Of a stretch of DNA of 64,000 nucleotides, positions 1 to 64,000 are shown in pieces. A program made the translations under genes and the position numbers. Numbering within the stretch: the first letter of the stretch is position 1; each line of letters begins with the position of its first letter. The notes under the pieces were generated by a model that saw only the letters and a program-made list of their open reading frames with translations, was not told the DNA's origin and made no database searches. This DNA is from Bradyrhizobium quebecense (lineage in GTDB: Bacteria; Pseudomonadota; Alphaproteobacteria; Rhizobiales; Xanthobacteraceae), in assembly GCF_013373795.3 (NCBI RefSeq), contig NZ_CP088022.1:7254001-7318000 (forward strand), read 5' to 3'.

Positions 1-897
1 CGCCGCGATCATCTGCTTCAGGCGTAGCGGATGCTTGATCGCGGTGCCCTCGGCGATGGTCTTGCGGACCGCGCGATCGACCGGCGTGTCGACGCCGGCC
101 GCGAAGCTGGCATCGACCGGCGAGCAGTTGAGCGGCTGGGCCGCGAACAGCCGCGGCAGCCGCGCGATCTGTCCGGCCGCGAGCAGCTCCTTGAAGCCGA
201 TATAGCAGCCGAGCAGGCTGCTGCCGGCACCGACCGGCATGATGACATTGTCGGGCGCGGTGAAGCCAAAGTCTTCCCAGATCTCGTAGGCCAGCGACTT
301 GGTGCCTTGCAGGAAGAACGGCTGCCAGTTGTGGCTGGAGTAGAAGATCTGCTTCGACTGGCGGATCGCCTCCGCCTCGGACTCCTCGCGCGGGCCTTCG
401 ACCAGCTGCACCTCGGCGCCGAAGGCGTGCATCTGCGCCACCTTCATCGGCGATGTCGTCGCCGGCGCAAGGATCCTGACCCGCATGCCGCCCGCCGCGC
501 CATAGGCCGAGACCGACGCGCCGCCATTGCCGGAAGAGTCCTCCAGCACCGCGTCGACGCCGAGCTGGCGCAGGAACGACAGCATCACGGTGGTGCCGCG
601 ATCCTTGAAACTTGCGGTCGGATTGAACCATTCGAGCTTGAAATGCGGCCGCAGATCGCCCCACGCCTTTTCGACCGCGGGTGTGCAGCCTTCACCCATC
701 GTGATCGGCTGCTTGATCTCGACCGGCAGCGCCGCGCGATAGCGCCACAGCGAGCGCGTCCCGCGATCGACCTCGTCGCGGGAGATGCCGGGCAGCGCTG
801 TGACGAGCAGCGGCTTGCCCTCGTCGGAGCACCAGCGCGGGACATCCAGCGGATAGAGCTTGCCGTTGAGCGGGTCGATGTAGCTGGGTGATGGCAT
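1..897 (-). CDS. Threonine synthase-like PLP enzyme (3' end cut by window)
   Basis: The visible 299 residues are the N-terminal part of a fold-type II PLP enzyme; the stop codon lies beyond position 1. The motif TASFKDRGT carries the lysine expected to bind PLP, and SSGNGGASVSAYGA is the phosphate-binding asparagine/glycine loop seen in threonine synthases. The start ATG at 897 follows GAGG by about ten bases. It is the last gene of a minus-strand cassette, 13 bp after the HAD gene. Threonine synthase converts O-phosphohomoserine to threonine, but the company of a D-amino-acid-type enzyme suggests a paralogue acting on another hydroxy-amino acid. Family call is firm, substrate uncertain. Confidence 0.85.
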   Translation of the reverse strand, partial: MPSPSYIDPLNGKLYPLDVPRWCSDEGKPLLVTALPGISRDEVDRGTRSLWRYRAALPVEIKQPITMGEGCTPAVEKAWGDLRPHFKLEWFNPTASFKDRGTTVMLSFLRQLGVDAVLEDSSGNGGASVSAYGAAGGMRVRILAPATTSPMKVAQMHAFGAEVQLVEGPREESEAEAIRQSKQIFYSSHNWQPFFLQGTKSLAYEIWEDFGFTAPDNVIMPVGAGSSLLGCYIGFKELLAAGQIARLPRLFAAQPLNCSPVDASFAAGVDTPVDRAVRKTIAEGTAIKHPLRLKQMIAA

Positions 898-910
898 CTC
901 AGTTCGGTCC

Positions 911-1567
911 TCAAGGGGCGCGCCGGCCGGACAAGTCGCGACCGAGCATGAAAGCCGGCAAGGTCGCAAGGCTGTCACGAACCATGATCGGGGCGGGCGC
1001 CCCATCCGGCAGGTTCATTGCGGCCCGATTATGCCACCAAGTCGGCAGATGCACACGTGCCGTGCCGAACAGATCATAGGCTGACCCCGCGACGAACAGG
1101 CATCGATTGGCCGGGACCGGCAGTTCATCGAGCGCGAGCTGATAGGGTTGCGGCTGCGGCTTGTAATAGCCGGCGCGCTCGGCCGTCACGAACACCGTGA
1201 AGGGAACGCCGATGCGATCGGCGGCGATGCGGCCGAGCCGCTCCGAGCAGTTGGTCACGACGCCGAGCGCGACGCCGGCATCGTGCAGCGTTTGCAGAAC
1301 ATCGCGAACTTCGGGCCAGGGATCGAGCTCCGCGTAGCGCGCGCCAAGCTCCGCCGCCCGTTCGAACGGCAGCCCGACATTGCGCGCCGCCTCGCCCACC
1401 AGATCCTCATAGGGACGATAGCGACCGGTGGCGTAGGTGTTCTGGAGATACTCGGCCCGCCAGCGCAGCCCTGCTTGATCGGAGCCTGCGACCTTGTTCC
1501 AAAGTGTCCAGCTGTCGAGCAGCGCGGTCAGCAGATCGAACAGAATGGCGTCATAGGCTCGGGTCAT
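911..1567 (-). CDS. HAD-superfamily hydrolase, haloacid dehalogenase type II-like
   Basis: A 218-residue protein with the HAD motifs in order: motif I ILFDLLTALLD with the nucleophilic Asp, motif II VVTNCS, motif III lysine in YYKPQPQPY, and motif IV Asp in GSAYDLFGT. Size fits type II haloacid dehalogenases and phosphoglycolate phosphatase-like proteins. The position two after the nucleophile is Leu, neither the phosphatase Asp nor the usual dehalogenase Tyr, so the reaction cannot be assigned. It lies 17 bp after the PLP-enzyme gene and 13 bp before the threonine synthase-like gene, so it is probably co-transcribed with both. ATG at 1567 chosen because motif I begins eight residues later. 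Confidence 0.85.
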   Translation of the reverse strand: MTRAYDAILFDLLTALLDSWTLWNKVAGSDQAGLRWRAEYLQNTYATGRYRPYEDLVGEAARNVGLPFERAAELGARYAELDPWPEVRDVLQTLHDAGVALGVVTNCSERLGRIAADRIGVPFTVFVTAERAGYYKPQPQPYQLALDELPVPANRCLFVAGSAYDLFGTARVHLPTWWHNRAAMNLPDGAPAPIMVRDSLATLPAFMLGRDLSGRRAP

Positions 1568-1584
1568 CGGCTGCGCTCCGTCTG

Positions 1585-2745
1585 CTACCATCCGCGAAAT
1601 CGCTCCCATTGCCTGACCGAGCCGGAGCCGGCGGCGACGACATGATAGCGGTCGTGCTGGGCTCCGGTGGCGCAGGCATGGTTCGGCAGGATCCGCACCT
1701 TCGTGCCGACCGGCAACGTCACCTGCGACGCGGTGCTGCCGGGGCGGAGGGCGATGATGCCGTGCTCCTGATTGGTTTCGGTCACGATCAAATCGGGATA
1801 GGGCCGTCCATCGATGTCGCAGACGATGCCATAGCCCTGGTCGATCGGCTGCTTCGCGGTGCCGCGATCGCGCGACAGCGCCATCCAGCCGGCGTCGATA
1901 AAGGTCCAGCCGCGATCGGCGCGATGGCCGATCACCGTCGCGAGCACCGACAGCGCGATGTCTTCGACCGCGCAGACCCCGATCCCGGCCATCACCAGGT
2001 CGAACATCACGAACACGCCGGCGCGCACCTCGGTGACGCCATCGAGCCGGCGCGCGAAATGTGCCGTCGGCGTCGAGCCGACGCTGACCACGGGGCAGGG
2101 CAGTGCGGCCGCGCGCAACGCCTCGGCGCAGGCGACCGCGGCGGCGCGCTCCTGCTCGGCCGCCTGCTCGAGTGCCGCCGCGCTGCGGCAGGAATAGGAT
2201 TCGCCGGCATGCGCCATGACGCCGCGCAGTTCGGCACCGCCTTGATGCAGCGCGCGGCCGATCTCGACCAGCAGCGGATCGTGCGCGCCGACACCGGCGC
2301 GATGGCCGTCGCAATCGATCTCGATGAGCACGGGAATGCGATCGTTCGTCATGCGCGCCATCGTGGCGACGGCGGCCGCCTGCTCCATGCTGTCGAGCAC
2401 CACCGACAGGTCCACGCCCTGTCGCCGCAGCGCGGCGACGCGATCGAGCTTTTGCGGCGCGATGCCGACGGCATAGAGGATGTCCTTGACGCCTGCCGCG
2501 GCAAAGACCTCCGCCTCCTGCAGGGTCGAGACCGCCGCCGGGCCGCCTGGGCCGTCCATCACGGCGCGCGCCGCCGGAATGGATTTCGTGGTCTTCAGAT
2601 GCGGGCGCAGCGGCACGCCGAGCCGCGACAGCCGCGTCCTCAGGCGGGCGATGTTGTGCAGCATCCGGTCCTCGTCGAGCACGAGACAGGGCGTCTCGAT
2701 ACCGGCAAGCGGATGCGGTGCGTTCGAGGCAGGGGCTGATGACAT
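1585..2745 (-). CDS. Fold-type III PLP enzyme of the D-threonine aldolase / DSD1 family
   Basis: 386 residues. An alanine-racemase-type barrel carries the PLP lysine in PHLKTTKS near residue 50, followed by a C-terminal domain. The late motif PNHACATG contains the His-x-Cys pair that binds the divalent metal in D-serine dehydratase and D-threonine aldolase. Known members cleave or dehydrate D-threonine, D-serine or D-threo-3-hydroxyaspartate; which one applies is not decidable here. It is first in the minus-strand cassette and divergent from a LysR gene 71 bp away that probably controls it. ATG at 2745 gives a full-length N-terminus. Confidence 0.9.
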   Translation of the reverse strand: MSSAPASNAPHPLAGIETPCLVLDEDRMLHNIARLRTRLSRLGVPLRPHLKTTKSIPAARAVMDGPGGPAAVSTLQEAEVFAAAGVKDILYAVGIAPQKLDRVAALRRQGVDLSVVLDSMEQAAAVATMARMTNDRIPVLIEIDCDGHRAGVGAHDPLLVEIGRALHQGGAELRGVMAHAGESYSCRSAAALEQAAEQERAAAVACAEALRAAALPCPVVSVGSTPTAHFARRLDGVTEVRAGVFVMFDLVMAGIGVCAVEDIALSVLATVIGHRADRGWTFIDAGWMALSRDRGTAKQPIDQGYGIVCDIDGRPYPDLIVTETNQEHGIIALRPGSTASQVTLPVGTKVRILPNHACATGAQHDRYHVVAAGSGSVRQWERFRGW

Positions 2746-2800
2746 TCGGCGAGACTAGCCGTTTCCATGCTAAGTACAATTTACCGAATGTCATTCCTAT

Positions 2801-2818
2801 ATTAAGTCTGGACTTAAT
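2801..2818. promoter_or_regulatory. Perfect inverted repeat overlapping the LysR start codon
   Basis: ATTAAGTC-TG-GACTTAAT is an exact 8-2-8 palindrome with the A-T-rich ends and T-N11-A spacing typical of LysR boxes. Its right end includes the first two bases of the lysR ATG at 2817, and it lies 55 bp from the divergent PLP-enzyme start. It is a good candidate for autoregulation and control of the divergent cassette. Confidence 0.6.
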
Positions 2819-3740
2819 GCTCTCGACCGACGACATCCGCTTCTTCCTGGCCATCGCTGCGGCCCGGTCGCTCGCGGCCGCGGCCCGGGCGCTCGACGTG
2901 ACGCCATCGGCGGTCTCGCAGCGGCTGCAGAGTCTCGAGCAGCGCCTGGGCGTTCAACTGGTCAGCCGTTCGGCCCGGCGGCTGACATTGACTGATGAGG
3001 GCGAGCTGCTGGTGCTGCGCGGCGGCACGCTCCTCGACGAGGCGACGGAGCTGACGGAAGCGCTGCAGGCGCGTCGCGGAACCATCGCAGGTCACCTGAA
3101 GATTCTTGCGCCGCTCGGCTTCGGACGCCGTTACATCGCCCCGGTCGTTGCTGCCTTCCGATCCCGCCACCCCGACGTGTCGATCGAGCTCGAGCTGTCC
3201 GATCGGCCGGGGCGTGCCGCCGCGAGCGCCTGGGATGTCATGATCCATATCGGTGCGTTGAAGGATTCCACGCTTCGCTTGCTGCGCCTTGCGCCCAATG
3301 AACGCTTTCTCTGCGCCTCGCCGGCCTATCTGAAGCGCCAGGGAACGCCGGCGAGCCCGCAGGAGCTGCGCGGGCATCAATGCATCGCGCTGCGCGAGAA
3401 CGAGGAGGACGTGACGCTCTGGCGCTTCTCGCGCAGGCGCGCGCCGGCGGTACCTGATGTCGTCAGGATCGAGCCGATGCTGTCGAGCAATGACGGCGAG
3501 GTCGTGAAGGCCTGGGCGCTGGCGGATCACGGCCTGATCGTCAGGTCGGAGTGGGATGTCGCCGAGGATCTCGCCGGTGGTCGGCTGGTGCGCGTCCTGC
3601 CGAACTTCCGCCTGCCGCCGGCCGACATCGTCGCGCTGCTCAATCCGGGCCGCGGTGGCCGGGCCAGGCGCACGCAGGCCTTCGTCGAGCATCTGCGCAC
3701 CGCCCTCGCGCCGCCGCCCTGGCGCAGCAGGCCGCGCTGA
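2817..3740 (+). CDS. LysR-family transcriptional regulator
   Basis: 307 residues with an N-terminal winged helix-turn-helix (DIRFFLAIAAARSLAAAARA, then TPSAVSQRLQSLEQRLG) and a C-terminal substrate-binding-like effector domain. The start at 2817 places the HTH at residue 5, as usual in this family; the in-frame extension upstream has no family character. There is no good Shine-Dalgarno sequence before it, and the palindrome at 2801-2818 covers the start. Divergent from the PLP-enzyme/HAD/threonine synthase-like cassette, which is its likely target. Ends 16 bp before the convergent aacS gene. Confidence 0.9.
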   Translation: MLSTDDIRFFLAIAAARSLAAAARALDVTPSAVSQRLQSLEQRLGVQLVSRSARRLTLTDEGELLVLRGGTLLDEATELTEALQARRGTIAGHLKILAPLGFGRRYIAPVVAAFRSRHPDVSIELELSDRPGRAAASAWDVMIHIGALKDSTLRLLRLAPNERFLCASPAYLKRQGTPASPQELRGHQCIALRENEEDVTLWRFSRRRAPAVPDVVRIEPMLSSNDGEVVKAWALADHGLIVRSEWDVAEDLAGGRLVRVLPNFRLPPADIVALLNPGRGGRARRTQAFVEHLRTALAPPPWRSRPR

Positions 3741-3756
3741 CAGGCGGCGCGATCGC

Positions 3757-5802
3757 TTACGCCGCGCCGGCCTGCCTGCTCAGATAGCTCCTGGCAAAGT
3801 CGAGATACCAGTCGAGGCAGCCGGGATTGGCCATCGCATCGCGGTTGATGACCTTCTCGACGGGGTGGCCGAGCAACAGCTTCTTGACCGGCAACTCCTG
3901 CTTCTTGCCGGACAGCGTGCGCGGAATTTCCGCTACCACGAAGATGTCGTTGGGCAGGAAGCGGCGCGACAGGCCGGCTTCCACGGCCTTGTTGATCTTC
4001 GCCTTCATCGCGGCATCCAGCGCAACGCCTTCGCGCAGCACCACGAACAGCGGCATGTAGCTGTCGCGGCCGAGATATTCGAGGTCGACGACCATCGAAT
4101 CCAGCACCTCCGGCAGCGCCTCGATCGCCGAATAGAGCTCGCTGGTGCCCATCCGCAAGCCATGGCGGTTGATGGTGGCGTCGCTGCGGCCGTAGATCAC
4201 GCAGGATCCGTCGGCGTTGATCTTGAGCCAGTCGCCATGCCGCCACACCGGGCCGCGGCCGGTGCCGTCGAAATTGTCGGGATAGGTCTCGAAATAGCTC
4301 GACAGATAGCGCGCATTGCCTGGATCGTTCCAGAAGCGCAACGGCATCGAGGGCAGCGGCTCGGTGCAGACGAGCTCACCGACCTCGTCGATCACGGCAC
4401 GGCCCTGCTCGTCGAATGCTTCCACAGCACAGCCGAGCAGCCGGCATTGCATGATGCCCGGGGTCTGCGGCAGTTCGCGATTGCCGCCGATGAAGGCGCC
4501 GGCAAAATCGGTGCCGCCGGAGATATTGGCCCACCACATGTCGGCCTGCGCTGCGTTGCCGTTGCGCTTCGAAAGCGCGGCGAAGCGCTCGTTGAACCAG
4601 GCTTGCGTGTCGGCGCTCAGCGGCGAGCCGGTCGAGCCGAGCGTGCGCAGGCCGGAGAGGTCGCCGACCCCTGCGAGATCGATCTCCGCCTTGGTGCAAT
4701 TGGCGAAGAACGCCGCGCCCGCGCCGAAGAAGGTCGCTTTGGCGTCGGCGACGAAGCGCCATAGCGTGGTCCAGTCCGGCTTGTCCTTGGTGCCGCCGGG
4801 ACTGCCGTCGAAGATGCAGCAGGTCGTGCCGTTGAGCAGGCCGTTGGTCTGACAGTTCCACATGATCCAGCCGGTCGACGAGTACCAGTGGAAGCGTTCG
4901 CCGAACGAGTTCGGCTGGTAGCTGCAGCCGATGTCGTTGTGCAGGGTCGAGAGCGGGAGCGCCACGACGATCACGCCGCCATGGCTGTGCAGGATCGGCT
5001 TCGGCAATCCCGTGGTGCCCGAGGAATAGACAATCCAGAGCGGATGATCGAACGGGAGCCATTCCGGCTCGAAGGCGTCGATCTCCGCGCTCTGGCCCGC
5101 AAGGATGGACGACAATCGTGTCTCTGACGGTGCGGCATCGCTGTGCAGGATGACATGCTGCACTGTCGGCAGCGCGCGCCGCAATTCCTCGATCACCGAC
5201 TTCCGGTCATGGCGCTTGCCGGCATAGGTCACCGCGTCGCAGGCGATCAATACCTTCGGCTCGATCTGCTTGAAGCGGTCGATCACCGCGGGTGCGGCCA
5301 TGTCGGGCGCGCAGACGCTCCAGATCGCACCGATACTCGCGGTCGCAAGAAACGCGATGATCGTCTCGGGGATGTTCGGCAGATAGGCCGCGACGCGATC
5401 GCCGGCGCGGACGCCCTTGGCCTTCAGATGCAGCGCCAGCGCCGCCGATTTGCGCTGCAGCTCCGGCCAGCTCGTCTCCGAAAGCTTGCCGTCCTCGCCG
5501 CTCGAGATCAGGGCCGGCAGGCCGGCGGCATGCGCCGGCGCGACGTGCCGGAAAACCTGGCGCGCGTAATTCACCGAAGCGCCGGGAAACCACACCGCGC
5601 CCGGCATCTTGCGCTCGGCCAGCACCGCCGAATGCGGCGTCGGCGAGCGCAGATCGAAATAATCCCAGACACTCTGCCAGAAGCCGTCGATATCGGTGAC
5701 CGACCAGCGCCGCATCGCCTCGAAATCCGCAAACGCGAGGCCGCGCGTGTCCTTCAGCCATTGCCGGTAAAGGGCCATTTGCGGGACGTAAGGTGCTGTC
5801 AT
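3757..5802 (-). CDS. aacS: Acetoacetyl-CoA synthetase
   Basis: 681 residues, the usual length of AacS, an adenylate-forming ligase that activates acetoacetate to acetoacetyl-CoA with ATP and so links ketone bodies or PHB breakdown to central metabolism. Visible are the acyl-CoA synthetase N-terminal cap, the AMP-binding signature IVYSSGTTGLPKPILH near residue 259, the WFPGASVNYAR segment typical of AacS, and the C-terminal catalytic lysine region TLSGKKQELPVKKL near residue 632. ATG at 5802 follows CGGAAACGCCC. Divergent from the GH3 gene with 187 bp between them. Confidence 0.95.
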   Translation of the reverse strand: MTAPYVPQMALYRQWLKDTRGLAFADFEAMRRWSVTDIDGFWQSVWDYFDLRSPTPHSAVLAERKMPGAVWFPGASVNYARQVFRHVAPAHAAGLPALISSGEDGKLSETSWPELQRKSAALALHLKAKGVRAGDRVAAYLPNIPETIIAFLATASIGAIWSVCAPDMAAPAVIDRFKQIEPKVLIACDAVTYAGKRHDRKSVIEELRRALPTVQHVILHSDAAPSETRLSSILAGQSAEIDAFEPEWLPFDHPLWIVYSSGTTGLPKPILHSHGGVIVVALPLSTLHNDIGCSYQPNSFGERFHWYSSTGWIMWNCQTNGLLNGTTCCIFDGSPGGTKDKPDWTTLWRFVADAKATFFGAGAAFFANCTKAEIDLAGVGDLSGLRTLGSTGSPLSADTQAWFNERFAALSKRNGNAAQADMWWANISGGTDFAGAFIGGNRELPQTPGIMQCRLLGCAVEAFDEQGRAVIDEVGELVCTEPLPSMPLRFWNDPGNARYLSSYFETYPDNFDGTGRGPVWRHGDWLKINADGSCVIYGRSDATINRHGLRMGTSELYSAIEALPEVLDSMVVDLEYLGRDSYMPLFVVLREGVALDAAMKAKINKAVEAGLSRRFLPNDIFVVAEIPRTLSGKKQELPVKKLLLGHPVEKVINRDAMANPGCLDWYLDFARSYLSRQAGAA

Positions 5803-5989
5803 GGGCGTTTCCGAAATATCTTGTGGTGTGGCAGCCGCGATCGAGGCGTGCCGGCGTGTCTTAACATAGTGATGCGAACGCGGGGAACGCAGTCGCGCAG
5901 CGGCTTGCGTCATATTCTTACCGCCGTCGCAGCGTGCTATTCCGTAGGGGTGCGGGCTGATTCCATGTGTATCCAACGAGCGAGCGGCG

Positions 5990-6991
5990 ATGACCGTCGG
6001 CGAACTTTTCATCCTCGGCTTCCATGGCAAGGTCATCCCGCCCTGGCTGACCGAATTTGCCGCGCAGTTTGGGCTCGGCGGGGTGATCCTGTTCGATTAC
6101 TCGTGCCAGACCCGGCAATACGACAACAACATCGCATCGCCCGTGCAGCTGCAGTCGCTGTGCGCCGAGATCGCGGCTCTGCCGTCACAGCCGCTGGTCT
6201 TCATCGACCAGGAGGGCGGTCTGGTGCGCCGGCTCAAGGACGGGCTGGGTTTCCAGCCGTTGCCGAGCGCGAAGGATTTCAACCGGCTCGGCCATGCGGA
6301 AAAGCAGGCGATCCTGGCTGCAAGCTATGGCGAACTGCGTCGGCTCGGCATCCGCTACAACTTCGCGCCCGTCATCGACGTCGATTACAATCCCGACAAT
6401 CCCAACATCGGCAGGATCAAGCGGTCTTATTCGTCCGAGATCGGTGAGGTCGAGGCCAATGCGCGCCTGGTCGACGCTGCGGCGCGGCAGGCAGGCGTGG
6501 GTCTTTGCCTGAAGCATTATCCGGGCATCGGCGGCGCGCACGTCGATTCACATCTGGAGTTCATGGACATCTCCGATGTGCTACGACCGGAGCAGGAAGA
6601 GCTGTTCTACGCGCTGGCGCCGCAGATCTTCGGCGATGCGGTGCTGGTCAGCCACGCCATTGTCCGCCAGTGGGACGCGCAGCATCCGATGACCCTGTCG
6701 CCGGCGGGAATTGGCCGGCTGCGCCACCGGCTGCCCGCGACGCTGCTGATCACCGACGACATGCAGATGCAGGGGCTGCAGAAGGCGCTCGGCACCAGCG
6801 CGGCCAGCTTGCAGGCGATCGCCGCCGGCATCGACATGATCTGCATCGGCAACAATCTGCTCGACCAAGAGCAGGCGATGGCCGGCATCGCCACCGCGGT
6901 CGCGGGTGCAGCGCACGACGGATCGCTGGATCAGGCCGCGGTGCAGCGCTCCATTGCGCGGGTGCAACAGCGCAAGGCACTGCTCGTCTGA
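5990..6991 (+). CDS. Glycoside hydrolase family 3-like protein (atypical NagZ relative)
   Basis: 333 residues resembling the single-domain GH3 beta-N-acetylhexosaminidase NagZ, which recycles peptidoglycan in the cytoplasm. The nucleophile region LLITDDMQMQG (Asp near residue 256) and the KHYPG motif near residue 174 are present, as is DSH a few residues on. The loop that in NagZ reads PGHG, with the catalytic acid/base His, reads PGIG here, so the histidine is absent. No signal peptide. It may have altered activity or none on the usual substrate. A weak CCGTA-N4-TGCGG match lies at 5942-5955. Start ATG has a poor ribosome site. Confidence 0.8.
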   Translation: MTVGELFILGFHGKVIPPWLTEFAAQFGLGGVILFDYSCQTRQYDNNIASPVQLQSLCAEIAALPSQPLVFIDQEGGLVRRLKDGLGFQPLPSAKDFNRLGHAEKQAILAASYGELRRLGIRYNFAPVIDVDYNPDNPNIGRIKRSYSSEIGEVEANARLVDAAARQAGVGLCLKHYPGIGGAHVDSHLEFMDISDVLRPEQEELFYALAPQIFGDAVLVSHAIVRQWDAQHPMTLSPAGIGRLRHRLPATLLITDDMQMQGLQKALGTSAASLQAIAAGIDMICIGNNLLDQEQAMAGIATAVAGAAHDGSLDQAAVQRSIARVQQRKALLV

Positions 6992-7087
6992 CGGCATTGA
7001 ACCAAATTCTCTGCCGCGCGACCATAGGGAGCGGAACCAAATTTCATTGCCGCGATTTAACAAAGACGCTCATCGGGGCTAACAACC

Positions 7088-7270
7088 ATGAAGATGCTCA
7101 AGCGTCTCTTCCGATTGACCTGGCTACGTCGCGTCACACGCAGCCCAGCCGATCTTCCACCTGCCTCTATCGATCCCGACGAATTCAGCCGCCTGCTTTG
7201 CAGCGGGCGCCGCCAGGATCTGCGGACACTGGCGAAGCGGCTGAGCCAGCGCACGCGGGCCCACGCATAG
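7088..7270 (+). CDS. Small basic hypothetical protein
   Basis: 60 residues, rich in Arg and Leu in the first 20 positions (MKMLKRLFRLTWLRRVTRS), then a more polar stretch with DPDEFSRLL. No known domain. The ATG follows GGGGCTAACAACC, a possible but not strong ribosome site. Upstream, two near-identical segments beginning GAACCAAATT lie at 6998-7018 and 7032-7053. It could be a real small membrane-associated or nucleic-acid-binding protein, or a chance frame; I favour a real gene only slightly. Confidence 0.4.
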   Translation: MKMLKRLFRLTWLRRVTRSPADLPPASIDPDEFSRLLCSGRRQDLRTLAKRLSQRTRAHA

Positions 7271-7359
7271 GCAGTGCATCGGGCCAAAGGTGAGCCGGTT
7301 CTGACAGATTCAGAAGCGGTAAGTCCGGCGCATGGCTTCAGCTCTACTCTCGCGACCGG

Positions 7360-7794
7360 CTATTGTTTTGCCTTTTCATGCTTGTCGACTCCGACTGCCT
7401 TGTAATCGTAGGTCGGATAGAACTCGGTGTGGTAGGCGCCCCAGGCACTGTTCTCGATGACGCGGTTGACCTCGCGCAATCGCGAGGCCGGCAGCCGCAG
7501 GGTCACCACCTGGCCGACCCCCATCATCACGTACCAGCTCACGACCTCGACACCTTCGGGCGGAAACGCCTTGTAGAAGCCCTGCCGCTCGAGTTGCGCA
7601 TTCAACTCACTGAGCGGGCGTGACTGATCATGCTTGAAGAAGATGGTGACCATGATCGCGCTGTCTGACGTCGGCGCTGCATCGCCGGTCGGGGGCGTGG
7701 TCTGGGCCTGCGCACCGGTACCGACCAACAGTGCTGCGGCGAGTGCCGCAATCGTCATCCAGGATCCATTCCGCCCGTTCCGCCCTCGCTTCAT
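7360..7794 (-). CDS. Small secreted protein of unknown function
   Basis: 144 residues. The N-terminus has basic residues, a hydrophobic core (MTIAALAAALLVGTG) and an AQAQ cleavage site, so it is probably exported to the periplasm. The mature part (IMVTIFFKHDQSRPLSELNAQ onward) looks like a compact alpha/beta domain with a conserved-looking WGAYHTEFYPTYDYK segment near the end. I do not recognise a characterised family. A TGTGA-N6-TCATA site at 7906-7921 lies about 111 bp upstream, so it may respond to Crp. Confidence 0.75.
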   Translation of the reverse strand: MKRGRNGRNGSWMTIAALAAALLVGTGAQAQTTPPTGDAAPTSDSAIMVTIFFKHDQSRPLSELNAQLERQGFYKAFPPEGVEVVSWYVMMGVGQVVTLRLPASRLREVNRVIENSAWGAYHTEFYPTYDYKAVGVDKHEKAKQ

Positions 7795-7905
7795 TGTCGC
7801 GCCCTTTTGTTGTTGATCGAGAGGCGGCGATCATCGCGGCGCATGCCGGGGCTGTAAATTGACATTCGGCTGGCCCCGACGTCGATCGACGCGAACTCGG
7901 GCCAA

Positions 7906-7921
7906 TGTGATCCGTCTCATA
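7906..7921. promoter_or_regulatory. Crp-like site TGTGA-N6-TCATA
   Basis: One mismatch to the enterobacterial CRP consensus TGTGA-N6-TCACA, about 111 bp before the start of the small secreted protein gene. One of five such intergenic sites in the window. Confidence 0.45.
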
Positions 7922-8196
7922 CGCGCGGCGCCCGGCGTCCGGTAATCCGATGCGATCCCGATGCCCGGAGGGGTGGTCGATGACGACCCGGCGAATGGCG
8001 TATTGGTGGTTCAGGTTCGTCCTTTCGGGACGGTTCCTGCAGAAATTCTTTCGGCTCCGGCGTCCTTGATGTCGGACGGGCGGCGCGCATCCCGCCCATT
8101 TCAACCTGAAGCCAGGGGCGAGCGAATGCTGCCGGGAGCGCGTCAGGAAGGTAAATATCCACCTGTGGGACCATCGAGCTAAAGCGCCTCGATGTC

Positions 8197-8210
8197 CCGT
8201 AAGACTACTG
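8197..8210. promoter_or_regulatory. CCGTA-N4-TACTG site (one mismatch)
   Basis: Near copy of the CCGTA-N4-TACGG palindrome, 106 bp upstream of the perfect copy at 8303-8316, in the promoter region of the LuxR-type gene. Confidence 0.45.
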
Positions 8211-8302
8211 TCCTTCGGCTCAAACAAGCGAGATTCGTTGCCAAATCAGCGGTAATCTGCGCCTGCTTGGCCGATCGGGGCCCGAGGTCACAGTTGCATC
8301 AC

Positions 8303-8316
8303 CCGTAGTTTTACGG
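8303..8316. promoter_or_regulatory. CCGTA-N4-TACGG site (perfect)
   Basis: CCGTA-GTTT-TACGG, an exact 5-4-5 inverted repeat 48 bp before the start of the LuxR-type gene at 8365. It is identical in both arms to the sites at 9428 and 19151. Confidence 0.65.
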
Positions 8317-8364
8317 AGTCCCGTGTTAACGCGGCCACAAGTTCACCTTCGGTAAACCATACTT

Positions 8365-8973
8365 ATGACGCAACATGACAATCGAGCCGAGGCGCGCCTT
8401 CCGCCATGGATGGGCGGAACCGCGACGCTCGAGGCGCATCCGCCCGAGATTCAGGGAGCCGCCGTGCCGCGACCGCAGGTGACCGCGGACGCCGGGGCGG
8501 CGATCGTCCGGCAGTTCAACGGGCCGGTGACGGCGCTGCTGCTCTACATGAACGAGCTCAAACAGCACAGTCAGCAGTTCGCGCATGCGCCGGGCAACGG
8601 CGTCTATCTGCGGCAGGTGATCGAGAACGCGCTCGAGCAGACCGAACGGGTGTCCGCGATGCTGAAGCAGATCTCCGATCTCTACCCGAATGCGATACCG
8701 GCCACCGATCTCAGGCCACCGCTTGACGACAAGCCGGCAGGCGCCCGGTCACCCGATGTCATGTTCACGCCGGAGGCAGGGCGCAAGCCGTTGACCAAGC
8801 GCGAGCGTGAGGTGCTCAGCCTGATCAGCGACGGCTATTCCAACAAGCAGGGCGCGTTGCGGATGAACATCAGCCCGCGCACGTTCGAGAGCCATCGCGC
8901 CGAGGCCATGCGCAAACTGGGTGCGCGCAACACCGCAGATCTCGTCCGCAAGGCCTTGTTGCATTCCGCATAA
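8365..8973 (+). CDS. LuxR-type regulator with a kinase-dimerisation-like N-terminal domain
   Basis: 202 residues. The C-terminus (143-202) is a LuxR/FixJ helix-turn-helix: LTKREREVLSLISDGYSN, then ISPRTFESHRAEAMRKLGAR. The N-terminal region lacks a receiver domain. Instead residues 44-107 (IVRQFNGPVTALLLYMNELK followed by a second amphipathic helix) resemble the two-helix dimerisation domain of histidine kinases, aligned with the usual H-E-x-x-N-P-L-T-A motif but with Arg where the phosphorylated His should be. This reading is from pattern only. The HTH closely resembles that of the response regulator at 19240. Two CCGTA-N4-TACGG-type sites lie upstream. The stop codon TAA overlaps a repeat. 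Confidence 0.85.
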   Translation: MTQHDNRAEARLPPWMGGTATLEAHPPEIQGAAVPRPQVTADAGAAIVRQFNGPVTALLLYMNELKQHSQQFAHAPGNGVYLRQVIENALEQTERVSAMLKQISDLYPNAIPATDLRPPLDDKPAGARSPDVMFTPEAGRKPLTKREREVLSLISDGYSNKQGALRMNISPRTFESHRAEAMRKLGARNTADLVRKALLHSA

Positions 8974-9050
8974 AGCGTTTTCAAGCGAAGCCTGCCTCGC
9001 ACTTGATGCGGGGTGGTACCGGTTCGCGCAAAGAAAACGCGTCAAAACAA
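8972..9050. repeat. Dispersed repeat, family A
   Basis: Begins AAAGCGTTTTCAAGCGAAG, continues to ACCGGTTCGCG and ends near GAAAACGCGTCAAAACAA. The same consensus is seen at 9456 and, reversed, inside the cyclase gene at 40701-40760. Its first bases form part of the TAA stop of the LuxR-type gene. Confidence 0.75.
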
Positions 9051-9114
9051 AAGTCCAGAGCCCTATTCCGATTCGATTGGAGCGGGCTCTGAGCAGTGAA
9101 TCGGTTCGCGGTTC

Positions 9115-9363
9115 TCAGAAATCGTCTTCCGCGGCGAAGCACAGGCGCGGCGCGAGCCGCGCGGCGGAGGCGGCTGTCTTCGGCTCGTCCGGAACGATCG
9201 TGACCACCCATGCCGCCGTCGCGCCGGATTTGCTTTCGACGATCGCACGCACACGTCCCGTGACCGTCGCGCCGGCGGACCTGATGGTGGCGGTCCGGCC
9301 GTTGAATTGGGCCATGCGGAAGCGCCGGGCTTCCTTCCGGTCGGTGGTCTCGTACGTGAACAT
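9115..9363 (-). CDS. Small hypothetical protein
   Basis: 82 residues starting at the ATG at 9363, chosen because GGGGGAG precedes it at good spacing; the frame is open further upstream but runs into repeat sequence. The protein starts MFTYETTDRKEARRFRMAQF and has a beta-rich, SH3-like pattern (ATIRSAGATVTGRVRAIVES), no signal peptide and no catalytic motif I recognise. The perfect CCGTA-N4-TACGG site at 9428-9441 lies 64 bp upstream, so it may belong to the same regulon as the neighbouring LuxR-type gene. Confidence 0.65.
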   Translation of the reverse strand: MFTYETTDRKEARRFRMAQFNGRTATIRSAGATVTGRVRAIVESKSGATAAWVVTIVPDEPKTAASAARLAPRLCFAAEDDF

Positions 9364-9427
9364 CGGCTCCCCCGTGCGTCCACGCGACTTTGCGGATGCA
9401 GCGTTATCCGACGGTGAAAATCGTACG

Positions 9428-9441
9428 CCGTAGAAGTACGG
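9428..9441. promoter_or_regulatory. CCGTA-N4-TACGG site (perfect)
   Basis: CCGTA-GAAG-TACGG, 64 bp upstream of the start of the 82-residue protein gene (minus strand). Second perfect copy of the motif. Confidence 0.6.
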
Positions 9442-9455
9442 CTTGTGCGCCGACT

Positions 9456-9623
9456 GGAGCGTTTTCGCGCAAAGCGGATCGCGGTTCGCGTGCAGAAGAC
9501 GCGTCAAGAATGGCAGCTCTAAAGCATGATCCGGAAAAGTGCGAAGCGGTTTTCCGAAAAGATCATGCTCAAACAAAGAGCTAAAGCGCGATGACGCTTC
9601 AACCTGATCTCATCGCGCTTTAG
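9456..9623. repeat. Composite dispersed repeat (family A plus two palindromes)
   Basis: Three modules in a row: a family A copy starting at about 9456 (GGAGCGTTTTCGCGCAAAG); a palindrome with GCATGATCCGGAAAA and TTTTCCGAAAAGATCATGC arms at about 9525-9569; and a perfect 14-bp-arm palindrome, CTAAAGCGCGATGA at 9581-9594 paired with its exact complement at 9610-9623. The last arm contains the TAA stop codon of the Crp/Fnr-like gene and could act as a terminator for it. Confidence 0.75.
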
Positions 9624-10339
9624 CCACCGGTTTCCTGGCAGCTCAGCAGCCCCGCATACTGCGCCTTGACCGTGGCATAGCATTCGCACGCGGTCCTGAT
9701 CAGTCCATCCGCATTGGTGATCTCGATGTGGCCGCGGCTGTAGTGGATGAAATTCGCCTGTTGCAACGTATGCGCGACCAGCGACACGCTATTGCGGCGT
9801 GCGCCGATCATCTGGGCCATCGCCTCCTGCGTCAGGGCGATCTTGTTGCTGCCGGAGAGATCGCGTGTCTGCAGCAGGCATCGCGCCAGCCGCGACTCCA
9901 CGGTGTGCGCGGCGTTGCAGCCGGCCGTCTGCTGGATCTGGGCATAGACGGCGAGACCGTGCCGAATCAGCTTCGCTCGCAGAGTCGGGCTCTGGCCGGC
10001 GGCCGCCCGCAAGGCTTCGACCTCGATCGTCGAAGCGACGCCAGGCACCAGCACCACGGCGCTGTCCAGCGTGGGGGCTTCACCAAGCCCCGCGAACGCA
10101 CCATAGATGCTGCCGCGGCCGACCATCGCGATCTGCACGCACACGCCTCTTGCCAGCTTGACCACCAGCGAGATCACCCCCTTGTGCGGCATGTATGTCC
10201 GCTTGAGCATCTCGTCGGTCTCGATCAGGACCGACTCGGCGGCGAGGTCGATCGTCCGCAAATAGGGCCGGATCAGCCCAAAATCGCTCTCCGAGAGCGA
10301 AGACAGAAATCCGTTGGGCGATCGCGGAACCGTATCCAA
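9620..10339 (-). CDS. Crp/Fnr-family regulator, paralogue 1
   Basis: 239 residues: an N-terminal cyclic-nucleotide-binding-like beta-roll (VLIETDEMLKRTYMPHKGVI) and a C-terminal winged HTH (LTQEAMAQMIGARRNSVSLV). The roll lacks the G-E-L-A...R-S/T-A phosphate-binding cassette of true cAMP receptors, so its ligand is unlikely to be cAMP. The start is a TTG at 10339, supported by AGGAGGTTGCT at ideal spacing. It is a clear paralogue of the adjacent gene at 10533-11243; both end with a C-E-C-Y-A-T-V-K-A segment. Tandem operator-like repeats lie upstream at 10428-10473. Confidence 0.85.
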   Translation of the reverse strand: MDTVPRSPNGFLSSLSESDFGLIRPYLRTIDLAAESVLIETDEMLKRTYMPHKGVISLVVKLARGVCVQIAMVGRGSIYGAFAGLGEAPTLDSAVVLVPGVASTIEVEALRAAAGQSPTLRAKLIRHGLAVYAQIQQTAGCNAAHTVESRLARCLLQTRDLSGSNKIALTQEAMAQMIGARRNSVSLVAHTLQQANFIHYSRGHIEITNADGLIRTACECYATVKAQYAGLLSCQETGG

Positions 10340-10427
10340 AGCAACCTCCTGCCTCCCGGCAAAGCTTGTCTCTGGTCATCAGGACTGACGCGTGCAGTTG
10401 AGCCGTTATGCAACTTATTCTGGCACG

Positions 10428-10473
10428 TCTTGGTTCCAATGGAAACATATCTTGGTTCCATTAGGAATACATA
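10428..10473. promoter_or_regulatory. Two tandem operator-like repeats
   Basis: Two abutting copies that both begin TCTTGGTTCCA and end ACATA (10428-10449 and 10450-10473). Each contains a small palindrome, TTCCA-A-TGGAA in the first and TTCC-ATTA-GGAA in the second. They lie about 90-130 bp before the TTG start of Crp/Fnr paralogue 1 and just beyond the end of paralogue 2, and look like paired binding sites controlling paralogue 1. Confidence 0.5.
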
Positions 10474-10532
10474 TCGCCCCGTGATCGCGTTTGTGTTGCC
10501 TGGCAATCAGTTGAGCGTGCGCGCCGCCCCGA

Positions 10533-11243
10533 TCAATCTTCCGGCCCGATCAATTGTTCGGCGTGCGCCTTGACGGTCGCATAGCATTCACACGCCGCCT
10601 TCCGCAGACCGTCGATATCGGTGATTTCGATATGGCCGCGACTGTAGCGCAGGATACCGGCCTGCTGAAACCCATGCGCGACGATCGAAACCGCATTGCG
10701 CCGCACACCGATCATTTGCGCCAGCATCTCCTGGGTCAGCGGCAAGGCTTCGCTGCCGCACAGGTCGCGCGCGCGCAGCAGCCAGCGCGACAGCCGCGCC
10801 TCCACCGGATGCGACACGTTGCAGGCGACGGATTGCTGGGTCTGCGCCATCAGCGCCTGCTCATAGAGAGCAACCAGGGTCCGGAACTCCGCGCTGCGAT
10901 TGGCGGCCTCGCGGAAATCTTCCGCCCGCACCATCGATGCCGTGCCCGGCACCACGACAATCGCGTCGGCGAGCAGCGGCCGCTCATGCAGGGCGGCGGA
11001 TGCGCCGACGATGCCGTCACGACCGATGGTTGCAATCTCGACAGATTGCCCGTCGGTCAGATTGACCATCATCGAGACCACGCCGCCGTGCGGGAAATAG
11101 ACCCGCTGCACCGGCGCGCCGGCATCGGCGAGCACCGTTTCCTTGGTCAGGTCGACGGTTTCCAGAAGGGGATGAAGTTGCGCGTATTCCGTGGAGGGAA
11201 GTGCTTGCAACAGACGATTGGGCGGACGCGATACCGCAGACAT
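10533..11243 (-). CDS. Crp/Fnr-family regulator, paralogue 2
   Basis: 236 residues from the ATG at 11243, which follows GCAGGAGCTCCA; an ATG-less extension nine codons longer is less likely. It has the same plan as its neighbour: a beta-roll without the canonical cAMP cassette (IATIGRDGIVGASAALHE) and a winged HTH (LTQEMLAQMIGVRRNAVSIV). The recognition helix differs from paralogue 1 by only a few residues, so the two may bind related sites. Several such regulators in Bradyrhizobium-type genomes respond to stress or redox signals, but nothing here fixes the signal. Confidence 0.85.
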   Translation of the reverse strand: MSAVSRPPNRLLQALPSTEYAQLHPLLETVDLTKETVLADAGAPVQRVYFPHGGVVSMMVNLTDGQSVEIATIGRDGIVGASAALHERPLLADAIVVVPGTASMVRAEDFREAANRSAEFRTLVALYEQALMAQTQQSVACNVSHPVEARLSRWLLRARDLCGSEALPLTQEMLAQMIGVRRNAVSIVAHGFQQAGILRYSRGHIEITDIDGLRKAACECYATVKAHAEQLIGPED

Positions 11244-11644
11244 TGGAGCTCCTGCCGAGGGCGGGAGCACTACGGTCTCGCATCACCTACTCTTGGCGTG
11301 TGGAGAGCGAACATAGCTTGCCTGTCCAATAGCACAAGGGTTGTGGTGCGAACCTTATACCCTCTAGGGGGCAGACGGTCCGCAAATCGCATCGGCGTGC
11401 GCGGCGATTCGAATGCCGCGCATCCGGGATGAGACGGTTGCGACATTGTCTCGCATTTATTGATTTCCATTAACTCTGATGCGTACCCAAGCGTGCGCCG
11501 TCGCGATGGCCATTGCGGATGTCGAAGCCCCCCGTCGGCAGCGCGAGCATGCGGCAAGTCCCTGCAAATGCGAGGACAAATTCGTTGTCACGAGATTGAT
11601 CCGGCGGCGGGTACGCGCCGTTCAGCCGGGCGTCTGCGCGGCGG

Positions 11645-11658
11645 CCGTAGAATTACCG
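11645..11658. promoter_or_regulatory. CCGTA-N4-TACCG site (one mismatch)
   Basis: CCGTA-GAAT-TACCG, 133 bp upstream of the flagellin start. A second, weaker copy follows 27 bp further on. Confidence 0.45.
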
Positions 11659-11671
11659 GCAAAGCCATCTT

Positions 11672-11685
11672 GGGTATTTGTACGG
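11672..11685. promoter_or_regulatory. GGGTA-N4-TACGG site (two mismatches)
   Basis: GGGTA-TTTG-TACGG. The right arm and the TTTG spacer match the cheA-promoter site at 13680-13693 (spacer TTTG) and, on the other strand, the site at 19151 (spacer CAAA). Confidence 0.4.
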
Positions 11686-11791
11686 AGCAGCCCTTTAACG
11701 AACGGGTAGCGCGGACGGACCAGTGTGGCATCGGTCGCCGTGCGAAATTTACGGCGTCGCGTCAATCGTGTTCATCCAGAAGGGTATCAGT

Positions 11792-13390
11792 ATGTCCGGC
11801 ATCGTCCTCTCGGCATCGGTCCGTCAAAACCTGCTTTCGCTGCAGTCGACGGCCGACCTGCTCGCCACCACGCAGAACCGCTTGTCCACCGGCAAGAAGG
11901 TCAACACCGCTCTCGACAATCCGACCAACTTCTTCACGGCGCAGTCGCTCGACAACCGCGCCAGCGACATCAACAACCTGCTGGACGGAATCGGCAACGG
12001 CGTGCAGGTGCTGCAGGCCGCCAACACCGGCATCACCTCGCTGCAGAAGCTCGTTGACAGCGCCAAGTCGGTCGCGAACCAGGCCCTGCAGGCCGCGGTC
12101 GGCTATTCCCAGAAATCGCAAGTGACGACCGCCGTGGTCACCGGCGCGACCACCGACGATATCCGCGGCACCGCCACCTACAGCAACGCCACCCTCGCCG
12201 GTACGGTCGTCAACAACAATCTCACGGTGCCGGCGCCGATCACGGCCGCCACCAAGCTCGTCAGTGCGAGCAACTCTGATACCCTGGCGACGACCCCGTC
12301 CGGTACGATCAGCGTCAACGGCAAGACGATCACGTTCTCGACCTCGCAGACCACTTCGACGAGCGATTCGTCCGGCAACGTGACCCTCGGCACGGGCGCG
12401 GGCAGCAACCTGACCGTCGGCGACCTGCTCTCGGCGATCGACGGCATCACCGGCGCGACCACGGCCTCCACCGTGTCGGCTGGCGCGCTCCAGATCAGCA
12501 CCGGCACCAACCAGGATCTCAACATCTCCGGCTCGGCGCTGGGCGCTTTCGGCCTTACCGCCGGAACCAAGGCGCGCACCGTTGCAACGCCTTCACCGCT
12601 GGATGGCTTGACGCTGACGATCGGCGCGACCGGCAACGGCATTGCCACCAACATCACGTTTGGTAGCGGCGCAGGCCAGGTCAAGTCCCTCAACGACCTG
12701 AACAACGCCCTGTCGGCCAACAACCTGCAGGCGTCGCTCAGCGCGAGCGGTGCGCTCACCATCAGCACCACCAACGATGCGGCGTCCGCGACCATCGGCA
12801 CGATCGGTGGCACGGCAGCCGGCGCAGGCAAGCTGTTCAACGGCCTCGCGGGCAGCGCCCCGGTGCAGGACCCGAATGGGCTGGCGAACCGCGCCAACCT
12901 GGTCAATCAGTACAACAACATCCTGGACCAGATCACCACGACCGCCCAGGACGCGTCGTACAACGGCATCAACCTGCTCAACGGCGATCAGCTCAAGCTG
13001 ACCTTCAACGAGACGGGCTCCTCGACGCTGAAGATCCAGGGCGTGACCTTCAATGCCGCCGGTCTCAACCTCTCCAAGCTGACCGCCGGCACGGACTTCA
13101 TCGACAACGCTTCGGCCAACGCTACGCTGAAGACGCTCAACAGCGCGAGCGGCCTGCTGCGCACCCAGGCTTCGACTCTCGGTTCGAACCTGTCGATCGT
13201 GCAGATCCGCCAGGATTTCTCGAAGAACCTGATCAACGTGCTGCAGACCGGCTCGTCCAACCTGACGCTGGCCGACACCAACGAGGAAGCGGCCAACAGC
13301 CAGGCGCTGTCGACCCGCCAGTCGATCGCGGTCTCCGCGCTGGCTCTGGCCAACCAGTCGCAGCAGAGCGTTCTGCAGCTGCTCCGCTAA
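11792..13390 (+). CDS. fliC: Flagellin
   Basis: 532 residues. The N-terminal domain (VLSASVRQNLLSLQSTADLL then RLSTGKKVNTALDNPTNFF) and C-terminal domain (ending in LANQSQQSVLQLLR) are the coiled D0/D1 regions that polymerise into the flagellar filament. The middle, about residues 115-370, is Thr/Ser/Ala/Gly-rich and variable, as expected for the surface-exposed part. There is no signal peptide, because export is by the flagellar type III system. ATG at 11792 follows AGAAGGGTATCAG. Followed by a strong intrinsic terminator and then the chemotaxis operon, which fits a motility locus. Confidence 0.93.
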   Translation: MSGIVLSASVRQNLLSLQSTADLLATTQNRLSTGKKVNTALDNPTNFFTAQSLDNRASDINNLLDGIGNGVQVLQAANTGITSLQKLVDSAKSVANQALQAAVGYSQKSQVTTAVVTGATTDDIRGTATYSNATLAGTVVNNNLTVPAPITAATKLVSASNSDTLATTPSGTISVNGKTITFSTSQTTSTSDSSGNVTLGTGAGSNLTVGDLLSAIDGITGATTASTVSAGALQISTGTNQDLNISGSALGAFGLTAGTKARTVATPSPLDGLTLTIGATGNGIATNITFGSGAGQVKSLNDLNNALSANNLQASLSASGALTISTTNDAASATIGTIGGTAAGAGKLFNGLAGSAPVQDPNGLANRANLVNQYNNILDQITTTAQDASYNGINLLNGDQLKLTFNETGSSTLKIQGVTFNAAGLNLSKLTAGTDFIDNASANATLKTLNSASGLLRTQASTLGSNLSIVQIRQDFSKNLINVLQTGSSNLTLADTNEEAANSQALSTRQSIAVSALALANQSQQSVLQLLR

Positions 13391-13418
13391 GCGTAGGCGC
13401 GACAGACAACGACTATCG

Positions 13419-13452
13419 AGGCGGCGGAGGAAACTCCGCCGCCTTTGTTTTT
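13419..13452 (+). terminator. Intrinsic terminator of the flagellin gene
   Basis: Perfect 11-bp stem AGGCGGCGGAG / CTCCGCCGCCT closed by a GAAA tetraloop and followed by TTGTTTTT, starting 28 bp after the flagellin stop codon. Confidence 0.9.
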
Positions 13453-13675
13453 GGGTTCGCTTAACCATGCGACCGGTTTCAACCCATAGGCGATCACGTC
13501 TTGATGCAGGTGGATGTCGTGGCCGCCAGCGTTTCGCTGGATTTGACGACCCCTCGATCTCATTTCGTTCAAATTGCGACGACAGGTGGAACGGGCTCTT
13601 TCCCGTCCGGGTGGTAAGGGCTGTTCTTGTGAAACTGGCCGCGATGTCGTGATGCATCGTCCTTGAACGGCTTCA

Positions 13676-13697
13676 TCGTCCGTATTTGCACGGACGA
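13676..13697. promoter_or_regulatory. Inverted repeat containing CCGTA-N4-CACGG
   Basis: TCGTCCGT-ATTTGC-ACGGACGA is an exact 8-6-8 palindrome. Its core, CCGTA-TTTG-CACGG at 13680-13693, is one mismatch from CCGTA-N4-TACGG. It lies 79 bp before cheA. Confidence 0.55.
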
Positions 13698-13776
13698 CGA
13701 AATTAACGTCGCCGTGAAGCCGGCCAAGTTATCGATGCGAGGCGTGCGTTCCGTAGCACCTTGAGGGGACCGTTTC

Positions 13777-16485
13777 ATGGACGATCTGTTGCGCGAGTTC
13801 CTGACGGAGAGCAGCGAGAGCCTGGATACGGTCGACAACCAGCTGGTGCAGTTCGAGCAGGATCCGAACAACGCGAAGATCCTGGATAACATTTTCCGGC
13901 TTGTGCACACGATCAAGGGGACCTGCGGCTTCCTCGGGCTGCCGCGGCTGGAAGCGCTGGCGCATGCCGGCGAGACCCTGATGGGCAAATTCCGTGACGG
14001 CATGCCGGTGAAGGCGGAAGCCGTGACGCTGATCCTGTCCTCGATCGACCGCATCAAGGAGATCCTTGGCGGGCTCGAGGCGACCGAGGCCGAGCCCGAG
14101 GGCAACGACCGCGACCTGATCGATCAGCTCGAAGCGATGGTCGAGCACGGCATGGCCGCTATGGCAGCTGGCGAAGAAGCGGTGCCTGTCGTTGACGCCC
14201 CGTCGGTGCAACCGGCCATGACCGAAGGCACGCTGGTGGTGCAGACGCTGGAGCGCCCGCTGCGCCCGGGTGAGGTCTCGCTCGACGAACTCGCGCGCGC
14301 CTTCCGCGAGACCGAGATCGAAGTCCCAGCACCCGCGCCTGTCCCGGTCGCGAAGCCCGCAGCGCCCGCAGCCGAGCCGGCTGAAGCTGCAAAGAAGCCG
14401 GCCCGCAAGGCCGCCACCGAGGATGTCCAGGAAGGCGACAAGATCGCCAACCAGTCGATCCGGGTCAATGTCGATACCCTCGAACACCTCATGACCATGG
14501 TCTCCGAGCTGGTGCTGACCCGCAACCAGCTGCTCGAGATCAGTCGCCGCAACGAGGACACCGAGTTCAAGGTGCCGCTGCAGCGGCTCTCCAACGTCAC
14601 CGCCGAGCTGCAGGAGGGCGTCATGAAGACGCGCATGCAGCCGATCGGCAATGCCTGGCAGAAGCTGCCGCGCATCGTCCGCGATCTCTCCGGCGAACTC
14701 GGCAAGCAGATCGAGCTGGAGATGCACGGCGCCGACACCGAGCTCGACCGCCAGGTGCTCGACCTGATCAAGGATCCGTTGACGCACATGGTGCGCAACT
14801 CCGCCGATCACGGCCTGGAGACCACCGCCGAGCGGGTCGCCAGCGGCAAGCCCGAGCAGGGCACCATTCGCCTCAGCGCCTATCACGAGGGCGGCCACAT
14901 CATCATCTGCATCGCCGACAATGGCCGCGGGCTCAACACCGAGCGGATCAAGGCCAAGGCGCTCCAGAACGGTCTCGTCACCGAGGCCGAACTGGAGAAG
15001 ATGACCGAAGCCCAGATCCACAAGTTCATCTTCGCGCCGGGCTTCTCGACCGCCGCGCAGGTGACCTCGGTGTCCGGCCGCGGCGTCGGCATGGACGTGG
15101 TGCGCACCAATATCGACCAGATCGGCGGCACCATCGATATCAAGAGCGTGGCCGGCGAGGGCGCCTCGGTCACCATCAAGATCCCGCTGACCCTGGCGAT
15201 CGTCTCCGCTCTGATCGTGGAAGCCGGCGGCGACCGGTTTGCCATTCCGCAGCTCTCGGTGGTCGAGCTGGTGCGGGCGCGCGCCAACTCCGAGCACCGC
15301 ATCGAGCGGATCAAGGATACGGCAGTGCTGCGGCTGCGCAACAAGCTGCTGCCGCTGATCCATCTGAAGAAGCTGCTGAAGATCGACGACGGCGCCACCA
15401 GCGATGCCGAGAACGGCTTCATCGTGGTGACCCAGGTGGGCAGCCAGACCTTCGGCATCGTGGTCGACGGCGTGTTCCACACCGAGGAGATCGTGGTCAA
15501 GCCGATGTCGACCAAGCTGCGGCACATCGACATGTTCTCCGGCAACACCATTCTGGGCGATGGCGCGGTGATCATGATCATCGACCCCAATGGGATTGCC
15601 AAGGCGCTCGGCGCCTCCAGCGCGGCGGCCCATGACATGGCCGATGACAATGCCGCCGCGCATGCCTCGAGCGGCGAGCAGCTCACCTCGCTGCTGGTGT
15701 TCCGCGCCGGTTCGAGCCAGCCCAAGGCGGTGCCGCTCGGCCTCGTCACCCGGCTGGAGGAGATCGCAACCGACAAGATCGAGCTCTCGAACGGCCGCTA
15801 CATGGTGCAGTACCGCGAGCAGCTGATGCCGCTGGTGCAGATGGCCGGGGTCGAGGTGCAGACCCAGGGGGCGCAGCCGATCCTGGTGTTCGCCGACGAC
15901 GGCCGCTCGATGGGGCTCGTGGTCGACGAGATCATCGACATCGTCGAGGAGCGGCTCAACATCGAGGTCGCGGGCAGCCAGGACGGCATTCTGGGTTCGG
16001 CCGTGATCAAGGGCCAGGCCACCGAGGTGATCGACGTCGGCCACTTCCTCCCCATGGCGTTCGCCGACTGGTTCTCGCGCAAGGAGATGCGCCCGTCGGC
16101 CTCGGCGCAGTCGGTGCTGCTGGTCGACGACTCGGCGTTCTTCCGCAACATGCTGGCCCCGGTCTTGAAGGCTGCCGGCTACAAGGTGCGGACCGCGGGA
16201 GGCGCGCAGGAAGGGCTCGCGGCGTTGCGCTCGGGGCAGGCCTTCGACGTCGTGCTGACCGACATCGAGATGCCCGAGATGAACGGCTTTGAGTTCGCCG
16301 AGAACATCCGAAGCGACCACAACCTCGTCGGGCTGCCGATCATCGCGCTGTCGGCGATGGTGTCGCCGGCGGCGATCGAGCGCGGCCGCCAGGCCGGCTT
16401 CCATGACTATGTCGCCAAGTTTGATCGTCCCGGGCTGATCGCGGCGCTGAAAGAGCAGACCGCCGAGCTGCGCCGCGCCGCTTAA
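13777..16485 (+). CDS. cheA: Chemotaxis histidine kinase CheA with two CheW domains and a receiver
   Basis: 902 residues. Order: Hpt domain with the phosphorylated His in RLVHTIKGTCGFL (His44); Ala/Pro-rich linker; dimerisation domain near 225-300; ATPase domain (MVRNSADHGLE, ADNGRGLN, VSGRGVGMDVV); a CheW-like domain near 470-610; a second, more divergent CheW-like domain near 635-760; and a C-terminal receiver with phosphoacceptor Asp829 in VVLTDIEMPEMNG. CheA autophosphorylates under receptor control and passes phosphate to CheY. The fused receiver may act as a phosphate sink or internal regulator. First gene of cheA-cheW-cheY-cheR-pilZ. Confidence 0.95.
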   Translation: MDDLLREFLTESSESLDTVDNQLVQFEQDPNNAKILDNIFRLVHTIKGTCGFLGLPRLEALAHAGETLMGKFRDGMPVKAEAVTLILSSIDRIKEILGGLEATEAEPEGNDRDLIDQLEAMVEHGMAAMAAGEEAVPVVDAPSVQPAMTEGTLVVQTLERPLRPGEVSLDELARAFRETEIEVPAPAPVPVAKPAAPAAEPAEAAKKPARKAATEDVQEGDKIANQSIRVNVDTLEHLMTMVSELVLTRNQLLEISRRNEDTEFKVPLQRLSNVTAELQEGVMKTRMQPIGNAWQKLPRIVRDLSGELGKQIELEMHGADTELDRQVLDLIKDPLTHMVRNSADHGLETTAERVASGKPEQGTIRLSAYHEGGHIIICIADNGRGLNTERIKAKALQNGLVTEAELEKMTEAQIHKFIFAPGFSTAAQVTSVSGRGVGMDVVRTNIDQIGGTIDIKSVAGEGASVTIKIPLTLAIVSALIVEAGGDRFAIPQLSVVELVRARANSEHRIERIKDTAVLRLRNKLLPLIHLKKLLKIDDGATSDAENGFIVVTQVGSQTFGIVVDGVFHTEEIVVKPMSTKLRHIDMFSGNTILGDGAVIMIIDPNGIAKALGASSAAAHDMADDNAAAHASSGEQLTSLLVFRAGSSQPKAVPLGLVTRLEEIATDKIELSNGRYMVQYREQLMPLVQMAGVEVQTQGAQPILVFADDGRSMGLVVDEIIDIVEERLNIEVAGSQDGILGSAVIKGQATEVIDVGHFLPMAFADWFSRKEMRPSASAQSVLLVDDSAFFRNMLAPVLKAAGYKVRTAGGAQEGLAALRSGQAFDVVLTDIEMPEMNGFEFAENIRSDHNLVGLPIIALSAMVSPAAIERGRQAGFHDYVAKFDRPGLIAALKEQTAELRRAA

Positions 16486-16499
16486 AGGAAACGAGAGTA

Positions 16500-16973
16500 A
16501 TGACCAGCAAGACCGAGACCAGTGAAGGCGCAATGGCCGAATACGTCACCGCCGTGATCGGCGGGCAGCTGTTCGGCCTGCCGATCTCGCGGGTGCAGGA
16601 CGTGTTCATGCCGGAGCGGCTGACGCGGGTGCCGCTGGCCTCCAGCGAGATCGCCGGTGTGCTCAACCTGCGTGGCCGCATCGTCACCGTGGTTGACATG
16701 CGGGCCCGGCTCGGCCTGCCGAAGGCCGACGACGGCAAGCCGCCGATGGCGGTCGGCGTCGACCAGCGCGGCGAATCCTATGGCCTGCTGATCGACCAGA
16801 TCGGCGAGGTGCTGCGGCTGCCCGACGACAGCCGCCAGGACAATCCGGTCAACCTCGATCCCCGCATGGCCAGGCTCGCCGGCGGTGTTCACCGCCTCGA
16901 CGGACAGCTCATGGTCGTCCTCGATGTCGATCGCGTGCTCGAACTGGTGCCAAAGACACTCGCTGCAGCGTAA
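16500..16973 (+). CDS. cheW: Chemotaxis coupling protein CheW
   Basis: 157 residues forming one CheW domain: YVTAVIGGQLFGLPISRVQD near the start, VLNLRGRIVTVVDMRARLGL in the middle, and GLLIDQIGEVLRLP later. CheW links chemoreceptors to CheA in the membrane-proximal arrays. The ATG at 16500 is 14 bp after cheA and follows AAAGGAAACGAGAGTA. Transcribed with cheA and cheY. Confidence 0.93.
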   Translation: MTSKTETSEGAMAEYVTAVIGGQLFGLPISRVQDVFMPERLTRVPLASSEIAGVLNLRGRIVTVVDMRARLGLPKADDGKPPMAVGVDQRGESYGLLIDQIGEVLRLPDDSRQDNPVNLDPRMARLAGGVHRLDGQLMVVLDVDRVLELVPKTLAAA

Positions 16974-17016
16974 CGCTCCGCCGCGGAGACGGCGGACTCT
17001 ACAAGGAGGCCAACAT

Positions 17017-17406
17017 ATGAAGACATGTCTTGTCGTCGACGATTCCGGTGTGGTGCGAAAGATCGCACGCCGCATCCTCGAAGGAATGGAATTCACCGTC
17101 ATCGAAGCCGAGGACGGCGCGGTCGCGCTCGAAGCCTGCAAGCAGGCGCTGCCGGACGCGGTGCTGCTCGACTGGAACATGCCTGTGATGGACGGCTTCG
17201 AATTCCTCGTGCAGCTCCGGCGCATGGCGGGCGGGGACGTGCCGAAGGTGGTGTTCTGCACCACCGAGAACGGCATCGACCACATCTCGCGGGCGCTGCA
17301 TGCCGGCGCCAACGAGTACATCATGAAGCCGTTCGACAAGGACATCGTGATCGCGAAATTCCAGGAAGTGGGTTTGCTGGCGCTCGATGCGTCGGCCGAA
17401 GCCTAA
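17017..17406 (+). CDS. cheY: Single-domain response regulator CheY
   Basis: 129 residues, a single receiver domain: acidic pocket in CLVVDDSG, phosphoacceptor Asp52 in AVLLDWNMPVMDGF, Thr in VVFCTTEN and Lys in YIMKPFDK. Phosphorylated by CheA, it would act on the flagellar switch. The ATG at 17017 has a strong AAGGAGG site. 43 bp after cheW and 35 bp before cheR. Confidence 0.93.
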   Translation: MKTCLVVDDSGVVRKIARRILEGMEFTVIEAEDGAVALEACKQALPDAVLLDWNMPVMDGFEFLVQLRRMAGGDVPKVVFCTTENGIDHISRALHAGANEYIMKPFDKDIVIAKFQEVGLLALDASAEA

Positions 17407-17441
17407 TACCCAGTTTCACCCTTTGCCTTTGCGAGGCTCCC

Positions 17442-18299
17442 GTGACGCCCCCCGACTACGAGTATTTGCGTAAGCTTCTGAAGGACCATTCCGGTCTCGA
17501 TCTGTCCGCGGACAAGCAATATCTGATCGAGAGCCGCCTGCTGCCGCTGGCCCGCAAATGCGGTCTGTCCGGCATTCCCGACCTGATCGCCAAGATCAGG
17601 GCCGGCTCATCGACGCACACCGTCCAGGTGGTCGAGGCCATGACCACCAACGAGACGTTCTTCTTCCGCGACAAGGTGCCGTTCGACCATTTCCGGGACA
17701 CCATCATCCCCGAGGTCCTGAAGGCACGTGCCGCGCGCCGCAGCATCCGGATCTGGTGCGCCGCCGGCTCGACCGGTCAGGAGCCCTATTCGCTGGCGAT
17801 GTGCCTCAAGGAGATGGGCGCGGCGCTTGCGGGATGGCGGGTCGAGGTCACAGCGACCGACCTGTCGCAGGAGGTGCTGGAGAAGTCGAAGGCCGGCATC
17901 TACAGCCAGTTCGAGGTGCAGCGCGGGCTGCCGATCCAGCTGCTGGTGAAGTATTTCAAGCAGTCGGGTGAATACTGGCAGATCAATCCCGAGTTGCGCG
18001 CGATGGTGCAGCATCGTCAGCTCAATTTGCTGCACGATTTCGCCCAGCTCGGCACGTTCGATGTGATCTTCTGCCGCAACGTGCTGATCTATTTCGATCA
18101 GGACACCAAGATCAACATCTTCAATCGGCTCGCCCGGTTGATGGAGGCCGACGGCTTCCTGGTGCTCGGCGCCGCCGAAACCGTGGTCGGCCTGACCGAC
18201 ACGTTCAAGCCGATTCCCGAACGGCGCGGCCTGTACCGGCCGAGCGGTGTGCGGCCAGCGCTTGCGATGCCGAGGCCTGCCATGGCGGTCGGATATTGA
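17442..18299 (+). CDS. cheR: Chemotaxis protein methyltransferase CheR
   Basis: 285 residues. An N-terminal helical domain is followed by a SAM-dependent methyltransferase domain: TTNETFFFRD is the CheR signature, IRIWCAAGSTGQEPYSLAM the SAM-binding loop, and DVIFCRNVLIYFD the catalytic-domain motif. It methylates chemoreceptor glutamates during adaptation. GTG start at 17442 preceded by GCGAGG; no ATG is better placed. No cheB, cheD or receptor gene lies in the cluster, so the demethylating partner must be elsewhere. Confidence 0.93.
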   Translation: MTPPDYEYLRKLLKDHSGLDLSADKQYLIESRLLPLARKCGLSGIPDLIAKIRAGSSTHTVQVVEAMTTNETFFFRDKVPFDHFRDTIIPEVLKARAARRSIRIWCAAGSTGQEPYSLAMCLKEMGAALAGWRVEVTATDLSQEVLEKSKAGIYSQFEVQRGLPIQLLVKYFKQSGEYWQINPELRAMVQHRQLNLLHDFAQLGTFDVIFCRNVLIYFDQDTKINIFNRLARLMEADGFLVLGAAETVVGLTDTFKPIPERRGLYRPSGVRPALAMPRPAMAVGY

Positions 18300-18302
18300 G
18301 CG

Positions 18303-18620
18303 ATGACGGAGAACGGCAAATCCATTGAGCGTGTCACGTTCAGCCGGGGCGTCGATGTCTGCATCATGGCTATCGACGGCACCTGGCGGCGCGACTGCCA
18401 GCTCAATGCCATCTCCGACAATGACGCGGCGCTGACCGTCGAGGGTTCCATTCAGGGGCTCAACCTGAAGGAGTTTTTCCTCTTGCTGTCGTCGACCGGG
18501 CTCGCCTATCGCCGCTGCGAGCTGGTCCGCGTCAATGGCACCGAAATGGACGTCAGCTTCCTCAAGGGCAAGCCGAGCAAGCGGCGGTCCGGCTCCGACG
18601 AAGAGCGGGCCAGAGCCTGA
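18303..18620 (+). CDS. PilZ-like domain protein at the end of the che operon
   Basis: 105 residues with the beta-barrel pattern of PilZ domains (ERVTFSRGVDVCIMAIDGTW, then RRDCQLNAISDNDAALTVEG). PilZ proteins usually bind cyclic di-GMP through R-x-x-x-R and D/N-x-S-x-x-G motifs. Here DGTWRRDC and SDNDAALT sit where those are expected and match poorly, so c-di-GMP binding is doubtful. It starts 3 bp after cheR and is surely co-transcribed. A role in tying second-messenger or surface signals to chemotaxis is inferred from location only. A 14-bp direct repeat (AAGAAGGCCTGAC) follows the gene. Confidence 0.75.
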   Translation: MTENGKSIERVTFSRGVDVCIMAIDGTWRRDCQLNAISDNDAALTVEGSIQGLNLKEFFLLLSSTGLAYRRCELVRVNGTEMDVSFLKGKPSKRRSGSDEERARA

Positions 18621-18777
18621 TTTCAAGAAGGCCTGACGTGAAGAAGGCCTGACCCGGCTGGACGGTCGATGCCTGCCGCCAATCCGAACGTGGAACGGAT
18701 CGTCGCCTCGAGGGTTGGGGCGTCGTCGGCACAATCTGCGTGATGGCGCCGAATTCGGTGGCGGCCGGTCCGGCTGG

Positions 18778-19086
18778 TCAGTTCAGGAGGCGGGCCGGTG
18801 CCCCTGAATCGCGCAGCCAATCGAGCGCCGTGCCGAGGCCGGCGTCGCAGGCTTTCAGGGCCGTGGACGCCACGGCATAGCGCGGGGTGACGTCGTCAAG
18901 CACGAAGATGTCGGCGGCGGCGTCCTGCTCGGCCAGAAATGCCTCGCGTGCAATCGCCGCCTCGATCAGCCGCAGGCTCGCCTGGACATGGCCGATCAGC
19001 GCGACCAGGTCCGTCACGATCAGGCTGTAGGGATCGCTGCCCTCGTCCAGGCACACCGCAACGCCGTCCGCCGCTGCATTTTCCAT
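18778..19086 (-). CDS. Conserved-looking hypothetical protein
   Basis: 102 residues, acidic, mostly helical: DPYSLIVTDLVALIGHVQAS, then RLIEAAIAREAFLAEQD and DIFVLDDVTPRYAVASTALK. No signal peptide or catalytic motif, and no family I recognise. It is divergent from the FixJ-like response regulator at 19240, and a perfect CCGTA-N4-TACGG site lies between them, so the two may be co-regulated. The ATG at 19086 is the only well-placed start. Confidence 0.65.
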   Translation of the reverse strand: MENAAADGVAVCLDEGSDPYSLIVTDLVALIGHVQASLRLIEAAIAREAFLAEQDAAADIFVLDDVTPRYAVASTALKACDAGLGTALDWLRDSGAPARLLN

Positions 19087-19149
19087 GCATGTTTCTCCAC
19101 TGTCCCCACTTTTAGGGACCGCGGTGCTACTTGTGCGTTAAGCGGACGT

Positions 19150-19165
19150 CCCGTACAAATACGGG
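19150..19165. promoter_or_regulatory. CCGTA-N4-TACGG site (perfect) in a divergent promoter
   Basis: CCCGTA-CAAA-TACGGG, an exact 6-4-6 palindrome, 74 bp from the response regulator start and 63 bp from the divergent hypothetical gene. Third perfect copy of the motif. Confidence 0.65.
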
Positions 19166-19239
19166 TCCATTGATCGAGATGGTCGAGTTACTTCTTGTGC
19201 AGTCTGGGCAGCACGCTTCACCACTGATGGACGAGACAT

Positions 19240-19872
19240 ATGGTTGAGAATGGCGCTCCTCGCGGGGAAATCTTTGTAGTTGACGACGACCCCGCCGTTC
19301 GCGAGACGCTGTCCGTCGTCCTGTCGACCGCCGGCTACAAGGTGATCTGCTTTGCGGACGGCGCCGCGCTGCTCGCGGTGGCGCGCAGCCGGACGCCGGC
19401 CTGTATCCTGCTCGACGTGCATATCCCGGGCAAATCCGGCCTCGATATCCTGAAGGAGCTGCACGGCGAGGATTATCCGGCGCCGATCTTCATGATCTCC
19501 GGCCAGGGCGACATCACGATGGCGGTCAGCGCCATCAAGAACGGCGCGCTCGACTTCATCGAGAAGCCGTTCCGTGGCAACGAGATCGTCAGCCGCCTCA
19601 ATGAGGCGATCGACGCCTATACCAGGCGCCAGGCCGAGACCTCGGCATCGCGCATCGCCTCGCTGCACTTTCCGGGGCGCGAGCCGCTCACCCGCCGCGA
19701 ACGCGAGGTGCTCGAGCAGTTCACCGCGGGCGCCTCCAACAAGGAGGCCGGGCGTCACCTCGGGATCAGCCCGCGCACGATCGAGGATCACCGCGCCAAC
19801 ATCATGAAGAAGCTCGGCGCGCGCAACGCCGCCGATCTCGTCCGCATCGTGATGACGGCGCAGCAGAAGTAA
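19240..19872 (+). CDS. FixJ-like response regulator, LuxR-type output
   Basis: 210 residues. Receiver domain: acidic pocket IFVVDDDPAVR, phosphoacceptor Asp59 in CILLDVHIPGKSG, Ser in MISGQGD, Lys109 in FIEKPF. Output: HTH LTRREREVLEQFTAGASNK and ISPRTIEDHRANIMKKLGAR. This is the FixJ/NarL plan: phosphorylation frees the HTH to bind DNA. No kinase gene is adjacent, so it is an orphan within the window. Its own promoter holds a perfect CCGTA-N4-TACGG palindrome, which makes it the best candidate for the protein that binds that site. Confidence 0.9.
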   Translation: MVENGAPRGEIFVVDDDPAVRETLSVVLSTAGYKVICFADGAALLAVARSRTPACILLDVHIPGKSGLDILKELHGEDYPAPIFMISGQGDITMAVSAIKNGALDFIEKPFRGNEIVSRLNEAIDAYTRRQAETSASRIASLHFPGREPLTRREREVLEQFTAGASNKEAGRHLGISPRTIEDHRANIMKKLGARNAADLVRIVMTAQQK

Positions 19873-20038
19873 GCCAGCGCCGGCCAAGCCCGGTTTACGC
19901 TCCGATTTGCACATCGCGGGGTTTGTGCGGCACACGGGCGGCGAACGGCACGTCTGCGCCGCGCGCGGGACGAGACGTCCGGAAATCCTGTATATGCGTG
20001 GCGCAGGGCATGCGTGCCGAGACCATGCGTGTGCGAGC

Positions 20039-20083
20039 AATGTCGAGACACGCGATATCGAAACACGCAATATCGAAGCATAT
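20039..20083. repeat. Three tandem 15-bp imperfect repeats
   Basis: AATGTCGAGACACGC, GATATCGAAACACGC and AATATCGAAGCATAT follow each other without gaps, 9 bp before the dehydratase start. They could be an operator array for this sugar-acid gene, or coding if translation starts further upstream, where they would encode related five-residue units. Confidence 0.5.
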
Positions 20084-20092
20084 GGCGCCAAG

Positions 20093-21832
<1,740 letters not shown>

Positions 21833-21836
21833 TGCT

Positions 21837-21963
21837 GTCATTCCCCGGTGCGCAATTGCGCACCTGAGAGCACCGCGTAGCGGTGAGCCCGGAATCCATC
21901 GGGCCGCATGCGCTGTGGTGAAATGGATTCCGGGCCTGCGCCTTCGGCGCATCCCGGAATGAC
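21837..21963. repeat. Dispersed palindromic repeat, family B, copy 1
   Basis: Starts GTCATTCCCCGGTGCGCAAT and ends CCCGGAATGACG, with paired arms AGCCCGGAATCCAT and ATGGATTCCGGGCCT inside. It fills the gap between the dehydratase and the RraA-like gene. Copy 2 is at 26879-26998. Confidence 0.8.
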
Positions 21964-21985
21964 GAATGGAAAGAGCAAGCAAGTC

Positions 21986-22705
21986 ATGTCAAAACTCAGC
22001 GACGCCACCCGCAACAGGCTGAAATCCGTTTCCACCGCCACTGTCGCGACCGCGCTGTTCAAGCGCGGCTTGCGCATCCAGATGATCCAGGATGTTCACC
22101 CCTTGAGCCCGGATCAGCCGACCATGGTCGGCGAGGCCTTCACGCTGCGCTACATGCCTGCGCGCGAGGATCTCAACACGATCGAGGTGTTCCGCGACCG
22201 CGCGCATCCGCAGCGCAAGGCGATCGAGGATTGCCCGCCAGGTGCGGTGCTGGTGATGGATAGCCGCAAGGATGCGCGCGCGGCGTCGGCCGGCGCGATC
22301 CTGGTGACGCGGCTGATGAAGCGCGGCTGCGCCGGCGTCGTCACCGACGGCGGCTTCCGCGATTCGGCCGAGATCGCGCAGCTCGGCTTCCCGGCGTTTC
22401 ATCATCGCCCGAGCGCACCGACCAATCTGACGCTGCATCAGGCGATCGAGATCAACGTGCCGATCGGCTGCGGCGACGCGCCGGTGTTTCCCGGCGACGT
22501 GATCCTTGGCGACAGCGACGGCGTCATCGTGATCCCGGCGCATCTCGCAGACGAGATCGCGAACGAGACTTTCGAGATGACCGCGTTCGAGGATTTCGTC
22601 ACCGAACAGGTCCAGAACGGCCGCGGCATCTTCGGCCTCTATCCCGCGACCGACGAGCAGACGCTGAAGGATTTCGCGGCCTGGCGGAAGGCGAAGGGGC
22701 GGTAG
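21986..22705 (+). CDS. RraA-like protein, possible aldolase of sugar-acid catabolism
   Basis: 239 residues of the RraA/HMG-aldolase-like fold. Visible are the conserved G-x-V-T-D-G-G-x-R-D loop (GVVTDGGFRDSAEIAQLGFP) and the late GDVILGDSDGVIVIPA. Some family members are 4-hydroxy-4-methyl-2-oxoglutarate/oxaloacetate-type aldolases, others inhibit RNase E. The pairing with a sugar-acid dehydratase favours an aldolase or decarboxylase role on a 2-keto acid (inference). The ATG at 21986 opens the domain; the gene begins right after repeat copy B1. Confidence 0.82.
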   Translation: MSKLSDATRNRLKSVSTATVATALFKRGLRIQMIQDVHPLSPDQPTMVGEAFTLRYMPAREDLNTIEVFRDRAHPQRKAIEDCPPGAVLVMDSRKDARAASAGAILVTRLMKRGCAGVVTDGGFRDSAEIAQLGFPAFHHRPSAPTNLTLHQAIEINVPIGCGDAPVFPGDVILGDSDGVIVIPAHLADEIANETFEMTAFEDFVTEQVQNGRGIFGLYPATDEQTLKDFAAWRKAKGR

Positions 22706-22758
22706 TCCGCGCCAACATTCCGTCGTCGTCATTGATAAGCGATCACCCCACACTCTGC

Positions 22759-22890
22759 CGTCGTCCCGGCGAAGGCCGGGACCCATAACCACAGGGAGGA
22801 GTTTGGCGAAGACTGGCAGTGCCGCGGTTACTGCGACTTCCTTGCTCGATAGATCACGCGGTATGGGTCCCGGCCTTCGCGGGGACGACG
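22759..22890. repeat. Dispersed palindromic repeat, family C, copy 1
   Basis: Ends are CGTCGTCCCGGCGAAGGCCG and CGGCCTTCGCGGGGACGACG, nearly exact inverted repeats of each other, with CCCATA/TATGGG next inside. It sits between the convergent RraA-like and oligopeptidase genes. Related copies at 36138-36163 (short) and 61692-61815. Confidence 0.8.
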
Positions 22891-22923
22891 ATGGGGAGGG
22901 GACCGCGCAAGCCAACCGGCACC

Positions 22924-25032
22924 TTACGTCTCCGCTCTCTCTGCCATGCCCACCGCCCACAGCGCGAAGGCGTAGACGATCGCGACTTCGTCGAGGCGGT
23001 TGAAGCGGCCGGAGGCGCCGCCGTGGCCGGCGCCCATGTTGGTGCGCAGCAGCACCGGGCCGCCGCCGCGCATGGTGGCGCGCAGCCGGGCGATCCATTT
23101 CGCCGGCTCCCAGTAAGTGACGCGCGGATCGGTGAGCCCGCCCATCGCCAGGATCGCCGGATAGTCCTTTGCCGCGACATTGTCGTAGGGCGAATAGGAC
23201 AGGATGGTGCGGAAATCCTTTTCGCTCTCGATCGGATTGCCCCATTCGGGCCATTCCGGCGGCGTCAGCGGCAGCGTGTCGTCGAGCATGGTGTTGAGCA
23301 CATCGACGAACGGCACCTCGGCGACGATGCCGGCGAACAGCTCGCCGGCGCGGTTGGCGACCGCGCCCATCAGCATGCCGCCGGCCGAGCCGCCATGACC
23401 GACGATGCGTTTTTCACCCGTGTATTTCGCCTCGATCAGCGCGCGCCCGGCGGCAGCGAAATCGTCGAACGTGTTGGTCTTCTTCTCGCGCTTGCCGTCG
23501 AGGTACCAGCCCCAGCCCTTGTCGGCGCCGCCGCGGATATGCGCGATCGCGTAGACGAAGCCGCGGTCGACCAGCGACAGCCGGTTCGCCGCAAACGACG
23601 CCGGCATCGCCATGCCGTAGGAGCCGTAGCCGTAGAGCAAGAGCGGCGCCTTGCCGTCGCGAACAAAATCCTTGCGGTGCAGGATCGAGACCGGCACCTG
23701 CGCGCCGTCATGCGAGGTCGCCATGATGCGCGTGGTGACGTAATCGGCCGGGTTGTGGCCGGACGGAATCTCCTGCCGCTTGCGCAGGACACGCGTCCGC
23801 GTCGCCATGTCGTAGTCATAGACCTCCGACGGCGTCGTCATCGACGAATAGGCAAAACGCAGATTGGTGGTGTCGAATTCGTAGCCGCCCATCGTGTCGA
23901 GCGAATAGGCTGCCTCGTCGAAGGAGATCGCGTGCTCCTCGCCGCTCTTGAGGTCACGGATGATGATCGCCGGCAGCGCGTTGGCGCGCTCCAGCCGCAC
24001 CATGTGGCCGGCATAAAGCTCGACGTCGAGCACATAGACGCCCTCGCGATACGGTATCAGGTCGCGCCAGTTGGCGCGCTCGGGCGCGGCGAGCGGCGCG
24101 GTGACCACCTTGAAGTCGATCGCGTTGTCGGCATTGGTCAGGATGAAGAGCTCGTCGCCGCGGTCGGCGATCGAATATTGCACGCCTTCCTCGCGCGCCG
24201 CGACCAGCCGCGGCGGCGCTTCGGGATCGGCGAGATCGATCAGCCGCTGTTCGGAAGTCTCGTGATCGCCACCGGCGATCACGCAGAAGCGGCCGCTGGC
24301 GCTCTCGTGCAGATGGGTGAACCAGCCAGAATCCTGCTCCTCATAGATCAGGATGTCGTCGGCCTGCCGGGTGCCGAGCCTGTGCCGCCACACCTGCATC
24401 GGGCGGTGATTGTCGTCGAGCTTGACGTAGAAGAAGCTCTTGGAATCCGCGGCCCAGACCACGCCGCCGTCGGTCTCCTCGACGAGGTCGTCGAGGTCGC
24501 CGCCGGTTGCCCAGTCGCGCATGCGGATCGAGAAATATTCGGAGCCCTTGGTGTCGGCGCTCCAGGCGTGCAGGCGGTGGTCGTTGGAATGCCGGCTGCC
24601 GCCGAACTTGAAATATTCGTGGTCCTTCGCGAGCGCGTCGCCGTCGAGCACGACATGCGCGTCGCCGCCATCGCGCGGCGTCCGGCAGTACAGCTCGTGC
24701 TGGCCGCCTTCGCGGAACTTGCGGAAATAGGCGAACGGGCCGTCCGGCGACGGCACGCTGGAATCATCCTCCTTGATCCGCCCACGCATCTCCTTGACCA
24801 GCCGCTTCTGCAAGCCGTCGGTATGGCCGAGCAGGCTCTCGGTGTAGCCGTTCTCGGCTTCGAGATAGCTGCGGATGTCGGGATCGAGGATCGAGGGATC
24901 GCGCAGCACCTCCTGCCATTTCGGATCCTTGATCCAGGCATAGTCGTCGGTCACCGTGATGCCATGGGTGGTGAAGGAATGCGGCCGGCGCGGCGCGACA
25001 GGGGGCGGTGTTGTGGTGGCGGATTTGGTCAC
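22924..25032 (-). CDS. ptrB: Oligopeptidase B (S9 family serine peptidase)
   Basis: 702 residues: an N-terminal beta-propeller that restricts access to short peptides, and a C-terminal alpha/beta-hydrolase domain. The catalytic serine is in GHGGSAGGML near residue 548, aspartate in GGLTDPRVTY near 632 and histidine in GAGHGGASGR near 667. LLLYGYGSYGMAMP is a typical S9A segment. It cuts after basic residues in small peptides, in the cytoplasm. GTG start at 25032 preceded by GAGG; no signal peptide. Confidence 0.93.
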   Translation of the reverse strand: MTKSATTTPPPVAPRRPHSFTTHGITVTDDYAWIKDPKWQEVLRDPSILDPDIRSYLEAENGYTESLLGHTDGLQKRLVKEMRGRIKEDDSSVPSPDGPFAYFRKFREGGQHELYCRTPRDGGDAHVVLDGDALAKDHEYFKFGGSRHSNDHRLHAWSADTKGSEYFSIRMRDWATGGDLDDLVEETDGGVVWAADSKSFFYVKLDDNHRPMQVWRHRLGTRQADDILIYEEQDSGWFTHLHESASGRFCVIAGGDHETSEQRLIDLADPEAPPRLVAAREEGVQYSIADRGDELFILTNADNAIDFKVVTAPLAAPERANWRDLIPYREGVYVLDVELYAGHMVRLERANALPAIIIRDLKSGEEHAISFDEAAYSLDTMGGYEFDTTNLRFAYSSMTTPSEVYDYDMATRTRVLRKRQEIPSGHNPADYVTTRIMATSHDGAQVPVSILHRKDFVRDGKAPLLLYGYGSYGMAMPASFAANRLSLVDRGFVYAIAHIRGGADKGWGWYLDGKREKKTNTFDDFAAAGRALIEAKYTGEKRIVGHGGSAGGMLMGAVANRAGELFAGIVAEVPFVDVLNTMLDDTLPLTPPEWPEWGNPIESEKDFRTILSYSPYDNVAAKDYPAILAMGGLTDPRVTYWEPAKWIARLRATMRGGGPVLLRTNMGAGHGGASGRFNRLDEVAIVYAFALWAVGMAERAET

Positions 25033-25139
25033 ACGATCCTCATGGTGCGGGGTTCCGCCTTATATCGGGATGAATGTGGCGATTGCCAGATGGGGCGCGC
25101 ATTCCCGCGCGCCCGACGGCATTGCGCTGAGAGGTCGAG

Positions 25140-26871
25140 CTACCCGTTCCGCAGCTTCGCACCTGCATTGCCGCCGGACATCGGGATCTGGTTCACCGCC
25201 AGCACCACGGCGAATGTGATCACCAGCATCGCAATGCCGAGCACGGCGATCGCGGCGAGGTCGCCGCCTTCGTTGAGGTCGTAGATCAGGACCGACAGCA
25301 CCTTGGTCTGCGAGGTGAACAGCACGATCGCCGCCGACAGTTCCCGCATCACGCCGATGAAGATGAAGCACCAGGTTGCGATCACGCCGGTGCGCAGCAG
25401 CGGCGCGGTGATCTGGCGCAGCGCCTGCAGCCGCGTCGCGCCGAGGATGCGGCTCGCCTCCTCGAGCTCGGGATGAATGGTCGTGAATGCCGCCTGCAGC
25501 TGCTGATAGGCCGACGGCAAATTGATGGTGAGGAACGCCAGCAGCAGGATCCAGAGCGTGCCGTAGAGCACGAAGGGCGGCCGCGTGTAGCTTAGAAAAA
25601 GGCCGACGCCGAGCACGATGCCGGGGACGGCCACCGGCGCCGTGGCGAGGAACCCGAGGATGCGGTGGCCCGCGATCACCTTCCGCGTCGTGACATAGGC
25701 GATGACCAGCGCGAGGAGGGTGCCGATCGTCGCGGTGGCGGTGCCGAGGATCACGGTGTTCTTGAGCGCGAGCTGGGTCGACGACAGCTCGGTGAACACG
25801 AAGACGATGTTGTGCAACGTTGCCGTCGACGGCGTCACCAGCGTGGTGGCGTTCGGCGAGAACGCGGCGTTGAGCAGCGCGAGGTAAGGCAGGAACACGG
25901 GATTGAGCAAGACCAAAAGGCAGAAGCCGAGGGCGGCCCAGCGCCAGCCGCGCAGCTCGACCCGGCGCGGCGCGCCATATTTGCCCCCGATCACTGAATA
26001 GCCGCGGCGACCGAGCAGCGCCTTCTGGCCCTGCAGCAGCAGGATGGTCAGCACCAGCAGCGGTACCGCGGCGGCGGCCGCGAGCTCGAGCTTCGGCGGA
26101 TACTGAGAATAGGCTCCAGATCTTGGTCGTCATCGTGTGGAAGCCGGCCGGCAGTGCCAGGATCGCCGGCGAGCCGAACAGCGTCATCGCCTGCAGGAAT
26201 GCGATCAAGGCGCCCGCGACCAAAGCGGGCAGCGCCAGCGGGATGGTGACCCGCCGCGCCGTGGTCCAGGCATTGCCGCCGAGGATCGCGGAGGCGTCCT
26301 CCAGCTCGCCCGGCATAGTGTCGAGCGCATTGGCCACCAGCACGAACACGAACGGGAACGTGTAGCAGGAGATCACGAAGATGATCCCGGTCATCGAATA
26401 GATGTTGAACAGCGCGTCGGCATCCTCGCCCGCGAACAGCCGGTAGAGCTGGTTGAGCAGCCCGGAATTCGGCGCCGCCAGCAGTTCCCAGGCGACCGCG
26501 CCGAGGAACGGCGGCGTCACGAACGAGGCCGTCACCAGCGCGCGGATGGTCTGTCGGCCCGGCATGTCGGTGCGCGACACCAGCCAGCTGAGCGGCGCCG
26601 CGACGATGCAGCAGATCAGCGCCGACGTTGTCGCGATGATCGCGGTGGTCAGCAGCGGATCGAGGAAATCGGGATTGCTGAACAGCGTAACGAAGTTCTG
26701 CAGCGTCGGATGGCGGTTCTTGTCGGTGAAAGCGTAGACCGCGAGCCACGACAGCGGCAGCAGGATCAACAGCACGAGCACCGCCGCGAACAGCCACAAC
26801 ACGGGGCGCGTCCAGTCGATGCGGGCGCGGGTGGTGGGGGAGATGGTGGGCGTGAGGATCATGCGAGACAT
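25140..26871 (-). pseudogene. Iron-type ABC transporter permease, broken by a one-base frameshift
   Basis: The first 255 or so codons from ATG 26871 encode the first half of an FbpB-like permease (VLWLFAAVLVLLILLPLSWL and further membrane segments). After TKIWSLF the frame shifts: the natural continuation QYPPKLELAAAA...VLTILLLQGQ is in the next frame and runs to the stop at 25140. Removing one base near 26106 (the extra T on the coding strand in CTATTC-T-CAG) restores a 576-residue protein, the usual size for fused two-domain iron(III) permeases. No early stop follows, so the shifted frame would add a long nonsense tail. Either a true mutation or a sequencing error. SBP and ATPase partners are upstream. 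Confidence 0.85.
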
Positions 26872-26878
26872 CTCTCCT

Positions 26879-26998
26879 CGTCATTCGCGGTGCGCAATTG
26901 CGCACCTGAGGGCACGCAAAGCGCGAGCCCGGAATCCATACTCACGATCGTGGTTATGGATTCCGGGCCTGCGCCAAGAGGCGCATTCCGGAATGACG
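26879..26998. repeat. Dispersed palindromic repeat, family B, copy 2
   Basis: Same family as 21837-21963: GTGCGCAATTGCGCACCTGA near one end, GAATGACG at the other, inner arms CCCGGAATCCATA and TATGGATTCCGGG. It lies between the substrate-binding protein gene and the permease gene of the iron-type transporter. Confidence 0.8.
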
Positions 26999-27020
26999 AT
27001 TGTTGTGAGGGCCGTACCAT

Positions 27021-28085
27021 CTAAACCCTGAACAGCCGCGCATAGCGCGTCTTGATCTCTTCGGTCATCGCCTCGACCCCCGCCGGACCTTCCTTCATCA
27101 GCTTGATGTCGGCGAGCTTGCGCCGGCCGGCCTTCGGCTGCACCTGCGCGTGCACCGAATACTGCCCGGTGAAGTCGACGAAGAATTGCTGGGTCTCGCG
27201 GGTGTGCAGCCAGGCCTGGAACAGTCTTGCGGCGTTCGGGTGCGGCGCGCCGGCGAAGATGCCTGTCGGACCCGAGATCGTCGGCGTGCCCTCGGTCGGG
27301 TAGACCGGCTCGACGGGCTGTCCGGCTTCCTTCAAGAGCACGATGCCGTATTCATTGCCGTCGGCCATCACGGCGCGCTCGCCGAGCGAGAGCTTCTTCG
27401 GCGGATCGGTCGAGGACTGCACCTGCATCACGCGCTGCTTCGAAAGCTTCTCCAGGTAGGGCCAGCCGAGCTCGCGGACGATCTGGAACGTGGTGGTCAT
27501 GATGGTCCCGCTATAGGCCGGATGGCCCTTCACCATCTTGCCGGCCCATTTCGGGTCGAGCAGATCGGCAAAGCTCTTCGGCGCATCCTCCGCCTTCACC
27601 AGATTGGTGTTGTAGGCGATCGACGACAGCCACAGCCGCGTGGTCACGGCCATGCCGTCCGGGTCGCGATATCCGTCGGGGAAGTGCCTGGCGACGTCCT
27701 CGGGGACGAACGGCATCAGCCAGCCGCTCTTTTTCCACGGGATGAAGTGCGAGGCATCGGCGCTGTTGACGACGTCGGCGGCGTGGATGTTGGCGTCGAA
27801 TTCCTGCGCCACGCGCTGGAACAGCCGCTCCGAGCCGGAACGCTCGATCTGTACGCTGATGCCGGGATAGGCGGTCTCGAACGCCTTGCCAAGCTTTTCG
27901 CCGACCGGCAGGTCCATCGACGAATAGAACACGAGCTTGCCTTCTTTGGTCGCGGCCGCCACCAGATCGGGCGTGATCGCGGCCGGCTCGGGTGGCGCGG
28001 CGCGCACGGGCGACGCGAATACATTGCCGAGCGCAAGCGCCGCAGAGCCTTTCAGGACGTGGCGTCTGGAGATTTGTTTCCGCAT
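27021..28085 (-). CDS. Iron-type ABC transporter substrate-binding protein
   Basis: 354 residues. Signal peptide with a twin-arginine-like SRRHVLKGSAALALG start, cleaved after VRAA, then a two-lobed periplasmic binding fold (GKLVFYSSMDLPVGEKLGKA is typical of the iron(III)/phosphonate group; PHPNAARLFQAWLHTRETQQ is near the C-terminal end). I cannot identify the paired metal-binding tyrosines with certainty, so the ligand (ferric iron or another anion complex) is open. Encoded upstream of the permease and downstream of the ATPase on the same strand. Confidence 0.85.
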   Translation of the reverse strand: MRKQISRRHVLKGSAALALGNVFASPVRAAPPEPAAITPDLVAAATKEGKLVFYSSMDLPVGEKLGKAFETAYPGISVQIERSGSERLFQRVAQEFDANIHAADVVNSADASHFIPWKKSGWLMPFVPEDVARHFPDGYRDPDGMAVTTRLWLSSIAYNTNLVKAEDAPKSFADLLDPKWAGKMVKGHPAYSGTIMTTTFQIVRELGWPYLEKLSKQRVMQVQSSTDPPKKLSLGERAVMADGNEYGIVLLKEAGQPVEPVYPTEGTPTISGPTGIFAGAPHPNAARLFQAWLHTRETQQFFVDFTGQYSVHAQVQPKAGRRKLADIKLMKEGPAGVEAMTEEIKTRYARLFRV

Positions 28086-28108
28086 CGCGTCCCTCCGTTT
28101 CTTGTTCG

Positions 28109-29170
28109 TTATCGGCTGAGGGCCCGGCAGCGTTCCGCCGGCAGTGTCAGCCAGACCTCGCTGCCCTTCTCGACCGCGGTCTCGGTCGGCGTGGTCACCC
28201 GCAGCGAGGTGCCGTCAGAGGTTTCCACCATGTAGTCGCGGTTCATGCCGAGATAGACCTGTCGCGTCACGATGGCCTTGAGCGTGTTCTGCGCTGCGGC
28301 GGGGGCTTGCGTCGAGAGCTGGATCTCGTGCTGGCGGATCGCGACCGGCGCGCTCTGGCCGGCCGTGAGCCTGGCGCCGACCACCGCGAGCGTCGCGCCG
28401 GCGAACTCGACATGGGTCGCATCGCGCGCGGTGCCCTTGATCACGTTGGCCGCGCCGATGAAGCGCGCGACGAATTCGGATTCCGGCCGGGCATAGATGT
28501 CTTCAGGGCTGCCGAGCTGGTCGATCTTGCCGGCATTCATTACCGCGATCAGGTCGGCGGTCGTCATCGCCTCGGATTGATCGTGGGTGACGTAGACGGT
28601 GGTGTAGCGATATTCGTCGTGCAGGCGGCGGATTTCGAACCGCATCTCCTCGCGCAGATTGGCGTCGAGATTGGACAGCGGCTCGTCGAGCAGCAGCGTC
28701 TCGGGGCCGACGATCAGCGCGCGTGCCAGCGCGACGCGCTGCTGCTGGCCGCCGGAGAGCTCGCCCGGATAGCGCTGCGCCAGCGGTTCCAGCTTGGTGG
28801 TCGCCAGGATCGCGGCGAGCTTCTTGGCGATGGCGTCGCGATCCATTTTGCGCAAGCGCAGCCCATAGACGATGTTCTCGGCCACCGTCATATGCGGCCA
28901 CAACGCGTAGCTCTGGAAGATCATCGACATGTTGCGCTGCTCGGGCGGCAGCGTGCGCGCCTTCGATGACACCACGCGGTCGCCGACACGGATCTCGCCG
29001 CCGGATGGTTCGAGGAAGCCTGCGATCAGCCGCAGCGTCGTGGTCTTGCCGCAGCCGGACGGCCCGAGCAGGCAGACCAGCCGGCCGTGATCGATCGTGA
29101 GCGAGACATCATCAACCGCGACAAACGATCCAAACCGCTTGACCAGGCCACGCAGCTCCACCGATGCCAA
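28109..29170 (-). CDS. ABC transporter ATPase, FbpC type
   Basis: 353 residues: Walker A LGPSGCGKTTTLRLIAGF, signature LSGGQQQRVALARAL, Walker B ETLLLDEPLSNLD, switch His in VYVTHDQSEA, and a C-terminal TOBE-type domain from about residue 240. It would energise the iron-type permease at 25140-26871 together with the binding protein at 27021-28085. First gene of the minus-strand set, 23 bp before the binding protein gene. ATG at 29170 gives the full N-terminus. Confidence 0.9.
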   Translation of the reverse strand: MASVELRGLVKRFGSFVAVDDVSLTIDHGRLVCLLGPSGCGKTTTLRLIAGFLEPSGGEIRVGDRVVSSKARTLPPEQRNMSMIFQSYALWPHMTVAENIVYGLRLRKMDRDAIAKKLAAILATTKLEPLAQRYPGELSGGQQQRVALARALIVGPETLLLDEPLSNLDANLREEMRFEIRRLHDEYRYTTVYVTHDQSEAMTTADLIAVMNAGKIDQLGSPEDIYARPESEFVARFIGAANVIKGTARDATHVEFAGATLAVVGARLTAGQSAPVAIRQHEIQLSTQAPAAAQNTLKAIVTRQVYLGMNRDYMVETSDGTSLRVTTPTETAVEKGSEVWLTLPAERCRALSR

Positions 29171-29292
29171 GCGATCCCTCCATCTTGTTAAGTTGCAGGG
29201 ATCCGCGCCCGGCTGTTGCCGGCAGTAAAGCGGAAAATGATGACGGCGAATAGTGTTGATGCATCTCTAGCAATGCGCCTCGCGCAATTCCC

Positions 29293-29442
29293 TTCCCGTC
29301 ATCCTGAGGAGCGCGCTCTTGCGCGCGTCTCGAAGGATGGACGGCCCGGATTTCTCGGCGCGCTCATCTTGCCGCGCGGCGGCAGCTTGGCCGTCGATCC
29401 TTCGAGACGGCCGCTGCGCGGCCTCCTCAGGATGACGGGGAA
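29293..29442. repeat. Dispersed repeat, family D, copy 1, with terminal inverted repeats
   Basis: Ends TTCCCGTCATCCTGAGGA and TCCTCAGGATGACGGGGAA are near-exact inverted repeats; inner arms TCTCGAAGGAT and ATCCTTCGAGA also pair. Its right end contains the stop codon and last codons of the GIY-YIG gene. A second copy in the same orientation is at 29759-29902. Confidence 0.85.
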
Positions 29443-29735
29443 GGAGTTGCTCCGCGTCGATGGGCCAGTTGGCTGATCGTAACCCAATCCGATCGGATCA
29501 GCGCTTCCTTCTTCGCCCGGCCCCAGCCCTTGATCTGCCGTTCTGCCGCGATGCCGTCGGTGATGCGCTCGAAGTACTCCGACCAGACGAGGACGACTGG
29601 TCGCCGATTGTAGGTGTAGCCGGGGAAGGTGCCCGCGTTGTGCTGCTCGATGCGCGGTGCAAGGTCATCGCCCGTTGCGCTGCCGACATAGTACGAGTTG
29701 TCGGCGCAGCGAAGCATGTAGACGTAGATGCCCAT
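29427..29735 (-). CDS. GIY-YIG nuclease-like small protein
   Basis: 102 residues, a stand-alone GIY-YIG domain of the YhbQ/UPF0213 type. The core motifs are YVYMLRCADNSYYVGSATGD and RIEQHNAGTFPGYT, with the conserved Arg, and ERQIKGWGRAKKEALI carries the metal-ligand Glu. Such proteins are predicted DNA endonucleases of unknown role. The gene is boxed between two copies of repeat family D (29293-29442 and 29759-29902), and its last residues (PSPSS) and TGA stop lie within copy 1. The arrangement suggests the gene and repeats form, or once formed, a mobile unit. Confidence 0.88.
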   Translation of the reverse strand: MGIYVYMLRCADNSYYVGSATGDDLAPRIEQHNAGTFPGYTYNRRPVVLVWSEYFERITDGIAAERQIKGWGRAKKEALIRSDWVTISQLAHRRGATPSPSS

Positions 29736-29758
29736 TGTGATGACCCCGTGACCAGTGT

Positions 29759-29902
29759 CCCGTCATCCTGAGGTGCGAGCGGAGCGAGCCTCGAAGGATC
29801 GACGGCCCGGATATCTCCGCGCGCCTGTGTCAGCTTCGCGGCGGCAGCTCGGCCGTCGACCCGTCGAGACGCCGCGCGAAGCGCGGCTCCTCAGGGTGAC
29901 GG
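29759..29902. repeat. Dispersed repeat, family D, copy 2
   Basis: Starts CCGTCATCCTGAGGTGCGAG and ends CTCCTCAGGGTGACGG, with CTCGAAGGATCGACGG inside. Same orientation as copy 1, on the far side of the GIY-YIG gene. Confidence 0.8.
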
Positions 29903-29934
29903 ATTCGGCGGCGGTTCGATCTTCTGCTCGCCCG

Positions 29935-31119
29935 TTACGCCTTCACGTTCTCGCCGAGCCACTGGATGGCGGCGTCGGCGCCGGCCTTGCCGTGCGGGAT
30001 ATTCAGCGCGGTGAGCGCGACTTCGACGACGCCGAGCGTGCCGAGGATCATCGGCGCGTTGACGTGGCCCATATGCGCGATGCGGAAGGCCTGACCCTGC
30101 AGGTCGCCGATGCCGGTGCCGAGCACCACGCCGCACTTCTCCTTGGCATAGCGCTGGATCGCGGCGGGATCGGCGCCCTTCACGGTCACGGTCGTCACCG
30201 TGTTGGAGCGCTCGGCGGGCTCGGCGATGTTGAAGCCGAGCACCTGGCCCTCGCCCCAGACGGCGACGGCGCGGCGCACGGCTTCGCCGAGCAGCCGGTG
30301 CCGTTCGAAGGCATTCTCCAGGCCCTCGGCGTGCAGCATGTTGATCGCCTCGCGCAGCGCGAACAACAGATGCACCGGCGCGGTGCCGGCATATTTGCGG
30401 TAGTGCTCAGAGCCCTCGCGTTCGGTCCAGTCCCAATACGGCGTGCGCAGGTCGGCCTTCTTGTGCGCGTCCCAGGCGCGGTCATTGGCGGCGACGAAGC
30501 CGAGGCCGGGCGGCGTCATCAGGCCCTTCTGCGAGCCGGACATCGCAACGTCGACATACCATTTGTCCATCTCGAACGGCATGCAGCCGAGCGAGGCGAC
30601 GGTATCGACCATGAACAGCGCGGGATGGCCCGCGGCCTTGATCGCCTTGCCGATCGCCTCGATGTCGTTATAGGCGCCGGACGCGGTGTCGACCTGCACC
30701 GCGAGGATCGCCTTGATCTTGTGCTCCTTGTCGCGGCGCAGCCGCTCCTCGACCTCAGCCGGGCGGATCGCGCGGCGCCAGTCGCCCTTCAGCACCTCGA
30801 CATCGGCGCCCATCGCGGCCGCCGCCTGGCCCCAGCCGATCGCGAAGCGCCCGCTCTCCAGCACCAGCACCTTGTCGCCGCGCGACAACACGTTGGAGAG
30901 CGTCGCCTCCCAGGCGCCGTGGCCGTTGGCGATGTAGATGTAGGATTTGCCCATGGTGGCGAACAGCTTCGAGAGATCGCGCAGCAGGCTTTCGGTCAGT
31001 TCGAACATCTCGGCGGAGTAGATATCGAGCGCCGGGCGATGCATCGCCTGCAGCACCTGATCAGGCATCGTGGTGGGCCCGGGGATGGCCAGAAATTCCC
31101 GGCCCGCGCGAACGGTCAT
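29935..31119 (-). CDS. Class V aminotransferase, serine-glyoxylate/alanine-glyoxylate type
   Basis: 394 residues from the ATG at 31119, which follows AAGGAACAGGACG. Near the N-terminus FLAIPGPTTMPDQVLQAMHR is typical of the alanine/serine-glyoxylate group. The PLP lysine is in AMSGSQKGLMTPPGL, and the Asp that contacts the pyridine nitrogen is in LFMVDTVASLG. It would move an amino group from serine or alanine to glyoxylate, giving glycine. Flanked by repeat D2 and a 132-bp gap, so it is probably transcribed alone. Confidence 0.9.
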   Translation of the reverse strand: MTVRAGREFLAIPGPTTMPDQVLQAMHRPALDIYSAEMFELTESLLRDLSKLFATMGKSYIYIANGHGAWEATLSNVLSRGDKVLVLESGRFAIGWGQAAAAMGADVEVLKGDWRRAIRPAEVEERLRRDKEHKIKAILAVQVDTASGAYNDIEAIGKAIKAAGHPALFMVDTVASLGCMPFEMDKWYVDVAMSGSQKGLMTPPGLGFVAANDRAWDAHKKADLRTPYWDWTEREGSEHYRKYAGTAPVHLLFALREAINMLHAEGLENAFERHRLLGEAVRRAVAVWGEGQVLGFNIAEPAERSNTVTTVTVKGADPAAIQRYAKEKCGVVLGTGIGDLQGQAFRIAHMGHVNAPMILGTLGVVEVALTALNIPHGKAGADAAIQWLGENVKA

Positions 31120-31251
31120 CGTCCTGTTCCTTTTGGGTAAAGCTACGCAAATCATGCGTCTGAGGGGTCAAGCGTGGAGGATATGCCATCGTGGCCGCGA
31201 TTGCGAGCCGGACGAAGCAATCCAGCGTTTCCAAAAGCGCGGGACACAGCC

Positions 31252-32082
31252 TTATTTGTCGATGGTCTCGACCACAGCACGCCAGATCTGGTCCTTGAAC
31301 TCGGTCGCGGCGGGGCTTGGAATCTGCTCGACGGTCCCGTCGTTCTTGCGGCAGGCCTCGACCAGCCGCATCACCCAGATTTCACCGTCGGTGTAATAGA
31401 GGTCGCCGCCGCCATTATGCCCGTCGAAGGTCGGGCCGATGCCGGTGACCTGGTATTTCGCGGTGACCATGCCGGCGGATTCGAGATCGGTCGCGAGCAG
31501 CGCGCGCTCGGCGTCGAGGTCGGCGGCGATATGATGCGTCACCGCGCCGGTGTAGCGACTGATGCCGACACTGCGGTCGAGCGTCGCAGCGCCAAGCCAC
31601 ACCGGGCGCTTCTCCTGACCCTGATCGAGCACCCGCCAGAAACGGACATGGTTGCGGCGATCCGCGCTCGATCCGACCGGCCGTTCGAAGGCGAGGTCCT
31701 CGCGGCGGCCGAGATAGAACAGGTTGCTCACCGGCGCATCCTTGTAGGGACGGTCGAGCAGCACGCTGCCTACGATTTCGATCGAGGATTTCAGCGTGAC
31801 CGGATCGGCCGGGAACCAGCCGGCCTCGTGCATCGCGCAGACCACGTCCTTGGTGTCGCCGATCAGCCCGACATTCATGGGGTCGCCGGGAATGCCCTGC
31901 GCTGTGCGGGTCACCATCGGCAGATTGGCGAGGCCCTTCTGGTGCTCGTAATGCGTCCACAGCGCCGGCAGCACCAGATAGGCCGCGATCAGATAGGTGA
32001 CCAGGACGAACAGCAGCAGCTGCAGATAGCGCACGCGTTTGCGACGGCGCGCCGCAGGCGGGTTGATTTCGATGTCAGTCAC
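31252..32082 (-). CDS. LssY C-terminal domain membrane-anchored protein
   Basis: 276 residues. One N-terminal membrane helix (LQLLLFVLVTYLIAAYLVLP) after a basic stretch anchors it in the inner membrane with the bulk outside. The body matches the LssY_C pattern: MHEAGWFPADPVTLKSSI, then RPYKDAPVSNLFYLGRREDL and RRNHVRFWRVLD. The function of LssY_C proteins is unknown; some are fused to lipid phosphatase-type enzymes. GTG start at 32082; no better ATG. 33 bp after the thermonuclease-like gene on the same strand. Confidence 0.8.
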   Translation of the reverse strand: MTDIEINPPAARRRKRVRYLQLLLFVLVTYLIAAYLVLPALWTHYEHQKGLANLPMVTRTAQGIPGDPMNVGLIGDTKDVVCAMHEAGWFPADPVTLKSSIEIVGSVLLDRPYKDAPVSNLFYLGRREDLAFERPVGSSADRRNHVRFWRVLDQGQEKRPVWLGAATLDRSVGISRYTGAVTHHIAADLDAERALLATDLESAGMVTAKYQVTGIGPTFDGHNGGGDLYYTDGEIWVMRLVEACRKNDGTVEQIPSPAATEFKDQIWRAVVETIDK

Positions 32083-32115
32083 GGCACACGCTTCCGGATC
32101 AGTGCGTCGCGCGCC

Positions 32116-32841
32116 TTAGCGCCGCGTCTCACGGCAGCCGGCGGCTTCGGCTTCCTCGACCGAGCAGAACCAGCGCGTGCCCTTGCTGATCTTCATCTCG
32201 ATCTTGGCGTACCAGCGGCTGGTCGGCTGGTGAAAGATGCATTCGCCGGAGCGGTTGACGTTGCCCTTGATGGTGCAGTCGGGCGAGGGCGCCACCGGGC
32301 CGGAGGCCGAGGCGAGCAGGATCGAGTGTGCACTCTCCGGCACTTTCACGGTGCCGAGCACGGTGGTCTTCTTGTTGCGCACGCGCCAGTCCCACGGCGC
32401 GATGAATGCGCCCTGCCACATCCCTGCCTTGGCCTCGCGCGCCGCCTTCTCGTCCGGCTCGTAGTCATGCGAGATGCGGGTGTAGGCCAGCGCCCAGCCA
32501 TTGCTGACCATCCATTTCTGGATGTCCTCGCCGTCGACCTCGCAGCGCGCAATGGTGCGGCCGCGGCGATCGACCGAACGCGCGTGACAGGTCCAGCTCT
32601 TGTTGCCGGCATGCTTGATCAGCTCGTCGCGCGCGGCGACGCCGCAGGTCCAGCGCTCGCCCTTGGTGTTGAGGCAGAGCTGGTCGGTCGACGGCGCGTC
32701 GATCCCGCCGAGCCGGATCTTGACGCTGCCGATCATGAGCTGGTCGCCGTCGCGGATCTTCGGCACGCCGGTGACGTCGGCGGCGACAGCCAGCGTCGGC
32801 AGCGACAGCAGCAGGCCAGCAGTGAGCAGCGTCTTGAGCAT
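32116..32841 (-). CDS. Thermonuclease-like exported protein with C-terminal sunset-type domain
   Basis: 241 residues. A signal peptide (LLTAGLLLSLPTLAVAA) is followed by a staphylococcal-nuclease fold: KIRDGDQLMI, VKIRLGGIDAPSTDQ and DRRGRTIARCEVDG. The two catalytic arginines appear present, but the position after GIDAP, normally Glu in active nucleases, is Ser, so activity is doubtful. The C-terminus (CTIKGNVNRSGECIFHQP to FCSVEEAEAAGCRE) is a small Cys-containing module like those called sunset domains. ATG at 32841 follows GGAAACGCCG. Confidence 0.85.
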   Translation of the reverse strand: MLKTLLTAGLLLSLPTLAVAADVTGVPKIRDGDQLMIGSVKIRLGGIDAPSTDQLCLNTKGERWTCGVAARDELIKHAGNKSWTCHARSVDRRGRTIARCEVDGEDIQKWMVSNGWALAYTRISHDYEPDEKAAREAKAGMWQGAFIAPWDWRVRNKKTTVLGTVKVPESAHSILLASASGPVAPSPDCTIKGNVNRSGECIFHQPTSRWYAKIEMKISKGTRWFCSVEEAEAAGCRETRR

Positions 32842-33174
32842 CGGCGTTTCCGGCCAGTCTTTCGTTCAGCGTTCCGGGCCCAAAGGATCGGCGAGGATTG
32901 TGCGGGCAATTGGGCAACCCTGCCAGTGGTGTTGCGTTTCCGCCAGTTTCAACTTCGCGTCATCCCGCTCCGCGATGTCATCCTCCCCTGGAGGGGGAGG
33001 ATCGGTTCGTATGAAGCGAAGCGCAATGCGAACCGAGGTGGGGTGACAGCTCTCCGCAGAAACGGTGCCCGTGTGGAGGGATCACCCCACCCCGTATCGC
33101 ATCTTGCTTCGCGCGATGCTATACGACCCTCCCCCTCCAGGGGAGGGTGAACCGGGCGACTGCGCTCTACCATC
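32842..33174. other. 333-bp gap containing a dispersed repeat (family E)
   Basis: No gene. The repeat covers about 32978-33150: TCATCCTCCCCTGGAGGGGG at one end and CCCTCCCCCTCCAGGGGAGG at the other pair as long arms, with ACCGAGGTGGGGTGA and TCACCCCACCCCGTA inside. It separates the convergently ending alpha-toroid gene from the thermonuclease gene start. Confidence 0.7.
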
Positions 33175-34902
33175 CTACGCCGCAAGCATCCGCTTCCTGG
33201 CCAGCGCAAGGGCCATCAGCACGAAGGCCGACGTCACCTCGGGCCCGCCGACCAGGATCCGCGTCGGCGTCTTCATCTTATTCCATTCATATGCCCTGTA
33301 GGGTCCCTTGCGGCCGCCTTCGCCGAGGCCTTGCACGATGCAGTGCAGCGCCGGCGTGAAGGTCGAGACCTCGGCGCCAAGATGCGCCAGCGCCATCAGC
33401 GCGAGCGCGGCGTCGAACGGGTTCATCTCATGCGCGATCAGCTCGCCCTGGACGTAGCCGAGCACGCGGGCGCGGATCAGCGCGAACACATTGCCGGGGT
33501 CGATGACGCGCTGCGCCGCCAGCGGCAGCGCGATGAAGGCGGCGTAGCAGCGGCCGAAATAGGCCGAATAGAGCTCCGGCAGATAATAGATATGCGAGCG
33601 CGGATTCCTGAACGCGCCGCTTTCGACCAACCTCTTCTGGAAGGCGATGATGCGATGCACCGTCTCGAGCCGTTGCGGCGTCTCGATGATCCGCCAGCGG
33701 GCGAGGTTGCGGAACGAGACCTCGAGGATGTCGAGGTTCAGCGTCGGATCGAGGTCGTTGCCATAAGGCCGCTCGCCGGCGAGATTGTCGATCCAGGTGA
33801 CGACACCGCCCTCATAGTCGATGTTATCGTTGAGCGGCACGGTGACGCGCGGCTCGTTGGCGCCCGATCGCACCTGGTAGCCGCGGTAGAAATCCAGCAG
33901 CGGCTGCTGCAGGATCGGATCGTCGGAGCCGGCTTGCGTCGCGGCCGAGAACGCGCACGCCGTGGTGTCGCAGTCGGGCACATAGACGCCGAAGCCGAGG
34001 TCCTGCTTGATCTGGGCGAAGAAGCGCGAGAAACGCGGATGCCGTCCCGGCGCCAGCGCGGTGATCACCTTCACGACCGAGCCGTCATGCGAGGGCACCT
34101 CCTCGGCGCTGGTCTTCAGGCAGAACTCCACCATCTCGGCGACCGCGCGCCGCGCCGCGCCTGCCTCATCCGGTGACGCGAGCCCGGTCTCGACATAGCT
34201 CAGCAGCGCCTCGGTGAAGAAGGCATCGTAATAGGCCGAGCGATGGCGGATCTGCACCGGCTCCCACATCGGCTCGGCGATGCCGCGCCATGGCGGGTTG
34301 ATCAGCCCGCGCGCCGGCGAATGCGCGATGAAGACCCGCGCCAGGCTGAACAGCAAGGTCGAGTTCTTGTAGCCGCGCGCGTTCAGCCCGGTCAGTGCCA
34401 TCAGCATCTCGCGCCCTCCGATGTCGGCATCGCCGATCAGGTTGAAGGCGGCATAGGTCGGGATGAAGCCGCATCGGCCGAACGAGCCGAGCAGATGCGC
34501 GCCGGTTAAGCGGATCACGCGGTCGATCTCGGCCGTCGCCGGCGGATGGCAAGCCGTCGTCGCGGCCGGCGGGGCGGGGTGGTGCACGCCGATGCCGTCC
34601 ATCAGGTCGGCGACCGGGGCGCCGATCGCGGCCCAGTCAGGCGCCGCGGCGTCGCGCGCCTCGGTCAACGCCGCGCGCAGGCCCGCCAGGCGGTCGGCGT
34701 CGTTGAGGGCGGGCAGGCCGGTGCGGCGGAGCAGCGCGCGCAGCGCCGGATTGCCGAGCGCGGTCCGGTAGAACTTCCCGAGATGGGCATCGCCGCCGCG
34801 ATAGGCCTGCAGCACGGGGTCGCAGACGTCGTAAAGCGACGGGCCGTCCTTCTTGGCGGTCAGCGCCCGGCATACCGCGCCAGCGATCTCGTGAAGGCTC
34901 AT
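33175..34902 (-). CDS. Alpha-toroid-like protein with a DxDTTA motif, function unknown
   Basis: 575 residues from the ATG at 34902. No signal peptide or membrane helix. It has recurring helix-pair segments of the kind found in terpene cyclase and prenyltransferase toroids (ALLSYVETG; PFDAALALMALAHLGA; SAFVLMALALARK). At residues 310-315 it reads DCDTTA, which resembles the D-x-D-D/T-T-A acid motif of class II terpene cyclases (D-x-D-T-T occurs in drimenyl diphosphate synthases). GNDLDPTLNLDIL near 381 is another acidic segment. No QW motif is obvious. I cannot name it; the cyclase-fold idea is inference. A near-consensus Crp site lies 114 bp upstream. Confidence 0.7.
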   Translation of the reverse strand: MSLHEIAGAVCRALTAKKDGPSLYDVCDPVLQAYRGGDAHLGKFYRTALGNPALRALLRRTGLPALNDADRLAGLRAALTEARDAAAPDWAAIGAPVADLMDGIGVHHPAPPAATTACHPPATAEIDRVIRLTGAHLLGSFGRCGFIPTYAAFNLIGDADIGGREMLMALTGLNARGYKNSTLLFSLARVFIAHSPARGLINPPWRGIAEPMWEPVQIRHRSAYYDAFFTEALLSYVETGLASPDEAGAARRAVAEMVEFCLKTSAEEVPSHDGSVVKVITALAPGRHPRFSRFFAQIKQDLGFGVYVPDCDTTACAFSAATQAGSDDPILQQPLLDFYRGYQVRSGANEPRVTVPLNDNIDYEGGVVTWIDNLAGERPYGNDLDPTLNLDILEVSFRNLARWRIIETPQRLETVHRIIAFQKRLVESGAFRNPRSHIYYLPELYSAYFGRCYAAFIALPLAAQRVIDPGNVFALIRARVLGYVQGELIAHEMNPFDAALALMALAHLGAEVSTFTPALHCIVQGLGEGGRKGPYRAYEWNKMKTPTRILVGGPEVTSAFVLMALALARKRMLAA

Positions 34903-35016
34903 GAATCCCTTTCTCGAGGAACCGGTTAACGCCGCCGCCCCCGGCGGTGTTTCCTCCGGTCCTCCCCCAAACTCGCAAGCCGTTGGAAAGCTACATGAAT
35001 CCGTACAGAATACAAA

Positions 35017-35032
35017 TGTGACCGAAGTCACG
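35017..35032. promoter_or_regulatory. Crp-like site TGTGA-N6-TCACG
   Basis: One mismatch to TGTGA-N6-TCACA. It lies 114 bp from the alpha-toroid-like start and 230 bp from the caspase-like start. The perfect site at 59764 is also 230 bp from the start of the second caspase-like gene. Confidence 0.5.
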
Positions 35033-35128
35033 TAACGGGATCTTAACGGCGTCAATGGCCTGTGCCGGGCGGCAGCATGCTGCAAACCGGGTTGCTCCGG
35101 CGGTCCAGCCGGGTTAAGGGAGTGTTTG

Positions 35129-35142
35129 TTGCGGCGCCGCAA
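35129..35142. promoter_or_regulatory. Perfect palindrome resembling a FixK box
   Basis: TTGCGGCGCCGCAA fits the FixK2-type pattern TTG(A/C)-N6-(T/G)CAA and is fully palindromic. 120 bp upstream of the caspase-like gene. Chance G-C palindromes are common in this genome type, so this is tentative. Confidence 0.35.
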
Positions 35143-35262
35143 ATTGAGCTGAATTCAACGGCACACACACCTCAACCCCATTAAACCTGATCGTCACTGA
35201 CGCGACTAACTGGCGCGATTTCGCTCGAACGCCATCGGGATAGAGATTGGGACTAGAACGTT

Positions 35263-36117
35263 ATGAACCTTAGGCAGCTTCATATTTCCCGTCGCACCAT
35301 CGCCGTCTGCGTGGCGGTGGCCGGCACGGTGTCGCTGGCGATTGGCGCCCATGCCGCGCTCAACAAGCGAACACCGGATGTTGCCAGGGAGACTGTCGCA
35401 GGCGCCGTCACCGCCGGGCAGACCGGCAGCATTGCGGGCGGCTCCTCCCGCCTCGCGCTGGTCATCGGCAACGGCCATTACCCGGACGCTGCGGCGCCTT
35501 TGGCCCAGCCGATCAACGATGCCCGCACCCTGTCGTCGGCGCTGCGCCGCGAGGGCTTTGACGTCGACGTGGTCGAGGACGCGACCAAGGACGACATGTT
35601 CCGCGCGGTCGAGCGCATGAAGGCCAAGATCCGGCCCGACACCGTCGTGATGCTGTTCTTCGGCGGCTACGGCGTGCAGGTCGGCCGCGAGAGCTACATG
35701 ATCCCGGTCGATGCCACGATCTGGAAGGAAGCCGACGTCAAGCGCACCGGCGTCAGCGTCGAGTCCGTGCTCGATGCGATGAAAGAGCGTGGCGCCAAGG
35801 CCAAGCTCGTCGTGCTCGATGCCTCGCGCCGCAATCCCTATGAGCGCCGCTTCCGTGCGTTCTCGCACGGCCTCGCCCCGATCAGCCCGCCGGAGAATAC
35901 GATCGTGCTGACTTCGGCGACGCCGGGCAAGGTCGCCGACGATTCCAAGGCGCCGAACAGCGTGCTGGTCTCCGAGCTCATCAACAACCTCAACGCCCAG
36001 GCCGGCGCCGAGACCGCCTTCAACAAGACCCGCGTCGCGATCTCCCGCGCAAGCGAAGGCGAGCAGGTGCCGAGCGTATCGTCCTCGCTGCTGGAAGACA
36101 TCAAGCTCGGCGGCTGA
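35263..36117 (+). CDS. Caspase-like (C14 family) protein with substituted catalytic dyad, copy 1
   Basis: 284 residues. Basic/hydrophobic N-terminus (RRTIAVCVAVAGTVSLAIGA) acting as signal or anchor, a linker, then a caspase-like p20 fold from RLALVIGNGHYP. Active metacaspases have S-G-H-G and D-A-C; here the matching motifs are FFGGYGVQ (Tyr136 for His) and VLDASRRNPY (Ser188 for Cys), so normal peptidase chemistry is not possible. The pattern N-P-Y/F-E-R-R-F-R after it is shared with the second copy at 57956-59533. Convergent with an RND adaptor gene. Probably a periplasmic binding or scaffold protein (inference). Confidence 0.87.
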   Translation: MNLRQLHISRRTIAVCVAVAGTVSLAIGAHAALNKRTPDVARETVAGAVTAGQTGSIAGGSSRLALVIGNGHYPDAAAPLAQPINDARTLSSALRREGFDVDVVEDATKDDMFRAVERMKAKIRPDTVVMLFFGGYGVQVGRESYMIPVDATIWKEADVKRTGVSVESVLDAMKERGAKAKLVVLDASRRNPYERRFRAFSHGLAPISPPENTIVLTSATPGKVADDSKAPNSVLVSELINNLNAQAGAETAFNKTRVAISRASEGEQVPSVSSSLLEDIKLGG

Positions 36118-36137
36118 GGCCCCAGCTCTATCCCCAC

Positions 36138-36163
36138 GTCGTCCCGGCGCAGGCCGGGACGAC
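36138..36163. repeat. Short hairpin, family C remnant
   Basis: GTCGTCCCGGC and GCCGGGACGAC pair around GCAG, matching the ends of repeat family C. It lies between the convergent caspase-like and adaptor genes and may serve as a terminator. Confidence 0.6.
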
Positions 36164-36189
36164 ACTGAGTGTGGCGGCGCCTACTTCGT

Positions 36190-37134
36190 CTACTTCGCGT
36201 CCGCGCTGGCACCCACCGGCCGCACCGGATCGCCCTCGCGCAGCAGCGCGCCGGCGCGGGCGACGACGATGTCGCCTTCCTGGATGCCGTCGCGGATCTC
36301 GACCTGGCCGGCCGACATCAACCCGGTCTCGACCCGCCGCGTCTCGACGCGGCCGCCGCGCACCACCTGCACCACAGTGCCGGCGGTGGAATAGAGGATC
36401 GCGGTCAGCGGCACCGCGACGCCGCAGCTCTGCCCGGTCTTGATCTGCGCCCGCCCGCTCGAATTCACCAGCAGGCGCTTGTTGGAGGCGATGCCGACGA
36501 ACACCTGTCCGAGCTGGCTGTTCGGCTCGATGGTCGGCGCGATCGTCCGCACCTTGCCGTCCATCTCGCCGGCGCCGATGATCTTCAGCCGCGCGGTCTG
36601 CTCGGTCTTCAGCTTGGCGATGTCGCGGGTCGGCACCATGCCGACCAGGTCGTATTCGTTTCTGGCGATGATCGAGAACAGCGCGTCCTTGCCGGAGGCC
36701 GGCGCGCCGACGATCGCCGAGGACGCCGAGATCGTGCCCGCCACCGGCGCCGTGAGGTTGATCGCGTTGGTGCCGTCGGTCAGCCGCGCCAGCACCTGGC
36801 CCGCGGTGACGGTGTCGCCGGGATCGGCCTTCACCTCCGCCACCTTCAGCCCGAACCGATCGGGCCGGATCTGCTGCTCGTCGCGCGGCAGCACGATGCC
36901 CGAGACCTCGACGATATTGCCGAAGCAGAATTTCGAGGCCTTCAACACCGTCACCGCCGCGCCCTTCGGCACCGCGTCGGCCTCGCCCGCGGCAAGCGCG
37001 GGAGAAGCCGCGAGCAGAAGCAGCGCGACGACAATCGACGGTCCGTAGGATGGGTAGAGCCAACGGGTCCGCGCAACGCGCGGCCCGATGATAAACTCCG
37101 CGAAACCCATGAATCGCTCGAGCCTCAAACTCAT
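36190..37134 (-). CDS. Orphan HlyD/RND-type periplasmic adaptor
   Basis: 314 residues. After an unusual N-terminus comes a signal peptide (SIVVALLLLAASPALA) and a membrane-fusion-protein core: paired lipoyl halves around VSGIVLPRDEQQIRP and INLTAPVAGTISAS, then a beta-barrel. It is a paralogue of the adaptor at 55994-56911; both keep a Cys in F/A-C-F and the segment SCGVAVP. No RND pump gene is adjacent. ATG at 37134 chosen because it is 7 bp after the hydrolase stop with GGGAA before it. Residues 9-30 (MGFAEFIIGPRVARTRWLYP) are encoded by repeat family G. Confidence 0.8.
   Translation of the reverse strand: MSLRLERFMGFAEFIIGPRVARTRWLYPSYGPSIVVALLLLAASPALAAGEADAVPKGAAVTVLKASKFCFGNIVEVSGIVLPRDEQQIRPDRFGLKVAEVKADPGDTVTAGQVLARLTDGTNAINLTAPVAGTISASSAIVGAPASGKDALFSIIARNEYDLVGMVPTRDIAKLKTEQTARLKIIGAGEMDGKVRTIAPTIEPNSQLGQVFVGIASNKRLLVNSSGRAQIKTGQSCGVAVPLTAILYSTAGTVVQVVRGGRVETRRVETGLMSAGQVEIRDGIQEGDIVVARAGALLREGDPVRPVGASADAK
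37043..37110. repeat. Dispersed repeat, family G, inside the adaptor N-terminus
   Basis: On the minus strand it runs from ATGGGTTTCGCGGAG to CTACCCATCCTACGG; the ATGGGT and ACCCAT ends are inverted. I recognise this as a repeat type common in Bradyrhizobium-like intergenic DNA. Here it lies in frame between the adaptor start and its signal peptide. Confidence 0.6.
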
Positions 37135-37141
37135 CTGCAAA

Positions 37142-38050
37142 CTATTCCCAAAATGAGGGCCTCCTGAATATCAGATGCGGCCTCGCCGAGCCAGCCGGCT
37201 GCGCCGTCGTGGCAGCCGCCTCAGTTGGCCCGGCACACGCCGCCAGCTCCAGCTTCGCCAGCTCCTCGGCACGCCAGATGTGCCGCAGGATCTCCGGATT
37301 GACCCGCTCGGCATGCGTCACCGGCAGCATGTGGCCGGCCGCCGGCAGATGCCGCATCTCGGCGCCGTCAATGATCGCGGCGAGTTTTGCGACGATGCGC
37401 TGCGTCACATAGGGCGACAGCCCGCCCGACACCAGCAGCGTCGGCACCCGCAAGGCACGCGCGGCCGCCGCCACGCCGTCGAGATCGAGCGCGGCGTTGA
37501 AATCGTAGGGCAGCTTGTCGGCCTGCTCGATCATCCGCAGCCGCCCGCTCGGCGAGAACTGCTCGCGCGGGCCGGAGCCGGCCCAGAACGCGGTGAACGC
37601 CTCGACCGCCTCCAGCGCCGCGCCGTCGAAAATATCCTGCGACACCACCTGCGCGATCCGCGCGAAGCGGTCGTACAGCCGCACGTCTGCGGAGCCGTCG
37701 CGCAGCAATGTCGGAAGGATCGGCTCGATCAGCGTCAGGCTGCGGATGCGCTGCGCATAAGGCGATGCCGTCGCCAGCCGAAACGCGATCGCCCCGCCAT
37801 AGGAATGCCCGATCAGATGGATCGGCGCGTTGGCCTTGGCGAGCCAGGGCTCGAGCCGCGCGATCTCGCCATCCAGCGTCCGCGGCCAGTCGCGCCCGCA
37901 GGCGGCGACGCCATAGCCGGAAATATCCGGCGCCATGAACGGCGTGCCCCCGAGCGCGCCCGCAAGCTTCGTCCATTGCCGTCCCGATCCCAGCGAGCAG
38001 TGCAACGCCACCACCGACGCCGCCGCGTGCGTCCCGTCCAAACCTGTCAT
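37142..38050 (-). CDS. Alpha/beta hydrolase
   Basis: 302 residues from the ATG at 38050. The nucleophile elbow IHLIGHSYGGAIAF holds the serine; VVALHCSLGSGRQW is the oxyanion strand, and GAEMRHLPAAGHMLPVTHAE holds the likely catalytic His. The family includes esterases, haloperoxidase-like and C-C hydrolases; the substrate is not apparent. No signal peptide, so cytoplasmic. Followed after 7 bp by the orphan adaptor gene, so the two are probably translated from one message. An in-frame extension to 38110 exists but adds no domain. Confidence 0.85.
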   Translation of the reverse strand: MTGLDGTHAAASVVALHCSLGSGRQWTKLAGALGGTPFMAPDISGYGVAACGRDWPRTLDGEIARLEPWLAKANAPIHLIGHSYGGAIAFRLATASPYAQRIRSLTLIEPILPTLLRDGSADVRLYDRFARIAQVVSQDIFDGAALEAVEAFTAFWAGSGPREQFSPSGRLRMIEQADKLPYDFNAALDLDGVAAAARALRVPTLLVSGGLSPYVTQRIVAKLAAIIDGAEMRHLPAAGHMLPVTHAERVNPEILRHIWRAEELAKLELAACAGPTEAAATTAQPAGSARPHLIFRRPSFWE

Positions 38051-38722
38051 CAAACCCAGTCCTCGCGTGTTCTTGTTCTCGGCGAACGCGCGGTTCCGCG
38101 CGCCCGTCATGACGCGAGCGAGGTGGGGGAGGGGTTATTCCTGGAAACGAAGGCAGAGGTCGCGATCGTGATCACGGGGACAACCAGATTCACTGGATGG
38201 TGATTTGAGGCTCGTGGGAGTTCGCGGAAATGCAAGCAATATCGCAACAGTTGCTATCTTCTAGCTGCTTACATTATTCTGAGTATCAGAATTTTCCCTG
38301 ACATCCCAACTCGGCGCCCGGCCTTCCCTAGGCCCTCTCACGATCAATGAGGGTGAGTTGATCGCATCCCTCGGGCGCAACGCGCCGCGAGAGCGCGAAC
38401 GCATATCCTGTTTGCTGTTTGACAATGTTGATCGGGACCTAATGCGATTCGGTCATGCTGCCGCTCAGTCATGTTGAGGAGGCCGTATCGCGGCCGTCTC
38501 GAAGCACGACGGCCACCAGCGGGGCCGTGCATCCTTCGAGGCTCGCTGCGCTCGCACCTCCAGCGACAAAGGCGAAGCCTTTGCGCGGGGATGACGGAAT
38601 TGATACCGTCATTGCGAGGAGCGATAGCGACGAAGCAATCCATCGTTCCGTGTGCGAGGTGGGATCGATTGCTTCGCTTCGCTCGCAATGACGGCAGTCA
38701 TTGCAGCAGCAACATCGCAGCG
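38051..38722. other. 672-bp gene-free region rich in repeats and with an A-T-rich patch
   Basis: No gene. 38215-38300 is A-T-rich compared with its surroundings and contains ATTCTGA-GTA-TCAGAAT (38276-38292) followed by TTTT, and GCAAC-A-GTTGC (38244-38254). Then come a family D-like repeat at about 38465-38597 and a family F repeat at 38608-38694. Confidence 0.65.
38608..38694. repeat. Dispersed palindromic repeat, family F
   Basis: Starts CGTCATTGCGAGGAGCGATA and ends TTCGCTCGCAATGACGG, with GAAGCAATCCATCG and CGATTGCTTC arms inside. A fragment of the same type is at about 39610-39645. Confidence 0.75.
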
Positions 38723-38974
38723 TCAGCGCACGATGCGCTTCACGCGCGCTTTCTTCTTGGCGATGGGTGCCGGCGCCAGCTCGGCTTCGGCCGCAGCCTT
38801 GGCCTCGCGCGCTTCGCGGAGCGCCCGCAGCCGCTCCATGTTCTTGCGGATCGAGGCTGCGTCGCGCTCGACCTCGGCGATGGCGCGCGCGCCTTCCTCG
38901 GCAGCCAGGCGCTGGCGGTCGGCCCTGGCGAGGCTCGCGGGCGATGGCGTGGGCTTCCTGGCGGTCATCGGCAT
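38723..38974 (-). CDS. Small coiled-coil, Lys/Arg-rich protein
   Basis: 83 residues from the ATG at 38974 (an ATG six bases later is equally possible), after TTGGAGAGA. The middle (RQRLAAEEGARAIAEVERDA to RLRALREAREAKAAAEAE) is a long charged helix likely to form a coiled coil; the tail (KKKARVKRIVR) is strongly basic. This resembles small alphaproteobacterial proteins annotated as hypothetical or regulator-like, possibly nucleic-acid-binding. Upstream frame extension reads through repeat-like sequence and is not convincing. Confidence 0.65.
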   Translation of the reverse strand: MPMTARKPTPSPASLARADRQRLAAEEGARAIAEVERDAASIRKNMERLRALREAREAKAAAEAELAPAPIAKKKARVKRIVR

Positions 38975-39201
38975 TCTCTCCAAGGCATCATCCCTCTGCG
39001 AAGGCTTCGCGTCTGTTGCACGGAGCGGCGCGATGCAGCGTGCTTTGGGATCACGCGCAGCAAGACATGCTAAAACCCGCCCAATCCGGGTGGATCGAGC
39101 GGGCAGCAACGTCATCCCAGTACATCCGTGGAATGACGAACCGGCATGATCGCGACAAACGCGGAACGCGTTTGCGCGGAAATCACGCCGAAGCAAAAAG
39201 C

Positions 39202-39411
39202 TCAGACGATCTGAAGATTCTCGGCGCTGGTCTTGCCGCGCATCTTGTCGGTCTTCAGCTCGAACGAGACCTTCTGGCCTTCAGCCAGGCCAGTCAGACC
39301 GGCACGCTCGACTGCGCTGATGTGAACGAACACATCCTTGCTGCCATCGCTCGGCTCGATGAAACCAAAGCCCTTCTGACCGTTGAACCACTTCACAGTA
39401 CCTGTCGCCAT
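39202..39411 (-). CDS. cspA: Cold-shock protein (CspA family)
   Basis: 69 residues, a single cold-shock domain with the RNP1-type motif KGFGFIEP and RNP2-type VFVHISAV, plus the start [12 protein letters not shown]. Binds single-stranded RNA/DNA as an RNA chaperone. ATG at 39411. The 130 bp before it, to about 39540, are less G-C-rich and may form a structured leader, but I cannot identify a cold-shock box. A fragment of repeat family F lies further upstream. Confidence 0.95.
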
Positions 39412-39665
39412 CTTCTCTTCTCCAAAATGCGCATCTGCGCATGTGTTGCGCAGAATCGCGCGCCATCCATTCAACTGACGATGTCTTTGGAGGAGGGCCG
39501 TTCTGACCATTCAACAAGGCGCAACGGCTAATCGAATGGCGGGTACTATACACACTTTCCGCGCGAATGCAAGGTTCCGACGGTAGTGGGTTCCCGCTCG
39601 AAAATGAGGCCGGCGGGGCCCGTCATTGCTTCGCTCTTCGCAACGACGAGTGGAGAAAGCGTCGC

Positions 39666-42164
39666 CTACTCCGCTGCCGCTTCCGCTGACGGCTCGCCCT
39701 TCCAGCGCAAAATCTCCGCGGCGAGGATCGGGTGATTGAAACCCTTCAGCACGAGGTCGTCGATGGCGCGGCCTTCGACGTGCGGTTCGACCATGCCGTA
39801 GACGCGGCGGCTCACCACGATCTGGCCGGCCTTGGCCTCGCCGCACAGGCGGGAGGCGAGGTTGGTGACGCTGCCGATCGCGGCATATTCCAGCCGCTGC
39901 TCGAAACCGACCTGGCCGAGCGTGGCATAGCCGAGCGCGATGCCGATGCCGAAGCCGAGGCTGTGCCCGCGGTTGCGCCACTTCTCGGTCAGCGCGCCGA
40001 TGGTGTCGCGCATCTCGACCGCCATCTTCACCGCGCGCAGCGTATGGTCGGCGAGTTGGATCGGCGCGTTGAACAGGATCATCACGCCGTCGCCGGCATA
40101 GCGGTCGAGCGTGCCCTCGTACTTGAAGATCAGCTTGCCGAGCGCTGCGTGGTATTCGCGCAGCACGTTCATCGCCTCTTCCGGTTCGGTCGCCTCGGTG
40201 AAGGCGGTGAAGCCGCGCAGGTCGCAGAACACGACCGTGACCTCGCGGCGGTGGCTGTCGAGCAGCCCCTCATGGCCATCGGAGGAGGCGATCAGCTGCG
40301 CCACCTGCGGCGCCAGGAATCGCTCGAGCTTGCGGATGCGTTCGATCTCCGTGAGCTGGGTCTCGACGCGTGCCTCCAGCGACTTGTTCCAGTCGGTGAG
40401 CTCTTCGGTCTGCTGCCTGAGCTTGTCCGCCTGCTCGCGCACGGTGGCGTTGGCCTGCTCCAGCGCGTGGCTCTTCTGGTCCACTTCAGTGAACAGCCGC
40501 GCATTGCGCATCGCCAGCACCGCCTGGTGCGCAAAAGTCTTCATCAGGCCGATCAGGCTCGCGGGGAAATCGCCGGCCGACTTGCGCAGCACCACCAGCG
40601 AACCGAGCACGCCCTGTTGATCGACCAGCGGCACCACCAGCACGGAGTGGAAGCCGGCGCCGACCACGACATCGCGCAGCGGATGATCGGCACTGGATTC
40701 TTGTTCTGACGCGTTTTCTTCACGCGAACCGGTATCCACTTCGCTCGAAAACGCTCTAGTGGCGAGATCGGGAAACGCCAGCGGCTCGCCCTTCGTCGCG
40801 GCCTCGGCGAGCGGGCTGTTCGCGGCGTCGATCGCGCGGTGATGGCCCTCGGCCTCGGCGTCGATGCCGATCGATTGCGTCAGGTTGAAGCTGCGGCTCG
40901 TCGCGTCATAGCCATAGATCAGCACGGCGTCGGCATGGGTGATCTCGAGCGCGCGGGCGGCGATCGTCGGCAGCACGGCGTTGAGGTCGAGCGAGGACGC
41001 CACCGCGCGGCCGACCTCCTCCAGCACCTTCAGCTCGTTGATCGATTGCGCGAGATCGCGCGTGCGCTCCCTCACCTTGCCTTCGAGGTCGGAATAGGTC
41101 TCGGCAAGCTGCGAGGCCATGCTGTTGAATTGCCCGGCGAGTTCCTCTAGCTCATCCGCGGTCTTCACCTCGATGCGGTGGCCGAAATCGCCGGCCCCTA
41201 ATCGCCGCGCGCCGGTGCGCAGGGCGGTGATCGGCACCAGCATGCGCCGCGCGAGGATCGTGCCGGCGATGATCGCGACCACGAGGCCGAGCGCGATCAA
41301 GAGCGCAATGCGCACCAGCTGGTCGCGGATCGGGGAGAGCGCCTGCGCGGTCGGCTGCTCGACAAAGACGTGCCAGCCGAGGTCCGGCGCTGCTGTCGCA
41401 GTCGTCAGCACCGCGTTGCCGTCGACATCCTTGCCGGAGGCGATCCGTCTGCCGCTCGCCGACAGCACCGCCGCGACCTGCGGCAGCGCGGCAAGGTCCT
41501 TGCCGACCTCGGGGCCCTTCGACGAGCTCGCCAGCACGCGGCCCTTGGCGTCGACGAGATAGGCATAGGCGGTGCGGCCGACCTGGGAATCGCCGAAATA
41601 GTCGTTAAGGAAGCGCAGGTCGATCTCGGCGACGGTGACGCCGGCGTTGAAGCCGGAATGCTGCTCGCCGATCGACATATACGGCCGCTCGTCGCGAAAG
41701 TACGCCGGCGCGTAGGCGGTGCCGCGCTCGACAGCTTCGGTGAAGCGGAGGTCGCGAGAGAAGTCGGCGTTGGAATTCAGCGTGTAGGTCTGGCGCGACA
41801 GCCGCAGCACCTCGCGGCCCTGGCCGTTGATCAGGGTGAGCTGGTTCACCGCCGGCACCTGGCCGAGCAGCTGGGCATAATCGGCGCGGCGCAGCTCGAT
41901 GGTGTTGGAAGACGCGCGGGTCACCCAGGAGATCTGCCGCTCGAGATCGGAAATCGATTGCGCGATGTGCTTGGCGGTGGCGTCCGCCTTCTCGCTCATC
42001 GCATCCGTCAGCGTGCTCTTGATGCCGCGGTAGCTGATCCAGGTCTCGAGGGCGCCGTTGACCGCCAGCACGAACACGACGAGGCCGACCAGCGCGAGGA
42101 CGTATTTGGCGAACAGGCCGCCGCGCAGGAACCAGTTCTTGCCCTTGTCCGGTGCCCCGTTCAT
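39666..42164 (-). CDS. Membrane class III adenylate cyclase with dCache, HAMP and GAF domains
   Basis: 832 residues from the ATG at 42164. Membrane helix at 20-42, a periplasmic Cache-type sensor (to about 285), second helix near 291, HAMP to about 358, a GAF domain about 391-555, a coiled coil, then a class III cyclase domain: VVFCDLRGFTAFTE and DRYAGDGVMILF carry the two metal Asp, and GSVTNLASRL the Asn/Arg pair. It makes cAMP (or possibly cGMP) in response to an external ligand. Residues 469-488 (TRAFSSEVDTGSREENASEQ) are an in-frame copy of repeat family A. The Crp gene at 44577 is a likely receiver. Confidence 0.9.
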   Translation of the reverse strand: MNGAPDKGKNWFLRGGLFAKYVLALVGLVVFVLAVNGALETWISYRGIKSTLTDAMSEKADATAKHIAQSISDLERQISWVTRASSNTIELRRADYAQLLGQVPAVNQLTLINGQGREVLRLSRQTYTLNSNADFSRDLRFTEAVERGTAYAPAYFRDERPYMSIGEQHSGFNAGVTVAEIDLRFLNDYFGDSQVGRTAYAYLVDAKGRVLASSSKGPEVGKDLAALPQVAAVLSASGRRIASGKDVDGNAVLTTATAAPDLGWHVFVEQPTAQALSPIRDQLVRIALLIALGLVVAIIAGTILARRMLVPITALRTGARRLGAGDFGHRIEVKTADELEELAGQFNSMASQLAETYSDLEGKVRERTRDLAQSINELKVLEEVGRAVASSLDLNAVLPTIAARALEITHADAVLIYGYDATSRSFNLTQSIGIDAEAEGHHRAIDAANSPLAEAATKGEPLAFPDLATRAFSSEVDTGSREENASEQESSADHPLRDVVVGAGFHSVLVVPLVDQQGVLGSLVVLRKSAGDFPASLIGLMKTFAHQAVLAMRNARLFTEVDQKSHALEQANATVREQADKLRQQTEELTDWNKSLEARVETQLTEIERIRKLERFLAPQVAQLIASSDGHEGLLDSHRREVTVVFCDLRGFTAFTEATEPEEAMNVLREYHAALGKLIFKYEGTLDRYAGDGVMILFNAPIQLADHTLRAVKMAVEMRDTIGALTEKWRNRGHSLGFGIGIALGYATLGQVGFEQRLEYAAIGSVTNLASRLCGEAKAGQIVVSRRVYGMVEPHVEGRAIDDLVLKGFNHPILAAEILRWKGEPSAEAAAE
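40701..40760 (-). repeat. Family A repeat lying in frame inside the cyclase gene
   Basis: On the minus strand it begins ACTAGAGCGTTTTCGAGCG, passes ACCGGTTCGCGTGAAG and ends GAAAACGCGTCAGAACAA, matching 8972-9050 along most of its length. It spans exactly 20 codons with no stop, in the GAF domain region. Confidence 0.75.
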
Positions 42165-42301
42165 CCAGCCTCGTCCGTCCCCCTCCAATCAGTCGGGTGC
42201 GCCACTGTATCCGCTGCTGTTTAGCACGGATCGACGGGGCGAGGCGGCCCCTCGGGCCGCATGGTTAGCCCTGCATTCCGGCGGGGGATATGCGGGAATA
42301 T

Positions 42302-44365
42302 TCAGCGGTTGAACAGCTGTCGCAGCACGTCGTTCATCGCGGGATTGTCGTGCTGCTCGGCGGTGTCGGCCGGCGGAGGGGAGGGCGGTGGCGTGGCGGC
42401 CGGCGGCGCGTCCGGAGTGGGTTGGGCGAGGCTGCGGCTCGGCCGGGAGGAGTTGCCCTGATTCAGGGTGGAGAGGCCCTGCTGCAGCAGGTTACCGATG
42501 GTGTCGCCGAGCTGCCCGCCGAGCGGGTTGTTCTGGCCGGCGGTCGCACCGCCAGGCGCCTGGCCCGTGCCGGGCTGTGTGGCGGTCCCACCGCCCTGCA
42601 GGCCGTTGAGGAGGTTGGTCAGTCCATTCAGACCTTGGCTCAGCCCCTGGCCGTTCGCGCCGAACAAACCCTTGCCCATCTCCTTGAGCTTGGCATAGGC
42701 GGCCTGGGGATTGTCGAGGATGCCCTGCATCTCCGGATAGATCCGCGGGGACACCCAGGGCCCCTCGATCATCACGGGGATGCCGAGGCCGACCGGATTG
42801 CCGGTGCGGCCCTGGCCTTCGGTGGTCATCACGAGCTGCGGCTCGACGCGGAACCCGATCTGGCGGGTGTTGAGATCGACGGTGCCGACCCCGGTCATCT
42901 TCACCAGCGGGCCGATCAAATTGAGGTCGGTGGTGACGGCCTGACCCTTGTCAAGCTTGAACGAAGCCGAGAGCTGGCTGAGATCGGTCGACAGCTCCTG
43001 GCCCTGCTGCCAGCCCGACAAGGTGCCGGTGGTGAGGTTGCGGATCATCTGCGCGACGTTGAGGCCGAGGATCTTGCCGTCCTGGAACACGACGAAGGCC
43101 GTGCCGCCGAGATTGCCGACGATCGCGCGTGCACTGCTGCCCTGCGAGGTCAGCGCGATCTTCGCCTGCATCGTGCCGTCGAGCTTGTCGAACTCGGCGA
43201 GGCTCTTCAGCACCGGCAGCGCGCGCACGCCGGCGAGGTCGAGTCGCAACGCGTAGGTCGGAGTGGTGGTTCTCGCATCGATCGTGACGTCGCCATTGGC
43301 GGTGCCCTCATAGGCGCCGAGATCGGCGAGGCGGGCCTTCAGCACGCCGCTGTCAACAGATGCATCGATCGACGCCTGCGCAAAGCGGCCGTCGCCGATC
43401 ACGAGCTCCGCCGTCGAGATGCGCACCTGCGCGTCCACATAATTGAGCCCGCCAAGATCGATCGTTGCGTTGCTCCAAATGTTGGTGCCCAGCGCCTGCG
43501 CGGCATCGGGCTGGCTCGGCGTCAGCGCCATCGAGATGCGCTGGAAGTCGAGATCGAGCTTCACCAGCGGCTTGTTGCTGGCGAAGTCGACCGAGGCCCA
43601 ACCGGTGAAGCCGCCATCGCCGAGCGTGCCCGACACGCCGTTGAACATCACCACCGTGCCGTTCAGGCGCACTTCCGCATTCGCCTTGATCGCCGCGGGC
43701 AACAGGCCAGGTGCGTCGATGTTGAATTCGGCCGGCACGTTTTGGCGTTCCAGCGGTGCCTGCGGCGCGGTCGCGCGGATCTCGAACTTCAGCGGCTTGT
43801 CACTGGTGCTCGCACTCCCCGTGACGACGATCTTGCGGTCGTTGCCGATGGTCGCATCGGCATTGAGCGTCTCGATCCGGTTCTCGACCCGGTCGCGCAC
43901 ATTGGAGAACACGATGGTGGCGCCGCTGACGCTGACATGCCGGATCGTGAGGCCGCCGCTGTCGGACGCAGAAGACTTCGCCGGCGGATTGTGGTCGCGG
44001 GTGCGCTCGCGCTGCAGCGGCAGATTGATCACCGGCTTGACGATCACGAGGTCGGTGATGTCGGGCTGGCCCGACCACAGGCTCGACAGCGTCATCTCGA
44101 CCTCGACCCGATCAGCTGCGAACCGGTTGTTGGCCTCGCGCTCCCGCGGATCCTGCAACACGACCTCGCGCAGCGTCAGATTGGCGGTCGGCCAGAGGCC
44201 AATCCTGGCGCCGCCATTGATGCTGAGTGTGTAGCCGGTCTCCCGCTCGACCCGCTCGGTGATGGCCGATGTGAGGAACGAGGACGGGATCCCGACCGCG
44301 GCCACCAGCGCGATGATCACGATCACGGCAGCGATGGCGGCCCCGGCGAATTTCAGTGCTCTCAT
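42302..44365 (-). CDS. AsmA-family protein
   Basis: 687 residues. N-terminal membrane helix (AAIAAVIVIIALVAAVGIPS), then the AsmA start SAITERVERETGYTLSINGG and a long beta-rich body; the conserved AsmA C-terminal region is FRVEPQLVMTTEGQ to GIPVMIEGPWVSPRIYPE. It ends in a Gly/Gln/Pro-rich tail. AsmA-like proteins are inner-membrane-anchored periplasmic bridges implicated in lipid movement to the outer membrane. Divergent from crp, with the Crp-like site between them; 137 bp before the cyclase gene on the same strand. Confidence 0.9.
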   Translation of the reverse strand: MRALKFAGAAIAAVIVIIALVAAVGIPSSFLTSAITERVERETGYTLSINGGARIGLWPTANLTLREVVLQDPREREANNRFAADRVEVEMTLSSLWSGQPDITDLVIVKPVINLPLQRERTRDHNPPAKSSASDSGGLTIRHVSVSGATIVFSNVRDRVENRIETLNADATIGNDRKIVVTGSASTSDKPLKFEIRATAPQAPLERQNVPAEFNIDAPGLLPAAIKANAEVRLNGTVVMFNGVSGTLGDGGFTGWASVDFASNKPLVKLDLDFQRISMALTPSQPDAAQALGTNIWSNATIDLGGLNYVDAQVRISTAELVIGDGRFAQASIDASVDSGVLKARLADLGAYEGTANGDVTIDARTTTPTYALRLDLAGVRALPVLKSLAEFDKLDGTMQAKIALTSQGSSARAIVGNLGGTAFVVFQDGKILGLNVAQMIRNLTTGTLSGWQQGQELSTDLSQLSASFKLDKGQAVTTDLNLIGPLVKMTGVGTVDLNTRQIGFRVEPQLVMTTEGQGRTGNPVGLGIPVMIEGPWVSPRIYPEMQGILDNPQAAYAKLKEMGKGLFGANGQGLSQGLNGLTNLLNGLQGGGTATQPGTGQAPGGATAGQNNPLGGQLGDTIGNLLQQGLSTLNQGNSSRPSRSLAQPTPDAPPAATPPPSPPPADTAEQHDNPAMNDVLRQLFNR

Positions 44366-44492
44366 CTCGATATTCCAAGCCGGGCAGACAGGGTTCCGCC
44401 GCGGAAAGGCACGGCCGATCGCAGGAGATTATCCCGCAAACGGGACCTCGCTCCAACGGTTGGAAAAATAATCCGTTACCAGCATGAACTTA

Positions 44493-44508
44493 TGTGACCT
44501 CTCACACA
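44493..44508. promoter_or_regulatory. Crp-like site TGTGA-N6-ACACA upstream of crp
   Basis: One mismatch to the CRP consensus with N6 spacing; it can also be read as TGTGA-CCTC-TCACA with N4. 68 bp before the Crp start at 44577 and 127 bp before the divergent asmA start. Suggests autoregulation and shared control. Confidence 0.5.
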
Positions 44509-44576
44509 CTCTTATGAGGGTGATTGTTGCTAACCGGGCGGAGGGGACCGCTCGGATGGATTTGGAAGGCAATACA

Positions 44577-45251
44577 ATGAGCAAACAGGCCGAATTTGCG
44601 GTCATTCTGAAAATGAACCCGATGTTCGCCGATCTCGGTGCGGACGAATTGGCGCGCCTTTCGGGCCTCTGCCACACCCAGCAGCTCGCCACCGGCGAAG
44701 TGCTGTTCCAGAAAGGCGATCCCGGCGACGCCCTGTTTGGGGTGCGCCGCGGCCAGATGCGCATCGAAACCGGTGCCTCCGACGGCAGCCGGCTCACCCT
44801 GAACTTCATGGGATCCGGCGACCTGTTCGGCGAAGTCGCCGTCCTCGACGGTCAGGAGCGCACCGCGGATGCGACCGCGGGCGAGCCCACCGAATTGTTC
44901 GTCCTGCGGCGGGAAGATTTCCTGGGCTTCCTCGAGCGCGAGCCGAAGGTCGCGGTCCGCCTGATCGAATTGCTGTGCCAGCGCATCCGCTGGCAGAGCG
45001 AGCGGATGGAAGAATCCGTGCTGCAACCGTTGCCGGTCCGGCTCGCACGCCGGCTGTGCGCGCTGGCTGAGGATTTCGGTTCCGAGGTGCATATCTCGCA
45101 GGAACAGCTCGGCATCTTCGTCGGCGCGGCGCGCGAGAGCGTCAACCGGCAGCTGCAGACCTGGCGCAAGGACGGCATCGTCGACCTGCAGCGCGGTCGG
45201 ATCATGCTGCACAACATGACCAAGCTGACGGCGGTCGCACGCAACGACTAA
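44577..45251 (+). CDS. Crp-type cAMP receptor regulator
   Basis: 224 residues from ATG 44577, after GGAAGGCAATACA; an in-frame ATG at 44556 with GGAGGGG is also possible. The beta-roll carries an intact cyclic-nucleotide cassette, FGEVAVLDGQERTADATA near residues 85-102, matching the Glu, Arg and Thr/Ser contacts of E. coli CRP. The HTH is ISQEQLGIFVGAARESVNRQ; R-E-x-V-x-R matches the CRP recognition helix that reads TGTGA. This is the only one of three Crp/Fnr proteins in the window with both features. A Crp-like site lies in its own promoter. Confidence 0.9.
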   Translation: MSKQAEFAVILKMNPMFADLGADELARLSGLCHTQQLATGEVLFQKGDPGDALFGVRRGQMRIETGASDGSRLTLNFMGSGDLFGEVAVLDGQERTADATAGEPTELFVLRREDFLGFLEREPKVAVRLIELLCQRIRWQSERMEESVLQPLPVRLARRLCALAEDFGSEVHISQEQLGIFVGAARESVNRQLQTWRKDGIVDLQRGRIMLHNMTKLTAVARND

Positions 45252-45329
45252 CACGCAACGACTAAACGATTGCATGCAACGCGCGCGCGAGGATCGCCGT
45301 CCTCTCGCGCGCCTTGCTTGCGAATGTTG

Positions 45330-45480
45330 ACGCACTCCTGCCTAAAAGACTTGCTTGCATGACGAGGCGGGTATCGCTTTCATCCGCGTGCCGGTCCTTG
45401 GGGTGACACCCAGCCTTGCTGGCCTCACGCCATCCACCTGCAAACCCCTGCGGTCTTTCCCGTTGACCGCAGGGGTTTTG
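45330..45480 (+). ncRNA. Candidate small RNA ending in a strong terminator
   Basis: The 258 bp between crp and the convergent araC gene hold no open frame of note but show ordered structure: a hairpin CCAGC-CTT-GCTGG (45410-45422) within outer arms GGGGTGA/TCACGCC (45400-45431), then a perfect terminator hairpin ending at 45479. A -35-like TTGACG is at 45327-45332, though the -10 is weak. It could instead be the structured 3' end of the crp message. The 5' end is a guess. Confidence 0.4.
45442..45479 (+). terminator. Strong intrinsic terminator
   Basis: AAACCCCTGCGGTC pairs exactly with GACCGCAGGGGTTT around a nine-base loop and is followed by T; the A-run on the other side makes it potentially bidirectional, serving both the plus-strand transcript and the araC gene ending at 45510. 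Confidence 0.88.
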
Positions 45481-45509
45481 CGTTCCGCGGGTGCGTGAGG
45501 CGAATTCGC

Positions 45510-46415
45510 CTACCTCATCACCACTTCGGGATTGGCCCAGCGCAGATACTGGCGCGGCGCGGCGCCGAGCTCGCGCTTGAACATCGCTGCGAAAGCACTC
45601 GGGCTGTCATAGCCGACGTCGAGCGCGACGCAGGTGACGGCTTCGCCGGCGCCGAGCCGCGCCAGCGCTTCGAGCAGCCGCACCCGCTGGCGCCAGGCCG
45701 CAAAGCTCTGTCCGGTCTCGCGGCGGAACAGGCGCGTCAAGGTCCGCCGGCTGAGCTGGCTACGATCGGCCCATTGGTCGAGCGTCAGATCGGAACTCGG
45801 GTCGACCAGCACCGCTTCGCAGATCGCGGCGAGCCGTGGATCGGGCGGCACCTGCACATGCAGCGACACTTCGGGCATCCTGCCGATCTCATCGAGCAGG
45901 AAATCGACCAGCCGGCCGTCGCGCCCTTCCGGGTCGTAACGGGTCGGCATATGCACCGCTTCTTCCATCAGCGCTTCGACCAGTGCGGAGACCCTGATCA
46001 GGCGGCAGGTTGCCGGCGCATTCCGCACGCGATCCGGCGTGACATAGATGGTCTGGATCTCGACCTCGCCCCATGCTCGCGACTGGTGCGCGACGCCGGC
46101 CGGAATCCATAGACCATGGCCGGGCGGCACGACGAAATGGCCGCGCTCGGTCATCATCGAGGTCACGCCTGCGGTCTGCAGGATGAATTGATCGCGTCGA
46201 TGCGCGTGTCGCGCGCTCGTGCTTTCGTTTGGATAAGAGGCCGCCATGGCGGCGAGCGGCCGTTCGACCTGTTGCAATTGTCCGGCATAATGCGCGGCGG
46301 CTACGGGACCGGCTTGCTTGCGGCACACGCGCAAACCGGCGGTGTCATTTCGTCGCGCTGCGACTTTCAAGTGTCGTGAGCTCCTGATCGATCGTCGTTT
46401 TCGCAGGGTGCTCAT
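45510..46415 (-). CDS. AraC-family regulator with cupin sensor
   Basis: 301 residues. N-terminal cupin-like sensor (ESTSARHAHRRDQFILQTAG; GHGLWIPAGVAHQSRAW) and C-terminal double HTH (LTLDQWADRSQLSRRTLTRL; VTCVALDVGYDSPSAFAAMF, ending in the typical LGAAPRQYLR). Divergent from the peptide ABC operon at 46557, 141 bp away, which is its probable target. The start is open: ATG 46415 has only GGAAG nearby, and a later in-frame ATG near 46247 would still leave the whole cupin. Confidence 0.87.
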   Translation of the reverse strand: MSTLRKRRSIRSSRHLKVAARRNDTAGLRVCRKQAGPVAAAHYAGQLQQVERPLAAMAASYPNESTSARHAHRRDQFILQTAGVTSMMTERGHFVVPPGHGLWIPAGVAHQSRAWGEVEIQTIYVTPDRVRNAPATCRLIRVSALVEALMEEAVHMPTRYDPEGRDGRLVDFLLDEIGRMPEVSLHVQVPPDPRLAAICEAVLVDPSSDLTLDQWADRSQLSRRTLTRLFRRETGQSFAAWRQRVRLLEALARLGAGEAVTCVALDVGYDSPSAFAAMFKRELGAAPRQYLRWANPEVVMR

Positions 46416-46423
46416 GCATCTTC

Positions 46424-46439
46424 CGGGCCAATTGGCCCG
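46424..46439. promoter_or_regulatory. 16-bp perfect palindrome in the araC/ABC divergent promoter
   Basis: CGGGCCAATTGGCCCG, 8 bp from the AraC start and 117 bp from the binding protein start. Possible operator, although AraC proteins more often bind direct repeats. Confidence 0.4.
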
Positions 46440-46556
46440 ATCGCGATGGTTGTTGTCCCCAATCAGGTAGCGCGGGATACGGCGTTTGGCAACAATGCCT
46501 CACCCCGCGACATTCGCCGAAATCGAATGCCTGACGCGCGGCGACGGAGAGGTCCG

Positions 46557-48134
46557 ATGAACAGACGCGAATTCACCAAGGCGATGCTGGCCTGCGGTGC
46601 AGCCATCCCGTTCGGCATCACGCGGGCGGCGGGCCAGACCCGCGGTGGAACGCTCAACACCATCATCCAGCCGGAGCCGCCGGTTCTGGTGACGGCGCTG
46701 AACCAGCAGCAGCCGACCCTGACGCTCGGCGGCAAGATCTATGAAGGCCTGCTGAAATACGGCGCCGACCTCAAGCCGATGCCCGGCATGGCGCAGTCCT
46801 GGGAGATCTCGCCCGACGGCCTGACCTACACATTCAAGCTGTTTCCGGGGATCACCTTCCACGACGGCAAGCCGATGACCTCGGAGGACGTGGTCTTCAG
46901 CTGCATGAAGCTGCTGGTGGAGACGCATCCGCGCGCGCGGCAGAACTTCGCACGCGTGGCATCGGCCGAAGCGCCCGATCCGCTCACCGTCGTGTTCAAG
47001 CTGAAGCAGCCGTTCGCGCCGTTCATCGGCTGTTTCGACTGCACGTCCGCGCCGATCGTGCCCAAGCATATCTACGAAGGCACCGACTATCGCAAGAACC
47101 CGGAGAACGACAAGGCGATCGGCACCGGCCCCTTCAAGCTGAAGGAATGGGTGCGCGGCTCGCATGTTCACCTCGTCCGCCACGACGGCTACTATCTGAA
47201 GGACGAGCCCTATCTCGACGAGATCGTCTACCGCGTGATTCCCGATGCGGCGTCGCGTGCGCTCGCGCTCGAGAACGGCACCGTGCAGCTGGTGCAATGG
47301 TCCGACGTCGAATTCTATGACGTGCAGCGCTTCAAGGCGCAGAAGAACCTCGAATTCACCACCAAGGGCTACGAGTATTTCGCGCCGCACCAGTGGCTCG
47401 AAATGAACAACCGCATCGCGCCGATGAACGACAAGCGGTTCCGGCAGGCGGTGATGCACCTGATCGACCGCGAGGCGTTCAGCAAGCGCGTGTATTTCGG
47501 CAATGCCAAGGTTGCGACCGGCCCGGTCTCATCGAAGACGCGGTTCTACGATCCGAACGTGAAGCGCTACGAGTTCTCGGTCGACAAGGCCAAGGCGCTG
47601 CTTGACGACATGGGACTGAAGGTTGGCGCCAACGGCAAGCGGGCCGAGATCAAATACATCGTGCCGCCCTATGGCGAGTCCTATCAGCGCGCCGGTGAAT
47701 TCTTTCGCCAGAGCTTTGCACGCGTCGGCATCGACCTCGTGCTGGTCGGCACCGACATGGCCGGCTGGGCCGAGAAGGTCGGCAACTGGGATTACGAGAT
47801 GACCCAGAACCTGCTCTACCAGCTTGGCGATCCCGCGCTCGGCGTGGCACGCACCTATATTTCGTCGAACATCAAGAAGGGCATCCTGTTCTCGAACACG
47901 CAAGGCTACTCGAATCCCGAGGTCGACAAACTGTTCGACGAGGCCGCCATCACGCTCGACGAAGCCAAGCGCCAGGAGCTCTACAGCAAGGTGCAGCAGA
48001 TCCTGGTCGAGGATGTACCGGTGGCCTGGACGCTCGAGATCGAATATCCCATCATCTACGACAAGGCGTTCAAGAACATCGTGACGACGGGCATTGGCTC
48101 GCACGAAACCTTCGGGTCGGTCTACAAATCGTGA
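46557..48134 (+). CDS. Peptide/nickel-type ABC transporter substrate-binding protein (SBP family 5)
   Basis: 525 residues from ATG 46557, after GGAGAGGTCCG. Tat-like signal (MNRREFTKAMLACGAAIPFG), then the family 5 fold: GGKIYEGLLKYGADLKPMPG, LFPGITFHDGKPMTSEDVVF and GTGPFKLKEW are standard landmarks. Binds peptides or similar solutes in the periplasm for delivery to the permeases encoded next. Its stop overlaps the start of the first permease gene. Ligand not deducible. Confidence 0.92.
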   Translation: MNRREFTKAMLACGAAIPFGITRAAGQTRGGTLNTIIQPEPPVLVTALNQQQPTLTLGGKIYEGLLKYGADLKPMPGMAQSWEISPDGLTYTFKLFPGITFHDGKPMTSEDVVFSCMKLLVETHPRARQNFARVASAEAPDPLTVVFKLKQPFAPFIGCFDCTSAPIVPKHIYEGTDYRKNPENDKAIGTGPFKLKEWVRGSHVHLVRHDGYYLKDEPYLDEIVYRVIPDAASRALALENGTVQLVQWSDVEFYDVQRFKAQKNLEFTTKGYEYFAPHQWLEMNNRIAPMNDKRFRQAVMHLIDREAFSKRVYFGNAKVATGPVSSKTRFYDPNVKRYEFSVDKAKALLDDMGLKVGANGKRAEIKYIVPPYGESYQRAGEFFRQSFARVGIDLVLVGTDMAGWAEKVGNWDYEMTQNLLYQLGDPALGVARTYISSNIKKGILFSNTQGYSNPEVDKLFDEAAITLDEAKRQELYSKVQQILVEDVPVAWTLEIEYPIIYDKAFKNIVTTGIGSHETFGSVYKS

Positions 48135-49132
48135 CCCGGCTCGGGAGCGCAGCGGCGATCGGGCTCCAGGCGATCAGCCGCATCGCCCAGCTCGTCGCGG
48201 TGATCCTCGTCATCGCGACGTTCAACTTCGTGTTGGTGCGGGCCGCCCCCGGCGACCCGGCCCAGGTGATGGCCGGGCAGTCCGGCGCGTCCGATCCAAA
48301 ACTGCTCGACGATCTGCGCAAGGAGTACGGGCTCGACAAGCCGTACTTCGTGCAACTCGTGAGCCACCTCGGCCGCGTCGTCAGGCTCGATCTCGGCTAT
48401 TCCTATCGCCAGCGCCGTCCGGTCGTCGATCTGATCCTCGAACGGCTTCCGGCGACGCTCTTGCTGACGGTCACGGCGTTCTGTCTCGCGCTCCTGATCG
48501 GCACCGCGCTCGGCGCGCTGGCGGGGCTCGCGGCCGGCAGCGTTCTCGACACGGTGTTCACCGTGCTCTCGCTCGTGCTCTATGCGACGCCGGTGTTCTG
48601 GCTCGGCCTGATGCTGGTGCTGGTGTTCTCGGTGACGCTCGGCTGGCTGCCGCCGTTCGGCTACGAGACCATCAACGTCCAGCTCTCGCCGATCGAGCAC
48701 GCGCTCGACATCATGAAGCACATGATCATGCCGGTGACCTCGCTGGCGGCGATTTATCTCGCGATCTATGCGCGACTGATGCGGTCCTCGATCATCGAGG
48801 TCGCGCAACAGGATTTCATCAAGACGGCGCGCGCCAAGGGCCTGTCCGGAACGCGGATCGTCGTCGGCCACATGCTGCGCAATGCGCTGGTGCCGGTCGT
48901 CACCGTCGCCGGCATGCAGGCCGGCGCGCTGGTCGGCGGCGCCGTGGTGATCGAGACGGTGTTTGCCTGGCCCGGCCTCGGCCGCCTGACCTTCGAGGCC
49001 CTGCTGCAACGCGACTATCCCGTCCTGCTCGGCATCTTCCTGATCCTCTCGATCGTCGTGATCGCGCTCAACCTTTTGACCGACCTGGTCTACCGGCTGA
49101 TCGATCCGCGCATGACCACGGGAGCGGCGTGA
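48131..49132 (+). CDS. Peptide ABC transporter permease, DppB type
   Basis: 333 residues, six predicted membrane segments, and the cytoplasmic EAA loop ARAKGLSGTRIVVGHMLRNA. GTG start whose GTGA overlaps the TGA of the binding protein gene, indicating translational coupling. NVQLSPIEHALDIMKHMIMP and VYRLIDPRMTTG at the C-terminus are typical of this subunit. It forms the channel with the next gene product. Confidence 0.92.
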   Translation: MTRLGSAAAIGLQAISRIAQLVAVILVIATFNFVLVRAAPGDPAQVMAGQSGASDPKLLDDLRKEYGLDKPYFVQLVSHLGRVVRLDLGYSYRQRRPVVDLILERLPATLLLTVTAFCLALLIGTALGALAGLAAGSVLDTVFTVLSLVLYATPVFWLGLMLVLVFSVTLGWLPPFGYETINVQLSPIEHALDIMKHMIMPVTSLAAIYLAIYARLMRSSIIEVAQQDFIKTARAKGLSGTRIVVGHMLRNALVPVVTVAGMQAGALVGGAVVIETVFAWPGLGRLTFEALLQRDYPVLLGIFLILSIVVIALNLLTDLVYRLIDPRMTTGAA

Positions 49133-49965
49133 TGGAGACGGTGCGCGCCTTCTTGCGTCATCCCAGCGGCATGATCGGGCTTGTCCTGCTGCTCGTCGTC
49201 GTTGTCGTCGCGATCATCGCGCCGATCGTGTTTCCGGTCTCGCCCTGGGAGATGGTCGGTGCGCCGTTCACGCCGCCCGGCGAGGACGGGCTGTGGCTCG
49301 GCGGCGATACGCTCGGCCGCGATGTCGCGGCCGGCGTCGCCTATGGCGCGCGCGTCTCGCTGCTGATCGGCATCGCGTCCGCGCTCGCGGCGATGGCGAT
49401 CGGCGTCGTGGTCGGCGCGATCTCAGGCTATTTCGGCGGCAAGGTCGATCTGGTGTTGATGCGGATGACGGAACTGTTCCAGACCATCCCGGCCTTCGTG
49501 CTGGCCATCCTGCTGGTCGCGACCTTCAATCCGTCGCTCCTGACGATCATCCTGACCATTGGGGCGGTGAGCTGGCCGCCGCTGGCGCGGTTGACGCGCG
49601 CCGAGTTCCTGCGCCTGCGCCATCGTGAGTTCGTCGAGGCCGCGTTGTGCCAGGGCGAGCGCACCTGGCGCATCGTGCTCGGCCACATCCTGCCGAACGC
49701 GATCTCACCGATCCTGGTCGTGACGTCGCTGACGGTGGCGACCGCGATCCTGTTGGAGAGCGCGCTGTCCTTCATGGGGCTCGGCGATCCCAATTTGATG
49801 TCGTGGGGCTTCATGATCGGCGCGGGGCGCACTGCAATCCGCAATGCGTGGTGGATGAGCGTGTTTCCCGGCCTTGCCATTCTCGTCACCGTGCTGGCGA
49901 TCAACCTGTTCGGCGAGGGCCTGTCCGATGTCCTCAACCCGCGCGTCTCGAGGCGCCGGTCATGA
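49132..49965 (+). CDS. Peptide ABC transporter permease, DppC type
   Basis: 277 residues starting at ATG 49132, which shares one base with the previous stop. The N-terminal membrane helix (MIGLVLLLVVVVVAIIAPIV) is followed by HWLG-like DGLWLGGDTLGRDVAAGVAY and the EAA loop ALCQGERTWRIVLGHILPNA. The C-terminus LFGEGLSDVLNPRV is characteristic. Pairs with the DppB-type subunit. Its TGA overlaps the ATG of the ATPase gene. Confidence 0.92.
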   Translation: METVRAFLRHPSGMIGLVLLLVVVVVAIIAPIVFPVSPWEMVGAPFTPPGEDGLWLGGDTLGRDVAAGVAYGARVSLLIGIASALAAMAIGVVVGAISGYFGGKVDLVLMRMTELFQTIPAFVLAILLVATFNPSLLTIILTIGAVSWPPLARLTRAEFLRLRHREFVEAALCQGERTWRIVLGHILPNAISPILVVTSLTVATAILLESALSFMGLGDPNLMSWGFMIGAGRTAIRNAWWMSVFPGLAILVTVLAINLFGEGLSDVLNPRVSRRRS

Positions 49966-51665
49966 GCGAAGCCATGCAGGCCAGCGCGCCGGTTCTCGCC
50001 GTCGATCGCCTCTCGATCGCGCTCCCGAAGGGCGGTGACCGGCCCCTTGCAGTCGAGAACGTCTCCTTTGAGATCAAGCCGAACGAGGTCGTTTGCCTGG
50101 TCGGCGAATCCGGCTCCGGCAAGTCGATGATCGCCCATGCGGTGCTGCAGCTGTTGCCGCGGGGCGTCGACATCGTGTCGGGCGCCGTGACGGTCGCGGG
50201 GCAGGATCCGTCGAAGCTCGACGGCCGTGGCCTTCGGAACTTGCGCGGCGGCAATGCCGCGATGATCTTTCAGGAGCCATTGTCCTCGCTCAATCCGCTC
50301 AAACGCGTCGGCAAGCAGATCGAGGAGATGATTCTGGCGCACCAGCGGCCTGTGCCATCGATGGCGGAAGTCCGCGAGCGGGTGCAGACGCTGCTGACGC
50401 AGGTCGGGCTGCCGAGTCCTCAACTGCTGGAAAAGAGCTATCCGTTCGAGCTGTCCGGCGGTCAGCGCCAGCGCGTGATGATCGCGATGGCGATGGCCAA
50501 CCGGCCCGCGCTGCTGATCGCGGATGAGCCGACGACCGCGCTCGATGTCACGACCCAGCGCCAGATCCTGCGCCTGATCGACGATCTCCGGCGCGAGCGC
50601 GGCATGGGCGTGCTGCTGATCACCCATGATTTCGGCGTCGTCGCCGACGTCGCCGACCGCGTCGTGGTGTTGCGCCATGGCAAGGTGGTCGAGCAGGGCA
50701 CGGCCAGTGAGGTGCTGCGCAATCCACAGGCCGCCTACACGCGCGAATTGATCGACGCGGTGCCGAAGGCGCGGCTCGCCGACATCCATGACACGATCGT
50801 GCGACCGGAGCCGCTACTGGACGTCGTCGGCCTGCAGAAGACCTTTCGGGTCAAGCGCGGCTGGTTGCAGCCGCCGCGTGAGGTGGTCGCCGCGGAGGGC
50901 ATCTCGCTGACGCTGCACGAGGGCGAGACGCTGGCGATCGTCGGGGAATCCGGTTCCGGAAAATCGACGCTCGGGCGCATGATCATGCGGCTCACCGAGC
51001 CGGATGCCGGCGCCATCCGTTTCGGCGGCGCCGATCTCCGGCAGTTGCGTGGTGAAGCGTTGCGCCAGGCGCGGCGGCAGCTTCAGATCGTGTTCCAGGA
51101 TCCGTTTGCCAGTCTCGATCCGCGCCAGAAGGTCGGCGATGCCATCGCGCGCGGGCCGATGGCCTACGGCACCTCGCGCGCCGAGGCGATGGCGCAGGCG
51201 AGGAAATTGCTGGTCCGGGTCGGATTGTCGGAGGCCGCCGCGGGTCGCTATCCGCACGAATTCTCCGGCGGCCAGCGCCAGCGCATCTGCATCGCGCGGG
51301 CGCTCGCGCTGAAACCGCGGGTCTTGATCGCCGACGAGGCGGTGTCGGCGCTCGACGTCTCGGTGCAGGCCCAGGTGCTGGGACTGCTCGCCGAGCTGCG
51401 CCAGGAAATGCGGCTTGCGATGATCTTCATCACCCATGATTTGCGGATCGCCGCCGAGATCGCCGACCGCGTCATCGTCCTGCAGAAAGGGCGTATCGTC
51501 GAGGAGGGCACCACGGCCGAGGTCTTCACCGCGCCGCGTCAGGCCTACACCCGCGACCTGCTCGATGCCATTCCCGGCCGCGATTTCTTCGACCAGCCGG
51601 GCTTTGCGGCCGCGGACGGCGCACGCCAGACGGCGAGGATCGATTCCGGCATCGACGCGGTATAA
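49962..51665 (+). CDS. Fused dual ATPase of the peptide ABC transporter
   Basis: 567 residues containing two complete nucleotide-binding domains, like DppD and DppF joined. Domain 1: Walker [16 protein letters not shown], signature ELSGGQRQR, Walker [14 protein letters not shown]. Domain 2 (from about 285): [42 protein letters not shown], where the second position of the usual D-E-P is Ala. Start overlaps the permease stop by ATGA. Last transport gene of the operon. Confidence 0.93.
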
Positions 51666-51689
51666 ACTAACAACAAAGGGAGGTTCGCT

Positions 51690-52325
51690 ATGGGTCACAA
51701 GGGCGCAGGCGGCAAGCCGCCGGTCAAGTCGCAGGAGGATCTTCGCGCGCATTTCGGGCAGTTGAGCCCACTCGCCGAGAAGAAGGTGCTCAACCATCTC
51801 GACAAGTTCTGCCGCGACTTCATCGCGCTGTCGCCGTTCCTGGTCATCGCCTCCAGCGACGGCAAGGGCCAGGCCGACGCCAGTCCGCGCGGCGATGCGC
51901 CGGGCTTCGTCTCGGTGCTCGATGACAAGACGCTGCTGATCCCGGACCGCCGCGGCAACAACCGGGTCGATACGTTCGGCAATATCCTGGCCTCGCCCGG
52001 GGTCGGCCTGATTTTCATGGTGCCGGGTATCAACGAGACGTTGCGCATCAACGGGCGAGCCGAGATCTCGCAGGAGCCGGATCTCCTGACGCCGCTGACG
52101 GTGCAGAACGTCACGCCGATCATCGGCATGAAGGTGCATGTCGATGAGACCTACTTCCATTGCGGCAAGGCGCTGATGCGCTCAAAGCTCTGGAATCCAG
52201 CCGCGCAGGTCGAGCGCCACAGTTTTCCGACGCTTGGCCGGATCATCGCCGAGCAGACCGCCGCCGTCGAGGTCGAGGTCGCCGAGAAGACGATGGAAGA
52301 GGCCTATCGCACCAGGCTCTACTGA
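51690..52325 (+). CDS. Pyridoxamine 5'-phosphate oxidase-family (PPOX-like) flavin protein
   Basis: 211 residues with the split-barrel flavin-binding pattern: PFLVIASSDGKGQADASPRG, LLIPDRRGNNRVDTFGNI and GLIFMVPGINETLRINGRAE, typical of the larger PPOX-like subgroup. It may reduce or oxidise a small molecule using FMN or F420. Strong AAAGGGAGG site. It follows the ABC operon by 24 bp and is probably part of it, hinting at a role in handling the imported compound (inference). Its last seven bases overlap the convergent gene's end. Confidence 0.85.
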   Translation: MGHKGAGGKPPVKSQEDLRAHFGQLSPLAEKKVLNHLDKFCRDFIALSPFLVIASSDGKGQADASPRGDAPGFVSVLDDKTLLIPDRRGNNRVDTFGNILASPGVGLIFMVPGINETLRINGRAEISQEPDLLTPLTVQNVTPIIGMKVHVDETYFHCGKALMRSKLWNPAAQVERHSFPTLGRIIAEQTAAVEVEVAEKTMEEAYRTRLY

Positions 52326-52741
52326 CGGCCGAGCTGGGCTGACGTGATTTGCTTCAGGAGCGCCGTATCGCCGAATTCGACGAGTTCGGCGATCTTGCCA
52401 TTTTCGAACCTGAAGAGATCGACGACCTTCGTGGTGACGGTCAGATCCCTCGGAATGAAGCGGACCGTGATGGTCGAATGCACGGCAGCGCGATCGCCGT
52501 CGACGAGGAAGCTCGTGATCTTGCGATCGATGAACTCAAAGGCCTTGATAAACTCCTCCAGCGCCTGCCTGACGTTGGCGTGCCCCTCAAAGGCCCCCGT
52601 CAAATGAAAGGCCTCCTTGTCACCGACCAGTTCGAAACTGGCATCGGGAGCAAATGCGTCCATCAACGAATTAATATGACCCTTGCCGCGAGCGTCGTAG
52701 GCCTGGGTGACCAAGCGATGTATTGCGTCCCGATCTGCCAT
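52319..52741 (-). CDS. SnoaL/NTF2-like domain protein
   Basis: 140 residues: IHRLVTQAYDARGKGHINSL at the start, then FAPDASFELVGDK and FRFENGKIAELVEFGDTALL, the cone-shaped SnoaL-like fold found in small isomerases, cyclases and many proteins of unknown role. No signal peptide. ATG at 52741 after AGGGGCTCCCT. Convergent with and overlapping the PPOX-like gene by 7 bp. Confidence 0.85.
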   Translation of the reverse strand: MADRDAIHRLVTQAYDARGKGHINSLMDAFAPDASFELVGDKEAFHLTGAFEGHANVRQALEEFIKAFEFIDRKITSFLVDGDRAAVHSTITVRFIPRDLTVTTKVVDLFRFENGKIAELVEFGDTALLKQITSAQLGRQ

Positions 52742-52827
52742 AGGGAGCCCCTCTCTTCGGTCTGAAAGGCAGGTAATCTACCACATCGCGAACACGATAG
52801 GATCGACAACTTTTGGGAGGCCTCGGT

Positions 52828-55800
52828 TCATTCCGCGGCAGGCGAGATCACGCTTGGCGGGCCGGGCGGCCGCTTGGTCTGGTCGGTCTGGCGCTCGCTC
52901 GGGGTTAGCTCGTGGTCGGCATGCGAGACCACGAGCCGCTTGCCGAAGCGCCAGATCAAGCCGCCGATATCGTCCATCACCATGAACATCGCCGGCACGA
53001 ACACCAGCGACAGCACGGTCGAGAAGATCAGGCCGCCGATCACCGCGAGCGCCATCGGCGAGCGGAATTCGCCGCCGGCGCCAAATGCTAGGGCCGACGG
53101 CATCATGCCGGCGGCCATTGCGATCGTGGTCATCACGATCGGGCGGGCGCGCTTCATTCCGGCGTCGATCATGGCTTCCTCGCGCGCCTTGCCGTCGCGG
53201 ATCGCCTCCACCGCGAATTCCACCAGCATGATGGCGTTCTTGGTGACGATGCCCATCAGCATCAGGATGCCGATCCACACCGGCGTGGTGAGCTGCTTGC
53301 CGGTCAAAAGCAGCGCGCCGATCGCACCTCCGATCGAGAGCGGCAGCGAGAACAGGATGGTGATCGGCTGCAGGAAGGTGCCGAACAGCAGCACCAGCAC
53401 GGCGTAGACCATCATCAGGCCGGCGGTGATCGCGGTGGCGAAGCCGTCGGACAGTTCAGCGAGGCTCTCGGCGTCGCCGGACGGGCTGACCTTCACGCCC
53501 TTCGGCAGGCTCTTCATGACCGGGAGGTCGTAGATCAGCTTGGTGGCATCGCCGAGCGCGGCATTGCCGACGAGGTCGGCCGCGACGGTGGCCTGCCGCT
53601 CTCGGTCGTAGCGGTTGATGCTGGTCGGGCCCTGGTCGAGCTGGATGTCGGCGACGACGGAGAGCGGCACGCCACCGCGTTCGCCGCGCTGACCGAGCGG
53701 CACGCGCAGTTGCTCGAGCATCTGAAGGTCGCTGCGCGCATTGTCCTCGAGCTGGACGCGGATCGGGACCTGGCGGTCGCCGGCGTCGAACTTCGCCAGC
53801 GCCGGGCCGACGTCGCCGATGGTGGCGACGCGGATGGTCTGCGACAGGCTCTCGGTCGAGACGCCGAGCCGAGCCGCGAGCTCGGCGCGCGGACGGATGC
53901 GCAGTTCGGGCCGGTCGAGCGCGGTCTCCGAGATCACGTTGGCGATGATCGGGATCCGCTTCATCTGCGTCGCCAGCTCGCTGGCGACGTTATTGACGAT
54001 GTTGCTGTCGGTGCCGGTGACGACCAGCGAGATGGCGCGCAGGCCGTTCTCGTCGAGGAACCAGAACCGGATATCGGGGACGTTATCGAGCTCCTTGCCG
54101 ATCGACAGCTCCAGCTCGCGCTGGGTGATCCTGCGATCCGCCTTCGGCGTGTAGTTGATGATCAGCGCGGCGCGGCGGACTTCCTGGATACCCGGCGGCA
54201 CGCGGCCGCCGTCGACGAACACGCTGCGCACCTCGGGCCGCTTGCGCAGGCGCGCAACGATCTCCTCGGTGACCTTCTCGGTATAGGCAAGCTGCGAGCC
54301 GGGCGGCAGCTCCATCGCGAGCAGCGAGCGCGCGGTGTCCTGCGCCGGCAGGAAACCCTGCGGCAGCAGCGTGATGCTCCAGATCGATGCGGCGAACACC
54401 GCAAAGCCGATCAGCACGGTGATATAATGGTGCTTCACCGACCAGGTGACGAGGCCGTGATAGCTGCGCAGGATGCGGCCGGGCGGCGGGTCGTCGTGGT
54501 CATGATGCTTGAGAAAATAGGCGGCCAGCATCGGCGTCACGAAGCGCGCGGCGAGCAGCGAGAAGAACACCTGCACCGACACCGTAATGCCGAACTGCTT
54601 GAAGAATTGCCCGGCGATCCCGGACATGAAGCTCGCCGGCGCGAAGATCGCGATGATGGTGAGCGAGATCGCGATCACCGCAAGCCCGATCTCGTCCGCG
54701 GCTTCAAGCGCGGCCCGGTAGGGCGTCTTGCCCATCCGCATGTGGCGGACGATGTTCTCGATCTCGACGATGGCGTCGTCGACCAGAATGCCGGTCGACA
54801 GCGTGATGGCGAGGAAGGAGACGAGGTTGAGCGAGAAGCCGAGCAGGTCCATCGCCCAGAACGCCGGGAAGATCGACAGCGGCAGCGAAACCGCCGCGAT
54901 GATGGTGGCGCGCATGTCGCGCAGGAACAGCAGCACGATGATGACGGCGAGGATCGCGCCCTCGAACAAGGTCGAGATCGCGGCCTCGTAATTGCCCTTG
55001 GTGAATTCGACCGAGGTGTCGATCAGCTTGAGGTCGACGTCGGGATAGGCAACTTTCAGGGCGTCGATCCGCTTCTGCACCGCGGCCGCGACGACGACGT
55101 CGCTGGCGCCCTTGGAGCGCTTGATGCCGAGCGCGACCACCGGCTCGCCGTTGAAGCGGGCGAAGGTGCGCCGGTCGGCGATCGTGTCGGTGACGGTGCC
55201 GAGATCGTCGAGCCGGATCTCGCCGCCGCCGAACAGCGGAATCATGGTGCCGGCGAGCTCGTTCAGCGTCTTGGCGCCGGCCAGGGTGCGGATCGCCTGG
55301 TCGTTCTTGCCGATCTCGGCGCGGCCGCCGGCGACGTCGACATTGGTGCCGCGCAGGATCTGGCTGACATTGACCGCGGTCAGCCCCACAGCCTGCAGCT
55401 TGTCGGGATCGAGCGAGACCAGGATCTCGCGCTCGACACCGCCGATGCGTTCGACCTGGGCGACGCCGCGCACGCCCTGCAGCGCGCGCTTGACCACGTC
55501 GTCGACGAAGTAAGAGAGCTGCTCCGGCGTCTTGCCGGGCGAGATCGCAGCGTACGTCACGATCGGCAGGCCGATCACGTCGACGCGCTGGATCAAGGGC
55601 TCGGTGACGTTCTGCGGCAGGTTGGCGCGCACCCGCGTCACCGCGTCCTTGACGTCGTTGAGTGCGCGGTCGGTGTTGGTCTCCAGCGCGAACTGGATCG
55701 TGGTCACCGACAGGCCGTCGGTGATGGAGGACGAGATGTGGCGCACGCCCTCGACGCCGGAGACGCCGTCCTCGATCGTTTTGGTGACCTGCGACTCAAG

Positions 55801-55980
55801 TTCCGAGGGCGCGGCGCCGAACTGCGACACCGCGACCGAGATCACCGGAATGTCGGCGCTCGGCAGCCGCGTCACGGCGAGCTTGGTGAAGGAGACCCAG
55901 CCCAGGACCAGCAGGATGATCGAGAAGACGATCGAGGGAAGCGGGTTCCGGATCGACCATGCCGAGATGTTCAAAGCCAT
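52828..55980 (-). CDS. RND-family efflux permease (AcrB/MexB-like)
   Basis: 1050 residues, the usual length. N-terminus SAWSIRNPLPSIVFSIILLV, twelve membrane helices in two sets of six, two large periplasmic loops, and the helix-4 segment STGILVDDAIVEIENIVRHM with the paired Asp of the proton relay. Works as an inner-membrane trimer that exports drugs or other amphiphiles. 13 bp downstream of its adaptor gene. No outer-membrane factor gene is adjacent, so a shared TolC-like channel is likely. Confidence 0.94.
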   Translation of the reverse strand: MALNISAWSIRNPLPSIVFSIILLVLGWVSFTKLAVTRLPSADIPVISVAVSQFGAAPSELESQVTKTIEDGVSGVEGVRHISSSITDGLSVTTIQFALETNTDRALNDVKDAVTRVRANLPQNVTEPLIQRVDVIGLPIVTYAAISPGKTPEQLSYFVDDVVKRALQGVRGVAQVERIGGVEREILVSLDPDKLQAVGLTAVNVSQILRGTNVDVAGGRAEIGKNDQAIRTLAGAKTLNELAGTMIPLFGGGEIRLDDLGTVTDTIADRRTFARFNGEPVVALGIKRSKGASDVVVAAAVQKRIDALKVAYPDVDLKLIDTSVEFTKGNYEAAISTLFEGAILAVIIVLLFLRDMRATIIAAVSLPLSIFPAFWAMDLLGFSLNLVSFLAITLSTGILVDDAIVEIENIVRHMRMGKTPYRAALEAADEIGLAVIAISLTIIAIFAPASFMSGIAGQFFKQFGITVSVQVFFSLLAARFVTPMLAAYFLKHHDHDDPPPGRILRSYHGLVTWSVKHHYITVLIGFAVFAASIWSITLLPQGFLPAQDTARSLLAMELPPGSQLAYTEKVTEEIVARLRKRPEVRSVFVDGGRVPPGIQEVRRAALIINYTPKADRRITQRELELSIGKELDNVPDIRFWFLDENGLRAISLVVTGTDSNIVNNVASELATQMKRIPIIANVISETALDRPELRIRPRAELAARLGVSTESLSQTIRVATIGDVGPALAKFDAGDRQVPIRVQLEDNARSDLQMLEQLRVPLGQRGERGGVPLSVVADIQLDQGPTSINRYDRERQATVAADLVGNAALGDATKLIYDLPVMKSLPKGVKVSPSGDAESLAELSDGFATAITAGLMMVYAVLVLLFGTFLQPITILFSLPLSIGGAIGALLLTGKQLTTPVWIGILMLMGIVTKNAIMLVEFAVEAIRDGKAREEAMIDAGMKRARPIVMTTIAMAAGMMPSALAFGAGGEFRSPMALAVIGGLIFSTVLSLVFVPAMFMVMDDIGGLIWRFGKRLVVSHADHELTPSERQTDQTKRPPGPPSVISPAAE

Positions 55981-55993
55981 TAGCGTGCCCGAA

Positions 55994-56911
55994 TTAGCGT
56001 GATCGCGTGCGATCGAGTTCGTCGGCGAACATGGTCTTGATCTGGTCGCCGTCATGCAGCGAGGTGCCAGCATCGGCCACGACGATTTCGCCGACGTCGA
56101 GGCCTTCAAGGATTTCGGTCGAAGTGTCGGAGGTCAGCCCGACGCGCACCCTGCGGGTCTCGACCGTGTTGCCCTTCACGACCTGCAGGGTCAGGCGGTC
56201 GATCGCGGTGCGCGGCACGGCAACGCCGCAGGAGCGCTTGGCGTCGATATTGGCGCGCGCGAACATGCCGACCTTCAGCGTCGGATTGTTGTTGATGGTG
56301 ATGCGGACATGCCCGAGCTGGGTGGCGCGATCGATCTGCGGCGAGATCTGGCGGACCTTGCCGACGATGTCGGGCGCGTCGTCGCGGCTGATCCGGACAT
56401 TGGCGCCGGGATTGAGCTTTAGGAGCTGGAAGCCCGGCACCTCGGCGTCGAGCTCGATCTCGTTGTTGACGGAGATCTTGAACATCGGCGGAGCCTGCGG
56501 CGAGGCCGGAGCGCCGGGCGCGGTGCGCACCTCGGTGACGAGGCCGGCCGCCGGCGCGCGCAGCACGATCGGCTTGGCATTGCCCTGCGCCGCCTGCTGC
56601 GGCGGCGGGGTCAACCGCGCCAGTTCCTGGTTCTCGGTCACGGTGTCACCCTCGCGGACCAGCACGTCGGAGACCTTGGAGCCGTCCTGGTCGACATTCA
56701 CCTGCGCCTCGCGGCGCGGCACGATGAAGCCGGTGACGCGGACCATGTCGGAGAAGCAGGCATTGGTCGACTTCGTCACCACGACCAGCGCCTGGCCCGG
56801 CGTCTCCTTCTCCTCCGGATGGGAGCGGTGCTCGAACGCGTAATAGGCGATCGCCAGCGCGAGGAACACCACCGTGCCGAGCGCAGGCTTGAGGTACTGG
56901 GAGAAATTCAT
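55994..56911 (-). CDS. RND periplasmic adaptor (membrane fusion protein)
   Basis: 305 residues. One N-terminal membrane helix (LGTVVFLALAIAYYAF), lipoyl halves around VTGFIVPRREAQVNV and PIVLRAPAAGLVTEV, a beta-barrel (MFKISVNNEIELDAEVPGFQ) and a membrane-proximal domain. Keeps Cys in ACFSD and in SCGVAVP, like its paralogue at 36190-37134. Links the downstream RND pump to an outer-membrane channel. A Crp-like site is 135 bp upstream. Confidence 0.92.
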   Translation of the reverse strand: MNFSQYLKPALGTVVFLALAIAYYAFEHRSHPEEKETPGQALVVVTKSTNACFSDMVRVTGFIVPRREAQVNVDQDGSKVSDVLVREGDTVTENQELARLTPPPQQAAQGNAKPIVLRAPAAGLVTEVRTAPGAPASPQAPPMFKISVNNEIELDAEVPGFQLLKLNPGANVRISRDDAPDIVGKVRQISPQIDRATQLGHVRITINNNPTLKVGMFARANIDAKRSCGVAVPRTAIDRLTLQVVKGNTVETRRVRVGLTSDTSTEILEGLDVGEIVVADAGTSLHDGDQIKTMFADELDRTRSR

Positions 56912-57046
56912 CGCCTGATCAATCCAGAACTTGGCGCGTATCGACAGTGATTGTCTTAGGCGCTCGTCGAAGTCTCATCTCGCCGTCGTATCGTGTGGGC
57001 ATCGGAAAGGCCGGGGTCCATTGTTCCGGATCGTGCCCTGACGTCA

Positions 57047-57062
57047 TGTGAGGCGGGTCACC
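57047..57062. promoter_or_regulatory. Crp-like site TGTGA-N6-TCACC upstream of the RND operon
   Basis: One mismatch to TGTGA-N6-TCACA, 135 bp before the adaptor start at 56911 in the 256-bp gap after the OmpA-like gene. Confidence 0.5.
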
Positions 57063-57094
57063 TGTGGGCCGCTTTGGTCGTACGCCCCAAAGCA

Positions 57095-57124
57095 AATGCG
57101 CCCCGCCGGGGTGCGGGACGCATT
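57095..57124 (-). terminator. Hairpin terminator candidate after the OmpA-like gene
   Basis: Outer arms AATGCG/CGCATT enclose CCCCG-C-CGGGG; on the minus strand it is followed by TTGCTTTGG. It lies about 45 bp beyond the OmpA-like stop at 57168 and would separate that gene from the RND operon. Confidence 0.5.
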
Positions 57125-57167
57125 GTAACCTCAAAAAGCGGCCACGCCACCGCCCATCGCCTCTGGA

Positions 57168-57815
57168 TCACTTGGCGGCGGTGTCCTTGTTTTCCATGTT
57201 CACAACCTGCACGCGCCGGTTGACGTCCGCCATCGGGTGGCTCGGGTCCTTCAGCTTGCTCTTGCCATAGCCGACGGTGACGAGATCGGTGCCGTTGATG
57301 CCATATTTGTCGACCAGATAGCGTTTGATGGCGTCGGCGCGGCGCTCCGAGAGGCCCTGATTGTAGTCCTCGCCGCCTGCGGCGTCGGTGTGGCCGGCGA
57401 CCACGAAGGTCGAGCCCTTCAGGTCCTGATTGGTCAAAGCGCGGCCGAGCGCCTGCACCGAGGCCAGCGACTTCGCGCTGATGTCGGCGGAGTTGTAGTC
57501 GAAGTTGATCTCGAGATCGATCTTCGGCTTGTCCTGGACGATGGTCGCGATTTCCTCGCGCTCGGTCGAAGACAGCGAGCGGGTGGCGCGGCCACGGACG
57601 CTCTGTACGAATTTGGCCTGGTCGGCGCTCAGTCCGGGCGAGGTCTGCGGGCCGGCCGAGAGGCCGCGGGTCAGCGGCTTCTTCTCGGGCGTCAGTGCCT
57701 TGATGATCTGATCCTCGGTGACGTCACCAGCGCGGGCGGCCGCCATGCCGAACGACAGCACGGCGCCGACGGTCACGATTGAAAGGAGCGCGGCCCTTGC
57801 CGACGGTTTGAACAT
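57168..57815 (-). CDS. OmpA-family peptidoglycan-binding protein
   Basis: 215 residues from ATG 57815 with GGAGGGACCGAA before it. Signal peptide (ALLSIVTVGAVLSFGMAAARA), a 90-residue linker, and a C-terminal OmpA domain: INFDYNSADISAKSLASVQA, VVAGHTDAAGGEDYNQGLSE with the Asp/Arg that hold diaminopimelate, and VTVGYGKSKL. No outer-membrane barrel, so it is a periplasmic, wall-attached protein. It follows the caspase-like gene by 140 bp on the same strand; possibly co-expressed. Confidence 0.9.
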   Translation of the reverse strand: MFKPSARAALLSIVTVGAVLSFGMAAARAGDVTEDQIIKALTPEKKPLTRGLSAGPQTSPGLSADQAKFVQSVRGRATRSLSSTEREEIATIVQDKPKIDLEINFDYNSADISAKSLASVQALGRALTNQDLKGSTFVVAGHTDAAGGEDYNQGLSERRADAIKRYLVDKYGINGTDLVTVGYGKSKLKDPSHPMADVNRRVQVVNMENKDTAAK

Positions 57816-57955
57816 TTCGGTCCCTCCTGCGCCGGCTGGCGCGGTTCCATACAACTCTTCGGATTGATCGCGGGCATCGCTGCCCGGCACGCACCCTCTG
57901 ATTAGTCGCGCAATTTCGCCCGCGGTTCGAGCCGCGGGCAGGCCTCGTTCTTTTG

Positions 57956-59533
57956 TCACTGTACGCCGTAGTCGGCGAATTCCTTGACGATGTTCGGGTC
58001 CATCGCCTTGGCGTTGGCGATGTCGAGATCGCCTTCCGCGACCGCGCCATTGCGCTTCTTGGCAAGGCCGCGCCCGTACAGCGACGAGGTCAGCCGCGGG
58101 TTGATCTTCAGTGCGGCGTCGAAATCGGCGATGGCGTTCTTGTTCTGCCCGCCCTTCAGGTTCATCAGCCCGCGGCTGTCGAGCGCATCGACGAAATTCG
58201 GGCGCAGCCGCAGCGCCTCGTTGCAGTCCTTCAGGGCCGCCTGCAGGTCGCCGATCACGGTGCGGACCCAGCAGCGATTGTTATAGGCCTCGACATCCTT
58301 CGGGTTCAGCCGCAGCGAATCGGTGAAATCCTTCACCGCGAGGTCGTAGGCGCCCTTGCTGGCAAAGACCTGGCCGCGGCGATACAGCGCAGCCGCGTCA
58401 TCCGGGTTCTTGTCGAGCCTTTCGTTCAGGCCCTTGATCGTCGGATCATCCGCGAGCACGGGCGAATTGCTCGGGGCCGGCGTGGGCTGGATCACCACCG
58501 GCGGCGGAGGCGCGGGTGGCGGCAGCGCGATCTCGGGCGCTTTTGGGGGAGGTGGGGGTGCGGCGGGCGCTGTCGCGACGGCTGGCTTCGGCGGCGCCGG
58601 CGGTGGCGTCGGCGCCGCCGCGGCTGGGGGCGTTGGTGTCGGCTTCGGCGTTGCAACGGGCGCGGCTGGCGGAGCCGGTGGAGGCGAGACCGGCGGTGCC
58701 GTTGCCACCTCGAGCGACGGTGATGCGGCAGGCGCGGGCGCGGCGTTCGACGGTCCCGTTGCGCCGCCTGGAACGGCTCCGCCGGCTGGACTGAACGAGA
58801 AATCCTCGGCCAGCGACGACGAGATCCACGGCACCTGTTCCTGCCGTGAGGCGCGGGTGACGCCGACGCGGGTGCGGTTCAGCGTTTCCTCAGCCATCAG
58901 GTCGGGGGTGCGGATCTCCTTCAGCAGTTCCCGCACGAACAGGCTGCGGTCGCTGCCATTGTCCGAGACCACCGACGAGAGCGCGGCCGAATACATCACC
59001 AACGTCCCGTTGGGTGCGATCACCGGGGCGAGCCCCGCCGAGAAGCTGCGGAAACGGCGCTCGAACGGGTTGCGCCGCGAGGCGTCGACCAGGGCGATCT
59101 TGACCCCGGCACCGCGGCTGTTGATCTCGCCGAGCACGGTCTCGAGGCTGAAGCCGTCGCGGCGGACGTCGGCCTCGGCCCAGATCTGGGCATCGATCGG
59201 GATCATGTAGCTCTGCCGGTTCGACTGGATGCCGTAACCCGAGAAGAAGATCAGCGCGACCGAGCCCGGCTTGATCTTGCCATAGAGCCGATCGAAGGCG
59301 CGCCGCATGCCGTCGCCCGTCAGGTTCTCGCCGACCTCGACGGTGAAGCCGTCGCGCTTGAGCTCATCGGCGACGTCACGCGCGTCGTTGACCGGCTCCT
59401 TCAGCGGTGCGTCGGCGTCGGGATATTTGGCGTTGCCGATGACCAGCGCGAAACGATCGCCGGCAGCGACGGACAGGGTGGGCGACGCGATTGAAAAAAT
59501 CAGCGTGGCGAGCAAGGCAAGGCGGATTTTCAT
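57956..59533 (-). CDS. Caspase-like (C14 family) protein with substituted dyad and TPR repeats, copy 2
   Basis: 525 residues from ATG 59533. Signal peptide (MKIRLALLATLIFSIASPTL), caspase-like fold from RFALVIGNAKYP, a long Pro/Ala-rich linker (about 250-385), and tetratricopeptide repeats (ALYRRGQVFASKGAYDLAVK; VEAYNNRCWVRTVIGDLQAA). As in copy 1, the catalytic His is Tyr (FFSGYGIQ, Tyr100) and the Cys is Ser (VDASRRNPF, Ser152). Exported, with protein-binding repeats, it looks like a periplasmic scaffold rather than a peptidase. Upstream of OmpA and RND genes. Confidence 0.9.
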   Translation of the reverse strand: MKIRLALLATLIFSIASPTLSVAAGDRFALVIGNAKYPDADAPLKEPVNDARDVADELKRDGFTVEVGENLTGDGMRRAFDRLYGKIKPGSVALIFFSGYGIQSNRQSYMIPIDAQIWAEADVRRDGFSLETVLGEINSRGAGVKIALVDASRRNPFERRFRSFSAGLAPVIAPNGTLVMYSAALSSVVSDNGSDRSLFVRELLKEIRTPDLMAEETLNRTRVGVTRASRQEQVPWISSSLAEDFSFSPAGGAVPGGATGPSNAAPAPAASPSLEVATAPPVSPPPAPPAAPVATPKPTPTPPAAAAPTPPPAPPKPAVATAPAAPPPPPKAPEIALPPPAPPPPVVIQPTPAPSNSPVLADDPTIKGLNERLDKNPDDAAALYRRGQVFASKGAYDLAVKDFTDSLRLNPKDVEAYNNRCWVRTVIGDLQAALKDCNEALRLRPNFVDALDSRGLMNLKGGQNKNAIADFDAALKINPRLTSSLYGRGLAKKRNGAVAEGDLDIANAKAMDPNIVKEFADYGVQ

Positions 59534-59900
59534 AATCGCGGCTAATCCAGATCGCGGCATTGCAATGAAATGGCGCCGCTTTCAGCCTGCGCCCCGGGGA
59601 CCTTACTCTAGCGAAAATCCATTATCAAACCACGGTCAAACCCCCGTCAACGGCCTGCGGCACCATCGCTAATCGCGGCGGCGGTAACGAGGCCGCAGTG
59701 CAACAGCCGCGATCATGGCGCCATCGCCTCCGTGGCATGGTGCAGGTTCCTGCGACTGGATAGTGTGATTGCATTCACAGAGGCTGCGGCCGTCCTGTCA
59801 TGCGCTCGTCGCACTTTGCGCGGTTTGACCTTTGCGCGAGGCGATGGCTTTGTGGTCGGGACGCCGAGCCATTCAAGAACAGCCAACAAGAGCGATACCG
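59534..59900. other. 367-bp divergent intergenic region
   Basis: Contains promoters of the caspase-like gene and the lactonase-like operon, and the perfect Crp site at 59764-59779. No gene seen. Confidence 0.6.
59764..59779. promoter_or_regulatory. Perfect CRP consensus site
   Basis: TGTGATTGCATTCACA, exact match to TGTGA-N6-TCACA. 121 bp before the lactonase-like gene start and 230 bp before the caspase-like start. Confidence 0.65.
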
Positions 59901-60734
59901 ATGGGAAACGCCTACGAAATCTACGCCCTGCGCTATGCGACGATGTCGCCGCGCACGCCCCACCTCAATTTCCTGGTGCCCGATCCGCACGACACCACGG
60001 CGCAGGATCTCGATTATTTCGTCTGGCTGATCCGCGGCCACGGCCGCGACATCCTGGTCGACACCGGCTTCAACGCCGAGGAGGCCAAGGCGCGCGCCCG
60101 CAAGCTGACGCTCAACCCGGTCGATGCGCTGGCCGGCTTCGGTGTCAGCGCCGATGCGATCCGCGACGTCATCGTCACCCATCTGCATTATGACCACGCC
60201 GGCAATCTGGATCGCTTCCCGAATGCCAAATTCCATCTGCAGGAACGCGAGATGAGCTACGCGACCGGCCGCTGCATGTGCAACGGCATGCTGCGCCATC
60301 CGTTCTCCATTGAACATGTCACGCAGATGGTACGCCATGTCTACGGCGAGCGCGTCACCTTCCATTCCGGCGACGGGGAGATCGCGCCCGGCGTCACCGT
60401 GCATCGCGTCGGCGGTCATTCCGACGGCCTGCAGGTGGTGCGGGTCGAGACCGCGCGCGGCCCGGTCGTGCTGGCGTCGGACGCCGCGCATTATTATGCG
60501 AACCTGCACAAGCGGAGCCCGTTCCCGATCGTCTACAATGTCGGCGACATGGCGCAGGGCTGGGAGACCGTCGAGCGGCTTGCCGGTCATCCCGACCGCT
60601 TCATCCCGGGCCACGATCCGATCGTCAGCGAGATCTATCCGCGCGCCAGCGACAAGGTCGATGCGTTCGCATTGCATCTGGCGCCATCGCATCTGCAACA
60701 CGTCAAGAAACGTCAAAAAGAAGAAGCGATATGA
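59901..60734 (+). CDS. Metallo-beta-lactamase-fold hydrolase, N-acyl-homoserine lactonase-like
   Basis: 277 residues from ATG 59901. The metal site is VIVTHLHYDHAGNLD (H-x-H-x-D-H), with further ligands in RVGGHSDGLQ, LASDAAHYY and FIPGHDPIV. NFLVPDPHDTTAQDLDYFVW at the start resembles the quorum-quenching lactonase group. In many genomes such enzymes sit in catabolic operons and open other lactones. The stop overlaps the ATG of the next gene by four bases, so the two probably act in one pathway. A perfect Crp site lies upstream. Confidence 0.87.
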   Translation: MGNAYEIYALRYATMSPRTPHLNFLVPDPHDTTAQDLDYFVWLIRGHGRDILVDTGFNAEEAKARARKLTLNPVDALAGFGVSADAIRDVIVTHLHYDHAGNLDRFPNAKFHLQEREMSYATGRCMCNGMLRHPFSIEHVTQMVRHVYGERVTFHSGDGEIAPGVTVHRVGGHSDGLQVVRVETARGPVVLASDAAHYYANLHKRSPFPIVYNVGDMAQGWETVERLAGHPDRFIPGHDPIVSEIYPRASDKVDAFALHLAPSHLQHVKKRQKEEAI

Positions 60735-61612
60735 CTGAATACAAGACCCTCGGATTCATCGGCCTCGGCGTGATGGGTGAGCCGATTTGCCGCAACCTAG
60801 TCAAGAAGAGCGGCAAGCGCGTCGTGGTGTTCGACCTCGCGACTGAGCCGCTGCAACGGCTACGCGCTGATGGCGCCGATGTGGCTGAAACGGTCGCCGA
60901 CGTCATCAAGCAGAGCGATGTGCTGTTCCTCTGCCTGCCGAGCGCCAAACACGTGCGCGCGGTGTTCGAGGGCGACGGCATTCTGAAGAACGTCAGAAGC
61001 GGCCAGGTCGTGGTCGATCTCGGCACGTCCTCGGTCAGCCAGACCCGCGACTTTGCCGGCCAGTTGCAGGCGAAGGGTGCGGCCTGGGCCGACGCGCCGA
61101 TCGCACGCACCCGGCAAGCGGCGCAGGACGGCACGCTCAGCGTGATGGTCGGTGCGGTGCCCGTGCTCTACGCCGCGATCGAGCCCTTGATCCGCTGCTT
61201 TGCCACCGACGTCACCAATTGCGGCGACGTCGGCGCGGGGCAGGTGACCAAGATCCTCAACAACATGGTGCTGTTCGAGACCGTGAACGCGCTGGCCGAG
61301 GCTGTCGCGGTGGCGAAGCACAATGGCGTCGATCCAAAGCTGTTGCTGGAAACCCTGTCGAAGGGCTCGGCCGACAGCTTTGCGCTGCGCAACCACGGCA
61401 TGAAGGCGATCGTGCCCGGCCTGTTTCCGGAGCGCGCGTTCTCGACCGAATATGCGTTGAAGGATCTGTCCTACGCGCTGGAACTCGCCGCCGACGCCGG
61501 CATCAGGATCCGCGGCGCGGAGCTGATCGGCACGGTGCTGCAGGAGGCGATCGACAAGGGATCGAAGGATAATTATTTCCCGGTGATCGCGAAACATATC
61601 GATCGGGCGTAG
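60731..61612 (+). CDS. 3-hydroxyisobutyrate dehydrogenase-family oxidoreductase
   Basis: 293 residues. NAD(P)-binding start LGFIGLGVMGEPICRNL, substrate-binding loop WADAPIARTRQAAQDGTLSV, and the catalytic Lys in GAGQVTKILNNMVLF. Family members oxidise 3-hydroxyisobutyrate, tartronate semialdehyde or related beta-hydroxy acids. The ATG lies in the TGA overlap with the lactonase-like gene, so a lactone-to-hydroxy-acid-to-keto-acid sequence is plausible (inference). Followed by a perfect palindrome and a family C repeat. Confidence 0.9.
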   Translation: MTEYKTLGFIGLGVMGEPICRNLVKKSGKRVVVFDLATEPLQRLRADGADVAETVADVIKQSDVLFLCLPSAKHVRAVFEGDGILKNVRSGQVVVDLGTSSVSQTRDFAGQLQAKGAAWADAPIARTRQAAQDGTLSVMVGAVPVLYAAIEPLIRCFATDVTNCGDVGAGQVTKILNNMVLFETVNALAEAVAVAKHNGVDPKLLLETLSKGSADSFALRNHGMKAIVPGLFPERAFSTEYALKDLSYALELAADAGIRIRGAELIGTVLQEAIDKGSKDNYFPVIAKHIDRA

Positions 61613-61631
61613 CTCTCGCGCCGCATGAACT

Positions 61632-61655
61632 GCGTAGGGCGGATCCGCCCTACGC
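61632..61655. terminator. 24-bp perfect palindrome after the dehydrogenase gene
   Basis: Arms GCGTAGGGCGGA and TCCGCCCTACGC meet without a loop, 20 bp after the stop codon. As RNA it could fold into a G-C-rich hairpin with a GATC loop. No T-run follows, so it may be a repeat remnant rather than a classical terminator. Confidence 0.45.
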
Positions 61656-61691
61656 GACTGTGCTCGTGTTGGGACGCCAGCCAACCCCCAG

Positions 61692-61815
61692 CGTCGTCCT
61701 GGCGAAAGCCAGGACCCATAACCACAAATATCGTTTGTTGTGCTTTGCAGGAACGACGAGTCCCGTTCACAACACCGGCCGCGGCGTATGGGTCCTGGCT
61801 TTCGCCAGGACGACG
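61692..61815. repeat. Dispersed palindromic repeat, family C, copy 2
   Basis: Ends CGTCGTCCTGGCGAAAGCCA and TGGCTTTCGCCAGGACGACG are exact inverted repeats of each other; CCCATA and TATGGG follow inside. Related to 22759-22890. It lies between convergent genes. Confidence 0.85.
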
Positions 61816-61822
61816 GCAGGGT

Positions 61823-62383
61823 TTAGTACACGTCCTTGGCGTCGGCCTCTTCGCTGGTCTGCACCAGCTCGAGGCTGGTCTCGACCTTGCCGAGCAGGCG
61901 GGCGAGATCGCGGCGCTCCTGTGCGGACAGGCAAGACAGGATCTCCTGCTCCTTGCGCAGCAGGCGCGGGATCAGCTCTTCGTAGAGTACCTGGCCCTTC
62001 TTCGTCAGGCGCAGGCGGAATTCGCGGCGGTCGTCGGCGTTCTCGACGCGCTCGACGATCTCGCGCTCCATCAGCGCCGAGACCGCGCGGCTGATGGTGG
62101 ATTTGTGCGTGCGGGTGCAATGCGCGATGTATTGCGCGCTGCAGGGATCGCTGCGGAAGCCCAGCGTCGCGAGCACGCGCCATTCCGGAATGTCGAGGCC
62201 GTACCGCTCCTGGTATTCGCTCGACAGCGCCGAGGACACCTCGGCCGCCAGCCGGTTCAGGCGGAACGGCATGAAGTGGAAGAGATCGAGGCGCTTCTTG
62301 GTTGGCGCGACATTGTCGCGCGCGTCCGCTTCCACGGCGCCGCGTGGCCGCATCGGAGGCTGGCTTGCAGAGGTCCTGGCCAA
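61823..62383 (-). CDS. MarR-family transcriptional regulator
   Basis: 186 residues if started at the TTG at 62383, which has GGAGG five bases upstream; another in-frame TTG at 62395 is possible. Winged HTH core: LDIPEWRVLATLGFRSDPCS, RTHKSTISRAVSALMEREIV and the wing ENADDRREFRLRLTKKGQVL. MarR proteins bind promoters as dimers and let go on binding aromatic or other small ligands. Divergent from the FAD monooxygenase at 62581, its likely target; this pairing is common for aromatic-acid hydroxylase genes. Confidence 0.88.
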   Translation of the reverse strand: MARTSASQPPMRPRGAVEADARDNVAPTKKRLDLFHFMPFRLNRLAAEVSSALSSEYQERYGLDIPEWRVLATLGFRSDPCSAQYIAHCTRTHKSTISRAVSALMEREIVERVENADDRREFRLRLTKKGQVLYEELIPRLLRKEQEILSCLSAQERRDLARLLGKVETSLELVQTSEEADAKDVY

Positions 62384-62554
62384 AAATTCCTCCAATTTGA
62401 GTTGACGGCGGGCCCGACTGGGAGTTTAAGATAGTTGCAAGTGAGACTAATTTAGCAAGGTCGCGGCCGGCTCGCAAGGTTTTGTCGCAAAAGGTCCTGG
62501 TCGCAAACCAGCTGCACAAGCCGCAGCCAAAAGCCGACGGCACCAGGGAACATC

Positions 62555-62582
62555 CAGGGTCACGCAATCAGGGTCACGCAAT
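62555..62582 (+). repeat. 14-bp tandem duplication at a start codon
   Basis: CAGGGTCACGCAAT occurs twice in a row, and the second copy ends in the first two bases of the monooxygenase ATG. The duplication repeats the possible ribosome site AGGG and so may alter translation. Confidence 0.55.
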
Positions 62583-64000
62583 GGCACAAGCCAATACGGC
62601 ACAGGCCAAAACCCAGTTCGGCTATCGCCGTCATCTCGACCAGGAGCGGTCGGGCACCAACGTCGCGGAGCATCCGGTCGTGGTGGTCGGCGCCGGACCG
62701 GTGGGATTGTCGCTCGCGATCGATCTCGCGCAGCGCGGCCAGCGCGTGCTGCTGCTCGACGATGCCGACCGGATCGGCGAGGGTTCCCGCGCGATCTGCT
62801 TCTCGAAACGCTCGCTGGAATTCTGGGATCGCCTCGGTGTCGGCGACCGCATGGTCGAGAAGGGCGTGGTGTGGAGCGTCGGCAAGATCTTCCACGGCGC
62901 CTCGCAGCTCTACCAGTTCAATTTGCTTCCCGAGGAAGGTCACAAGCGGCCCGCCTTCATCAACCTGCAGCAGTTCTATGCCGAGGCCTATCTGGTCGAC
63001 CGGGTCGAGCAGCTGCCTGAAATCGATCTGCGCTGGCGCAACAAGGTGATCGCGCTGGAGAGCCGCAACGATGGCGTTGCGTTGACCATCGCGACCCCGG
63101 AAGGCACGTATCAGGTGCACGCGTCGTTTGTCGTCGCCTGCGACGGCGCCCGGTCCTCGCTGCGGCAGATGGTCGGTGCGGACTTTGCGGGGCAGGTGTT
63201 CGAGGACCAGTTCCTGATCGCCGACGTCAAGATGACCGCGGCATTCCCGACCGAGCGCTGGTTCTGGTTCGATCCGCCGTTCCACGCTGGACGCTCGGCG
63301 CTGCTGCACAAGCAGCCGGACGACATCTGGCGGATCGACCTGCAGCTCAATCCGGATGCCGATCCGGTGGCCGAGAAGCAGCCCGAGAATGTCCGGCCGC
63401 GGATCGAGCGCATGCTCGGGCACGACAAGTTCGAGTTCGAATGGATCTCGCTCTACAAGTTCCAGTGCCGCCGGATGGCCAGGTTTATCCATGGCCGCGT
63501 GATCTTTGCCGGCGATTCCGCGCACCAGGTCTCGCCGTTCGGTGCGCGCGGCGCCAATTCCGGGCTCGAGGATGCCGAGAATCTGGCGTGGAAGCTCGAT
63601 CGCGTGTTGCGCCGGCTGTCGCCGGAAGGCCTGCTCGAGACCTATCACATCGAGCGCAGTGCGGCGGCGGATGAGAACATCCGCGAATCCACCCGCTCGA
63701 CCGATTTCATGGCGCCGGTGACGAAACAGGAGGCGCGGCTGCGCCAGGCGGTGCTGTCGCTCGCCAAGGATACCGAGTTCGGCAAACGCATGGTCAATGG
63801 CGGCCGGCTGTCGGTGCCGTCGGTCTACGACACGCCGCTGTCGACCAGCGATCGCGACGACTGGCGCGGCGGCCCGCGGCCGGGCGCCTCGATGCTGGAT
63901 GCGCCGGTGACCGAGCAGGGCGGTTCCAGCTATCTGACCGACGTTTTCATCAGGCAGGGAACGCGTTTCACGCTGCTGGAGTTTGGCAATGGCGCGGCTG
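62581..64000 (+). CDS. FAD-dependent aromatic monooxygenase (MhpA-like), 3' end cut by window
   Basis: 473 residues visible. FAD-binding VVVVGAGPVGLSLAIDLAQRG near residue 35, the middle DG motif FVVACDGARSSLRQMVG, and the second FAD motif VIFAGDSAHQVSPFGARGAN with GLEDAENLAWKL. This is the PheA/MhpA-type flavin hydroxylase family that adds oxygen to phenols or similar acids using NAD(P)H. The adjacent divergent MarR gene fits control by an aromatic substrate. The C-terminal thioredoxin-like domain, if present, lies beyond the window. Confidence 0.9.
   Translation, partial: MAQANTAQAKTQFGYRRHLDQERSGTNVAEHPVVVVGAGPVGLSLAIDLAQRGQRVLLLDDADRIGEGSRAICFSKRSLEFWDRLGVGDRMVEKGVVWSVGKIFHGASQLYQFNLLPEEGHKRPAFINLQQFYAEAYLVDRVEQLPEIDLRWRNKVIALESRNDGVALTIATPEGTYQVHASFVVACDGARSSLRQMVGADFAGQVFEDQFLIADVKMTAAFPTERWFWFDPPFHAGRSALLHKQPDDIWRIDLQLNPDADPVAEKQPENVRPRIERMLGHDKFEFEWISLYKFQCRRMARFIHGRVIFAGDSAHQVSPFGARGANSGLEDAENLAWKLDRVLRRLSPEGLLETYHIERSAAADENIRESTRSTDFMAPVTKQEARLRQAVLSLAKDTEFGKRMVNGGRLSVPSVYDTPLSTSDRDDWRGGPRPGASMLDAPVTEQGGSSYLTDVFIRQGTRFTLLEFGNGAA

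What the first reader, a model, noticed from the sequence alone, without database searches (positions are those of the whole stretch)
8197..19165. CCGTA-N4-TACGG: a recurring promoter palindrome in the motility and regulator block
Exact copies at 8303, 9428 and 19151, and near copies at 8197, 11645, 11672 and 13680, all lie between genes upstream of a LuxR-type regulator, an 82-residue protein, flagellin, cheA and a FixJ-like response regulator. Base composition predicts well under one exact copy in 64 kb, and I see none outside this block. The two LuxR-type proteins (8365 and 19240) have similar DNA-binding domains (both ISPRT...HRA...M.KLGARN.ADLVR) and both have the site in their promoters, suggesting autoregulation and cross-control of chemotaxis and flagellin. 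I do not recall this motif being described.
Basis: partly seen in the sequence, partly recalled or inferred. Interest (0 to 1): 0.8.

Follow-up and report, generated by a model that had tools for sequence, protein, structure and literature searches.

The report
Conserved motility-control DNA switch in Bradyrhizobium
A short mirror-image DNA sequence sits in front of swimming, chemotaxis and surface-attachment genes in Bradyrhizobium and is probably the docking site of a pair of FixJ-like regulators, which would point to the still unknown controllers of polar swimming in these soil bacteria.

Summary
CCGTA-N4-TACGG occurs exactly three times in the window (shuffle expectation 0.01) and at the four near sites named. 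It is a selected promoter element: in 80 named loci (best 80 of 166) it is kept before the 8365 gene in 75 (at most 1 mismatch), where none of 59 permuted half-sites occurs. Of 24 genome copies 4 lie in coding-like DNA, against 13 of 15 reversed-control copies.

This composite occurs four times in 9.17 Mb: at the 8365 gene, flagellin, cheA and the 19240 gene. Other copies precede chemoreceptors, c-di-GMP enzymes, pilus genes and a sensor kinase.

Best reading: it is the operator of the FixJ-like response regulator at 19240. Orthologues in other genera keep the site before their own gene, and it is present in 41 of 41 homologues with one recognition helix and 0 of 7 with another. The 8365 protein is an unusual fusion of a FixL-type dimerization segment to a FixJ-type DNA-binding domain. 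Binding, direction of control and the role of TTAAC are not shown.

The parts
8197..8210 (.). Upstream accessory palindrome of the 8365 gene (1 mismatch)
   Evidence: a 1-mismatch copy about 165-168 nt before the gene in the closer orthologous loci
8303..8316 (.). Exact palindrome CCGTAGTTTTACGG, 62 nt before the 8365 start codon
8326..8330 (+). TTAAC at +9 from the palindrome (composite element)
   Evidence: composite (palindrome with up to 2 mismatches) in 79 of 80 named orthologous promoters
8365..8973 (+). P0001: FixL-type DHp segment (about residues 17-107) fused to FixJ-type GerE DNA-binding domain
   Evidence: AlphaFold2 helices 36-71 and 78-106
9115..9363 (-). 82-residue protein of unknown function behind the 9428 site
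   Evidence: no Pfam match; conserved behind the site in four genomes
9428..9441 (.). Exact palindrome CCGTAGAAGTACGG before the 82-residue gene (no TTAA at 9 nt)
   Evidence: exact copy in the corresponding stretch of 76 of 80 loci
11645..11658 (.). Upstream palindrome of flagellin (1 mismatch), 27 nt from the next
   Evidence: a copy at -27/-28 in 9 of the 32 flagellin-type composites listed, this window included
11672..11685 (.). Flagellin palindrome (2 mismatches, right half intact)
11695..11699 (+). TTAAC at +9 (flagellin composite)
11792..13390 (+). Flagellin gene
   Evidence: PF00669, PF00700
13680..13693 (.). cheA palindrome (1 mismatch, CCGTATTTGCACGG)
13703..13707 (+). TTAAC at +9 (cheA composite)
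13777..16485 (+). cheA with C-terminal receiver domain
16500..18299 (+). cheW (16500-16973) and cheR (17025-18299), downstream chemotaxis genes
18778..19086 (-). 102-residue protein divergent from the 19240 gene; the composite points towards it
   Evidence: (no Pfam match)
19137..19141 (-). TTAAC at +9 on the minus strand (composite facing away from the 19240 gene)
19151..19164 (.). Exact palindrome CCGTACAAATACGG between divergent genes
19240..19872 (+). P0002: FixJ-like response regulator (receiver + GerE), proposed main binder
   Evidence: (FixJ 5xso, E 3e-42)

Best explanation
CCGTA-N4-TACGG is the operator of the FixJ-like response regulator at 19240 (P0002), which binds as a GerE dimer and controls its own gene, the flagellin and cheA promoters and a scattered set of chemoreceptor, c-di-GMP, pilus and envelope genes. 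The 8365 protein (P0001), whose DNA-binding domain resembles that of P0002 most closely, probably binds the same palindrome and acts as a second, phosphorylation-independent regulator or partner. In the four core promoters the palindrome sits a fixed 9 nt from TTAAC, which is either the -35 contact of RNA polymerase or the site of a second factor, so that the bound dimer is placed at a set distance from it. Shown: the element, its conservation, spacing, location and target classes. Inferred: which protein binds, the direction of regulation and the role of TTAAC.
For: Three exact copies against 0.01 expected. Conservation: palindrome with at most 1 mismatch within 300 nt upstream of the P0001 match in 75 of 80 named loci (best 80 of 166) and in the stretch of the 82-residue gene's promoter in 77 of 80; 59 permuted half-sites 0 of 80 upstream of P0001. 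Composite: 141 matches at offset 9 against 65 at the other 30 offsets together over 81 related loci; a pattern fitted to the four window sites has four matches in the whole genome, those four, with 1 reversed control match. Location: 4 of 24 in coding-like ORFs against 13 of 15 controls, Fisher P 3e-5. Link to P0002: orthologues in other genera keep the site, 8 of the 12 such genomes fetched lacking P0001 at E 1e-20; of 48 P0002 homologues read, 41 of 41 with helix TIE[DY]HRANIMKK have the palindrome (core with at most 1 mismatch; 36 with GTTAA at 9 nt) and 0 of 7 with TIEVHR[AS]RIMEK have it; in one genus the two genomes with P0001 and P0002 have 10 copies each and the eight without have 1-4. 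P0001's GerE domain is nearest to P0002's. Targets: chemoreceptors, GGDEF-EAL, HD domain, secretin, TadE, sensor kinase; in the other genus 7 of 20 copies precede sensor or chemoreceptor genes, the receptor domain being seen in 2.
Against: No binding or expression data. The helix-site correlation may rest on a single evolutionary change, so it is perhaps one event, and loci within a genus are related. Genomes with P0002 but few sites exist: 11 with P0002 (at least 73% identity) and no P0001 average 3.6 copies, and two with both proteins (G164, G168) have 1 each, though only CCGTA was counted and other genera also use TCGTA. Only 2 of 11 chemoreceptor domains of the own genome have an exact copy before the gene. 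Most copies lack the TTAA: 7 of 94 exact sites in four genomes have it. The Crp/Fnr proteins next to the 9428 site could also recognise a 5-4-5 palindrome. TTAAC faces away from P0002's own gene.
Confidence: 0.74

Rival explanations
1. The palindrome is bound by a Crp/Fnr-family protein (5-4-5 spacing is typical of that family), for instance one of the two encoded at 9620-10339 and 10533-11270.
For: Two Crp-type genes lie in the block next to the 9428 site. The geometry fits (general knowledge of the family, recalled). One loose hit with 2 mismatches, at 11262, lies at the start of the second Crp gene.
Against: No copy with 0 or 1 mismatch lies before either Crp gene. The site stays before P0002 orthologues in other genera, and no Crp gene was evident in the ORF lists of two such neighbourhoods (L320; L127; only a few of these ORFs were searched with profiles). 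Site presence tracks P0002's recognition helix. FixK/FnrN sites quoted in PMC4999443 (passages) have another sequence.
Confidence: 0.1
2. Only P0001 (not P0002) reads the site, or the two compete, P0001 being an anti-activator that shares the operator.
For: P0001 carries the site in its own promoter in nearly all relatives examined, and motif counts are highest in Bradyrhizobium, where P0001 was found in all 11 genomes drawn.
Against: Genomes without P0001 at E 1e-20 keep the site before P0002, and G032, where the search found no full-length P0001, still has 9 copies and the site before P0002 (L307).
Confidence: 0.12
3. The repeats are transcription terminators, a mobile palindromic repeat or chance.
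For: One copy (L002) lies in a longer inverted repeat between convergent ORFs and looks like a terminator; raw counts match a reversed control.
Against: Non-coding location against control, fixed distance to TTAA, conservation at orthologous promoters with changing spacers, flanks hardly conserved: arms 1.80 bits, upstream flank 0.32 bits per column.
Confidence: 0.03

Closest known systems
FixLJ two-component system and the FixJ operator
   Same: P0002 is FixJ-like over nearly its whole length (PDB 5xso, E 3e-42, residues 7-207); P0001 joins a FixL-type DHp segment (4gcz, E 3.8e-5) to a FixJ-type GerE domain (1x3u, E 1.7e-16). FixJ footprints at -69/-44 and -57/-31 (quoted in PMC4999443, passages) are of the distance expected here if TTAAC is the -35 contact.
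   Different: The reported FixJ sites (TAAGTAATTTCCCTTA; GTAMGTAG) are another sequence; the targets seen are motility, signalling and surface genes, not fixK. No FixL-type sensor kinase was seen directly beside P0002 in the window, though cheA lies in the same block.
VisN/VisR, LuxR-type master regulators of motility in Sinorhizobium and Rhizobium
   Same: A pair of regulators above flagella and chemotaxis that act on a gene of their own (heterodimer, negative control of visN: review PMC8429497, passages); that VisN and VisR are LuxR-type is recalled.
   Different: The review states that B. diazoefficiens has no visNR and that LafR controls the lateral but not the polar flagellum. P0001 and P0002 have DHp-like and receiver N-terminal parts. 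No sequence comparison with VisN/VisR was made.
ComA-type palindromic operators of NarL/FixJ response regulators (TTGCGG-N4-CCGCAA, recalled)
   Same: Inverted repeat with a 4-nt spacer read by a GerE dimer.
   Different: Other half-site, other organism, no TTAAC part.
CtrA box TTAA-N7-TTAA (recalled)
   Same: TTAAC resembles one half.
   Different: No TTAA-N7-TTAA in the window; the fixed spacing is to CCGTA-N4-TACGG.

Membership tests
NarL/FixJ response regulators (P0002) | Receiver domain followed by GerE domain | tested here: met
   (PF00072 E 9.8e-27, PF00196 E 4.7e-19)
NarL/FixJ response regulators (P0001) | Receiver domain | tested here: not met
   GerE and a weak HisKA (E 0.039), no receiver; FixL DHp instead
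Functional histidine kinase DHp (P0001) | Phospho-acceptor histidine and an ATPase domain | tested here: not met
   aligned by eye: arginine at that place in 29 of 30 same-genus sequences (histidine in L067); of five from other genera, histidine in two (L140, L145) and glutamine in three; no ATPase domain
FixJ proper | FixJ recognition sequence and fixK target | tested here: inconclusive
   Motif differs from the sites quoted in PMC4999443; fixK did not turn up among the genes identified, but it was not searched for
VisN/VisR | Orthology to VisN/VisR | not tested
   PMC8429497 says B. diazoefficiens lacks visNR (passages)
Sequence-specific operator | Conserved symmetrical site at orthologous promoters, mostly non-coding, fixed position | tested here: met
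Sequence-specific operator | Binding by a named protein | not testable with these tools
   Needs gel shift, DAP-seq or ChIP-seq

The most novel reading that the evidence does not exclude
P0001 arose by joining the dimerization part of a FixL-like kinase to the DNA-binding part of a FixJ-like regulator; its DHp bundle docks the receiver of P0002, so that both sit on one palindrome as a mixed complex, and the TTAAC 9 nt away is read by a second global factor. The pair would then be the missing class I switch for polar motility, chemotaxis and c-di-GMP in Bradyrhizobium, standing in for VisN/VisR.
Probability: 0.2. Interest if true: 0.8.

Novelty: new variant of a known kind. Interest (0 to 1): 0.63.

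Why it matters
The review consulted here says that B. diazoefficiens lacks VisNR and that LafR does not control the polar flagellum (PMC8429497, passages), and the 2026 chemotaxis study leaves the part played by shared transcriptional regulators of the che operons to future work (PMC13390405, passages). This report gives two candidate proteins, a defined operator with a rigid second part, and a list of candidate target genes joining swimming, sensing, c-di-GMP and pili, all testable in a laboratory strain. It also describes an uncommon protein build, a kinase dimerization segment without kinase fused to a DNA-binding domain. Ten literature searches of an open-licence library showed no paper on the motif among the titles and abstracts listed. 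This is weak evidence of absence: the search on the letters themselves matched 67 papers, of which 15 were listed and none opened.

Tried and rejected
Raw genome-wide counts as proof of enrichment: rejected, since the reversed control is as common; replaced by location. Chance, terminator and mobile-repeat readings: rejected as general explanations, kept for single copies (L002 terminator-like; L004, L006, L015, L016 coding-like). CtrA full box: not in the window. A -10 element after TTAAC: looked for by eye in the core promoters, none convincing. Structure search of the AlphaFold2 model: mean pLDDT 63.8, best matches GerE domains with E 0.013 and none below 0.001; it adds nothing for the N-terminal hairpin beyond the sequence match to FixL. 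A tree of GerE domains was not built: the script read only 2 of the 16 other FixJ-like loci given. In one search TTAA was required by construction, so of TTAAC only the C (1.8 bits) is independent. In a few of the 80 loci the match begins inside the gene (for example L236, L260, L262), so the 300 nt searched there include coding DNA.
Full report
What was checked. The genes are as described: a GerE protein at 8365 and a receiver-GerE protein at 19240, flagellin at 11792-13390, cheA, cheW and cheR, and an 82-residue protein at 9115-9363 on the minus strand. The window lies in a 9.17 Mb genome, Bradyrhizobium by its nearest named relatives, with 24 exact copies, three of them within 11 kb here.

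Is it more than chance? Raw genome counts do not settle it: the pattern read backwards has 22 copies in this genome and more copies than the motif in most relatives. Location does. By the same coding test, 4 of 24 motif copies lie in coding-like ORFs against 13 of the 15 control copies (of 22) for which DNA was at hand (Fisher P 3e-5). The spacer is 34% G+C over the 24 copies. The 72 genomes of the genus, own included, have 4 to 31 copies each; the 48 from other families of the order have 0 to 4; the 187 genomes of other genera in the same family have 0 to 10.

Conservation. In 80 named loci holding a P0001 homologue, the best 80 of 166 found (76 titled Bradyrhizobium, four metagenome assemblies titled at higher rank), the palindrome with at most one mismatch is within 300 nt upstream of the P0001 match in 75 (exact in 49), and 600-2200 nt after its start, the stretch that holds the 82-residue gene's promoter in the window, in 77 (exact in 76). 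Of the 59 other permutations of the half-site none occurs upstream of P0001 in any of the 80. Spacers vary between clades while arms stay: arms carry 1.80 bits per column, the spacer 1.28, the upstream flank 0.32 (79 promoters). The P0002 promoter keeps CCGTACAAATACGG, or a copy one base off, in all 30 loci first fetched. Loci within one genus are related, so these numbers are not independent trials.

A second part. In the core promoters TTAA follows the palindrome at exactly 9 nt. In the window, even with up to 3 mismatches allowed in the palindrome, this happens at four places only: P0001, flagellin, cheA and P0002, where it faces away from P0002. TTAA occurs 20 times in 64 kb. Over the window and the 80 loci, palindromes with at most one mismatch have TTAA at offset 9 in 141 cases, at the other 30 offsets 65 in all, at most 16 at one. 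The pattern GTAN4YACGG-N9-TTAA, fitted to the four window sites, occurs four times in the whole genome, those four, against one reversed control match. 79 of 80 P0001 promoters have it (palindrome with up to 2 mismatches), and composites at the places of flagellin and cheA are seen in many of the other strains (sorted there by distance from P0001, so the two sets are partly mixed). The remaining exact copies mostly lack it: 7 of 94 exact sites in four genomes have it, six of them before P0001 or P0002 and one before a chemoreceptor (L179). So it marks a core class, not the whole regulon.

Targets. Genes behind the exact copies in the own genome include two chemoreceptors, a GGDEF-EAL protein, a PAS-HisKA sensor kinase (cut by the fetched stretch), a secretin of the CpaC type, a TadE protein, a peptidase-ABC exporter, DUF6894 and DUF1223 proteins, and an L,D-transpeptidase and a lytic transglycosylase on either side of one copy. 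Four genomes compared (G000, G002, G012, G031) share, behind the exact motif, P0002, the 82-residue gene and the DUF6894-type gene in all four, the DUF1223-type gene and the sensor kinase in three each, the GGDEF-EAL and secretin genes in two (Pfam was run on one member of each). Chemoreceptor domains were seen in G000, G012 and G031; in G002 a PAS protein that groups with them is cut before the receptor domain would come. HD-domain proteins (G002, G012) and a further FixJ-like regulator (G012) also have a copy. The own genome has 11 chemoreceptor domains, 2 with an exact copy 194-310 nt before the gene. In another genus (g74), the two genomes that have both P0001 and P0002 hold 20 copies: a chemoreceptor domain was seen behind 2 (a protoglobin receptor, L288; a Cache receptor, L314), PAS, HAMP or Cache sensor genes, most cut by the fetched stretch, behind 5 more (L280, L286, L313, L316, L317), P0002 itself behind one (L283) and a receiver protein behind one (L282); at least three lie inside ORFs (L290, L312, L315), and the rest were not identified.

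Which protein. P0002 orthologues in other genera keep [CT]CGTA-N4-TACG[GA], or nearly so, before their own gene though 8 of the 12 such genomes fetched show no P0001 at E 1e-20. Of 51 loci given to the script, 48 could be read: 41 with recognition helix TIE[DY]HRANIMKK, all with the palindrome (core, at most 1 mismatch) and 36 with GTTAA at 9 nt; 7 with TIEVHR[AS]RIMEK, none. At least two of the latter (L142, L144) follow the end of a kinase-like ATPase reading frame (sequence, by eye). Copy numbers in 198 family genomes follow: Bradyrhizobium 17.5 per genome (11 genomes), P0002 of at least 73% identity without P0001 3.6 (11), weaker P0002 1.7 (55), neither 1.7 (116); within genus g74, 10 and 10 with both proteins against 1-4 in eight without. 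Against a simple count rule, G164 and G168 have both proteins and one copy each.

P0001. Its C-terminal domain matches FixJ; residues 17-107 match the DHp segment of FixL (E 0.0077 with 9 sequences, 3.8e-5 with 16). The place of the acceptor histidine holds arginine in 29 of 30 same-genus sequences (histidine in L067), and in five from other genera histidine in two and glutamine in three (by eye). There is no sensor, ATPase or receiver domain. The structure prediction gives a two-helix hairpin and a GerE fold with moderate confidence. So it is probably a dimer that shares P0002's DNA specificity; docking to P0002's receiver is a guess.

Mechanism, with what is shown and inferred. Shown: a symmetric site at conserved distance, in promoters of one functional theme, with a rigid second part at the core promoters. 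Inferred: P0002 dimers, most likely phosphorylated (its receiver looks complete by eye), bind it. The kinase is unknown: candidates are the motif-preceded PAS-HisKA protein and CheA of the same block; in another genus a Cache-HisKA-REC-Hpt kinase lies divergent to P0002 (L320). If TTAAC is the -35 contact, the dimer would be centred near -52, similar to the FixJ footprints quoted in PMC4999443 (passages). Activation is more likely than repression on this geometry, but not tested.

Known or new. No paper on the motif showed among the titles and abstracts listed by ten searches; the search on the letters matched 67 papers, 15 listed, none opened. B. diazoefficiens lacks VisNR and LafR covers the lateral but not the polar flagellum (PMC8429497, passages); the regulators of the che operons are an open point (PMC13390405, passages). 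The parts belong to known families; the operator, the composite promoter and the DHp-GerE build appear new as a combination.

Noticed in passing
window 9620-10339 and 10533-11270 (minus): Two neighbouring Crp/Fnr-type regulators inside the motility block; no motif copy with 0 or 1 mismatch before them, one loose 2-mismatch hit at 11262.
   Followed up: partly
L320:5043-7646 (minus): In another genus the gene divergent from the P0002 orthologue is a dCache-HisKA-HATPase-REC-Hpt hybrid kinase; in the window that place holds a 102-residue protein without a Pfam match.
   Followed up: partly
L002:1480-1530: One exact motif copy sits in a longer inverted repeat between convergent ORFs, probably a terminator.
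   Followed up: no
L011, L162, L178: A PAS-HisKA sensor kinase gene has the motif at or before its start in three Bradyrhizobium genomes; candidate kinase for P0002.
   Followed up: no
L147 and L149: Two motif copies of genome G002 lie in similar flanking sequence with matching reading frames; possibly a repeated element.
   Followed up: no
window 9115-9363 (minus): An 82-residue protein without a Pfam match lies behind the site in four genomes compared; the site itself is exact in the corresponding stretch of 76 of 80 loci.
   Followed up: partly
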